From the NCBI RefSeq assembly GCF_001402945.1, contig NZ_LKBG01000220.1, positions 1 through 41,442 on the forward strand: a stretch of DNA of 41,442 nucleotides, written 5' to 3'. Below, in pieces: positions 1-41,442 of this stretch. The notes below the pieces were generated by a model, which worked only from the letters and a program-made list of their open reading frames with translations, did no database searches and had not been told where the DNA came from. A program made the position numbers and the translations under genes. Numbering within the stretch: position 1 is the stretch's first letter; every line of letters begins with the position of its first letter. The stretch is from Acidiplasma aeolicum. GTDB taxonomy: Archaea; Thermoplasmatota; Thermoplasmata; Thermoplasmatales; Thermoplasmataceae.

Positions 1-40
1 TGCCAGATAATATTACTGCATCATTGTATATAAAAATCAT
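1..40 (-). CDS. possible 5' end of a downstream gene, cut by the window edge
   Basis: An ATG at 40-38 on the minus strand, inside the last codons of hemE but in another frame, opens a frame that stays open to the window edge (13 codons, hydrophobic, ending AVILSG). The position, overlapping the hemE 3' end, is what one expects of the next gene in a haem operon. The fragment is too short to identify. It could equally be chance. Confidence 0.2.
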   Translation of the reverse strand, partial: MIFIYNDAVILSG

Positions 41-1034
41 GCACAAATGAAACAATTCTTTTTAATGTGCTTTCCTGGGTATCTGGTAATACACCATGGC
101 CAAGATTAAATATATAATTGTCATGGCTTTTCATGCTATTTAATATGTAATTTGTCTCCTCGATGGCTGCATTTTCATCATATTGAACAACATATGGATC
201 CAGATTTCCCTGTATTCCTATTGTATTTTTAAGCATGACTCTGGCATCATTGATTTTTATCCGCCAGTCAACGCTTAAGAAATCAGGATTTATATCATTA
301 AATTCACCAATCATACCTGAATTTCCTGTGGCAAAATATATAACAGGTATATTTGATTTTATCTCATTGATAATATCAAAAATGTCACTTTTTAAATGTT
401 TTTCAAAGATATATGGGGAAAGTGAGCCAAGCCAGGAATCAAAAATCTGTACTGCATCAACTCCAGCATTTATTTGCATTTTCAAATATTTTATAATCAT
501 ATCCTTAATTAATTCTTTATAAAGTCTGAATTTTTTATCCCGTAATATTACACTTTTTGTATATGTTAAATTATTGTCAGATGACCCTGAGAGAACATAT
601 GAGAGAACGGTTATTATACCGCCTGAAAAACCGATTAATGGGACATCCTTGTGCCTTTCCTTGAATAATTTTATTGCATCAGCAGTTTTGTATTTTAAAT
701 TTTTTTCATCAAATTCTATTATATTTTTCAAATCCCTGTTTTTTTGGTAGCCATTATATATAACCGGCCCGGTATTTGAAAAGTCAATATCATAATTCAT
801 GGCCTCAAGTGGGAGTATTATGTCAGCAAAGATAATTGCAGCATCAACTCCAAGCAGATCAACCGGTGAATATGTAATTCTTTCTGTAATATCAGGATCC
901 ATGCATATGTCCCTTATGGAAAGGTTTTTTTTAATTTCATTATATGATTTCATGTATCTTCCAGCCTGCCGCATGAACCAAACCGGTATTTTTTCTGATT
1001 CATGGTACCTAACCATGGATAAAAAATCATTCAT
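21..1034 (-). CDS. hemE: uroporphyrinogen decarboxylase HemE
   Basis: Decarboxylates the four acetate side chains of uroporphyrinogen III to give coproporphyrinogen III, a cytoplasmic step of haem synthesis. The 337-residue length fits the family. The N-terminal active-site signature RQAGRY is at residues 22-27, the conserved Asp is in FADI (D71), a Gly-rich FSGGI segment sits near residue 136, and GHGVLP near the C-terminus (312-317) is the usual family motif. The ATG overlaps the stop of asnS by 4 nt, so the two genes are probably co-transcribed from the asnS promoter. hemB lies 4 kb away on the other strand, so haem genes are present but not in one operon here. Confidence 0.95.
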
Positions 1035-2323
1035 GGTTTTACCCTTCTTACTGTCCTTGGATATGGTATGGAATCCCTGATATTTTTAAGCCCGCATATC
1101 CAGGTAACGAGTCTGTCAAGGCCAAGACCAAAGCCACTGTGCGGTATGCTGCCATATTTTCTTAGATCAACATACCAGTAATAATCCTCAGGATTCAGGT
1201 TATTCTTCTTAAGTCTATCAAGAAGCTCATTTAGGTCATAAATTCTCTCCCCACCACCAATGACCTCCCCATAACCCTCTGGAGCCAGCATATCATGGCA
1301 TAATATTTCTCCGGGATTTTCTGGATCCGGTTTATGGTAAAATGTTTTTAATTCCTCCGGATAATTTGTCACAAATATTGGTCTGTCAAAATGTATCATA
1401 ATATTGTATTCCTCATCGGCACCAAGATCATCCCCATATTTAAGATCCATTCCAAATTTCTTGTTTGCCATTTCTATTAAATCACGGTATTTTATTCTCT
1501 CAAACGGTGCCCTAATCTTTTTTAGAACATTTATATCCCGGCCAATTATGTTTAAGTCCTCAGAATTGTTTTTTATTACCTCATTTACAATATATTCTAT
1601 TAATTTTTCCTCATCTTTCATCATGTCCTCATTGCTGTACCATGCGGCCTCGCCCTCTGCATGCCAGTATTCTGCAAGATGCCTCCTTGTCCTTGACTTT
1701 TCAGCCCTGAAGCTGGGGGCTATGGTAAACACCTTCTCAAGGCTGTATATCAATGTTTCAAGGTAAAATTGTGAACTCTGTGTTAAATTAACCTTTTCAC
1801 CAAAATAATCAACTGTAAATAATGTTGATCCGCCTTCAGTGGCTGTGGATACAAACATTGGAGCCTGAACCTGATAATAACTGTTGTTATAAAAAAAATC
1901 TGCAAATGCCTTAAATACTGTGGATCTTATTTTTAAAACAGATGTAAATTCCCTGCTTCTTATCCACAGATGCCTGTTATCAAGTAAAAATTCCTCTCCA
2001 AGATCCTTTGTTATTGGAAAATTTTCATTTCTCTCATAAATTTTGTATGATTTAATTGCAAGCTCATATCCCGTAATGGCCCTATCATCCTTTCTTACTG
2101 TTCCTGAAACCTCCATGCTGCTTTCAACGGTCATTGAGGAAAGCTCCCTCATCTGATCCTCATTTAAATTATCTGAGCTGGCAACACACTGGATAATCCC
2201 GGAAGAATCACGAAGTATAATAAATGTAATCTTTCCAGAACTTCTGATTCTATATACCCATCCCCTGATTTCTGCCTCTGAATTTATGAATTTATCCGAT
2301 AATATGTCATGTATTTTTTCCAT
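1031..2323 (-). CDS. asnS: asparaginyl-tRNA synthetase
   Basis: Charges tRNA-Asn with asparagine. An N-terminal OB-fold anticodon-binding domain (about residues 15-100) is followed by a class II catalytic core. Motif 2 reads [11 protein letters not shown], and motif 3 is [10 protein letters not shown] at residues 396-405. The [13 protein letters not shown] form of motif 2 is typical of AsnRS rather than AspRS, so the call is Asn. Length is 430 aa, normal for the family. A TATA-like ATATTTATC on the minus strand (about 2345-2353) is centred about 26 nt before the ATG, consistent with a leaderless start. Its stop overlaps the hemE start (ATGA). Confidence 0.95.
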
Positions 2324-2344
2324 TGCTACCCTATTATATCTTTA

Positions 2345-2400
2345 GATAAATATTTTTTATAAAATTAGTGTAAATGGCAACGATAAATTTAACATCTGAA
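2345..2400. promoter_or_regulatory. divergent promoter region asnS / DUF2175-like gene
   Basis: The 93-nt gap between the two divergent starts holds a TATA-like element for each side: about 2345-2353 (minus strand, ATATTTATC) and about 2383-2392 (plus strand, ATAAATTTAAC). Each lies close to 26-30 nt from its start codon. No dyad stands out. Confidence 0.4.
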
Positions 2401-2416
2401 TTATTATTAGGATTTT

Positions 2417-2716
2417 ATGGAGTATAACTGCTACTTGTGCAATAAAACCATTAAAACAGGGGAGAAATTTACCTTCACAAAGGAGGGTTCAGTGCATCTG
2501 GACTGTTTTATCTCAAATAAGAGGAAATCACTGGATGAAAGCAGGTTAGAATATCTAAGGACATTAAGCCTTATTCTTGATTACGAGCTAACATACCTTA
2601 TACAGTTATTAAGCCTGCGCACAGATGACAAGGAATCACAGGAGCTTGTAAGAAAGAGAATAACAGCAATAGAAAAGGAAAGCGGGGAAACAACAAACCT
2701 TATTTATAATCTTTAA
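2417..2716 (+). CDS. small zinc-binding protein, DUF2175-like
   Basis: A 99-residue protein of unknown function. The N-terminus has CysX2Cys (C5, C8) and then HisX2Cys (H27, C30), a treble-clef-like metal site with a VHLDCF segment; the rest is a Leu-rich helical stretch followed by a charged tail. This arrangement resembles the archaeal DUF2175 family, in which short proteins carry one such site followed by helices. The gene is monocistronic and convergent with rps27ae, with only a 13-nt AT-rich gap between the stops. I infer a metal site but cannot name a role. Confidence 0.7.
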   Translation: MEYNCYLCNKTIKTGEKFTFTKEGSVHLDCFISNKRKSLDESRLEYLRTLSLILDYELTYLIQLLSLRTDDKESQELVRKRITAIEKESGETTNLIYNL

Positions 2717-2729
2717 AATTTTTTAAAAA

Positions 2730-2888
2730 TTATTTTTTATTTTTGAATTCGGTATAACCACATTTTCCACATGTGTATCTATCCTTATGCTCTGCCAGAA
2801 AAACTCCTGGGCCACATCTTGGACAGAATCTTCTTTTTCTAACAACCTTATTATTTTCAACTGCATATAATTCTCTTTTTTCCATCAT
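2730..2888 (-). CDS. rps27ae: 30S ribosomal protein S27ae
   Basis: Small zinc-ribbon ribosomal protein of 52 residues (51 if the second ATG at 2885 is used). The four Cys ligands are in CPRCGPG and CGKCGY, and a basic VVRKRRF segment precedes the first pair, as in archaeal/eukaryotic S27ae. The ATG at 2888-2886 overlaps the TGA of rps24e in the usual 4-nt ATGA arrangement, which favours the longer start. It is the last gene of the rpo7-spt4-DPCK-rps24e-rps27ae operon, a gene order conserved in many archaea. Confidence 0.93.
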
Positions 2889-3199
2889 TTCACCACTTTC
2901 TCCTTTAATTTATTCCTTATAAGCTCATAGTCTGGCTCATAAAGCATTGCATTCTCCTTTTTATCATATATCTTGGCATAACCCTTTAATTCATCCTTAC
3001 CTGTCTCCTGCTTATTTTTATCAACTATGATGAGCTCCTTATTAACCTTATAATAATTGGCCAGAAGATCCCTTATATAATCCCTGCTGGGGGTTATTCC
3101 GGAGCTAAAGGTCATTGTATATCTTATCTCCTTCCTATGCAGTAGCTTATTATCCTTCTCACTTTCAACATTAAAGTTTTTAACCGAACTTTCAGACAT
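2885..3199 (-). CDS. rps24e: 30S ribosomal protein S24e
   Basis: Ribosomal protein of the small subunit, 104 residues. The family core is visible: LLHRKEI, the [12 protein letters not shown] helix (SR in place of the usual T/SK), a GYAKIYD strand near residue 74 and a basic C-terminus. The start overlaps the end of the dephospho-CoA kinase gene by 8 nt and the stop overlaps rps27ae, so translation is probably coupled. Confidence 0.93.
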
Positions 3200-3689
3200 T
3201 TACATCACCCAATAATTTTTCTACATCATCTCTTATTGCCTTATTTACTTTTATATACGCCATGCCAATATCAGGAATACCGTATACTATTACTGTATTT
3301 AAATCTGCATAAAATATTATTGGTATAACGGCAAGGTCCTCCTCACCGGACACCTCTATTCTTGATGGTTTATTTTCAGTCAGTGCAGTTTTTATGGCGT
3401 TAATCAGATCAAGGCTTATTGTCCCTGCAGGATTTTTCACCGCTATGGAACCTTCAATGTGCTGAAATTTACCCTCATTACGCTTTGTTATGAGGTCTAC
3501 AACCTGCAGGAAAATGTTTACACCATGGTTTTTTAAATTTTCTGTTGTAACGTCCCCGACTGCTATTATTTTATATTCTTTTGAGAGTTTTATGATATCA
3601 TCAGGGCTTGCAATATTGTGTTTAAAATTCTTGATATGATCTATAATTTCCGGTGTAAGGACAATATCATGATCTAACTTTAATCGCAT
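3192..3689 (-). CDS. GTP-dependent dephospho-CoA kinase (DUF359)
   Basis: Family previously called DUF359, shown in Thermococcus to phosphorylate dephospho-CoA using GTP, the last step of archaeal CoA synthesis. Visible family motifs are IIAVGDVTT at residues 41-49, a KNPAGTIS segment near residue 105, [10 protein letters not shown] and [10 protein letters not shown]. Length (165 aa) is normal. The start overlaps spt4 by 23 nt. Its position between spt4 and rps24e is the typical archaeal neighbourhood and supports the call. Function in this organism is by homology. Confidence 0.88.
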
Positions 3690-3858
3690 ATATACCCGGT
3701 TCTTTAATATCGGCCTTTTTGGCTATTATCGAATTGGTATCGTTGATTATAAGAAAACCAAACCAGTCCTCCCTTGTTTTCTCATCACCGTGGACGGGGC
3801 AAACATCGTCAAGTGTTAATCTCTTACATATTCTGCATGCCTTATATACCTTTTTCAT
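3667..3858 (-). CDS. spt4: transcription elongation factor Spt4 (RpoE'')
   Basis: A 63-residue zinc protein that pairs with Spt5 (NusG-like) to keep RNA polymerase processive. Visible parts are CRIC (C8, C11), CPVH (C20, H23), the EDWFGFLIIND core strand and the C-terminal GIYAIKVR. The fourth zinc ligand is normally Cys (CPxC) but is His here. The gene follows rpo7 after 8 nt and overlaps the DPCK gene. Confidence 0.9.
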   Translation of the reverse strand: MKKVYKACRICKRLTLDDVCPVHGDEKTREDWFGFLIINDTNSIIAKKADIKEPGIYAIKVRS

Positions 3859-3866
3859 TTTATCAC

Positions 3867-4445
3867 CTAATTTTTGATGTTATCATTTTTTATCCAGTCC
3901 TCCTTACCCAGCCCGGGTTGTTTGGCTGTTAACCCTATTTTGCTGTCTGATAGGGATGATGAACTTAAATTTAAGGAAACAATTTTTACCCTTATTTTGT
4001 CACCTGCCTTTAATAAAAACTTTGTATCCTTTCCTGATAATATTTGGTTATCAAGGTCTACATTTATTGAGTCATCCATGATCTGGCTGATATGAAGTAG
4101 CCCCTCGAACGGACCAAATTTAATAAAGGCTCCAAATTTTTGAATTGATTTAACAACACCATCAACTATTTCCTGCATTTTTGGATAATATGCAAGGGCT
4201 GTATACTGTATTGTTTGATAAACGCCACCATCACCATGGACTATGGAGCCGTCTCCTATTCTTTTGATGTTTTCCAGCGAAATAATATAGGTTTTACCAA
4301 TACTGACATTATCTTTATTTTCTATATCAATTATTTTTCCCTCAAGAACTGACCTTGCAGCATCCAGTACAGCCTGATCATAATTTTCATTAAGCAACTC
4401 TGGTGGAACCCTTACTACATAACTATCTTCAAGTGAAATATACAT
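3867..4445 (-). CDS. rpo7: RNA polymerase subunit Rpo7 (E')
   Basis: Stalk subunit of archaeal RNA polymerase, equivalent to eukaryotic Rpb7; with Rpo4 it helps open the promoter. The N-terminal RNP-like domain begins MYISLEDSYVVRVPPELL, and an S1 domain follows (GVVKSIQKFGAFIKFGPFEGLLHISQ in the middle). I choose the ATG at 4445 (192 aa). A longer frame reaches 4538 but adds 31 residues that family members lack, and a TATA box (TTTATAA on the minus strand, 4468-4474) sits inside that extension, centred 26 nt from 4445, as expected for a leaderless mRNA starting there. It is the first gene of the operon. Confidence 0.92.
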   Translation of the reverse strand: MYISLEDSYVVRVPPELLNENYDQAVLDAARSVLEGKIIDIENKDNVSIGKTYIISLENIKRIGDGSIVHGDGGVYQTIQYTALAYYPKMQEIVDGVVKSIQKFGAFIKFGPFEGLLHISQIMDDSINVDLDNQILSGKDTKFLLKAGDKIRVKIVSLNLSSSSLSDSKIGLTAKQPGLGKEDWIKNDNIKN

Positions 4446-4467
4446 TTTTATCGGATTATATAAAAAG

Positions 4468-4474
4468 TTATAAA
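4468..4474 (-). promoter_or_regulatory. TATA box of the rpo7 operon
   Basis: TTTATAA on the minus strand preceded by an A-rich BRE-like AAAAG. Its centre is 26 nt from the ATG at 4445, which places transcription start at or next to the start codon and decides the start of rpo7. Confidence 0.55.
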
Positions 4475-4560
4475 CTTTTCCTATAATAAAATCTTTAACA
4501 TAATTTACCCCTAATTTTGAAGGATGAAATATTTTCATTATGCATATCTATTAAATAATA

Positions 4561-4814
4561 TTCAGATTATTTGATGATGCCCTTTTCTTTTTTGGATCAT
4601 GGTTTATATTAAAAATTGTAAATATAAATTATTTTTATGCTGGGATATCAACTTTTCATATGCACTTGGAATTACAATATTTAGCTTTGTTGGTGGCTAC
4701 GTTTTTGATAAATACAATATTAAGAATGCATTTATTATAAGCCTTATTATATTATCATTGTTCTCATAATTAACGGGATTTATCATATCTATTATTGCTG
4801 AATTTATATGGTAA
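4561..4814 (+). pseudogene. decayed remnant of an MFS transporter
   Basis: This gene-poor stretch holds pieces of an MFS N-terminal half. In frame from 4561, translation gives F-D-D-A...FFFG...YAGIS, resembling FDAEIYSFG...YLSIGT of the intact transporter at 29414-30703. After a frame change near 4650, the frame from 4656 reads YALGITIFSFVGGYVFDKYN, against YAIGIAIFSLVGGYFFDRYS in the intact protein. A TAA at 4767 interrupts it, and the match resumes in the same frame with LTGF (the intact gene has LTGFV). The frame ends at 4812-4814. Both frames drop out within about 250 nt, so this is a dead copy with at least one frameshift and one nonsense change. Confidence 0.6.
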
Positions 4815-5054
4815 TGTTCTAAAATCTGGTATATCTGTAATATTCAATAATTCCATGAACTCTTTATGGTTATTGAAGAGGTATTTAGACGACCTGTATG
4901 ATACCCTATATATCTTCAATATTACAATAATCTTTGCAATAAGTTTATTTTAATACCTCCCATTTTCTATCCTTCATAACTATTTTACCCTCCATTTGCA
5001 TAATCAATGGGATAAATCAAAAAACGTTAATAATTCATAAGTGATTTCATAGTT
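4815..5054. other. gene-poor stretch before hemB
   Basis: Follows the MFS remnant. One frame (4816-4953) is open for 45 codons, without a start at its beginning, and ends in a hydrophobic segment; it could be more of the decayed transporter (its C-terminal end) or chance. The last part holds the hemB promoter, with a weak TATA-like GTTAATAAT at about 5026-5034, centred about 25 nt before the hemB ATG. I see no RNA gene. Confidence 0.35.
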
Positions 5055-6023
5055 ATGTATCCTATAATAAGAATGAGAAGATACAGAAAAGATAGTAATA
5101 TAAGATCATTATTTAAAGAATCAGAGATAAGGCCTGAAAAATTAATTATGCCTGTTTTTGTTGATGAGACGGAAAAAGATAAAAAGGAAATACCATCAAT
5201 GCCGGATATATACAGATATTCTTTAAGCGCCTATGAAAATTATATAAAATACCTTGAGGAGATTGGTGTTAAAAGTATAATTCTTTTTGGAATTCCGGCA
5301 CACAAGGATGAAACAGGTTCATCCTCATATGATTCCAATGGCATAATTCAGAAGGCAATTAGAACCGCAAAGCAAAATACAGATCTTAATGTTATAGCTG
5401 ATTTATGCCTTTGCGAGTATACATCAACTGGTCACTGTGGAATAATAGAAAATGGCTATGTTAATAATGATAAAACACTTGAAATTTATCAGAAGGAGGC
5501 TTTAAGCTATGCCGATGCTGGTGTAGATATCATAGCCCCAAGTGGAATGATGGATGGCCAGGTCAAGGCCATACGTGAGGTTCTGGATAAAAATGGATAC
5601 ACAGATAAATTAATAATGGCTTACAGCTCAAAATTTGCATCTGGATTTTACGGACCGTTCAGGGACGCTGCGGAGTCAGCCCCACAGTTTGGGGACAGAA
5701 AATCATATCAGATGGATTATCATAATGGTGATGAGGCTTTACGTGAAATAGAACTTGATATAAAGGAAGGTGCAGACATAGTCATGGTAAAACCAGCACT
5801 GGCATATCTTGATATAATCAGCAGGGCAAAGAGACTGTTCAACATGCCAATGGCGACATACAGTGTTAGCGGTGAGTATACAATGATAAAAAATGCTGTT
5901 AAATCAGGATACCTGGGTGAAAATATTGTTGATGAGGTTTTAACAGCCTTCTTTAGAGCTGGGTCTGACTTAGTGATATCCTATTTCGCGGAGGATTATA
6001 TAAAATCCCATGGTAAACACTAA
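5055..6023 (+). CDS. hemB: delta-aminolevulinic acid dehydratase (porphobilinogen synthase)
   Basis: Condenses two molecules of 5-aminolevulinate to porphobilinogen, the second dedicated step of tetrapyrrole synthesis. Length is 322 aa, standard. The zinc-type cysteines are present (C118, C120 and C128 in DLCLCEYTSTGHCG), so this is a Zn-dependent form. The two active-site lysines are K193 (SSKFASGFYGPFRDA) and K246 (MVKPALAYLD). The last 71 nt overlap the 3' end of the convergent membrane-protein gene; the overlapping part of HemB encodes the conserved DLVISYFAEDY end, so this stop is sound. Confidence 0.95.
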   Translation: MYPIIRMRRYRKDSNIRSLFKESEIRPEKLIMPVFVDETEKDKKEIPSMPDIYRYSLSAYENYIKYLEEIGVKSIILFGIPAHKDETGSSSYDSNGIIQKAIRTAKQNTDLNVIADLCLCEYTSTGHCGIIENGYVNNDKTLEIYQKEALSYADAGVDIIAPSGMMDGQVKAIREVLDKNGYTDKLIMAYSSKFASGFYGPFRDAAESAPQFGDRKSYQMDYHNGDEALREIELDIKEGADIVMVKPALAYLDIISRAKRLFNMPMATYSVSGEYTMIKNAVKSGYLGENIVDEVLTAFFRAGSDLVISYFAEDYIKSHGKH

Positions 6024-7791
6024 TTTCACCATTTTGTATTTTATATACATTTGAACCGAGAACTGTTCCATTGTATGCAATTAATTCAAGTGCAGAATTA
6101 TTATAAATTATTTCATTTTTTATTAATGTTATTTTATATATTTTATAATCACCATTGGAATATATTTCTTGAGAATTAAATAAAATGCCATTGCTAATTG
6201 ATTCATTTGCTATGCCTCTAAAATATAGCCTTTTGTCTCCAGAATATTTTACTGTAATATTAAATCCTGTTAATTTCCCATGGTTATATGTTGGCGATAT
6301 GCTTTCAAACGTTACAGGGTCCTCATGATTTATGTTTATAAATCCCAGAACAATTATAATTACAAGGGAAAAAATAATAATATAATAAACAAATTTTTTG
6401 ATTTTTTTTGTATTTATCTCTTTTTTTAAGTCGTTTTTATTAATATTGGCAATAGTTATAAGCGATATCATGGTCCAGAATATAAAATATCCTGGAAGAA
6501 CACGATAATTAAAAAGGAAAAATAGGGCAGGAAATGCAAATAATTCATATTTTAATATATCATAATATTTTATGTAAACTATTATGGTAACCAAAAAAAT
6601 TATAACCATTATTCCCGTGAATACATTAGAAGGTACATAAGCATAATTTAAGAATGATATCTGTGAGATGCCCTCACCAATGCCATAAATTTTAAGTGTT
6701 TCACTTGATAGGATATCTTTAAAATAAATGTATGGTGATTTAATGATAAAATAACCATTTATTAAGAAAAAGATTCCTGCGCCATATATTAGCCAGTAAA
6801 ATGTTTTTTTAGGTCCGTGGGTTTTATAAATCATATAAATAATGTATGGAAAAACTAGGGCAGGAAACTGTTTCGCTGAAAGGGATAGACCATAGAATAT
6901 TCCAGACAATCGGTAATTCTTCCTGAAAAAATATGATGTCATTAATAGTACGGCCCATAACAGTCCAATTAAACCCACTATTCCATAATAAAGTACAAAA
7001 ATATTTATTAATAACCCAAAAAGGGCGTACAGTGCAATTTTTTTATTGCCATATGTTTTATATATTAAAAAAAAGGGTATAATAATTAATATAGATATAA
7101 TAAAATTGTTATATTTCCCTATTAAAACGTATGGAACATATACCAAAAACGAAAGTGCCGGGTATCCCATTAAGGTAACAAAACTCCCATTCATTGTTGG
7201 TGTTGAAAAAAGCTGATAATTTATCATGTTAAAATGACTGAAAACAGAGGCTGTTACATAAGGTATATAAGGGTCCCTGCCAGACATAAACTGTATTGCC
7301 GAATAAACATCTATATAATACTCATCCTGCTGTATAAAATGCAAATAAAAATGGAGTGAAAAAATAATTATCAATACAATCAATGATAAAATTATATATA
7401 TTGCCTTAAAATTTAAATTCCTATTTTCAAGAAAGTCAAGACTAATTTTTCCTTTATAATATTTATATGCAATAAAGGCAAAAACTGCAAGGATTATTAT
7501 AAACAGGATGTGGGAATATGGCGCCTTTATGAATGCCACAGCAAGCAGGATAAGTATTAGCATTCCCATGAATATATATACATAAATTAACCTATCAATT
7601 ATATTTGATCTGGCATTAATATTTGAAAAAAATAAGAAAATAAATGATAAAATCATAATAAGGAATTCTGCAATTATGGCATAAATATCAAGATAACCAA
7701 AGACCCCAAAAATTATGGATGTGGCAATTATTGAAAGGGCAGACCCGTAATTAAGTGTTATTCTTTTAATTCTGTCATCCATAATTACCAC
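5953..7791 (-). CDS. polytopic membrane protein, GT-C glycosyltransferase-like
   Basis: A 612-residue membrane protein with about 11-13 hydrophobic helices over residues 15-475, then a hydrophilic, probably extracytoplasmic, beta-rich C-terminal domain of about 130 residues. The first large outside loop contains QQDEYYIDVY...SGRDPY, an acidic DE pair followed by a GRDPY segment, placed as in GT-C transferases that use polyprenyl-phosphate sugars. It overlaps the upstream GtrA-like gene by 7 nt, so the two are probably co-expressed. A likely job is sugar transfer to an outer-surface glycan or lipid, but substrate and activity are inferred from topology and context only. A second ATG three codons downstream is also possible as a start. 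Confidence 0.6.
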   Translation of the reverse strand: MVIMDDRIKRITLNYGSALSIIATSIIFGVFGYLDIYAIIAEFLIMILSFIFLFFSNINARSNIIDRLIYVYIFMGMLILILLAVAFIKAPYSHILFIIILAVFAFIAYKYYKGKISLDFLENRNLNFKAIYIILSLIVLIIIFSLHFYLHFIQQDEYYIDVYSAIQFMSGRDPYIPYVTASVFSHFNMINYQLFSTPTMNGSFVTLMGYPALSFLVYVPYVLIGKYNNFIISILIIIPFFLIYKTYGNKKIALYALFGLLINIFVLYYGIVGLIGLLWAVLLMTSYFFRKNYRLSGIFYGLSLSAKQFPALVFPYIIYMIYKTHGPKKTFYWLIYGAGIFFLINGYFIIKSPYIYFKDILSSETLKIYGIGEGISQISFLNYAYVPSNVFTGIMVIIFLVTIIVYIKYYDILKYELFAFPALFFLFNYRVLPGYFIFWTMISLITIANINKNDLKKEINTKKIKKFVYYIIIFSLVIIIVLGFININHEDPVTFESISPTYNHGKLTGFNITVKYSGDKRLYFRGIANESISNGILFNSQEIYSNGDYKIYKITLIKNEIIYNNSALELIAYNGTVLGSNVYKIQNGEISVYHGILYNPPRNRISLSQTQL

Positions 7792-8561
7792 ACAAGAAAA
7801 GAGGCTGTACTGTATGTTATTATAAATGCCACTATAATTCCAAGCAAATCGGCTATATAAATACTTACATTTTCAAAAATTGCAAAATAATAAATTAATA
7901 AATTTACGCCGTAGCCGATAAGATTAAAAATATTGTACTTAAAAAGCCTTTTAAGAAACATTCCGTGCCCATTGAAAGTAAATCTATTATTCATAAAAAA
8001 ATTGTAGATAATTGATATTTCAATGGCAGGAATTATACTTAATATATTTCCAAGATATGGATGCAAGAGGAATAAAAAACCCTCATTAACAGCAATACCT
8101 GATAAACCTATTATGGAATATCTTAATATTGTACCACGCTTTAAAATTAGATAAACATAATCTTTTAAGCCTATTCTGGCCTTATTTCCAATATCAACAC
8201 TTGAATAACCAACCTTAAAATTATTTTTTAATATATCTATATTTATATTGAGTGCATTAACCCTATCGTTAATTATTGAATTGCCGGAATCTTTTATAAA
8301 TTTATATGCAGATTTTGAGTAAACATTTATGCATCCAATTAGGTACCTGCTTTTAATTGATAATGATAATCTTAGAATAAAATTTGAAAAATTTTTTAGG
8401 CCATCCGGTCTGCATTTAATTATTAAAAGATCAAAATTGTCATTTTGTGCCTCCTTAAAAAATTTGATTGCCGTATCCCCATCTATGTTTATATCTGATG
8501 AAAGTATATAATCAAAGTCTTCATCGTCTGTTAGTGCGGAATCTTTAAATTTTAAGATCAT
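7785..8561 (-). CDS. GtrA-like membrane protein with N-terminally truncated GT2 domain
   Basis: 258 residues. The C-terminal half (about 140-258) has four hydrophobic helices with the GtrA pattern (YSIIGLSGIAVNEG, then NFFMNNRFTF), a family thought to move or hold polyprenyl-phosphate sugars. The N-terminal part looks like the second half of a family-2 (dolichol-phosphate-mannose synthase-like) transferase: SSDINIDGDTA fits the DXD region, and SLSIKSRYLIGCINVYSKSA fits the segment normally ending in GFRAYSR. The first ~80 residues of a GT2 domain, which bind the nucleotide, are absent, and upstream DNA belongs to another gene on the other strand. It may be inactive as a transferase, or work with another GT2 such as the one at 9293-10204. 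Confidence 0.65.
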   Translation of the reverse strand: MILKFKDSALTDDEDFDYILSSDINIDGDTAIKFFKEAQNDNFDLLIIKCRPDGLKNFSNFILRLSLSIKSRYLIGCINVYSKSAYKFIKDSGNSIINDRVNALNINIDILKNNFKVGYSSVDIGNKARIGLKDYVYLILKRGTILRYSIIGLSGIAVNEGFLFLLHPYLGNILSIIPAIEISIIYNFFMNNRFTFNGHGMFLKRLFKYNIFNLIGYGVNLLIYYFAIFENVSIYIADLLGIIVAFIITYSTASFLVW

Positions 8562-8567
8562 TTAAAC

Positions 8568-9290
8568 ATGGATATATTACCTGTTATTATTTTTTGTTTT
8601 TTTATTTTTTTCATGGGAAACTTTATAATATTCTATAAAATATGTAAATCAATGCCAATATATGAAAATGACGAACATGAATTTCTAAGCGCGAGGGCAA
8701 AAAAGATTGAAAATAATGTTTATATAGACGGCAATTTATTTTTAACTGATAAGAGGATAATATTTGAAAAAAAGGGTAAAAGACAATTTTTAAGGGCATC
8801 ACCTGCAGTTACAGATATTAACCTTTTTTTGTATAATGTGGAAAATGCAACATTCGCCATACCAAAGTTTAGTCTTTTTACAAAGAAGATTTTAAGTATA
8901 GAATATTATAATGGTGATAAAAATCTTGTAAGGGTTGATTTTATAATAAAGGATCCTAAAAACTGGGTAAATAATATAACAAGGCTTGCATCTATTTCAA
9001 AAAAGGAATATGCAAACAATACAGCGAGAATGCAGGAGGATCAAAAGAGATACGAATTGGAGATGGCCAAGGCCAGGGCACCTAAGGCAAATATAGGCAT
9101 GGCAGTATTTGGTGGGGATAAAAAAAATCAGGGGAAAATAAACCCAGGTGATTATATAGATGCAGAAAGCAATGAAAATCTTCCAGCAACAAATCTAAAA
9201 TGCCCTAATTGCGGTGCAGATATAACAGATGATATGAAATACTGCCCAAAATGTGGATACAAATTAAAAAAAGATGATGAAAAAGATTGA
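8568..9290 (+). CDS. membrane-anchored GRAM-like protein with C-terminal zinc ribbon
   Basis: 240 residues of unknown function. An N-terminal hydrophobic helix (about 5-25) is followed by a PH/GRAM-like core containing NLFLTDKRIIFEKKG, the typical strand pair of such domains (about 45-140). Next comes a short charged helix (about 145-172), a linker, and a zinc ribbon CPNC...CPKC (C212, C215, C226, C229). GRAM domains often bind lipids, so a membrane-surface role is plausible. The ATG is only 6 nt from the ATG of the divergent GtrA-like gene, so each promoter must lie inside the other gene. Confidence 0.65.
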   Translation: MDILPVIIFCFFIFFMGNFIIFYKICKSMPIYENDEHEFLSARAKKIENNVYIDGNLFLTDKRIIFEKKGKRQFLRASPAVTDINLFLYNVENATFAIPKFSLFTKKILSIEYYNGDKNLVRVDFIIKDPKNWVNNITRLASISKKEYANNTARMQEDQKRYELEMAKARAPKANIGMAVFGGDKKNQGKINPGDYIDAESNENLPATNLKCPNCGADITDDMKYCPKCGYKLKKDDEKD

Positions 9291-9292
9291 AA

Positions 9293-10204
9293 TTAATTTA
9301 TTATTTCCGTTATTTTTTCTATACTTTGTGTAACCTTATTCCACAGATAGCTTTTACTTTTAAGGTAATTATAATCCTTACTTGAAATCTGCATTCTTTC
9401 TGATGATTCAGGGAGTTTATATTTTTTATAATCCTCTAATATTAATGATTCTATTAGAGTCTCCATAACAATAATATAATTGCTTTTATCCTTTTTAAAT
9501 ACAAATGGTTTGATCCCGGAAAATTTTTCCATAAATTTAGACATTAATATATTCAATTTACTGCCATCAAGAAAAAGGAATGCGTCTGATAATTTTAAAT
9601 TGCATGCAATTATGGTGTCCCTATTCTCTTTTAATCTGGACATAATACCATATTTTTGTTTATTCCTTTTATAGTTTCTTTTTAAAAAAATATCAAATGT
9701 TTTTGATGGATAGGCTATAAAACCTGTACTGGCAACCGTCCTTACGAGCAGGTCGATATCCTCATATTCCATTAAATCACGCCACCCGCCATTGTTAATA
9801 ATCACATCCCTATTTATTATAGTGAAATTTGAAATCAGGGCCTTTTTTTCATTCTGATTTATGAATTTATATATTATATCTGAAACACCTATGCTGTATT
9901 CAAGTTCAGGATTTAGTATTATTATATATTCACCACTGCTCTGGGCAACTGCAATACTTTTTGCCATTCCATAGCTGTTGAATTTAGATTTAATTATCCT
10001 TAAATTTGGATTTTCTATATCTATATCCTTTTCTGTAATTATTATTATTTCGTAATTAAACCCAATCTCCTCAGCAATTTCTATAATTTTTTTAAGGTTA
10101 AAAATAATGGAGTTATCAATGTCATAAACCACAGAACAAAAGGATATTTTTTTGGATGGTTCTGCCGTTATGCTTAATGTTCTTAAATTTGAAACTTCCA
10201 TCAA
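9293..10204 (-). CDS. family 2-like glycosyltransferase
   Basis: 303 residues with a GT-A pattern: an opening strand ISFCSVVYDIDN, an EIIIITEKD strand, a helix-turn KSIAVAQSSGEYIIILNPELEYS where the usual DXD-containing strand lies (here NPE, so the classical DXD is altered), and GGWRDLMEYEDIDLLVRT, which matches the GG...E/DD acceptor-base motif near residue 138. No transmembrane helix, so it is probably cytoplasmic. It ends 2 nt from the convergent GRAM-like gene. Together with the GT-C-like and GtrA-like genes it suggests a cell-surface glycan or glycolipid pathway. Sugar and acceptor are unknown. Confidence 0.65.
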   Translation of the reverse strand: MMEVSNLRTLSITAEPSKKISFCSVVYDIDNSIIFNLKKIIEIAEEIGFNYEIIIITEKDIDIENPNLRIIKSKFNSYGMAKSIAVAQSSGEYIIILNPELEYSIGVSDIIYKFINQNEKKALISNFTIINRDVIINNGGWRDLMEYEDIDLLVRTVASTGFIAYPSKTFDIFLKRNYKRNKQKYGIMSRLKENRDTIIACNLKLSDAFLFLDGSKLNILMSKFMEKFSGIKPFVFKKDKSNYIIVMETLIESLILEDYKKYKLPESSERMQISSKDYNYLKSKSYLWNKVTQSIEKITEIIN

Positions 10205-10241
10205 ATAAGAAAGTTTTATTTTAACTTAAACTTTGTTATTT

Positions 10242-10547
10242 TTATCCCTTCCATATACCTATGCCAAGACCTATTATGAACAGAACAAGTACAATGGAAA
10301 ATGAAACAGAGTGTGTGAGGCCCAAAAGTTTTGGAACCATTGCTATATGGGAACTCACAAACGAGCTAATTGAAGACCCTATCTGTGAGGGCGACAATTT
10401 TGGAACAAAGGCAAATCCGGCATACCATGCTATTATGAATGCAATGATTATCAATATGGCCGATGCTATGCCTTTTTTTATTGCCAGCCCAAAAAATAGA
10501 CCGTCGATAAAGGCAAGGATAAGTAATATATATCCTGAAATAACCAT
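10242..10547 (-). CDS. small membrane protein
   Basis: 101 residues with about three hydrophobic helices (1-20, 25-48, 80-100) separated by a Ser-rich loop. Nothing in it identifies a family with certainty; the pattern is loosely like CvpA/colicin V-production-type small membrane proteins. A TATA-like TTAAATATAAATT on the minus strand (about 10563-10575) is centred about 23 nt from the ATG, which supports this strand rather than the opposite open frame. Confidence 0.5.
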   Translation of the reverse strand: MVISGYILLILAFIDGLFFGLAIKKGIASAILIIIAFIIAWYAGFAFVPKLSPSQIGSSISSFVSSHIAMVPKLLGLTHSVSFSIVLVLFIIGLGIGIWKG

Positions 10548-10647
10548 AAAATAGAGAAGAAAAATTTATATTTAAAGTTATTGAATTTTAAATGTATTTT
10601 TTTATATATTAATGCGTATAAAATGGCAATGATGTTTTTCAAATAAA

Positions 10648-10656
10648 TTTATATAA
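10648..10656 (+). promoter_or_regulatory. TATA box of the Vps4/ESCRT-III-like operon
   Basis: TTTATATAA centred about 28 nt before the ATG at 10680, so the first gene is probably leaderless and starts at 10680 rather than at the second ATG (10695). Confidence 0.5.
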
Positions 10657-10679
10657 CGATTATATATATTTCTTTTGAA

Positions 10680-11114
10680 ATGACGCTTATAGTAATGGGA
10701 ATACTGCACCACCTGAACCTTAATACATCAATTGAACATGCCTCAGAAAATTTTGTGTATGTTTCAAAAAAGATACTTCAAATGTATTCAATAAAATCCG
10801 GGTGTGTTGTAAATGGTAAGCTTGTTGAAATCAATCCTGCAACAGATAATCCCACAGAGGTTGCAATGCCTGATCTGAGCTCAATTACAGGATTAAAGGT
10901 TGGGATGCTTTATTATGTTGGGGAGGGGGAGAAGGATTATCTGTTCTTCCCGTTAAAAACATGGAACAAGCTTGTTGATTTTGCCATTTTCCCAGAGGAA
11001 TATGAATTAAAATTTGAATTTTATAATGTTGCGTGTAAGTTTAGAAAATATAATCTTTTCAACAAGGGCACTGTAATTGATAAGGAGGATAGAGGAAATG
11101 GAGGATCTTTATAA
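10680..11114 (+). CDS. unknown protein preceding the Vps4-like ATPase
   Basis: 144 residues, no recognised family. It looks like a mixed alpha/beta, soluble protein without signal peptide or membrane helix. Segments worth noting are SIKSGCVVNGKLVEINP, GLKVGMLYYVGEGEKDYLFFPLKTW and a lysine-rich end. The 3' end overlaps the start of the AAA ATPase gene by 17 nt and carries that gene's ribosome site (GGAGG at 11084-11088), so the two are translationally linked. By position it could play a part like that of CdvA, which recruits ESCRT-III proteins in Crenarchaeota, but I see no sequence similarity to CdvA. Function is unknown. Confidence 0.75.
   Translation: MTLIVMGILHHLNLNTSIEHASENFVYVSKKILQMYSIKSGCVVNGKLVEINPATDNPTEVAMPDLSSITGLKVGMLYYVGEGEKDYLFFPLKTWNKLVDFAIFPEEYELKFEFYNVACKFRKYNLFNKGTVIDKEDRGNGGSL
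11084..11088 (+). promoter_or_regulatory. ribosome binding site that decides the Vps4-like start
   Basis: GGAGG, 9 nt before the ATG at 11098. An upstream in-frame TTG at 11077 would put this site inside the coding region, so 11098 is preferred. Confidence 0.6.
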
Positions 11115-12186
11115 GATAAACAGAACCCTTGAAACGGCAATAAAAATGGAGGCAGAGGGGAAACTTGAAGAGGCCATAAAAAATTATAAGGAAGCTTATA
11201 TTCATATGGTGGAGCTTGCCAGGGAATCAAAAGGCGCTGAAAGGAAAAAAAGGGCAGAACAGGCTGAGCAGATACTTAAAACATATAAAAGACTCGAAAA
11301 CTCAGATGCTGGTGAGGACAGGCTCGAAAAGGGTAAAAAAATCCTTGAATCTTTAAATATTGAACCTCCAGAAATACCAAAAATTACCTTCGATGATGTT
11401 GCAGGTCTTAATGATGTAAAGAATGAAATTTTATCAAAGATAATATATCCAATGAGATATAAGGAGCTATCACAGGAGTATAATATCGAATTTGGAGGCG
11501 GTATGCTGCTTTTTGGTCCCCCCGGTACCGGAAAAACTTTTATTGTTAAGGCCATAGCAAATGAGGTTAAGGCAAACTTTATTAATGTAAATCCCTCGTC
11601 ACTTTACAGCCAGTGGTTTGGGCAGTTTGAAAAAAATATTTCACAGCTTTTCAGGGCTGCATATCTGCTATCACCATCAATCATATTTTTTGATGAAATA
11701 GATACGCTGGTGCCCAAAAGAAGTGGAACAGAGTCCGATGCTGCAAAAAGGGGGGTTTCACAGCTTTTAACAGAGGTTGGTGGTTTAACGTCAGAAAAGG
11801 ACAAGAATATCTTTATAATAGCAGCAACCAATAACCCATGGGCAATCGATGAGGCAATTTTAAGGCCCGGTAGATTTGACGTTAAAATATATGTTCCACC
11901 CCCAGACTTTGATGCCAGGGTAAAGCTGTTCCAGCTAAAGCTATCAAAAATCAAGCCTCTTGGAAATATAGATTATGAGGAGCTGGCAAAGCTTACGGAA
12001 AGGTATTCCGGGGCTGATATAGAATTCATATGCAAAAAGGCTGTTCAGAATGTGTTTATGGAGGTTATAAAAACGGGCAATAAAATACCGGTTACAACTG
12101 ATGATATTATTTCTGTAATATACCAAATAAAACCGTCAATAGATGAAAGAATGCTGGAAAAATATCGGGAATATATGGCACAGTAA
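11098..12186 (+). CDS. MIT-domain AAA ATPase, Vps4/CdvC-like
   Basis: 362 residues from the ATG at 11098. Residues 1-70 form an MIT-like three-helix domain (AIKMEAEGKLEEAIKNYKEA, then AEQILKTYKRLE), which in Vps4 and CdvC binds ESCRT-III tails. The AAA module has Walker A GPPGTGKT (140-147), a pore loop SQWFGQFE (W173), Walker B IIFFDE (195-200), sensor AATNNP (242-247) and arginine fingers in LRPGRFD (R256, R259). The closing SGADIEFICKKA helix is the AAA lid. Such ATPases pull apart ESCRT-III polymers during membrane scission. The next gene encodes the matching ESCRT-III-like protein, which strengthens the call over a generic AAA protein. The C-terminus lacks a clear Vps4 beta-domain insertion, as in archaeal CdvC. 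Confidence 0.88.
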   Translation: MEDLYKINRTLETAIKMEAEGKLEEAIKNYKEAYIHMVELARESKGAERKKRAEQAEQILKTYKRLENSDAGEDRLEKGKKILESLNIEPPEIPKITFDDVAGLNDVKNEILSKIIYPMRYKELSQEYNIEFGGGMLLFGPPGTGKTFIVKAIANEVKANFINVNPSSLYSQWFGQFEKNISQLFRAAYLLSPSIIFFDEIDTLVPKRSGTESDAAKRGVSQLLTEVGGLTSEKDKNIFIIAATNNPWAIDEAILRPGRFDVKIYVPPPDFDARVKLFQLKLSKIKPLGNIDYEELAKLTERYSGADIEFICKKAVQNVFMEVIKTGNKIPVTTDDIISVIYQIKPSIDERMLEKYREYMAQ

Positions 12187-12195
12187 TACAAAAAG

Positions 12196-12203
12196 TTTAT
12201 TAA
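12196..12203 (+). promoter_or_regulatory. TATA box of the ESCRT-III-like gene
   Basis: TTTATTAA centred about 25 nt before the ATG at 12224. It suggests a separate leaderless transcript for the ESCRT-III-like gene in addition to any read-through from the ATPase gene. Confidence 0.45.
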
Positions 12204-12223
12204 AAAGTATATATTTATATATT

Positions 12224-12853
12224 ATGGTTTTTAAAATTGGCAAATCAGATGAGGAAAAAATTCTTGAAAAACGTTCAAAAATTAGCATGTTCAAGGCCAC
12301 TGTAAACAGGCAAATAAGGCAGTATGAGAAGATTTTGGAAAAAAGCAGGGAGGATGCCAAACTTGCATTAAGGCAGAATAATATGATGAAGGCAAAATTA
12401 TTTGCATCTTTTATGAACGCAATCCAGACCTCAATAAATGGCCTTAAGGATTATTCACTGCTTCTTGAAAGTGTCGACCTTAATTTAATGTATTCACTCA
12501 CACTTAAGCAAACAAGCAGTTCTATTATTCAGAGTTCAGAGGCATTAAAGAGCAGCGAGCTGACCCCACAGCAGATAGCGGATATGTCAAAAAGTCTTAA
12601 TGAGCTTACAAATGCACAGGAAAGGATACAGTCAACACTCGTGGATCAGTTTGACCAGATTAAGGATGCTGTGGAGCAAACAGCAAATATTTCGACAGCA
12701 AATCCAGAAAAGATTCTGGAATCTCTAAGCAGGGAAATGTCCCAGAAATCAGATTCAATGAGCAATACAGAAATGTCAGGTTCGGAATCATCAAAGGAGG
12801 ATGAGGAGCTGAATAAACTTTTAAAGGAAATGCAGGATAACCCTGAAAAGTGA
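12224..12853 (+). CDS. ESCRT-III (Snf7/CdvB)-like protein
   Basis: 209 residues, almost wholly helical. A basic N-terminus leads into a long charged helix pair (about 13-92: RQIRQYEKILEKSREDAKLA, then MMKAKLFASFMNAIQTSINGL and LLESVDLNLMYSL). This is the alpha1-alpha2 hairpin pattern of ESCRT-III, including the turn at A-L-R-Q-N-N and the L-E-S-V-D motif. Shorter helices follow (about 94-155, with an acidic AQERIQSTLVDQFDQIKDAV), then a Ser-rich linker and a C-terminal DEELNKLLKEMQ (193-204) close to the MIM1 motif that binds MIT domains. The start at 12224 has its own TATA box; a longer frame begins inside the ATPase gene and is rejected. The likely role is polymer formation on membranes, disassembled by the upstream ATPase. 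Identity rests on pattern and neighbour, not on a database search. Confidence 0.78.
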   Translation: MVFKIGKSDEEKILEKRSKISMFKATVNRQIRQYEKILEKSREDAKLALRQNNMMKAKLFASFMNAIQTSINGLKDYSLLLESVDLNLMYSLTLKQTSSSIIQSSEALKSSELTPQQIADMSKSLNELTNAQERIQSTLVDQFDQIKDAVEQTANISTANPEKILESLSREMSQKSDSMSNTEMSGSESSKEDEELNKLLKEMQDNPEK

Positions 12854-12978
12854 TACAAGTGCGCAGCAAAAGAAATAATAAATTTGAAATAGAATTAAAT
12901 TTATCCATTTATAAGAAGGAAAGCGCATTAAAAGATTATAAAAATAAGCTTAGGCGGATACTTTATGGTAAACCATAA
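12850..12978 (+). CDS. possible 42-residue basic protein
   Basis: A GTG overlapping the stop of the ESCRT-III-like gene (GTGA) opens 42 codons ending at TAA 12976-12978. The product is basic and amphipathic (FEIELNLSIYKKES, then YKNKLRRILYG). The 4-nt overlap and residue mix look real, but there is no strong ribosome site and no known family. It could be a fourth member of the operon or chance. Confidence 0.35.
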   Translation: MIQVRSKRNNKFEIELNLSIYKKESALKDYKNKLRRILYGKP

Positions 12979-12999
12979 TCCTGTTTTTTGGGTTTTTAA
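12979..12999 (+). terminator. T-rich transcription stop region
   Basis: Two T runs (six and five T, split by GGG) directly after the small ORF, the kind of signal on which archaeal RNA polymerase stops. No stem is needed or seen. Confidence 0.35.
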
Positions 13000-13023
13000 A
13001 ATACTGGTCATTTTTTGATCTTA

Positions 13024-13177
13024 ATACGAAATTAGTAAATTTTATACATAATTCGTATATTTTAAATACTATGAATTAATTATGTTATGTTGGCATTATA
13101 GGTTAAAATGGACTTATAATGTTAAAAATGATATATGGATATACAAATGTTTATTAATAAAACATAATTAATAAACA
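13024..13177. promoter_or_regulatory. dyad-rich leader region of the lys operon
   Basis: Three inverted repeats precede lysW: ATACGAAATTA / TAATTCGTAT (13024-13034 and 13049-13058, one-base bulge), CATTATA / TATAATG (7 nt each, 14-nt spacer), and a perfect 11-nt pair TGTTTATTAAT / ATTAATAAACA (13148-13158 and 13167-13177, 8-nt spacer). The region is AT-rich, so short dyads are expected by chance, but the 11-nt pair close to the gene looks like an operator. In Sulfolobus the corresponding operon is controlled by the Lrp-type regulator LysM; no regulator gene is seen here. Confidence 0.4.
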
Positions 13178-13187
13178 AATACCAAAA

Positions 13188-13192
13188 AGGTG
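13188..13192 (+). promoter_or_regulatory. ribosome binding site of lysW
   Basis: AAGGTGA matches the anti-Shine-Dalgarno core (GGTGA at 13188-13192), 5 nt before the ATG at 13198. Unlike most first genes here, lysW therefore has a 5' leader. Confidence 0.5.
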
Positions 13193-13197
13193 AAAAA

Positions 13198-13371
13198 ATG
13201 GAAACGAAATGCAAGATATGTGGAGAAAAAATACAGGTGCCAGACGACTCAATGGCAGGAGAACTGCTGGAATGCCCTTCATGCGGCATGAACTATGAAA
13301 TAACATCGATATCAGGTAATTCAGTTGAGATAAAACCTGCAGAAAATGTGGGAGAGGACTGGGGAGAATAA
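13198..13371 (+). CDS. lysW: amino-group carrier protein LysW
   Basis: 57-residue acidic carrier. Its C-terminal glutamate (EDWGE, residues 53-57) is joined to the amino group of alpha-aminoadipate (and, in some archaea, glutamate), protecting it through the lysine (and ornithine) pathway. The N-terminal zinc finger is visible: CKIC (C5, C8) and CPSC (C26, C29). Acidic residues on the rest of the protein are those recognised by LysX, Z, Y, J and K, all of which follow in order. The last codons (DWGE) contain GGGGAG, which can act as the ribosome site of lysY. Confidence 0.95.
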   Translation: METKCKICGEKIQVPDDSMAGELLECPSCGMNYEITSISGNSVEIKPAENVGEDWGE

Positions 13372-13372
13372 A

Positions 13373-14419
13373 TTGATAAAAGCTGGTATTGTTGGGGCAT
13401 CCGGATACGTTGGTGGTGAGCTTTTAAGGCTGCTTGCCAATCATGGTGACGTTGAGGTAACTGTTGCAACATCAAATAAGCATAAGGATGAAAAGGTTGC
13501 CAGAATACATCCAGACCTTTACGGTCTCACAGACCTAAAATTTACGGGAAGAAGCATTTTTGACCTTTTAGATGACCTTGATGTTGTTTTTCTTGCAGTG
13601 CCACATGGCACATCAATAAATTATGTACCACAGCTCATGGAAAGTGGGGTTAGAATAGTGGATATGAGCGCAGATTTCAGGCTGAGAGACCCGGATAAAT
13701 ACCCTGTATGGTATGGCTTTGAACATCCATATCCTGACCTTATCAAAAAATTTGTTTATGGAATGCCAGAACTGCACAGGGAGGAACTCAAAAATGCCAG
13801 GTATATAGCAGTGCCCGGATGCATAGCATCCTCATCAATATACAGCATTGCACCATTTGCCTCCCTTGACCTTGATAATAATGTTATAACTGTAGATGCA
13901 AAGGTTGGTTCATCTGGGTCAGGTGCTGAACTTGATGAGTCAAAGGTTTTTTCAGAAAGGTATAACTCTGTGAGGGCATATAAACCGGCAGGCCACAGAC
14001 ACACACCAGAAATTGAGCAGGAAATAAAATATGCAACAGGCAGGGATGTTAAAATCGCATTATCGGCACACTCAGTAAACATGGTCAGGGGTATACTGAC
14101 AACATCAAGCATCTTTGCAAAAACAGATGAAATCCATGGCTGGGGGCTGTTAAGGGAATTTTATTCTGGCGAGAAATTTGTAAGGTTAATAATGGATAAA
14201 AAGAGCAATTTCAAATATCCTGATCCAAAGATTGTTGTTGGTTCAAATTTTGTCGATCTTGGTTTTGCAATTGATAGGTACATTAACAGGATAGTATCCT
14301 TCGGTGCAATAGACAATATGATAAAGGGCGCATCAGGAAATGCCATACAGTCCATGAATATAATGTATGGATTTAATGAATCAGAGGGTTTAACCGCGCC
14401 ATCACTTTTCCCGGTGTAG
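13373..14419 (+). CDS. lysY: [LysW]-aminoadipate/glutamate semialdehyde dehydrogenase LysY
   Basis: ArgC-family reductase that converts the LysW-bound acyl phosphate made by LysZ to the semialdehyde with NADPH. NADP-binding GASGYVGG is at residues 8-15 and the catalytic Cys150 is in VPGCIASS; HRHTPEIEQE is also typical. I choose the TTG at 13373, one base after the lysW stop and 6 nt after GGGGAG. This gives 348 residues starting LIKAGIVGASG, in line with the family. A GTG at 13346, inside lysW, would add nine residues without family support. Confidence 0.93.
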   Translation: MIKAGIVGASGYVGGELLRLLANHGDVEVTVATSNKHKDEKVARIHPDLYGLTDLKFTGRSIFDLLDDLDVVFLAVPHGTSINYVPQLMESGVRIVDMSADFRLRDPDKYPVWYGFEHPYPDLIKKFVYGMPELHREELKNARYIAVPGCIASSSIYSIAPFASLDLDNNVITVDAKVGSSGSGAELDESKVFSERYNSVRAYKPAGHRHTPEIEQEIKYATGRDVKIALSAHSVNMVRGILTTSSIFAKTDEIHGWGLLREFYSGEKFVRLIMDKKSNFKYPDPKIVVGSNFVDLGFAIDRYINRIVSFGAIDNMIKGASGNAIQSMNIMYGFNESEGLTAPSLFPV

Positions 14420-14422
14420 AAT

Positions 14423-15208
14423 ATGATTGTGATAAAAATTGGTGGAAGCATACTTGAGAAGATTATAAATGAAAATGCGCTGCCCAATATTTTAAATAAT
14501 ATAAATGATGATATTATAATAGTCCATGGGGGTGGCAATTACCTAAACAAATACAGTGATGAGTTCGGATATGAACAAAAATTTGTTACGTCCCCAGAGG
14601 GTATAAAAAGCAGGTACACAGATAAAAAAACGCTTGAAATTTTCACAATGGTCATGTCCCTCATAAATGAAAAAATAGTACATTCATTAAGAAACTCAGG
14701 TATCAATGCACTGGGTATTAACGGTGTTTCAATTATTAATGCAAAAAGAAAGGATAAATTAATAATACTTAATGAAAAGAACAGAAAGATGGTAATTGAT
14801 GGGGGTTACACAGGTAAAATCACATCTGTAAATTCAGATATTATTAAAAATATAGTTTTATCTGGATATATTCCTGTAATATCACCTGTGGCATATTCCC
14901 CCGAAAGCTATCTTAATATAGATGCTGACAGGGCAGCAGCATATATTGCAGGATATACAGGTGCCAGCACCCTTATAATGGCCACAAATGTTGACGGACT
15001 TTACTGGGATGGTACAGTGGTTGAGGACGCTGACAGCGAGTATATAAAAAGCATAATAACAAGTGTTGGACATGGCATGGATAAAAAATTAATGGCTGCA
15101 ACAGAGGCCATAGATTTGGGGGTTCAGAATGTTATTATCTCAAATCCATTTAAAGATATTATGCATGGAACTGTAATTTCAAGGAAAACCCATGCAATGA
15201 AGATATAA
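14423..15208 (+). CDS. lysZ: [LysW]-aminoadipate/glutamate kinase LysZ
   Basis: Amino-acid kinase family enzyme (related to ArgB) that phosphorylates the side-chain carboxylate of LysW-bound aminoadipate. 261 residues. Visible motifs are VIKIGGSIL at the N-terminus with the phosphate-binding lysine, the IVHGGGNYLN nucleotide loop near residue 33, NIDADRAAAYIAG near 170, and VDGLYWDG. It starts 3 nt after the lysY stop. Confidence 0.92.
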   Translation: MIVIKIGGSILEKIINENALPNILNNINDDIIIVHGGGNYLNKYSDEFGYEQKFVTSPEGIKSRYTDKKTLEIFTMVMSLINEKIVHSLRNSGINALGINGVSIINAKRKDKLIILNEKNRKMVIDGGYTGKITSVNSDIIKNIVLSGYIPVISPVAYSPESYLNIDADRAAAYIAGYTGASTLIMATNVDGLYWDGTVVEDADSEYIKSIITSVGHGMDKKLMAATEAIDLGVQNVIISNPFKDIMHGTVISRKTHAMKI

Positions 15209-15224
15209 ATTAACAGGTGATGGT

Positions 15225-16409
15225 ATGGAAAATTATGAGGATGAGTATATTGCAAATACGTATCAGAGATTGCCGGTTCATATTAAAAATGGCGAGGAGG
15301 CAAGGCTGTACGATGAAAACGGCAAGGAATACATAGATATGATGGGAGGCTATGGTGTTGCAATATTTGGTTATTCAAATGATAAAATAAAAAAGGCTGT
15401 TTGCGATCAGATGGATATACTTCCAATAGCCCATGCATCAGAGTATACAGAGGCCAGAAATAATTTTGTTAAAAAACTTGCCGATTCTGTTCCGGCAGGC
15501 ATTGATAAATTTTATCTTGGCAACACCGGTGCTGAGGCAATAGAGGCTGCAATAAAGGTCGTAAAAAAGTCATCAAAAAAGCACAAGCTTGTGGCCATGA
15601 CAAATTCATATCATGGAAAAACGCTTGGTGCACTTTCAATTACATATTCAAATAAGTACAGAAAATACTTTGATGACATATTAATAAAAGATGTGCAGTT
15701 CATTAGATACAATAATACCGATGATTTAAAGCTGCTTGAAAAGGATGATGATATAGCTGCGGTTTTCTTTGAGCCGGTTCAGGGAGAAGGTGGAATAAAC
15801 ATACCTGATTATGATTATGTAAGAGAATTAAGGGAAATTACAGAAAAAAACAACATAATATTTGTTGCGGATGAAATTCAATCAGGTCTTGGCAGAACAG
15901 GGAAAATGTGGGCACACCAGCATTTTGACATAACGCCAGACATAATTACAATAGGCAAGGGCATAGGTGGTGGCATACCAATGTCGGTAACAGCAGGCAG
16001 GCATGAATTCATGGATAACCTTGAAAAGGGTGAGCAGTCATCAACAACAGGTGGAAACCCAATAGCATGTGCAGCCGGAACCGCTGTACTGGAACAGCTC
16101 ACGCTAGACCTCATAAACGACGTTGCCAAAAAGGGTGAGTATTTCAGATCAAAATTAAATGAATCATTAAACGATGTTAAAATCGTTAAGGAGGTAAGGG
16201 GGCTTGGGCTTATGAATGCCATAGAGCTTCGCGTAAAATTTTTGCCAGTACTCATGGATCTGATTAATAAAGGCGTTCTTGCACTTTATTCCGGTATTAA
16301 CATTATAAGGATGCTCTCACCATATGTAATATCATATGATGATCTATCAAAGGCATCATCAATAATAGGCGAATCCATAAATGAATACTACAAAGAGGTC
16401 ATAAAATGA
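15225..16409 (+). CDS. lysJ: [LysW]-lysine/ornithine aminotransferase LysJ
   Basis: Class III PLP aminotransferase that turns the LysW-bound semialdehyde into LysW-lysine using glutamate. 394 residues. The GNTGAEAIEAA phosphate loop is at about 99-109, EPVQGEGG at 183-190, DEIQSGLGRTG at 216-226, and the PLP lysine is K245 in TIGKGIGGG. A ribosome site (AGGTGAT) precedes the ATG. Its end overlaps lysX by 4 nt. Confidence 0.93.
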   Translation: MENYEDEYIANTYQRLPVHIKNGEEARLYDENGKEYIDMMGGYGVAIFGYSNDKIKKAVCDQMDILPIAHASEYTEARNNFVKKLADSVPAGIDKFYLGNTGAEAIEAAIKVVKKSSKKHKLVAMTNSYHGKTLGALSITYSNKYRKYFDDILIKDVQFIRYNNTDDLKLLEKDDDIAAVFFEPVQGEGGINIPDYDYVRELREITEKNNIIFVADEIQSGLGRTGKMWAHQHFDITPDIITIGKGIGGGIPMSVTAGRHEFMDNLEKGEQSSTTGGNPIACAAGTAVLEQLTLDLINDVAKKGEYFRSKLNESLNDVKIVKEVRGLGLMNAIELRVKFLPVLMDLINKGVLALYSGINIIRMLSPYVISYDDLSKASSIIGESINEYYKEVIK

Positions 16410-17254
16410 AAGTCTCTCTTGTTTATGACATAATGAGGTGGGAAGAAAAATCAATAATGAAGGCCCTGCAGGATAAAAATGTCGAGGTAATGCTTAAGGA
16501 TGTTAAAAACCTAAATCTTAACCTTGTTGAAAATAATGAAGAATGGGGTGATATATCACTTCAAAGATCCACTGGCTACTACCGGAATCTGCATTCAACA
16601 GCCTATATTGAATTCACAGGGCACAGGATTTTAAATGATTTTAATTCAACTGTGATCACCGGAAATAAAATGTTTACATCGCTTGTTTTATCCCACCATG
16701 GTGTGAAAATTCCAAAAAGTTTTGTATCGTTTTCAAAGGATGTTTTTCTAAAATCGTTTAATGAGGATTTTCATGGTACTGCAGTTACGAAGCCTGTAAC
16801 AGGGAGCTGGGGCAGAATGATATCACTTCTTAATGATTACTATGCTGCAATGGATGTCATGGAATATAAGGATTATATGTATCCATTGTACCAGATAAAT
16901 TATACACAGGAATATATTAATGAATTTGGCCGTGATCTCAGGGTATTTGTAATAAATAATCAGGTTGTTGCAGGAATTTACAGATACAAATCTGGTACTG
17001 ACTGGAGAACAAATACAGCCCTTGGGGGCCGTGCAGAGGCACTAAAAATTACACCTGAAATAGAGGATATTGCACTAAAATCTGCTGAGGCCATAGGCCC
17101 TGGGATTTATGGCATAGACATACTTGAATCTCGGGATGGTTATTTTGTCAACGAAATTAATGGAAACACTGAATTTAAAAATACTGTACCGGTAACTGGC
17201 GTTGACATACCTGCCTATATAGCTGACTATCTTATACTCGAGGCAAGGAAATGA
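16406..17254 (+). CDS. lysX: alpha-aminoadipate-LysW ligase LysX
   Basis: ATP-grasp (RimK-like) ligase that attaches the amino group of alpha-aminoadipate to the C-terminal Glu of LysW. 282 residues. The ATP-grasp parts are KPVTGSWGRM near residue 129, the EYINEFGRDLRVFV strand near 172, GGRAEAL, and the metal-binding end NEINGNTEFKNT (249-260). The EFKN form of that end resembles known LysX proteins, whereas glutamate-specific ArgX proteins have SPGFKG-like residues, so aminoadipate is the likelier substrate. Whether glutamate is also used cannot be told from sequence. Starts and ends with 4-nt overlaps to its neighbours. Confidence 0.9.
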   Translation: MKVSLVYDIMRWEEKSIMKALQDKNVEVMLKDVKNLNLNLVENNEEWGDISLQRSTGYYRNLHSTAYIEFTGHRILNDFNSTVITGNKMFTSLVLSHHGVKIPKSFVSFSKDVFLKSFNEDFHGTAVTKPVTGSWGRMISLLNDYYAAMDVMEYKDYMYPLYQINYTQEYINEFGRDLRVFVINNQVVAGIYRYKSGTDWRTNTALGGRAEALKITPEIEDIALKSAEAIGPGIYGIDILESRDGYFVNEINGNTEFKNTVPVTGVDIPAYIADYLILEARK

Positions 17255-18318
17255 ATACAAGGGACATGTTAATAAAAATGCTTGAAATATACTCACCAAG
17301 CGGGGAGGAGTATGAAATAGCAAAACTCCTTAGAGATTACATGGAGGATTTGGGATTTCCGAATCCGGTTATAGATGAAAAATACAATGTTGTTTCGGTA
17401 ACAGGAAGAAATAAACCATCAATACTAATTTGCGGCCACGAAGATACTGTTCCTGGATTTATTGATGTAAAAATTGACGGTGATTTAATTTACGGCCGCG
17501 GTGCTGTGGACGCAAAATCATCCCTTCTTGCCCTAATGCTTGGGGCAAAACATGCATTAGATTCAGGATTCGATGGCAGAATCATACTTGCAGCAGCCTC
17601 AGGGGAGGAAAGTGATAGCAAGGGTATTAATTACATAGAATCAGGTTACGATAAAACCGACTACGCCATTTTTGGTGAACCGGGAGGCCCTGAAAATATC
17701 ACTGCAGGATACAAGGGAAGAATACTCATGGAGATTAAAAAACACAGCAGCTCCCATCATGCAAGCTCATCATGGATGGAGGAGAATTCCATAGATTCTC
17801 TTATAAACCTCTGGATAAAGATCAGGGATAAATGGGGGAGTAATAAGGATTTTAATGATATAAGCGCGGGAATAACAAAATTTAACGGCGGGGAGTATGA
17901 CAATATGACGCCTGAAAATGCATCAATGTTCATAGATATAAGATATCCAAAATCGGTTACAGAGAATGATATTGTAAGTGAAATTAAATCACTTGCCGGG
18001 GATTCCCGAGAATATATATTTAAAACACAGAACAGAACATATCCATATATATCTGACCTTAAGAGCAATCTGGTATCTGCATTCAAGGCATCAATTAAAA
18101 AGAACGGCATGGTTCCAAGATTAATATTCAAAAGTGGTTCTGGTGACATGAACACACTGGGCCATGACTGGGGGATACCTGTGGTAACCTATGGGCCTGG
18201 TGATACAAAGCTGTCCCACACACCTGACGAGGTTATTAATTACAGGGAAATAGATAAATGTGCAGAAATAGTAAGGGATTCATTAATTTATTTAAAAAAT
18301 AATGTATTTAAAAATTAA
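17251..18318 (+). CDS. lysK: [LysW]-lysine/ornithine hydrolase LysK
   Basis: M20-family zinc amidohydrolase that frees lysine from LysW, the last pathway step. 355 residues. Metal ligands and catalytic residues are in GHEDTVPG (H63, D65), YGRGAVDAK (D87) and SGEESDS (E119/E120), with the C-terminal ligand in KLSHTPDEV. It overlaps lysX by 4 nt at the start and, convergently, the beta-oxidation fusion gene by 4 nt at the end. Confidence 0.92.
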   Translation: MNTRDMLIKMLEIYSPSGEEYEIAKLLRDYMEDLGFPNPVIDEKYNVVSVTGRNKPSILICGHEDTVPGFIDVKIDGDLIYGRGAVDAKSSLLALMLGAKHALDSGFDGRIILAAASGEESDSKGINYIESGYDKTDYAIFGEPGGPENITAGYKGRILMEIKKHSSSHHASSSWMEENSIDSLINLWIKIRDKWGSNKDFNDISAGITKFNGGEYDNMTPENASMFIDIRYPKSVTENDIVSEIKSLAGDSREYIFKTQNRTYPYISDLKSNLVSAFKASIKKNGMVPRLIFKSGSGDMNTLGHDWGIPVVTYGPGDTKLSHTPDEVINYREIDKCAEIVRDSLIYLKNNVFKN

Positions 18319-20243
18319 TTACCACCAAATTTTGGCGACCTTTTTTCCATGAATGCCCTGATTCCCTCCTTAAGGTCATTGCCACCGTAGAGCATTCCCA
18401 TGGAAATTGATTCGAAATCCAGGTTAATTCTGGATGTTCCATATATTAATCTTTTGGCAGTGTAAACCGATGCAGGTGATATCCTCTGTGAAAGTTCCTC
18501 CGTCAATTTTAATGCCTGTGCCTCCCCATCATCATTGAATATTCTTGTTATTATGCCATATTCGTAGGCTTTCTGTGCATTTATTCTTTCGGCTGATAGT
18601 ATTATATCCATGGCCCGGGAAATTCCGATTAATGCCGGAAGCCTCTGGCTGCCACCGTATCCCGGGATTAGGCCAAGGGATGTTTCAGGGAACCCAAGAA
18701 CAGCATCGCCTGAAGAAACCCTTATATCACATGCAAGCGCGAGCTCAAGGCCACCCCCCAGGACATATCCCTTCAGGTAAGCCACAAATATTTTGTTCAT
18801 TTTTGTTATTCTATCAAAGGTATTTTCCCCCTTTTTTGACATTTCCATAAATGCATAGGGGCTGTTTATAAACTGTGACAGATCCGCACCCGCAGAGAAA
18901 TTGGTACCATTGCCTGTTATAAGCACGGCATGTATATCATTGTCAGCTGATATCCTATCAAGCACAGCATTTAATTCATCAATAAGCCCGGAACCTATAA
19001 GATTATTTTTTGTGTTATTTAATTTTATAATTCCTGTATTTTCATGCTTTTCAAAAATTATGTATTTCTGGGCAGTATTTTCGTCTCTGGCCTTTTCTGC
19101 CTTATGTGGTGAAAATGCCTCCTTTAGTTTTCCATTAATTATTGTACTGGATGGTTTAAACACATCAATTTTATATTTTTCATAGAGTGAATTTAGGGTC
19201 TTTAAAACATCAGAGGAGGATAAACCCTGGGCCACTGTTACCGGACCAAATGGCCTGTTCAGACCCAGTTTAACTCCTGTTTCAATATCATTTGGTGTGG
19301 CAATGCCACTCTCTATTAATTTTGTTGCCTCGTTTATTTCAAGTGAAAATACATCCATAAGGCTTATCTTTTCTGAGGGTGCCGCCTCCGGTATTACTGC
19401 CTTACCATTTTCCCACCTGTAAATACCAGACCCTGTTTTCATTCCAAGCTTTCCTGCATTAACGTATGAATCCAGGTTTTTGCATTTTCCATAATCCGGA
19501 GATAATTCCTGTGCATAATATTTTAAGGAATCGTATACGGTATCCAGGCCAACATAATCAAAAAGCTGGTATGGCCCCATTGGAAGGCCCTGAGATTTAA
19601 AGAATGCATCTATGCCTGCAGGGTCCGAATCAGAAAGCGCCATGCAGAATACTAGGAGTTCGGGTGCTGAAACCCTGTTGACAATAAAACCTGCCTCATC
19701 CCTCATAACCTTTATTGGTACTTTCCCTATGGCCTTTGCAACAGCCATTATCTCATCAATATACTTTTCATCTGTTTTATCACCCTTTATAACCTCAACA
19801 AGCTTCATTAATACTGGAGGATTAAAAAAATGCATGCCAAGAAGCCGCTCGGGTTTTTTAACAAATTCGGCCAGTTCGGTAATCCTTATATTTGATGTAT
19901 TCGATGCTATTATTCCATCAGTGTAATTTGAAATTTCCGAAAGCACATTTTTTTTAATTTCAAATTTTTCGGGAACCGCCTCTATTGATATGTATGCTCC
20001 ATCAACAGCATCCTTTATATTGTTATAATAATTAATGTTTTTCAGTGTTTTGTCATACAACTCCCTTGTAATTTTTCCAGAGGAAAGAAGTTTGGATAGG
20101 CTTTCATTTATTTCCCTTTTGGCCCTTTCAATAACCTCGGGATAAAAATCCTCAAGGTTGACACAATAACCGCCAAGCGCAAAAACCTCGGCTATACCGT
20201 GTCCCATTGTTCCTGCTCCTATTACTGCTATTTTTGAATCCAT
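18315..20243 (-). CDS. 3-hydroxyacyl-CoA dehydrogenase / enoyl-CoA hydratase fusion
   Basis: 642 residues carrying two steps of beta-oxidation. The N-terminal part (1-~290) is an NAD-dependent 3-hydroxyacyl-CoA dehydrogenase, with GAGTMG (9-14) and catalytic GMHFFNPP, followed by the C-terminal helical repeat (~300-380). The last ~250 residues are a crotonase domain with both catalytic glutamates in context: GGGLELALACD and LGFPETSLGLIPGYGG. The order dehydrogenase-then-hydratase is the archaeal arrangement, opposite to bacterial FadB. A TATA-like TAATATAT on the minus strand (about 20265-20272) lies about 26 nt before the ATG. Divergent from the acyl-CoA synthetase operon, with a shared 155-nt control region. 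Confidence 0.94.
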   Translation of the reverse strand: MDSKIAVIGAGTMGHGIAEVFALGGYCVNLEDFYPEVIERAKREINESLSKLLSSGKITRELYDKTLKNINYYNNIKDAVDGAYISIEAVPEKFEIKKNVLSEISNYTDGIIASNTSNIRITELAEFVKKPERLLGMHFFNPPVLMKLVEVIKGDKTDEKYIDEIMAVAKAIGKVPIKVMRDEAGFIVNRVSAPELLVFCMALSDSDPAGIDAFFKSQGLPMGPYQLFDYVGLDTVYDSLKYYAQELSPDYGKCKNLDSYVNAGKLGMKTGSGIYRWENGKAVIPEAAPSEKISLMDVFSLEINEATKLIESGIATPNDIETGVKLGLNRPFGPVTVAQGLSSSDVLKTLNSLYEKYKIDVFKPSSTIINGKLKEAFSPHKAEKARDENTAQKYIIFEKHENTGIIKLNNTKNNLIGSGLIDELNAVLDRISADNDIHAVLITGNGTNFSAGADLSQFINSPYAFMEMSKKGENTFDRITKMNKIFVAYLKGYVLGGGLELALACDIRVSSGDAVLGFPETSLGLIPGYGGSQRLPALIGISRAMDIILSAERINAQKAYEYGIITRIFNDDGEAQALKLTEELSQRISPASVYTAKRLIYGTSRINLDFESISMGMLYGGNDLKEGIRAFMEKRSPKFGGN

Positions 20244-20335
20244 GATGTATTATAACGTTAAAAAATATATTACTTCCTATCGGGCATTTTGTTATTTCAT
20301 TTAAATAGAAAGAAAATAAAAATCTATATTAATTA

Positions 20336-20354
20336 ATTAACATCAAGTGTTAAT
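20336..20354. promoter_or_regulatory. candidate operator in the beta-oxidation divergent promoter
   Basis: Perfect 7-nt inverted repeat ATTAACA-TCAAG-TGTTAAT, 19 nt in all, between the divergent fusion gene and acyl-CoA synthetase. It lies just upstream of the synthetase TATA box (TTTTATTAAT, 20369-20378, centred about 26 nt before its ATG). Size and spacing fit a dimeric regulator. No regulator gene is in the cluster. Confidence 0.45.
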
Positions 20355-20398
20355 GTTTAGAAAAGAAATTTTATTAATATTAAGACCATAAATGGAAT

Positions 20399-21976
20399 AT
20401 GAATAACTACAGGCTGACCATTAATGGTCTTTTAGAAGCTTCAGTTATGTCCAATAAAAATCAGGAAATTATTTACAGGGATAGGGAATTAACCTATGAG
20501 GAATTTTATAATAATGTGAAAAGGCTGGCAGGTAATTTGTTGCGGCTGGGTGTAAAAAATGGTGATAGAATTGGCATTATTGATTTTGATACCATAAATT
20601 ATATGTATGCATATTATGCCGTGCCAATGATTGGTGCCACCCTGCATATGGTTAATATAAGGTACCCGCCAGAGATATTATTCTATACAATACAAAACTC
20701 CGAGGATAAATATATTATAGTTAACTCCGCATTCATGCCATTAATAATGCAGTATAAGGATCTATTTAGCTTTGTAAGCCTTTTTATTATTTACTCTGAA
20801 AATGGCCATGAAAAATATAACATGGATAATTATGTTTTTATGGATGACCTGTTAAAGGAAAATGATGAAAAAATCGATGAGCCCGATGAAAATTCCATTG
20901 CAACTCTATTTTATACATCTGGAACAACCGGACTTCCAAAGGGTGTTTATTATACACATAAACAGTTAATATTACACAGCATATCTTCACTGGCTGCATT
21001 ATCAGATGATCCCATAAATTTCAGGCGCACTGATACAATACTTCCACTTGTTCCAATGTTCCATGTCCATGCTTGGGGAATACCATATTTTGCAATATTG
21101 AAAGGCATGAGATATATAGTCCCAGGGAAATACGACTGGCCAAATATACTTAATGCCATGGAGAAATACAATGTAAATGTATCTGCAATGGTGCCATCCA
21201 TACTTTATTTGCTGTTATCAGAAAAAAACGGACCGTCAATAATGGGAAAACTTCATTTAAAAACCATAATTGGGGGTGCGGCAATAACCTCAGGTCTGGC
21301 GGATCTCGCTGAAAAATCAGGCATGACCATAATATCAGGTTATGGCATGTCCGAAACAGGCCCAATAATCACGCTTGCAACATATAATTCCATTATAGAA
21401 AATTCTGATGAAGAAACAAAAAAGGCAGTTAGGAGAAAAACAGGCATACCAATACCAATGGTGAGACTGAGGGTTGTTTCTGGAAACCATGACGTTGAAA
21501 AAAACGAAAATGAAATCGGTGAGATAATTTTGAAGGCCCCGTGGTTAACATCAGGCTATTTTAAGGATGATGAAAAAACTAAAAAGCTATGGCAGGATGG
21601 CTGGCTTCATACAGGAGACCTCGCGGTTATGGATAAATATGGATACATAAAAATTGTTGACAGGGAATCTGATGCGATAAAATCCGGGGGAGAATTTATA
21701 CCATCCGTGATATTGGAAGATTTAATAAGCACGGTTCCAGGGGTTGATGAGGTTGCCGTTGTGGCATACAGAGACCAGAAGTGGGGGGAGCGCCCTGCTG
21801 CATTTATAAAAGGGTCAGCAGATGAAGAAACAATAAGGAAAAAGCTTAATGAATATGTGGATACAGGCAGAATTGCAAAATTCTGGATGCCTGATAGATA
21901 TTATTTTGTTGAAAATTTTGAAAAGACAGGAACAGGAAAAATAGATAAGAAGATACTTAGGGAGAGGGTGAAATAA
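20399..21976 (+). CDS. acyl-CoA synthetase (AMP-forming)
   Basis: 525 residues. Activates a fatty or other carboxylic acid to its CoA thioester through an acyl-AMP intermediate, feeding the adjacent beta-oxidation enzymes. Visible motifs are the P-loop YTSGTTGLPKG (172-182), GYGMSETGP, HTGDLAVMDKYGYIKIVDR with the hinge Asp, and the C-terminal TGTGKIDKK containing the adenylation lysine. Chain-length preference cannot be read. First gene of a four-gene operon; the stop overlaps the thiolase start by 1 nt (TAATG). Confidence 0.92.
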   Translation: MNNYRLTINGLLEASVMSNKNQEIIYRDRELTYEEFYNNVKRLAGNLLRLGVKNGDRIGIIDFDTINYMYAYYAVPMIGATLHMVNIRYPPEILFYTIQNSEDKYIIVNSAFMPLIMQYKDLFSFVSLFIIYSENGHEKYNMDNYVFMDDLLKENDEKIDEPDENSIATLFYTSGTTGLPKGVYYTHKQLILHSISSLAALSDDPINFRRTDTILPLVPMFHVHAWGIPYFAILKGMRYIVPGKYDWPNILNAMEKYNVNVSAMVPSILYLLLSEKNGPSIMGKLHLKTIIGGAAITSGLADLAEKSGMTIISGYGMSETGPIITLATYNSIIENSDEETKKAVRRKTGIPIPMVRLRVVSGNHDVEKNENEIGEIILKAPWLTSGYFKDDEKTKKLWQDGWLHTGDLAVMDKYGYIKIVDRESDAIKSGGEFIPSVILEDLISTVPGVDEVAVVAYRDQKWGERPAAFIKGSADEETIRKKLNEYVDTGRIAKFWMPDRYYFVENFEKTGTGKIDKKILRERVK

Positions 21977-23151
21977 TGGAGGATGCATATATAGTTTATT
22001 TTAAGCGTGTTCCGTTTTCAAGGGCCAGGCCAAATGACCCTGAAAAGGATGCATACAATGATTTGAGAATGGATAAGCTTCTATCGGAATTAATTAATTT
22101 ATCCCTTGAGGAGACCAAAATAAATCCAGAGGAGATAGGCGATGTCATAACCGGATGTGCATTTCAGGCAGGTGAGAACTGGACATACGGAGGCAGGCAT
22201 CCTGTGCTTTTATCAAACCTGCCATACACGGTGCCTGCAATGTCTATGGACAGGGCATGCTCATCATCGCTTAATGCTGCGGGGATAGGTGCCATGGAGG
22301 TCATGCTCGGGAAATCAGATATAGTTCTTGCAGGAGGCATGGAGCACATGACGCATGTTCCTCTTGGCATAAATAATCCATACATTAAACCTAATATGGA
22401 ATTAATGGTAAATCCAAAATACGCAAAATACAATATGAACGTTTCATATAACATGGGATTAACTGCGGAAAAACTTGCCAGCATTAAGCACATTGACAGG
22501 GACGAAATGGATGAATACTCATATAATTCACATTTAAGGGCAGAAAAGGCATACAAGGATGGGTTTTTTAAGGATGAAATAATGCCTGTTGAGGTTAACG
22601 GCCAGGTTTATGAGAAGGATCTTGGAATAAGGCCTGATGCCTCTCTTGAACAAATAAAATCTCTTAGGCCGGCTTTTAAGGAGGATGGCATAATAACTGC
22701 TGGAAATTCATCAACACTTAACGATGGTGCATCTCTTCTGATGATAATGTCAGGAAAGAAGGTTAAGGAATACGGTTTTAAACCGCTTGCAAGAATTGTT
22801 GATTTTGCATCAGCAGGCGTTGACCCCACAATAATGGGTGAGGGTCCTGTTCCGGCCACAGAAAAGGTGCTTAAAAGAAATAAATTAAAGCCTGACGATA
22901 TAGATTACTGGGAGATTAATGAGGCTTTTGCTGTTGTTGTTTTAAATGCTGTAAAGGCATTTAACCTTGATCTTGCCAGGGTAAACATTCACGGTGGTGG
23001 AATTTCCATAGGGCATCCACTCGGGGCCACTGGTGCAAGAATTGCCGGAACATTGGCACGTACATTAAATGATAAAAAGAAGGATCTTGGCATAGCCACA
23101 TTATGCGTTGGTGGAGGGCAGGGATATTCAATGCTTCTGGAGCGTGTTTAA
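21976..23151 (+). CDS. acyl-CoA thiolase (acetyl-CoA acyltransferase)
   Basis: 391 residues, bacterial-type thiolase that cleaves 3-ketoacyl-CoA (or the reverse). Acyl-accepting Cys95 lies in MDRACSSSLNA, His347 in GGGISIGHPLGATGAR, and the second catalytic Cys377 in CVGGGQGYS; EINEAFAVV is also present. All catalytic residues are intact. These features, unlike the archaeal SCP2-type thiolases, mark it as a degradative thiolase. One base overlaps the synthetase; the next gene starts 1 nt after its stop. Confidence 0.93.
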   Translation: MEDAYIVYFKRVPFSRARPNDPEKDAYNDLRMDKLLSELINLSLEETKINPEEIGDVITGCAFQAGENWTYGGRHPVLLSNLPYTVPAMSMDRACSSSLNAAGIGAMEVMLGKSDIVLAGGMEHMTHVPLGINNPYIKPNMELMVNPKYAKYNMNVSYNMGLTAEKLASIKHIDRDEMDEYSYNSHLRAEKAYKDGFFKDEIMPVEVNGQVYEKDLGIRPDASLEQIKSLRPAFKEDGIITAGNSSTLNDGASLLMIMSGKKVKEYGFKPLARIVDFASAGVDPTIMGEGPVPATEKVLKRNKLKPDDIDYWEINEAFAVVVLNAVKAFNLDLARVNIHGGGISIGHPLGATGARIAGTLARTLNDKKKDLGIATLCVGGGQGYSMLLERV

Positions 23152-23152
23152 A

Positions 23153-24226
23153 ATGTTTGAGGAACTTGATGATTACAGAAAGAAGGTAAGGGATTTTGGG
23201 CTCTCTGAATTTACAGAGGATCTTATAGATAGATATGATAAAACAGAGGAATATCCTGATGATATAAGGCTTAAGGCATTAAAATCAGGCCTTATAGATA
23301 TGTCAAATCCGGCAAAGATACTCATCTCAATTGAGGAACTTTGCAGAATAGATGCTGGGCTGGGCATAGCGGCAACAATACCATATTTTGGCGGAGAGGT
23401 TATCATGCTTTATGGTAATGAAAAACAGAAGCGGATTCTCAATGATGTTTATTCAGGGAAATACATACTTGGCCTTGGTGTAACAGAGCCATCCGGTGGC
23501 AGTGATGTTGCTGGACTGAAAACAACAGCAAAAAAAATTGGAGATAAATATGTAATAAATGGATCGAAGATGTTTATTTCCAATGGAGGTATTGCAGATT
23601 ATATAGTGCTTCTAGCGAGAACATCTGATGAGGAGAACAAGCATCACGGCCTTACAACATTTTTAATTAACACAAAATCACCGGGATTTGAGGCCAATAA
23701 ATTGCATGGCAAGCTTGGTGTGAGGGCCACAAATACAGCAGAATTGAAATTTAATAATCTGGAGGTTTCAGTGGATGATGTTATTGGTGAGGTTGGTCAG
23801 GGATTTTATTATATTATGACATTTTTCAATATAAGCAGAATATATGTTGCCGCCCAGGCCCTTGGAATAGCCCGTGGTGCACTGGATAAAATTCTTGAAT
23901 TTGTAAAAAATAATAATATTAAGGATGAATATACAATGTTCAAGGTTTCAGATGTATCAACACGCATAGAGGCGTCAAGGCAGTTAACATACAATGCGGC
24001 ATCATATCTATTTAAGTTTGATCCAAAACCGGCGCTTACAAGCATGGCAAAGGTATATGCCGGAGAAACGGCCGTTTATGCCTCTGAACTGGCCATGGAA
24101 ATTACCAAAAATGATCATAAAACACAGAGATTCTTTAGAAATGCAAAGATAATGGAGATATGGGAGGGAACAAGCGAGATTGAAAAGCTCATTATTTCAA
24201 GGCAGATATTAAAAGGGGGTAATTAA
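23153..24226 (+). CDS. acyl-CoA dehydrogenase, subunit with the catalytic glutamate
   Basis: 357 residues from the ATG at 23153, just after the thiolase stop; an ATG at 23108 inside the thiolase gene is rejected. Shows the family core TEPSGGSDVAGLKT, FISNGG, GLTTFLIN and KLGVRATNTAEL, and the C-terminal IWEGTSEIEKL, whose E338 is the usual catalytic base. Two flavin-contact motifs are missing: the RxxFG after the fourth helix reads NNNIKDEYTMF, and the HGGxGY stretch near residue 315 reads ITKNDHKT. The neighbour at 24227 keeps exactly those motifs, so a mixed dimer is likely. Introduces the double bond in the first oxidation step of the cycle; electrons would go to an ETF not seen here. Confidence 0.9.
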   Translation: MFEELDDYRKKVRDFGLSEFTEDLIDRYDKTEEYPDDIRLKALKSGLIDMSNPAKILISIEELCRIDAGLGIAATIPYFGGEVIMLYGNEKQKRILNDVYSGKYILGLGVTEPSGGSDVAGLKTTAKKIGDKYVINGSKMFISNGGIADYIVLLARTSDEENKHHGLTTFLINTKSPGFEANKLHGKLGVRATNTAELKFNNLEVSVDDVIGEVGQGFYYIMTFFNISRIYVAAQALGIARGALDKILEFVKNNNIKDEYTMFKVSDVSTRIEASRQLTYNAASYLFKFDPKPALTSMAKVYAGETAVYASELAMEITKNDHKTQRFFRNAKIMEIWEGTSEIEKLIISRQILKGGN

Positions 24227-25171
24227 ATGGAGGATGAATATAAACTATTAAGGGAAAACGTTGAGGAATTCGGCAGCACACTGGATGAGAAAAAAATAGA
24301 GGAAAATGGCATTGATAATAATCTCCTTAAAAAACTTGCATCACAGGGCTTCCTTGCCGCATTAATACCTGAAAATCTTGGTGGCTCAGGGCTTGATGAA
24401 TCCTCATATAATATTATTCTGGAGGTGCTTTCAAAATACTCACCGTCCTCTGCATTTGAAATATTTTTAATTAATTCCATTGCATATCCGGTGCTTTCTG
24501 ATGATTTAAATTATCTTAACGATGTTATTAAAGGTGATGATTTTATTGGTATATCTCTTGATAAAACCATAAAAAATAACTCTTTAGATTCTGTATTAAA
24601 TGCAAATGGAAAATATACAATAATGTCCTCTGATGTGCCGGCCATAGCAGAAAACGAAAATTTTACTGAAAAGGATTTTATGGGATTTAAGGGCATAAGG
24701 TTTGGCAATGTCGGTATTAAAAATCAAAAAAATATAAAATCAAATAAAAACATAAAAAATTCAATAATGAATTCATACAGATCACTGGCCGCAATAAATC
24801 TTGGCATAATATCTGGATCGTTGCAAAAGGCACTTGAATACTCTGCTGTCAGGCAGGCATTTGATGTGCATTTAAAGGATTTTGGACCAATAGCATTTAA
24901 TCTATCAAAAATGGTAGCCAGGGAAAATATCCTGAGAAACATTATTTACAGTAATGTAAATTCAGAATATGTTTTTGATTTCTCAATAGAAAATGCACTG
25001 GAAATATCAAAATATTCATTGAATGTTCATGGAGGCTATGGCTATTTTAAGGATTTCGGGGTTGAAAAATTTTACAGGGATGCCATGGCACTTAAGGCCG
25101 TATTTTATGGCAATGATTTTCTTGAAAATCTTTCAAAAAGAGTTTATGGGGAGAGATCTGGATTTATTTAA
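24227..25171 (+). CDS. divergent acyl-CoA dehydrogenase subunit lacking the catalytic glutamate
   Basis: 314 residues, shorter than the usual ~380 because the middle beta domain (about 100-170) is shrunken. The N-terminal helical part has LIPENLGGSGLDESS. The C-terminal part keeps RQAFDVHLKDFGPIAFNLSKM (R209, F212) and NVHGGYGYFKDF (266-277), the two flavin-binding motifs absent from its partner. Where the catalytic EGTSEI belongs it has FYGNDF, without the glutamate. It starts directly at the stop of the first subunit. Probably the structural and flavin-binding half of a heteromeric dehydrogenase, as known for some actinobacterial steroid enzymes. The end overlaps AMMECR1 by 8 nt, convergently. 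Confidence 0.85.
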   Translation: MEDEYKLLRENVEEFGSTLDEKKIEENGIDNNLLKKLASQGFLAALIPENLGGSGLDESSYNIILEVLSKYSPSSAFEIFLINSIAYPVLSDDLNYLNDVIKGDDFIGISLDKTIKNNSLDSVLNANGKYTIMSSDVPAIAENENFTEKDFMGFKGIRFGNVGIKNQKNIKSNKNIKNSIMNSYRSLAAINLGIISGSLQKALEYSAVRQAFDVHLKDFGPIAFNLSKMVARENILRNIIYSNVNSEYVFDFSIENALEISKYSLNVHGGYGYFKDFGVEKFYRDAMALKAVFYGNDFLENLSKRVYGERSGFI

Positions 25172-25724
25172 ACACCCTCCCCTCAAAAATGTATATTTCT
25201 GATGTAAGATAACAATCCCTTTTCATTCCGGCCTTTCTGCAGGTTTCCTCAAGGAACTGCTGCTTATTAAAACCATATTCTATTGCAACCTGTGGCAAAA
25301 GAACCCCTGAATAAAATCCGTTTTTAACATATATACCATGAACACCAAGGTCTATTTTATCAATGTCTGTGTAATTAATTCTTTGGAGTTTTCCAAGTAC
25401 GGTTATTTCTATTTCTATTTTATTAAATTCGGATAATGTAACCGGCCTGAACCTTGGATCCTCCGTTGCAGCCGCAACTGCCATCTCCTTTACAGCCTCC
25501 GCCAGCGGTTTTATGGAAAATATATACCCTATGCATCCCCTTAGATTTTTTTCCTCATTGATTGTAACAAAAACACCTGCGTTGGTTTTAAATTTTTCGG
25601 GTATTGCTGGAAATTTATATTCAAGCCCGAAATGTTTTTTTAGTGCGTTTAAAGCAATGTCCATTAGAAGCTTACCATCATCCTCTGTAAGGGATTCCAG
25701 AAATGAGTCCTTTTCAATTTCCAT
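25164..25724 (-). CDS. AMMECR1-family protein
   Basis: 186 residues. Contains the invariant LRGCIGY motif (61-67) and EDPRFRPVTLSEF, both typical of AMMECR1. The family is conserved in archaea and eukaryotes; its biochemical role is not settled, and the conserved Cys suggests an enzymatic or redox function. A TATA-like TTAAATAAAA (minus strand, about 25743-25752) lies about 24 nt before the ATG. It is monocistronic and convergent with the dehydrogenase operon. Confidence 0.9.
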   Translation of the reverse strand: MEIEKDSFLESLTEDDGKLLMDIALNALKKHFGLEYKFPAIPEKFKTNAGVFVTINEEKNLRGCIGYIFSIKPLAEAVKEMAVAAATEDPRFRPVTLSEFNKIEIEITVLGKLQRINYTDIDKIDLGVHGIYVKNGFYSGVLLPQVAIEYGFNKQQFLEETCRKAGMKRDCYLTSEIYIFEGRVFK

Positions 25725-25947
25725 AATTAAATAATTACAAATTTTTTATTTAACCTTTTTTGCCCATAATATGGTTATTTTATGGAGATATCTTATAAAA
25801 ATGGGGCTTATTGTAAAAATCATAAAATTTAATATCATACACTTTTATATATAATAATTAGAATAAAAAATCAATGCATGTACAGTTATTCCTGATTAAT
25901 GCGGTATTCAAATTATATATATGATGCCTTAAGGTAAATAAAAAATT

Positions 25948-26592
25948 ATGTTTCCATCAATAAATTTTAATAAAAACTATGTTTTTATAATTATGAATAA
26001 ATTATATTTTTTGACCGGTATAATTGGTCCGGTGGTGACCTTATCACTTATATTTCTTGATATTTCAATATCACCATACTTTTCATGGCATGTAAACTCA
26101 CTAAGCAGTCTTGGCATCCATAAATATTATTATTTGTTTGATTCTGCAGTTATTTTTGAGGGATTAATGAATACAGCATTTTCAGTATTTCTATACAGGG
26201 CAGTTCCTGTTAAGCCATTACCTATAATATTAATGATTATAGGAAGCATTGGGCTTTTCTTTGTAGGGATCTTTGATGAACATACCGGTGATATACATTT
26301 AACATTTGCAATATTATATTTTATTTTAATGCCTCTTGGAATTATAATATTTAGCCTGTTCAGAATATCCAGGTTTATAACACTTTATGGCATGATATCT
26401 GCACTTATATCGCTAATGGTAATAATCATAGGAATTTTAATGGCCCTCAAGATTATAAAATTAAAGGGTGTTGGACTATCAATACCTGAGACCATTGAGG
26501 CTTTATTGCTTGCATCATGGATAATTATGCTTGCCTTATACATTATATTTAATTACAGCAAATTACAAACAAATAAAATTATATTGGCATAA
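25948..26592 (+). CDS. DUF998 family membrane protein
   Basis: 214 residues with six hydrophobic helices. The WHVNSLSSLG segment after the first helix and GIFDEHTGDIHLTFA after the third are the conserved loops of DUF998; function unknown. Two starts are possible. The ATG at 25948 lies about 30 nt after a strong TATA (TTATATATAT, about 25913-25922); the ATG at 25993 would give a more usual N-terminus directly before helix 1. purC follows after 13 nt. Confidence 0.75.
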   Translation: MFPSINFNKNYVFIIMNKLYFLTGIIGPVVTLSLIFLDISISPYFSWHVNSLSSLGIHKYYYLFDSAVIFEGLMNTAFSVFLYRAVPVKPLPIILMIIGSIGLFFVGIFDEHTGDIHLTFAILYFILMPLGIIIFSLFRISRFITLYGMISALISLMVIIIGILMALKIIKLKGVGLSIPETIEALLLASWIIMLALYIIFNYSKLQTNKIILA

Positions 26593-26605
26593 ATTATACC
26601 GTGTC

Positions 26606-27490
26606 ATGGAATTTATAAAAAGTGGAAAGGTTAAGGATATTTACTCGGATGGAGACACCCTAATTTTTAAATTTTCAAATAGAATATCAGTTTTTGATAA
26701 AATTATACCAGTGGATATTCCTGATAAGGGGGAATCACTGTGCAGAACCTCATATTACTGGTATGGTGTTGCCAGTGATATTGGAATAGAAACAGATTTA
26801 ATAAAACTTGAAGGCAACAATGAAATGCGTGTCAAAAAATTTAATGTATTTAGCAGGGGAAGGGAATATTTTAGCAATTACATGGTTCCGCTTGAATTTA
26901 TAACAAGGTATTATGTTGCAGGAACATATTATGACAGGATAAAGTCTGGAATCCTTGATTATCATGATGCTGGATTTAAAAATATGCCTGAATATGGAGA
27001 TGAATTTCCGGACCCCTATTTTGAGGTAACCACAAAATATGAAAAATTTGACAGACCATTAAAAACAGATGAGGCTTTGACCATTTCAGGCTTAAAGCTT
27101 TACGAGCTTTATGATATAAAGGAAAAAATATTAAAAATAGACAGAAGAATAAATGAGTCTGTAAAGGGCAGGGGGTTAATACATGCTGATGGAAAAAAGG
27201 AGTTTGCACTGGGAATAAGCAGAGTGCCGACGATCATAGATACATTTGGCACACTTGATGAGGATAGGTTCTGGGATTTAAATGAATATTCCAACGGAAA
27301 TATAAGGGAGCTAAGCAAGGAAATGGTAAGGCAGTATTACAGGTCAACAGGATACCATGATGCACTTTACAGGGCACGTGATCTTGGGCAGAAGGAACCG
27401 GATATACCACCACTCCCGGATGATATGATTAAAAAGGTATCAGACCTTTATAAAAATATGTACGAAAAGATTACAGGGTTAAAATGGTGA
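26606..27490 (+). CDS. purC: SAICAR synthetase PurC
   Basis: Joins aspartate to carboxyaminoimidazole ribotide in purine synthesis. 294 residues from the ATG at 26606. SGKVKDIY near the N-terminus binds ATP, FSNRISVFD matches the usual DRxSAFD region, KYEKFDRPLKTDEA is the substrate loop, and ADGKKEFAL is also conserved. A longer frame starting inside the DUF998 gene is rejected because the family begins with the SGKVKDIY strand. The last 12 nt overlap the convergent GHMP kinase gene. Confidence 0.92.
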   Translation: MEFIKSGKVKDIYSDGDTLIFKFSNRISVFDKIIPVDIPDKGESLCRTSYYWYGVASDIGIETDLIKLEGNNEMRVKKFNVFSRGREYFSNYMVPLEFITRYYVAGTYYDRIKSGILDYHDAGFKNMPEYGDEFPDPYFEVTTKYEKFDRPLKTDEALTISGLKLYELYDIKEKILKIDRRINESVKGRGLIHADGKKEFALGISRVPTIIDTFGTLDEDRFWDLNEYSNGNIRELSKEMVRQYYRSTGYHDALYRARDLGQKEPDIPPLPDDMIKKVSDLYKNMYEKITGLKW

Positions 27491-28468
27491 TACCATCCTT
27501 GATCCCATGGCGTCAAATCTAACCCTGATTACAAACTCTGATTTTTTCAGCATTTCCTTCTGGAGATTATTAACATTGTCAGGTGGGGTAATTAAAAGTA
27601 TAAATCCTTCCAGGCCGCCCCCGAGAAGCCTCGCCGCCCTTGCACCTATGGACTTCGCAAAATCAATTATGTCATCAACCTTCTCACTGGAAACTTTCTC
27701 TCCAAGTGTTTTCTTTATTTCCCAGCCAGAGTTTACAATATTGCAGAATTCACCATAATCTGATGTTTTAAATGCTTTCTCCATTGATCCGGCCAAACCC
27801 TTTATTTTTAATAATTTATTTAATGTGTCACTATCATTTTTCTCTGACTTAATAACCTGATCCCTTAATGCATTTGAGCTTTCCCTCGTTTTTCCTGTAT
27901 AAACAAGCAACATTGATTTTTGTAATGTTTCTATGAAATCATTTTCCAGATTGAATGCCTCTGTTATAACAGAATTTTTACTGAATTCCATATATTTAAG
28001 GCCGCCAACGGATATTGCATATGGGTCCTGTTTTCCAAGGACAATCCCAAAATTTGTTTTCTCTATATTATATGCTTCCTCAGCAATTTCATATGAATTT
28101 TTATTCTTATTTGTAATCTTATAAATTATTTTTAGAATGCCTGTGATCAGCGCGCTGCTGGAACCAAGCCCTGATCCCGGTGGTACATCACTATTAATGA
28201 TCAGCTTTCCGGTTTTAATTCCGTTTGACATAAATAATTCCATAATTTTATCCTCAACAGATGAATTCTGTTTTAATACTATGGCACTTTTTAAAAAGTC
28301 TCTTGAGGAAACCTCTAGTGGCATTTTGTCATCAGTATACCTCAATAGTATTCCACGATCAATTGTTGTGTTAAACACTGCTCCACCATATTTTTCGAAA
28401 AATGGGCTTATGTCTGTGCCACCACCTGCAAAACTAATTCTTAGAGGGCTGTAAACCGAAATTTTCAT
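27479..28468 (-). CDS. GHMP-family sugar kinase, HddA-like
   Basis: 329 residues. Motif 1 PLRISFAGGGTDISPFFEKYGG and the phosphate loop PPGSGLGSSSA (96-106) are those of the D-glycero-D-manno-heptose-7-phosphate kinase (HddA) / fucokinase-like branch. The third motif near the C-terminus, usually GAGGGGF, is altered to GGGLEGF. A second, more canonical kinase of the same type is at 35022-35993. The TATA-like TTTATAAAA on the minus strand (28488-28496) lies about 24 nt before the ATG. The substrate is probably a phosphorylated sugar; a specific one cannot be assigned. Confidence 0.75.
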   Translation of the reverse strand: MKISVYSPLRISFAGGGTDISPFFEKYGGAVFNTTIDRGILLRYTDDKMPLEVSSRDFLKSAIVLKQNSSVEDKIMELFMSNGIKTGKLIINSDVPPGSGLGSSSALITGILKIIYKITNKNKNSYEIAEEAYNIEKTNFGIVLGKQDPYAISVGGLKYMEFSKNSVITEAFNLENDFIETLQKSMLLVYTGKTRESSNALRDQVIKSEKNDSDTLNKLLKIKGLAGSMEKAFKTSDYGEFCNIVNSGWEIKKTLGEKVSSEKVDDIIDFAKSIGARAARLLGGGLEGFILLITPPDNVNNLQKEMLKKSEFVIRVRFDAMGSRMVSPF

Positions 28469-28558
28469 CTTTAAGTGTATGCAAATTATTTTATAAAGTT
28501 ATTCAGGAATATATTATTCAAAGAATAAATATAAAATATCATTATACAATAAACAATA

Positions 28559-29098
28559 ATGGAAAAAAATGGAAGCTACTGGCATCAGGTACCGGCCGGT
28601 CCGAACCCGCCGGATGAGGTATATGTGGTTGTTGAAATACCAAAGGGTACGAGAAACAAGTATGAAATGGGCAAGGAATTTCCAGGAATTAAGCTTGACC
28701 GCATTTTATATTCATCCTATGTTTATCCAATGGAATATGGGGCGATACCGCAAACATATTATACAGACAAGGACCCCATAGATGCCCTTGTATTTATGTC
28801 ACAGCCCACATTTCCCGGTGTAATATTAAGGGCCAAACCAATAGGTGTATTGAAAATGGTAGATTCTGGAGATATTGATAATAAAATGGTATGTGTATGC
28901 CTTGATGACCCTGTTTATAAGGATCTTAAATCATACACGGAAATACCTGAACATATACTTAAGGAAACAGAGAATTTCTTTGCCACCTATAAGGCACTTC
29001 AAAATAAGAAAACTGAGGTAAATGGATGGGAGGGTCCTGAATTTGCCAAAAAGGAAATTAAAGATGCCATTGAGGCATATAAAAAACTTTTTGAGTAA
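28559..29098 (+). CDS. ppa: inorganic pyrophosphatase, family I
   Basis: 179 residues. Hydrolyses pyrophosphate to pull biosynthetic reactions forward. Metal-binding acids are in DKDPIDALVFM and DSGDIDNKM, with VYPMEYGAIPQTY before them, all standard for family I. A TATA-like AATAAATATAAAA (about 28526-28537) lies about 26 nt before the ATG, so the mRNA is probably leaderless. The next gene starts directly after its stop. Confidence 0.94.
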   Translation: MEKNGSYWHQVPAGPNPPDEVYVVVEIPKGTRNKYEMGKEFPGIKLDRILYSSYVYPMEYGAIPQTYYTDKDPIDALVFMSQPTFPGVILRAKPIGVLKMVDSGDIDNKMVCVCLDDPVYKDLKSYTEIPEHILKETENFFATYKALQNKKTEVNGWEGPEFAKKEIKDAIEAYKKLFE

Positions 29099-29419
29099 AT
29101 GTTATCAGTAAAAATCAATTCTGGTACATTGACCATATGCGATGGACTTTTAAGTGAACTCAATGAAAGAATTCTGGTAATAAGAACAGATGAGTACATA
29201 GCATCATGTGATTCAGGCATGTGCCAGAAGGAGAAAAACTTTAATATTGATATTGTTGATAAAATAGATGATGAAAATAATTTTTTATTTTTTAAAATTG
29301 ATAATATAAAAATAGCCGTTGATATTTACACATATAATATTCTAAATTATGAAGATATAACAATAAAAAAGGGAATAAAAATTTATGTTGATGAAAATTA
29401 CAGGTATAAAAGATTATGA
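29099..29419 (+). CDS. unknown small protein
   Basis: 106 residues, not recognised. The ATG follows the ppa TAA with no gap, so it is co-translated with ppa. The sequence alternates short beta strands with acidic turns and holds two cysteines (ASCDSGMCQKE). No membrane helix. The 3' end overlaps the convergent MFS gene by 6 nt. Confidence 0.55.
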   Translation: MLSVKINSGTLTICDGLLSELNERILVIRTDEYIASCDSGMCQKEKNFNIDIVDKIDDENNFLFFKIDNIKIAVDIYTYNILNYEDITIKKGIKIYVDENYRYKRL

Positions 29420-30703
29420 GCCTTCCTTTTCTGCAGATTTTTCCCTGATTTTTGCCTCCTCAAATTCTGGATGCTCTTTTATATTACTCTTAGTAATCTT
29501 CTTGGTGAATATAAGGGATATCAGTGCAATGAATGCAGGTATGACAACGGCTATATACGATGCAAATGTATAATTATTCTTTGATCCAAGAAGATATGCG
29601 TATAATGGTCCGCCTATTAATGTCCCGATGTTAAAGATAAAAAACAGAAATCCAGACACAGACCCAACAACACGGTCCAGCACAGAATCCTGCCCAAAGG
29701 CAACAAGGAGGTCAACGTAGACACCCCATCCTGATCCAAAGATAAATGTAAAAACAGCAAGGCCTATAAATGATTTAAACAGTATAAACATGCCAAGGCT
29801 GCCTATGAAAATTAGAAATGAGGTTATTATAACCATGTATTTTCTGCCTATTCTATCAGCTATATAACCATAGAAAAATGCAAGTAAAAAGCCTCCAAGG
29901 CCTGCCATGGATGCTATAACTGCCGCTGAACCTGTTGGAAATCCAAGACCCTGTTCAAGATATTTTACATAATAACTGAGGTAACCCGCGAATAGGGTTA
30001 TTCCAAAGAAAAATACAGATATTGCAAGAAGCACTGTATTTCTGTTAAATATGTTTTCCAGTTTTATTTTTTCCCTTTTCTCCTTTTTATATGTAACAGG
30101 TATAATGAATAGAACCAACAATAATACTATGGCTGAAACTATGCCCGATAACTCGAATGGAATCCTGAATGCCGGAAGAAATGGAGATATCATGTATGGT
30201 CCTCCAAAAAGGCCTGCACCAAAAAATGTTGCCCATACTGACACTGCCTTCCCACGCGTTTCAAAGAATATATCCCCAAGAAGTGCAACACCTGCAGGTT
30301 GAAACATACCAACACCGACACCAACAAGCAGTCTGAAGGCAAAAAGTTCTGGAGTATTTGTTACAAATCCTGTTAAAACAGTAAATGCAGAGAATATTAA
30401 AACCGAGAGCAATATTGTGTTTTTAACAGAATACCTGTCAAAGAAGTATCCTCCGACCAGGCTAAAAATTGCTATTCCTATTGCATAACCTGTTAAAATT
30501 GTTCCTATGCTAAGATATGCCGGCCCTGTTATGGACGGTACAATATAATCAGCACCAAATGAATATATTTCGGCATCAAAGCCCTCTAGGAATGCCGGCA
30601 AACCCGCAACAATGGCTATGATGGCAAATCTTGCTAGACTCTCTCCAGCAAGCTGTCTAACAGTTTCGGATTTTTGAAATCCCATTCTAAAAATGCTAAC
30701 CAT
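29414..30703 (-). CDS. MFS transporter
   Basis: 429 residues, 12 predicted membrane helices with a basic central loop (YKKEKREKIKLEN). The loop between helices 2 and 3 has GGYFFDRYSVK, the usual MFS motif, and GYIADRIGRKY repeats it in the second half. The family resembles metabolite:proton symporters; substrate unknown. A TATA-like TATATATA on the minus strand (about 30722-30730) is about 24 nt before the ATG. A decayed relative lies at 4561-4814. Confidence 0.85.
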   Translation of the reverse strand: MVSIFRMGFQKSETVRQLAGESLARFAIIAIVAGLPAFLEGFDAEIYSFGADYIVPSITGPAYLSIGTILTGYAIGIAIFSLVGGYFFDRYSVKNTILLSVLIFSAFTVLTGFVTNTPELFAFRLLVGVGVGMFQPAGVALLGDIFFETRGKAVSVWATFFGAGLFGGPYMISPFLPAFRIPFELSGIVSAIVLLLVLFIIPVTYKKEKREKIKLENIFNRNTVLLAISVFFFGITLFAGYLSYYVKYLEQGLGFPTGSAAVIASMAGLGGFLLAFFYGYIADRIGRKYMVIITSFLIFIGSLGMFILFKSFIGLAVFTFIFGSGWGVYVDLLVAFGQDSVLDRVVGSVSGFLFFIFNIGTLIGGPLYAYLLGSKNNYTFASYIAVVIPAFIALISLIFTKKITKSNIKEHPEFEEAKIREKSAEKEGS

Positions 30704-30800
30704 AATATCATAAAATTCAGCATATATATAATCTTTTATACCAAAACTATAAATGGTTTATATAATTTTTTTATAAATTTTAAATTAATTTTAAAAAAGT

Positions 30801-31130
30801 TTACAACCTGGCAACAAAGGATAAAATCCTTGCCATTGCCACAGAATAAATTCCCATATAAAGAAGGTATCTTATTAAGTTTAACTTAACCTTTTCATAT
30901 CTGTAATGAACCTTGAAAAATGATATGGAATCAAGGCTAAATACATACCTTCTTCTGTTAAGAGAATAAAGTATTATATTGCTATTTCCAACCTCAACCA
31001 TGTTAATAGAATAATATATGTCGTCATTTACAGAAAAATCATAAAAATTTTTCAGTATGTATATTTTTGACCCATTTCTTGCAAAGGTTGTTGAAACATT
31101 TGGCTTTAAAAGCTCATCCGGAGAAATCAT
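30801..31130 (-). CDS. unknown small protein with C-terminal hydrophobic helix
   Basis: 109 residues, not recognised. The first 85 residues look like a small beta-rich domain (IYILKNFYDF, NIILYSLNRRRYVFSL), then a helix of about 20 hydrophobic residues near the C-terminus that may anchor it to the membrane. It lies 50 nt downstream of folD on the same strand and could be co-transcribed with it. Confidence 0.5.
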   Translation of the reverse strand: MISPDELLKPNVSTTFARNGSKIYILKNFYDFSVNDDIYYSINMVEVGNSNIILYSLNRRRYVFSLDSISFFKVHYRYEKVKLNLIRYLLYMGIYSVAMARILSFVARL

Positions 31131-31180
31131 CGGGAAAATATTCTACAAAATGATATAAACTTATCGATTACAAATACATT

Positions 31181-32023
31181 TTAAACGAAATTATGCATCT
31201 GTATTTTAATACCGTTTATAAAATTCTGAAATATATCTGTGGCTGTAACTACACCAACGCCACCGGGTACAGGTGTTATTGCCTTAACAATGCCGGATAC
31301 CTCATCAAAATTTACATCTCCATAAATTTTATTGCCCTCATAATTAATTCCCACGTCTATGACTATAGAATTGTTATTTACAAAATCTTTGCCAAAATAA
31401 TGTTTTTTGCCTATTGCGGCAACCAGGATGTCTGATGATTCGACAATTTCCTTTAAATTTGACGTTTTACTGTGGCATATACTTACAGTAAAATCACGGT
31501 TCAAAAGCATCATTGATAATGGCCTCCCGACAACGGGGCTCCTATTAACTATGCACACATTCCCATTTTTAATTCCATAATGTTCAAGGATGTCTACAAC
31601 TGCCCTTGCTGTGGCTGGTGCTATTTCCTCATTCCTTATATATAAATTTCCAAGATTTACCGGTGAAAGGCCATCAGAGTCCTTGTAGTATGGTATGTAT
31701 TTTATTATGTCATAATAATTTAAATTCTCAGGCAGGGGTGATTCCATCATTATTCCATGTATATTTTTGTCAATACTGTATTTTTTAATTAAATCTATTA
31801 ATTCATCCTGGTTGATGTTTTGATATTTATCCAGTGTCACGTTAATTCCAAGTTTTTTTCCACGCCTTATCTTTGCATTTGCATAAATTGACGATGCAGC
31901 ATCATTGCCGATCTGTATTAATTTTAAATGCGGCATTATTCCGTATTTATTTTTAAGGTCATCAACCTCATTTTTGATTTCTTCCATTTTTTTATTTGCA
32001 ACAAGGTTCCCGTCAAGTATCAT
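31181..32023 (-). CDS. folD: methylenetetrahydrofolate dehydrogenase/cyclohydrolase FolD
   Basis: 280 residues; interconverts 5,10-methylene- and 10-formyl-tetrahydrofolate. Active-site Tyr47 and Lys51 are in SIYANAK, Asp117 in KDSDGL, and the NADP loop is RSPVVGRP; PVPGGVGVVT closes the family pattern. The conserved active-site Gln of GILVQLPLP is Glu here (GIMMESPLP, E94). The ATG is preceded by GGTGA with a short spacing, so the mRNA has a leader. Divergent from the methyltransferase gene at 32155. Confidence 0.92.
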   Translation of the reverse strand: MILDGNLVANKKMEEIKNEVDDLKNKYGIMPHLKLIQIGNDAASSIYANAKIRRGKKLGINVTLDKYQNINQDELIDLIKKYSIDKNIHGIMMESPLPENLNYYDIIKYIPYYKDSDGLSPVNLGNLYIRNEEIAPATARAVVDILEHYGIKNGNVCIVNRSPVVGRPLSMMLLNRDFTVSICHSKTSNLKEIVESSDILVAAIGKKHYFGKDFVNNNSIVIDVGINYEGNKIYGDVNFDEVSGIVKAITPVPGGVGVVTATDIFQNFINGIKIQMHNFV

Positions 32024-32154
32024 CGCTTCACCATTTTTTAATAATCCACATGGTTATTTTGGTTTTATTAATAAATTCTTTTAAAATTAATTCCTCCATT
32101 TTTTATATTTATTATGGATAAAGGTAATTATAAACCTTGGTATTTAAGTCATAA

Positions 32155-33318
32155 ATGGGTAACATTATAAAATTGCTTGAAGGACTTGTAAAATCCAATT
32201 CATACTACGGTCTTATAAATAATGAGATAGATAATATAGCAAATGATATAACTTCTGGATATGATTTAAAATTTATTAAGAAAAAATATGATTATAAAAA
32301 TATTGATTTGCTATATGAATTCGCACATTACAGGATATTGAATGCACATAAATTTTCGAAAAGCAGCAGATTATTCTTTGACAAATACGCATCAATGTAT
32401 TCAACACCGGAAATAATTGGAGATTACAGGGGTGAAAAACTGAAAGGCAGTGAGATCATTGATATAGGTTCCGGAGCAGGCATGCAGGCCATATTTTTTT
32501 CAAAATATTCCCATGTAACGGGAATAGAGATAGACAGGGTTAGATACCTCCTATCATTGCTAAATAAACGCGCATATAATTCTGATGCAAATTTCATAAA
32601 TAATGATGCCTTTAATGATATAAGGTATTCCGCTGATATAATCTTTTCAGATCCCCTCAGGCCTGCAATGGCCAGTAAAAGGAAGATGGATGATCTCATT
32701 CCAAATCCTGAAATTATAATGAAAAGATTTAATCCAAATGCTGGTTTTGTTTTTGATTTACCACCACAGATGAGATGGGAAAACATAGGCATAAATGGTG
32801 AAAGGGAATATATATCTGTGAATGGTTATATTAGTAGGCTAACATTGTATACAATGAATCCCGAGAAAGATTTTACCTCAGCGGTTATGCTTCCCGAAAG
32901 GAGGAGGATAACAGGTAAGCCTGAGGAGATTAAAATCGTCAACCAGAATAATAAAATATATGATTATTTATATTTACCTGATATAAGCTTAATATATTCT
33001 AAACTGCTTTATAAGGCCATAGATGATAATATGCATTTAATATATCATGATAAAAAAAGGCTTTTATTCACATCCAATGAATATATAAAAAATTTCTTTG
33101 GGCGTACATATATACTGGAGGCAAGATCATCAATAGAAAAACTTAAAAATGAATTAATAAAACTAAATGCCGGAAAAATATTTTTTATTTTTTCAATTGA
33201 TACATCAGAATATTATAGGTTAAAAAATGAGATGGAAAAACATCTAAATGGAGACAAAACATACTATATTTTTAAAAATAATAATTGCTATTTAATAGCA
33301 AGGAAAATTAATGGATAA
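32155..33318 (+). CDS. class I methyltransferase with THUMP-like C-terminal domain
   Basis: 387 residues. After an N-terminal helical part, the SAM fold shows motif I EIIDIGSGAG near residue 100, the acidic VTGIEIDR strand, and motif IV IIFSDPLRPA, close to the DPxR form of this family. The last ~100 residues resemble the THUMP-like domain attached to such enzymes. The substrate is probably a nucleic acid but is not known. A TATA-like TTATAAA (about 32128-32134) lies about 24 nt before the ATG. Confidence 0.7.
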   Translation: MGNIIKLLEGLVKSNSYYGLINNEIDNIANDITSGYDLKFIKKKYDYKNIDLLYEFAHYRILNAHKFSKSSRLFFDKYASMYSTPEIIGDYRGEKLKGSEIIDIGSGAGMQAIFFSKYSHVTGIEIDRVRYLLSLLNKRAYNSDANFINNDAFNDIRYSADIIFSDPLRPAMASKRKMDDLIPNPEIIMKRFNPNAGFVFDLPPQMRWENIGINGEREYISVNGYISRLTLYTMNPEKDFTSAVMLPERRRITGKPEEIKIVNQNNKIYDYLYLPDISLIYSKLLYKAIDDNMHLIYHDKKRLLFTSNEYIKNFFGRTYILEARSSIEKLKNELIKLNAGKIFFIFSIDTSEYYRLKNEMEKHLNGDKTYYIFKNNNCYLIARKING

Positions 33319-33436
33319 CAGAAGATATTATTTTATATTCATATAAATATATAAAATATAGTAAAGAAAAATAGGTAATTGTAGTTATGTAAACTAACAA
33401 AAAGGATAAAAAAAATTTTGAAATATATTTTTATAG

Positions 33437-33448
33437 AATTACGTAATT
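33437..33448. promoter_or_regulatory. candidate operator of ribA
   Basis: A perfect 12-nt palindrome AATTACGTAATT directly after an AT-rich TATA region (33424-33435) and 5 nt before the ribA GTG. It would cover the region just before the transcription start, a usual place for a repressor. Archaeal riboflavin genes are known to be controlled by RbkR; whether this is its site is a guess. Confidence 0.45.
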
Positions 33449-33452
33449 AGAA

Positions 33453-34040
33453 GTGACAAATATGATAGAGTTCTATGCAAAGGCTAAGTTGCCATCAAGA
33501 TTTGGTAATTTTGACATATATGTTTTCAAAAACGACGAAAATAAGGATCATGCTGTTATTGTTAACGGTGACATTTATGGCCGGGAAAATGTCCCCGTAA
33601 GAATACACAGCGAATGCCTCACAGGCGATATAATGGGTTCATTAAGATGTGATTGCCGTGATCAGCTTCTGACCTCACTTAAAATGATAGGCCAGAGCGA
33701 GTATGGCATGTTAATTTATCTCCGCCAGGAGGGCAGGGGTATTGGCCTCCTGAATAAGATAAAGGCATACAGCCTTGAGGATCAGGGGCTGGATACTGTG
33801 GAGGCAAATCTTGAACAGGGATTGCCGGCAGATGCACGTAATTATAATTTTGCTGTCGAGGTAATAAAATATTTTAAAATAAAATCGGTTGAACTCATAA
33901 CCAATAACCCGGAAAAGATTAAATTTTTGGAGGAAAATGGCATAAAAATATCCAAGAGAATACCAATAATTATAGAACCAAATGCTTTCGATAAATTTTA
34001 TCTTGAAACAAAAAAGGATAAAATGGGGCATCTACTTTAA
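33453..34040 (+). CDS. ribA: GTP cyclohydrolase II
   Basis: 195 residues, a stand-alone enzyme that opens GTP as the first step of riboflavin synthesis. Zinc ligands C55, C66 and C68 are in SEC...LRCDC, and the catalytic loop RQEGRGIGL begins at residue 91. No DHBP-synthase domain is attached. Most archaea use the unrelated GTP cyclohydrolase III, so a bacterial-type enzyme is of note though known in some lineages. The start may be the GTG at 33453 or the ATG at 33462. Confidence 0.92.
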
Positions 34041-34055
34041 ATACAATTATTCTGG

Positions 34056-34087
34056 GTTAATCCAAATTAACTTTTTATATAAAGTTA
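34056..34087. promoter_or_regulatory. structured promoter of the heptose cluster
   Basis: Two overlapping dyads: GTTAAT-CCAA-ATTAAC (34056-34071) and TAACTTT-TTATAT-AAAGTTA (34068-34087). The TATA box (TTTATATA, 34074-34081) lies at the centre of the second and about 22 nt before the ATG at 34100, so a protein bound here would cover the TATA box. Confidence 0.5.
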
Positions 34088-34099
34088 CCATCACTTACC

Positions 34100-35020
34100 A
34101 TGGATATTAGGAATAAGGAAATATTAATAACTGGTGGTGCAGGTTTTATAGGTTCAAATCTTGTTCACAGGCTTTATAAGGATAATCATGTGTATGTCAT
34201 GGATGACCTTCAAACAGGTTCCATGAGCAATTTGAATGATATTTTGCCAGATATAGATTTTATAAAGGACAGGGTTGAGAATATAAATAATTACTGCCTT
34301 GATGTTGATTATATTTTCCATATAGGTATTTACTCATCATCGCCCATGTACCGCAATAACCCACTTTTAATAGGAAATGCCATAAATGATATGATAAAGA
34401 TACTTGAACTGGCAAAGAAAAATAAATCAAAAATAGTATATGCATCAACATCCTCAATTTATAATGAAATAAAACCGCCTCATTCTGAAAATGTCATTCC
34501 AAAGGTTACCGATTATTATACCGAGGCAAGAATTGCCATGGAAAGGGTTGCCGAGCTTTATGATAAGCTCTATGGAATGGATGTATCAGCCATGAGATTC
34601 TTTTCAATATATGGATATCACGAGAAATCCAAAAAAATCTTTGCAAACCTGGTATCACAGTTTCTATGGGATATACATGACGATATACAGCCCGTACTTT
34701 ACGGCGATGGGGAGCAGAGAAGGGACTTTGTGTTTGTCGATGATGTTGTTGATGCCCTGACCCTTGCGGCATTAAATAACCATGGATTCAATGTCTACAA
34801 TGTTGGTACTGGTAAAAATTATTCATTAAACCAGCTCGTTGATATACTTAATAAACACCTTAAAAAGAATGTGAAACCAAAATACATAGAGATGCCAATA
34901 AAAAATTACGTGCATGAAACGCTTGCAGACACCAAAAAGGCTGAGGAAAGAATAGGCTTTAAGGCGAAGGTTTCACTGGATGAGGGCATAGATAAATTAA
35001 TTGAATATTACAAGTATTAA
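34100..35020 (+). CDS. NAD-dependent sugar epimerase/dehydratase (extended SDR)
   Basis: 306 residues with the Rossmann motif TGGAGFIGSN (11-20), a STSSIYNE strand (about 116-123), and the C-terminal sugar-nucleotide part including GDGEQRRDFVFVDDVV and NVGTGK. The catalytic tyrosine is Y140, but the usual YxxxK lysine is Arg (Y140-T-E-A-R144). Related proteins are UDP-glucose 4-epimerases and heptose epimerases. The next gene (HddA-type kinase) starts 1 nt after the stop and GmhA lies convergent beyond it, so action on a heptose nucleotide is possible. The exact substrate is not shown by sequence. Confidence 0.8.
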   Translation: MDIRNKEILITGGAGFIGSNLVHRLYKDNHVYVMDDLQTGSMSNLNDILPDIDFIKDRVENINNYCLDVDYIFHIGIYSSSPMYRNNPLLIGNAINDMIKILELAKKNKSKIVYASTSSIYNEIKPPHSENVIPKVTDYYTEARIAMERVAELYDKLYGMDVSAMRFFSIYGYHEKSKKIFANLVSQFLWDIHDDIQPVLYGDGEQRRDFVFVDDVVDALTLAALNNHGFNVYNVGTGKNYSLNQLVDILNKHLKKNVKPKYIEMPIKNYVHETLADTKKAEERIGFKAKVSLDEGIDKLIEYYKY

Positions 35021-35021
35021 A

Positions 35022-35993
35022 ATGATAATAACAAAAACTCCTCTAAGAATCGGGTTTGTTGGCGGGGGTACAGATATACCGGCATATTACAGGAATTATG
35101 GCGGTGCACTTATCTCTGCTGCAATAAATAAATATATTTATATAATAGTTAATAAGAAATTTGATTCAAAGATAAGGATTTCATATTCTCAGACTGAAAT
35201 AGTGGATAGGATTGATGAAATAAAGCACCCATCTGTTAGGGAGGCATTAAGATTTTTAAATATAGATGGTGGCATTGAAATACTTAGCATTTCGGATATA
35301 CCATCTCATGGTACTGGCCTTGGGTCAAGCTCCACATTCCTCGTTGGCCTGTTAAATGCCCTTCATGCATATAAATCAGAGTACGTTACAAGGGAGGAAC
35401 TGGCATCCGAGGCTGTTAAAATAGAAAGGGAAATACTTAGGGAGGCAGGAGGAAAACAGGATCAGTATATGGCTGCCTTTGGTGGAATAAACATGCTTAA
35501 TTTTAATGAAAATGAAAGCGTAAATGTTAATCCAGTTGCCCTTAGTATTGATATGCTGGAGAAATTGAGATCAAATATTGCATTTTTGTATACTGGAATA
35601 AACAGGAAATCCCCTGAAATACATACAGACATGGAAAAACAGATAAATGAACATCTTGACGCATACCACGAAATGAAAAGATTAACCCGTGATTTTTATG
35701 ATGCCCTTTATAGGATGGACATAAATTCCATGGGGGAAATTCTTGATAGAAACTGGTCACTTAAAAAATCACTATCTTCAAGGATATCAAACAAAGAAAT
35801 AGATGATCTTTATGCCATGGCAAAATCTGCCGGTGCACTTGGTGGTAACCTTATAGGAGCCGGTGGGGGTGGTTTTCTGGTTTTTATAGTCGGGGATGAT
35901 AAAAAAAGTAACGTTGTGAGAACCCTTGGGCTCCGTGAAATGGATTTTGATTTCGATTTTGAGGGTTCAAGAATAATATATTTTTCAAAATAA
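35022..35993 (+). CDS. hddA: HddA-type heptose-7-phosphate kinase (GHMP family)
   Basis: 323 residues from the ATG at 35022. Motif 1 TPLRIGFVGGGTDIPAYYRN, phosphate loop PSHGTGLGSSST (94-105) and a canonical third motif GAGGGGFLVF mark the HddA branch. In bacteria HddA phosphorylates D-glycero-D-manno-heptose 7-phosphate, and GmhA, encoded next door, makes that compound from sedoheptulose 7-phosphate. The paired genes make this substrate likely. Seven extra N-terminal codons of the longer frame overlap the epimerase stop and are rejected. Confidence 0.82.
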   Translation: MIITKTPLRIGFVGGGTDIPAYYRNYGGALISAAINKYIYIIVNKKFDSKIRISYSQTEIVDRIDEIKHPSVREALRFLNIDGGIEILSISDIPSHGTGLGSSSTFLVGLLNALHAYKSEYVTREELASEAVKIEREILREAGGKQDQYMAAFGGINMLNFNENESVNVNPVALSIDMLEKLRSNIAFLYTGINRKSPEIHTDMEKQINEHLDAYHEMKRLTRDFYDALYRMDINSMGEILDRNWSLKKSLSSRISNKEIDDLYAMAKSAGALGGNLIGAGGGGFLVFIVGDDKKSNVVRTLGLREMDFDFDFEGSRIIYFSK

Positions 35994-36052
35994 TTTTTAT
36001 ATTAAACTTAAATCTAATCCATATAGATTGATAAAAAATTATAATGATTAGT

Positions 36053-36601
36053 TTAATAATGATCATCTATAACTGCGCATATCATATGAATGGCTGTTAT
36101 ATGAATTTCCTGTATTATAGATGTTTTATTCGATTTTGCAATAAAAACCTCCCTGCATATATCTTTTAATTTTCCACCAGATATGCCAGTCATTCCAACT
36201 GTATATGCACCAAGTGTATTCGCAGCATTAATTCCCTCCAAAACATTCCTTGAATTACCTGAGGTGCTTATGCCTATTACGGTGTCATTTTTACCAGAAA
36301 GTGCCAGAACCTGTCTTGAAAATACCGAATTATAATCATAATCATTGGCTATTGCCGTAAGTGAGGATGTATTTGTTGTTAATGCTATGGCAGGCAGGGG
36401 TTTTCTCTCCTTTAGAAAATGCCCGGTTAGTTCGGCAACAAAGTGCTGTGAATCGGCCGCTGACCCACCATTGCCAAAAACTATTAATTTTCCCCCATTA
36501 TCAAATGACTCAATAATTTTTTGTGCAATTCTCATTATCTGGAATTCATCAATTGCCTGACGTGCTATGACGCCCTCCTCTATATAATCCTTAAAATCCA
36601 T
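36053..36601 (-). CDS. gmhA: sedoheptulose-7-phosphate isomerase GmhA
   Basis: 182 residues, single SIS domain. FGNGGSAADSQHFVAELTGHF (44-51 phosphate site, E57 metal ligand) and the C-terminal QEIHITAIHMIC with the metal-binding His are the GmhA pattern, more specific than for general SIS proteins. Converts sedoheptulose 7-phosphate to D-glycero-D-manno-heptose 7-phosphate. Convergent with hddA, 59 nt apart. A TATA-like TTTATATA on the minus strand (about 36614-36622, within an AT run to 36630) serves as promoter. Confidence 0.87.
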   Translation of the reverse strand: MDFKDYIEEGVIARQAIDEFQIMRIAQKIIESFDNGGKLIVFGNGGSAADSQHFVAELTGHFLKERKPLPAIALTTNTSSLTAIANDYDYNSVFSRQVLALSGKNDTVIGISTSGNSRNVLEGINAANTLGAYTVGMTGISGGKLKDICREVFIAKSNKTSIIQEIHITAIHMICAVIDDHY

Positions 36602-36711
36602 GCAGAGTAATAGTATATAAATATATATTTAATTGCTTTTTTAATATATATTAATCATAACATTATATTTTTATAGATTAGCTTCTCTAAACCTAACCGG
36701 ATTTATTATAA

Positions 36712-37971
36712 TTAATTATTTTTTATCAGTTCTGGTTTTAAATTCACAACCTTAAAAAAGATAATTATTGCACCTATAAAATAGAATAATGATGATATTT
36801 CAAAAAGCCTTACATACGCAATTAATTTTTGACCACCAAAAATAAAAAGAATAAATCCATAGACCATTGGAGAGAATGCCTCACCAATGCCTGTGGAAAA
36901 TGAAAATAATGACATAAATCTTCCGGCGCTGCCTCTGGGTACAACATAGCTAATATAAGAATTTGACATTGAAAAATAATTTCCAAATGTTATGCCAAGT
37001 ACCGAACCAATAATTAAAAAGAGATAAAAGCTTCTTACAAATATTATCATCAGAACGCTTATACCGCCAATTACAGGAAGTATAAAAATGAAAAAGTCCT
37101 TGCCAATTTTATCGGATATGAACCCTATTAATACAGCGGATATGGCCGACACCGTTAATATTATAAGGCCGGCAATTGCCACATATATCGCACTATTTTT
37201 TATATTAAGTATATATTCGAAATAATAAAACTCAAAGAATGTTAATCCAGAGCTGCCAATAATTATAAAAAAATTTGATATGGACATCCACTTAAATTTT
37301 TGTTGATTGGCAATTTTTTTAAATAATTTTGAAAAGTGAAAAAAAATTTTATCTGCATTTGATCTGTAATCCTCATTTCTGATGGTATTTACAGTGAATA
37401 ATGTTGTAATAAATAATGATAAGATAATTGCCATTAATGCAAGATTCAATTTATTATAACCAAGCAGCAGGCCTGAAATGCCAAAACCAAGTGCGGTTCC
37501 AATTAATGTAAAAAATCCACTTATGCCGGATGATGTCCCCCTCTGATAATCCGGTATAATATCCCTAACCAATGGTAAATATGATCCGTATGCCATATTT
37601 GACCCTATTTCTATCAATATATAAACAATTAAAATTGATATAATTGAAGAATGAAAAATAATGAAGTATATTAATGATGCCAGCGTGATTGCCGATCCCA
37701 GCATTATAAATGGCCTTCTCCTTCCAAATCTTGTTTCAAGGCTGTCTGTTGTTATTCCCGCAAAAACATTAAATGATATTCCTATTATTATGCCTGCAAA
37801 CGCTATAATGCCCAGATATAATGATTGTGCATTCTGCGCAACCATTCTTGCTATAAGGAAGGGCAAAAACAATGATTCAAAAGAAATCCATAAATAATTA
37901 TTGCCAAGGTAAATAGAATTCATACCAAATATATATTTAAAGGATTTCCTGGAATACTTTTCCATAAACAT
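36712..37971 (-). CDS. MFS sugar transporter, paralogue A
   Basis: 419 residues, 12 helices. FGRRRPFIMLG between helices 2 and 3 is close to the GRRRPF signature of GPH/sucrose-type sugar:cation symporters. The N-terminus (GMNSIYLGNNYLWISFESL) is nearly the same as that of the transporter at 38817 (GMNSIHIGTNFLWISFESY), so the two are paralogues. The second ATG (37965) is better placed against the TATA region at about 37980-37990. Confidence 0.85.
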   Translation of the reverse strand: MFMEKYSRKSFKYIFGMNSIYLGNNYLWISFESLFLPFLIARMVAQNAQSLYLGIIAFAGIIIGISFNVFAGITTDSLETRFGRRRPFIMLGSAITLASLIYFIIFHSSIISILIVYILIEIGSNMAYGSYLPLVRDIIPDYQRGTSSGISGFFTLIGTALGFGISGLLLGYNKLNLALMAIILSLFITTLFTVNTIRNEDYRSNADKIFFHFSKLFKKIANQQKFKWMSISNFFIIIGSSGLTFFEFYYFEYILNIKNSAIYVAIAGLIILTVSAISAVLIGFISDKIGKDFFIFILPVIGGISVLMIIFVRSFYLFLIIGSVLGITFGNYFSMSNSYISYVVPRGSAGRFMSLFSFSTGIGEAFSPMVYGFILFIFGGQKLIAYVRLFEISSLFYFIGAIIIFFKVVNLKPELIKNN

Positions 37972-37995
37972 GGATACATTAAATATAAAATAATT

Positions 37996-38745
37996 TTACC
38001 AATTTTTATAGAATAATAAATACCGGTACTCTTCATTGTTTGAATTGTGATTTTTATATTTCCTTATAAATGATGGATTTCCAAAAATTTTTCTAATGTA
38101 TTCACTGTCATAAAAATTTAATAGATACTTACCAGAAATGCTTTTTAATAATTTATGCAATCTTTTATAATCACTGTCTGAAAAATTGTGATTATACCAG
38201 CTTTTACTGGGATATGGCGGATCCATATAAAAAAATGCGTCCCTGCCATTGTAATGATCTATTAATGATGAAAAATCCATATTTTCAATAAGCCAGTTTT
38301 TAATGTCATTATGAACATCATAAAGATTTTCAAGTTTTTTTATAAATTGTGTATAAATGGATTTCTCCCGGGTGGCATAGGAATTTCCCATACCGCCAAA
38401 TGATATATTAAGCCTTACAAATAAATTTGCAGCAGATATTAATCTATCATTGCCATCACTAAAATTTTCCCTCTTTATATATTCCTGAAGGTTATCAGGA
38501 CTTTTTGATATTTCACTCAGATAGTTATAAAGTTCAAAGAAATGAGCTTTTGCCTCAATAAAAAAATTGTACATATTAAAATCTATATCATTGTAAATCT
38601 TATGACTGGCATTAACATTTAATATAACGTTCCCTGAACCACCAAAAACGTCTATAAATATATCCGAACCAGAGGATCTAAAAACATTTTCTATATCTTT
38701 TATTGAAACATTCTTCCCCCCGGGATATTTAAATAGCCTGAACAC
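37996..38745 (-). CDS. D12-class DNA adenine-N6 methyltransferase
   Basis: 249 residues, Dam-like. KYPGGK (6-11) forms part of the SAM pocket, IDVFGGSGN (31-39) is motif I, and MDPPYP (174-179) is the catalytic motif IV. The start is GTG. No endonuclease gene is adjacent: both neighbours are sugar transporters. It is therefore a solitary methyltransferase in this window. Target sequence unknown. Its predicted TATA box is part of a large dyad (38744-38782). Confidence 0.85.
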   Translation of the reverse strand: MFRLFKYPGGKNVSIKDIENVFRSSGSDIFIDVFGGSGNVILNVNASHKIYNDIDFNMYNFFIEAKAHFFELYNYLSEISKSPDNLQEYIKRENFSDGNDRLISAANLFVRLNISFGGMGNSYATREKSIYTQFIKKLENLYDVHNDIKNWLIENMDFSSLIDHYNGRDAFFYMDPPYPSKSWYNHNFSDSDYKRLHKLLKSISGKYLLNFYDSEYIRKIFGNPSFIRKYKNHNSNNEEYRYLLFYKNW

Positions 38746-38782
38746 GCCAGGATATTATATTAAAATATAATAAAATTGGCGT
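38744..38782. promoter_or_regulatory. nested dyad in the dam/MFS divergent promoter
   Basis: Outer arms ACGCCA / TGGCGT (38744-38749 and 38777-38782) enclose inner arms TATTATATT / AATATAATA (38753-38761 and 38764-38772), nearly concentric. The right inner arm coincides with the expected methyltransferase TATA box, and the left outer arm reaches its GTG. The MFS TATA (TTAATATAG, 38786-38794) is just beyond. It looks like an operator controlling both genes. Confidence 0.5.
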
Positions 38783-38816
38783 ATGTTAATATAGTCTAAT
38801 AATATCAAAGCATTAA

Positions 38817-40037
38817 ATGCAGGAAAAAAGAAGCCCGGAATACCTTATTGGCATGAATTCAATTCATATTGGAACGAATTTTCTATGGATTTCATTTGAA
38901 TCATATATACTGCCAATAGAACTCATAAATTTTGTAAACAACAGCCTTTTTCTGGGTTTCATAGCATTTATAGGCACTGCTGCAGGGGTCTTTATAGGCT
39001 TAATTTCAGGAACTGCCAGCGATAAATACACATTCCTATGGGGAAGACGGGGGCCGTACATAATTATAGGTGTTATATTAACAGTTTTTTCAATTTTTCT
39101 GGATGAGGTAATGAAAATAAATGTTTTTGGAATATTGATAGGGTATATAATGATACAGATATCATCGAATATATCTGTTGGTGCATACCAGCCATTATTT
39201 GTGGATTTTTTGCATAAAGATGAGAGGGGTGCGGCAGCAGGCATAAATGGTTTATTCATTTTAATTGGTTCCGCCATGGGCTATGCAGTTACCGGATATT
39301 TTATAACAGTTGGAAAAACAATATATGGCCTGATTGTTATATCCGCTGTTCTGATATTTACAGGGATATTAACAACCGGTACCATAAAAAAGGATGATTC
39401 TGTTATTGTTCATTCAAGGGAGAGACTATTCAAAATTTTTATGGACATATTTAATCTAAAAAAGGGCATAAAAAGTTATATTTATGTGGTTTTAGGCAGT
39501 TTTATGGTTTTTTCAGGTGTTGTTGGGTTATCATTTTTCGAACTTTATTTTTTTAAATACATACTTAATTATTCAAATCCAGCATATTATGTATCAATTG
39601 CCGGTATAGTTGTTTTGGTGGTTTCCGCACTGGCATCTGTTGTTTTTGGAATATTTTCTGATCGCGTTGGCAGGGTGAAAATGCTTCTATTTACAACATT
39701 GATTGGCTCTCTTGCCATGTTTTTGATACCAGAATTTGAAAAATTTACATACTTCTTAATATTTGGATCAATGATAGGGATATCCTACGGAATATTTATG
39801 AGTGTCTCAAAAGCCCTGGCCAGCGACATGTCCCCAAGAGAGGAGGCTGGAAAGTTTATGGCATATTATAATATTGCCACCGGAGGGGCATCATCAATTT
39901 CACCCCTTATATATGGTTTGATACTTTTTTTCGTCAAATCCTATTCACTTGGATTCAAACTGGTATTTTATACTGCAGGAATTTTTTTTATCATGGGATT
40001 TTTACTATTTTTATATGTTAAAATTAGTGACCAATAA
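38817..40037 (+). CDS. MFS sugar transporter, paralogue B
   Basis: 406 residues, 12 helices, paralogue of 36712-37971. The helix 2-3 loop reads WGRRGPYIIIG, a variant of the GRRRPF signature, and SDRVGRVKML is the second-half repeat. Likely a proton-coupled sugar symporter; the sugar is unknown. A TATA at 38786-38794 lies about 27 nt before the ATG, so it is probably leaderless. Confidence 0.85.
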   Translation: MQEKRSPEYLIGMNSIHIGTNFLWISFESYILPIELINFVNNSLFLGFIAFIGTAAGVFIGLISGTASDKYTFLWGRRGPYIIIGVILTVFSIFLDEVMKINVFGILIGYIMIQISSNISVGAYQPLFVDFLHKDERGAAAGINGLFILIGSAMGYAVTGYFITVGKTIYGLIVISAVLIFTGILTTGTIKKDDSVIVHSRERLFKIFMDIFNLKKGIKSYIYVVLGSFMVFSGVVGLSFFELYFFKYILNYSNPAYYVSIAGIVVLVVSALASVVFGIFSDRVGRVKMLLFTTLIGSLAMFLIPEFEKFTYFLIFGSMIGISYGIFMSVSKALASDMSPREEAGKFMAYYNIATGGASSISPLIYGLILFFVKSYSLGFKLVFYTAGIFFIMGFLLFLYVKISDQ

Positions 40038-40044
40038 TTATCTT

Positions 40045-40791
40045 TTAAGGTTTTTTGCCAGTTATAATAATCCACTTTTTTAGAAATGTGTTATTTTCCC
40101 ATTTTATATAGTCTCTAAATGGACCGGAATTTATTATATAATTATAGCTATCCAGGCCCTCAATTGAGTTTTCTCTAACTGGATATATCCACTGTGCAAA
40201 CGATATTCTTCTTTCATATATATGGTACTTAATATCATAAAAACCTGCATCCTTTAATAATTTAATCCAGCCCTCTGGAGATTCAGCAGCCATATGGGAA
40301 TTATCCCGTATATTTTCAAGCCGGTTTAAATAATTAATATAATTTTGGTCACAGGTCATATCATCTATGCCTATCATGCCACCGGATTTAAGTGTTCTAT
40401 ATGACTCATCTATAAATTTTGCCTTGTCCAGAAAATGATGTGGTGCCCTCCTTGATGTTATAATATCAAAATTAGAGTCATCAAATGGCATTGATTCAGC
40501 GCTTCCCTTTATTGTTACAATATTCTGCACACCGTACTTATCAGCAAGTTTGGACGTTTCCTTAAGCATGTTTTCTGCAATATCCATGGCATATACTATA
40601 TCAATTTTACGTGCAAGCCTTAAGCCAGTAAATCCTGTTCCGGTTCCAACATCGAGTCCTTTCATATTTGAATTTAAATTTAAGCTTTCAATTAAAATAT
40701 CAAGGTCACTGTCCTCAGCATGGGACCTGCTCTGAGAGTATTTCTCGGCATTGGCATTGAAAAATTTCTTCGCCCTACCATATCCCTCCAT
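40045..40791 (-). CDS. SAM-dependent methyltransferase (UbiE-like, methyltransferase 11)
   Basis: 248 residues from the ATG at 40791, chosen because a TATA-like TTATATAG (minus strand, about 40812-40819) is centred about 26 nt before it; the longer frame from 40806 adds five residues. Motif I LDVGTGTGFTGLRLA, acidic YAMDIAENML, SAESMPFDDSNFDII and LKSGGMIGIDD are the class I pattern of small-molecule methyltransferases. The substrate is unknown. It ends 7 nt from the convergent MFS gene. Confidence 0.8.
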   Translation of the reverse strand: MEGYGRAKKFFNANAEKYSQSRSHAEDSDLDILIESLNLNSNMKGLDVGTGTGFTGLRLARKIDIVYAMDIAENMLKETSKLADKYGVQNIVTIKGSAESMPFDDSNFDIITSRRAPHHFLDKAKFIDESYRTLKSGGMIGIDDMTCDQNYINYLNRLENIRDNSHMAAESPEGWIKLLKDAGFYDIKYHIYERRISFAQWIYPVRENSIEGLDSYNYIINSGPFRDYIKWENNTFLKKWIIITGKKP

Positions 40792-40885
40792 GACTATAGT
40801 TATCATAATTAACTATATAAAACCAATCTGGCAGGTATTTTTCCGCTGCATAGATTTATTTATATGTATATATTATAATATAAAT

Positions 40886-41442
40886 ATGTATAACGATTAT
40901 TTGGAAATACTTAATGAACTAAAGAATAATAACAAAAACTATGCTATTGCAACAGTAATAAGTTCAACAGGTTCATCCATAGCAAAACCCGGATTCAGGC
41001 TGATAGTTTCTGAAAACAGGATTATTGCGGGCACGCTTGGGAGCAGAAAAATGGATTCCTATGTTCTTGATGCCTGCAATGAAAGCATAAATAAAAATAT
41101 GACAAAGAATATTTCAATTGGGCTTGATAAGAATAATAAAATTTATGATTATAACATGGATACAACCTGCGGTGGTGTAATAAATATATTCATAGAACCA
41201 TTTTATAACAGCCAGAGAATTATAATATTAACAGAATCGGATGATGATGAGATTTATTTAAACATAAAAAAGATTGCAGATATAATTAAAATAAATTTAT
41301 TGAAAATAAATACTGAAAATGAAAAGCTGGAGGAAAAACTTAATGATATTGATTTAAAAAATTCTTATTTCATACTGCTCACTAAGAACGAAAAGGAAAT
41401 AGAATATCTTTCATACATACTTAAAAGGGAACACAAATATAT
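40886..41442 (+). CDS. XdhC/CoxI-family protein, 3' end outside the window
   Basis: 185 codons to the edge, no stop reached. The opening helix then AIATVISSTGSSIAKPGFRLIV with GTLGSRKMD, and TTCGGVINIFIEP near residue 93, are the XdhC pattern; the Cys in CGG is the one thought to handle sulfur. XdhC proteins insert or sulfurate the molybdenum cofactor of xanthine-dehydrogenase or CO-dehydrogenase-type hydroxylases. A TATA-like TTTATTTATAT (about 40855-40865) lies about 26 nt before the ATG. A molybdenum hydroxylase may lie beyond the right edge. Confidence 0.8.
   Translation, partial: MYNDYLEILNELKNNNKNYAIATVISSTGSSIAKPGFRLIVSENRIIAGTLGSRKMDSYVLDACNESINKNMTKNISIGLDKNNKIYDYNMDTTCGGVINIFIEPFYNSQRIIILTESDDDEIYLNIKKIADIIKINLLKINTENEKLEEKLNDIDLKNSYFILLTKNEKEIEYLSYILKREHKY

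Follow-up and report, generated by a model that had tools for sequence, protein, structure and literature searches.

Two adjacent genes of the archaeon Acidiplasma aeolicum, here called alpha and beta, very probably encode the subunits of one obligate heteromeric acyl-CoA dehydrogenase (ACAD), which would bind one FAD per alpha-beta pair and is probably an alpha2beta2 tetramer. This reading builds on the observed division of motifs between the two proteins, on synteny, co-occurrence and selection on beta, and on a predicted fold of beta. The genes lie in a window of 41,442 nucleotides, the whole stretch of DNA that was analysed, which is one contig (C220) of a 1.78 Mb genome that is 99% complete. 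The features of the locus are listed below; fractions refer to 35 syntenic archaeal alpha-beta pairs.

18315..20243, minus strand: 3-hydroxyacyl-CoA dehydrogenase / enoyl-CoA hydratase fusion (Pfam 3HCDH and ECH domains), divergent neighbour of the operon
20399..21976, plus strand: long-chain acyl-CoA ligase (NF004837 above cut-off), same operon as alpha and beta
21976..23151, plus strand: acetyl-CoA C-acyltransferase, a thiolase (NF005033 above cut-off), same operon
23153..24226, plus strand: alpha, catalytic acyl-CoA dehydrogenase, 357 aa (Pfam N-terminal, middle and C-terminal domains above cut-off)
23483..23506, plus strand: own-subunit flavin contacts of alpha, TEPSGGSD (T111-D118); T, G and S in 35/35 alphas, not kept in betas
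23909..23917, plus strand: site of the lost RxxF in alpha (NNN, then a 6-residue deletion); in the alignment, Phe in 0/35 and Arg in 3/35 alphas
24098..24121, plus strand: site of the lost Q..GGYGY loop in alpha (EITKNDHK); Gln in 0/35 and second Gly in 0/35 alphas
24164..24166, plus strand: catalytic Glu338 of alpha (EGTSEI/WEGTSE), at the SCAD/MCAD-type position
24227..25171, plus strand: beta, predicted catalytically dead, flavin-complementing acyl-CoA dehydrogenase, 314 aa (Pfam N- and C-terminal domains only)
24851..24862, plus strand: RQAF of beta (R209-F212), with Arg209 equivalent to SCAD R297, a partner-subunit FAD contact; Arg in 35/35 and Phe in 35/35 betas
25028..25045, plus strand: HGGYGY of beta (268-273), partner-subunit FAD loop, with Gly270 equivalent to SCAD G369; H, G, G and G in 35/35 betas
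25103..25105, plus strand: Phe293 of beta, replacing the catalytic Glu

The operon runs in the order ligase, thiolase, alpha, beta, with the pair at its end, and a terminator scan 3' of it found none. Alpha extends from the ATG at 23153 to a stop ending at 24226, and beta from the ATG at 24227 to a stop ending at 25171, in the same frame and with zero spacing (the TAA of alpha is directly followed by the ATG of beta). As judged from its gene complement, the locus is a general beta-oxidation cassette, predicted to provide enzymes both for activation and for every step of the beta-oxidation spiral. The thiolase gene lies directly 5' of alpha in 20/20 neighbourhoods examined, so that thiolase, alpha and beta form a constant core, near which the ligase and the 3HCDH-ECH fusion are often found (the fusion lies near the pair in several relatives). 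Adjoining the cassette, at positions 14423-18318 of the window, is a row of amino-acid kinase-like, aminotransferase, LysX-type RimK ligase and M20 peptidase genes that resembles a carrier-protein lysine/arginine biosynthesis cluster; at least two relatives likewise have the LysX and M20 genes next to the cassette.

Both proteins belong to the acyl-CoA dehydrogenase superfamily, alpha by all three Pfam domains and beta by the N- and C-terminal ones together with the alignment of its whole-chain model to ACADs. The original prediction, made from the letters of the sequence, held that alpha keeps the EGTSEI glutamate and lacks the RxxF and HGGxGY motifs, and that beta keeps RQAF and HGGYGY but has lost the glutamate and shrunk its middle domain; all of this was borne out. 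Alpha, whose closest solved structure is MmgC (5lnx), carries TEPSGGSD, NGSKMFISNG and WEGTSE, the last including Glu338, while its relatives' RxxF position is occupied by KNNN with the 6-residue alignment deletion, and their GGYGY position by TKN---D. Beta has Phe293 in place of the base and is devoid of the ring-side motifs; a glutamate on helix G, the moved base of the LCAD/IVD type, was looked for in the betas and is absent. The middle domain, with a median length of 111 residues in alphas and 108 in homomeric enzymes, is reduced to a median of 67 in betas, Pfam detects no middle domain in beta, and two AlphaFold models show 5 middle-domain strands in beta and 7 in alpha. Modelled alone, beta is predicted with high confidence (pLDDT 91.2, pTM 0.92), and the resulting model, in which the N- and C-terminal helical domains are kept, can be superposed end to end on homomeric ACADs (TM about 0.8, normalised to the query).

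The division between the subunits becomes clear when individual flavin contacts are considered. In the cryo-EM structure of human SCAD, FAD is contacted by F152, L154, S155, G160, S161, T187 and E396, among others, of the subunit itself and by R297, Q365 and G369 of the adjacent one, with E392 as the base (PMC13027082). With a uniform offset of 33 these positions fall on an ordinary ACAD of the source genome, from which they were carried over to the 35 archaeal pairs; T364 of the SCAD paper does not fit this mapping, and by inference its place was given to T394, the threonine of EGT. Partner-subunit contacts (Arg, Gln, Gly) are kept at 3/105 positions in alphas and 105/105 in betas, compared with 90/90 in 30 homomeric enzymes, where Asn at position 365 is counted as Gln (Asn occurs in 5 betas, including that of the window, Asn266; most relatives have Gln). 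Own-subunit contacts are kept at 250/280 positions in alphas and 72/280 in betas, the 30 departures in alphas being 29 Val at the L154 site and one Glu-to-Asp replacement. The catalytic Glu is present in 35/35 alphas and 0/35 betas; the pairs being related sequences, such counts measure conservation and not 35 independent events. Each subunit has therefore lost the half of the FAD site that the other retains. The complementarity suggested beforehand thus proved exact: the contacts missing from alpha are precisely those that in SCAD are supplied by the neighbouring subunit, and those are the ones that beta retains.

The pair is stable in evolution. Alpha lies directly 5' of beta in every locus where both were read, with a spacing of mostly -4 to +5 nt, and the syntenic pair occurs in five families of the class, three of them belonging to the order, and at one other locus (L039). 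Among 77 genomes of the source family, alpha and beta occur together in 68 and are both missing from the other 9, each of which is less than 82% complete, a co-occurrence that partly reflects gene linkage; 35/35 near-complete genomes of the family have both. Beta matches were obtained in 45/250 genomes of the class at E <= 1e-80 and in 30/293 genomes of the phylum at 1e-60, and among these sampled genomes strong matches were not found outside the families mentioned. Within genera, where dS is unsaturated, omega is 0.03-0.24 for beta and 0.02-0.21 for alpha, and dN of beta is roughly twice that of alpha. By these estimates beta is under purifying selection, which on inspection appears concentrated on the partner-contact motifs.

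Several irregular cases were encountered in the course of this survey. In one genome (G109, L163:2250-3256, single contig) beta lies beside an intact alpha but is interrupted by a shift of frame in the middle domain, which leaves two ORFs (159 and 169 aa); this only clearly broken beta seen may represent a sequencing error, a programmed frameshift or a real loss. Another genome (G007, L222:4304-6473) has a second, diverged, whole alpha-beta pair, with HGGYGY in beta and an EGS-type Glu in alpha. A second alpha-like gene with no second beta at the threshold used was found in G219 (C23:17411-18499) and G233 (C18:2-772); these extra alphas could belong to pairs cut by contig ends, or could share one beta. 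A near-complete genome of the same order (G028, family f5) has zero matches to the acyl-CoA dehydrogenase domain PF00441, from which part of the order seems to lack beta-oxidation.

Could alpha nevertheless do without beta, forming a homo-oligomer whose FAD site is loosened, with beta a separate regulatory or structural protein? Alpha does keep all substrate-side and ring-side motifs, and the extra alphas of G219 and G233 would fit such a role, but alpha lacks the very partner contacts that all the homomeric enzymes compared keep, exactly these contacts are the most conserved part of beta, and genomes have both genes or neither, which makes an independent alpha very unlikely. It is even harder to believe that beta is a decaying duplicate heading for loss. 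The loss of its catalytic and middle-domain motifs, its faster evolution and the frameshift in G109 could be read in this way; however, the low omega wherever dS is measurable, the RxxF and HGG.G loop kept in 35/35 betas and the presence of beta in all near-complete genomes of the source family speak against it, and purifying selection together with motif conservation rules this candidate out. A further alternative accepts the split and questions the assembly, which might stop at a single alpha-beta dimer or extend to a larger complex that includes the electron-transferring flavoprotein (ETF) or the thiolase. Stoichiometry cannot be read from sequence and the thiolase gene is always adjacent, yet the dimer of dimers is the assembly of most ACADs (PMC11153573) and beta retains both helical domains, so that an assembly other than alpha2beta2 appears unlikely, although by no means to the same degree as an independent alpha.

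Pairs of this kind have been described in steroid degradation. In ChsE4-ChsE5 the alpha subunit binds the isoalloxazine and carries the Glu, the beta subunit binds the ADP-ribose, and the alpha2beta2 tetramer holds one FAD per dimer, two in all (PMC11153573, PMC8399759). The archaeal pair shares with ChsE4-ChsE5 (FadE26-FadE27), ChsE1-ChsE2 (FadE28-FadE29), IpdE1-IpdE2, Tcur3481-Tcur3483 and Scd1AB the arrangement of two adjacent genes, the base in one subunit only and the partner-side FAD contacts solely in the other; the steroid enzymes have been described as having a single FAD and a single site for each alpha-beta pair. In control pairs from Nocardia colli and a Rhodococcus (6 alphas and 7 betas read) the FAD contacts are divided in largely the same way, with the Arg equivalent to R297 in 7/7 betas and 0/6 alphas. 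The bases, in contrast, are placed differently: 6/6 actinobacterial alphas have a Glu on helix G (LCAD-type) and Gly or Ala at EGT, whereas 35/35 archaeal alphas have the Glu at the C-terminal EGT (SCAD-type) and Ser (33) or Thr (2) on helix G. The helix-G position is the base site in LCAD and IVD, and to our knowledge a Glu there is general to the whole steroid alpha2beta2 family, with which the six rows read here agree. Both base positions coexist in one genome, as seen from another archaeal ACAD type (L002, L192 and relatives), in which the Glu is gone from EGT and carried on helix G (LNxER).

The proposed resemblance to the actinobacterial FadE pairs therefore stands as a working analogy and probably does not reflect kinship: the Glu is placed differently, the profiles lie nearer to homomeric enzymes and there is no steroid neighbourhood. 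Archaeal profiles score homomeric ACADs with medians of 202-283 bits (alpha) and 117-165 bits (beta), as against 93 bits for actinobacterial alphas and 58 bits for betas. The solved structures nearest to beta are homomeric (6fah, 165 bits; Tcur3481 reaches 61), the IpdE2 model NF050027 gives a score of 21.9 against a cut-off of 450, and the neighbours of the pair are the ligase, thiolase and 3HCDH-ECH genes of a general beta-oxidation cassette, unlike those in steroid clusters. Homomeric SCAD-type enzymes (MmgC 5lnx, CarC 6fah, human SCAD) are the best sequence matches of both archaeal subunits, alike in fold and, for alpha, in the EGT Glu and the ring-side motifs; they differ in holding both halves of the FAD site in one polypeptide, and therefore every subunit is active. 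In a first tree the archaeal alphas form one clade that adjoins two homomeric enzymes of Desulfobacterota (L090 and L112; 99 SH-aLRT), which have in common with them FF(N/D)xSRxYV on helix G, with Ser replacing Gly, but which keep RxxF and HGGYGY along with the Glu. No second ACAD gene of at least 250 aa was found near L112.

On balance, we lean towards a second half-site heteromeric class that evolved independently, by parallel loss, in Thermoplasmatales-type archaea; a thiolase-adjacent beta-oxidation dehydrogenase would then have given rise to an alpha of SCAD type, which keeps catalysis, and a beta that clamps the flavin, the arrangement known from steroid-degrading bacteria. It is less probable, while still a contender, that the archaeal pair is a true member of the steroid-type family, by gene transfer or shared descent, in which the Glu moved later; this concerns the origin of the pair and can be reconciled with its being a half-site heteromer. 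The same division of FAD contacts is consistent with such membership, the first tree, a quick one, unites the two beta groups (95 SH-aLRT), though both are long branches, and an AU test does not reject archaeal and actinobacterial alphas as one clade (p 0.50). Archaeal alpha and beta as one clade, as expected from a local duplication of alpha into beta, are not rejected either (p 0.69). Against membership stand the base position, the profile scores, the homomeric nearest structures of beta and the IpdE2 score given above. Pairs outside steroid metabolism offer another comparison: for PimCD-type pimeloyl/dicarboxyl-CoA dehydrogenases, a heterotetramer reported to be ChsE1-ChsE2-like has been proposed (PMC12543098). 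They too are encoded by two ACAD genes in one operon, and the pimC and pimD models score the archaeal alpha at 81 and 54 bits, with cut-offs above 620. A literature search found no heteromeric ACAD in archaea, which, its coverage being partial, is weak evidence of novelty.

For the half-site heteromer that we favour, the complex, its stoichiometry, FAD occupancy and substrate are inferred, and the following mechanism can be proposed. The alpha2beta2 tetramer would have the same build as an ordinary homotetramer. Alpha would bind the acyl-CoA and hold the ring of the flavin together with the beginning of the FAD tail; its Glu338 would act as the base and take the alpha proton, with the hydride passing to FAD, while beta, extending over the interface, would use Arg209, Asn266 and the HGGYGY loop to clamp the opposite, ADP end of the cofactor, as has been reported in the ChsE enzymes. 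The mirror-image second site would be dead twice, with beta lacking the base and the ring contacts and alpha the tail contacts, so that each alpha-beta pair would have a single FAD and a single active site. An AlphaFold model of a read-through alpha-Gln-beta chain, with the stop read as Gln, has confident domains, a pTM of 0.55 and an unsupported relative placement and interface; a Foldseek search with it returned single ACAD chains only. The enzyme would carry out the first step of the general beta-oxidation cassette, followed by the hydratase/hydroxyacyl dehydrogenase and the thiolase, and the reduced FAD would be re-oxidised by ETF, which is encoded elsewhere in the source genome. In genome G000, ETF occurs as long single frames of 609 and 586 aa (L213/L214 on contig C272 and L215/L217 on contig C229), each with two ETF domains and an ETF-alpha C-terminal domain and apparently fused, in addition to one unfused set on C123. 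Related acid-mine archaea have been proposed to draw carbon from the lipids of lysed cells, and their numerous ACADs were noted to be difficult to assign (PMC3750248). Purely by analogy, the substrate may reasonably be guessed to be bulky or branched.

These predictions have consequences for annotation, where alpha readily passes for a complete enzyme and beta for a dehydrogenase that is truncated or has no function; either subunit expressed singly is predicted to fail. In the literature found, heteromeric ACADs with a dead partner belong to degraders of steroids, probably also of dicarboxylates, and splitting accompanies bulky substrates. A conserved archaeal pair with a different base geometry, placed among general beta-oxidation genes, suggests that homo-oligomeric flavoenzymes can split into complementary halves more than once, and the archaeal pairs offer a comparison set for weighing substrate size against neutral ratcheting as the driver of such splitting.
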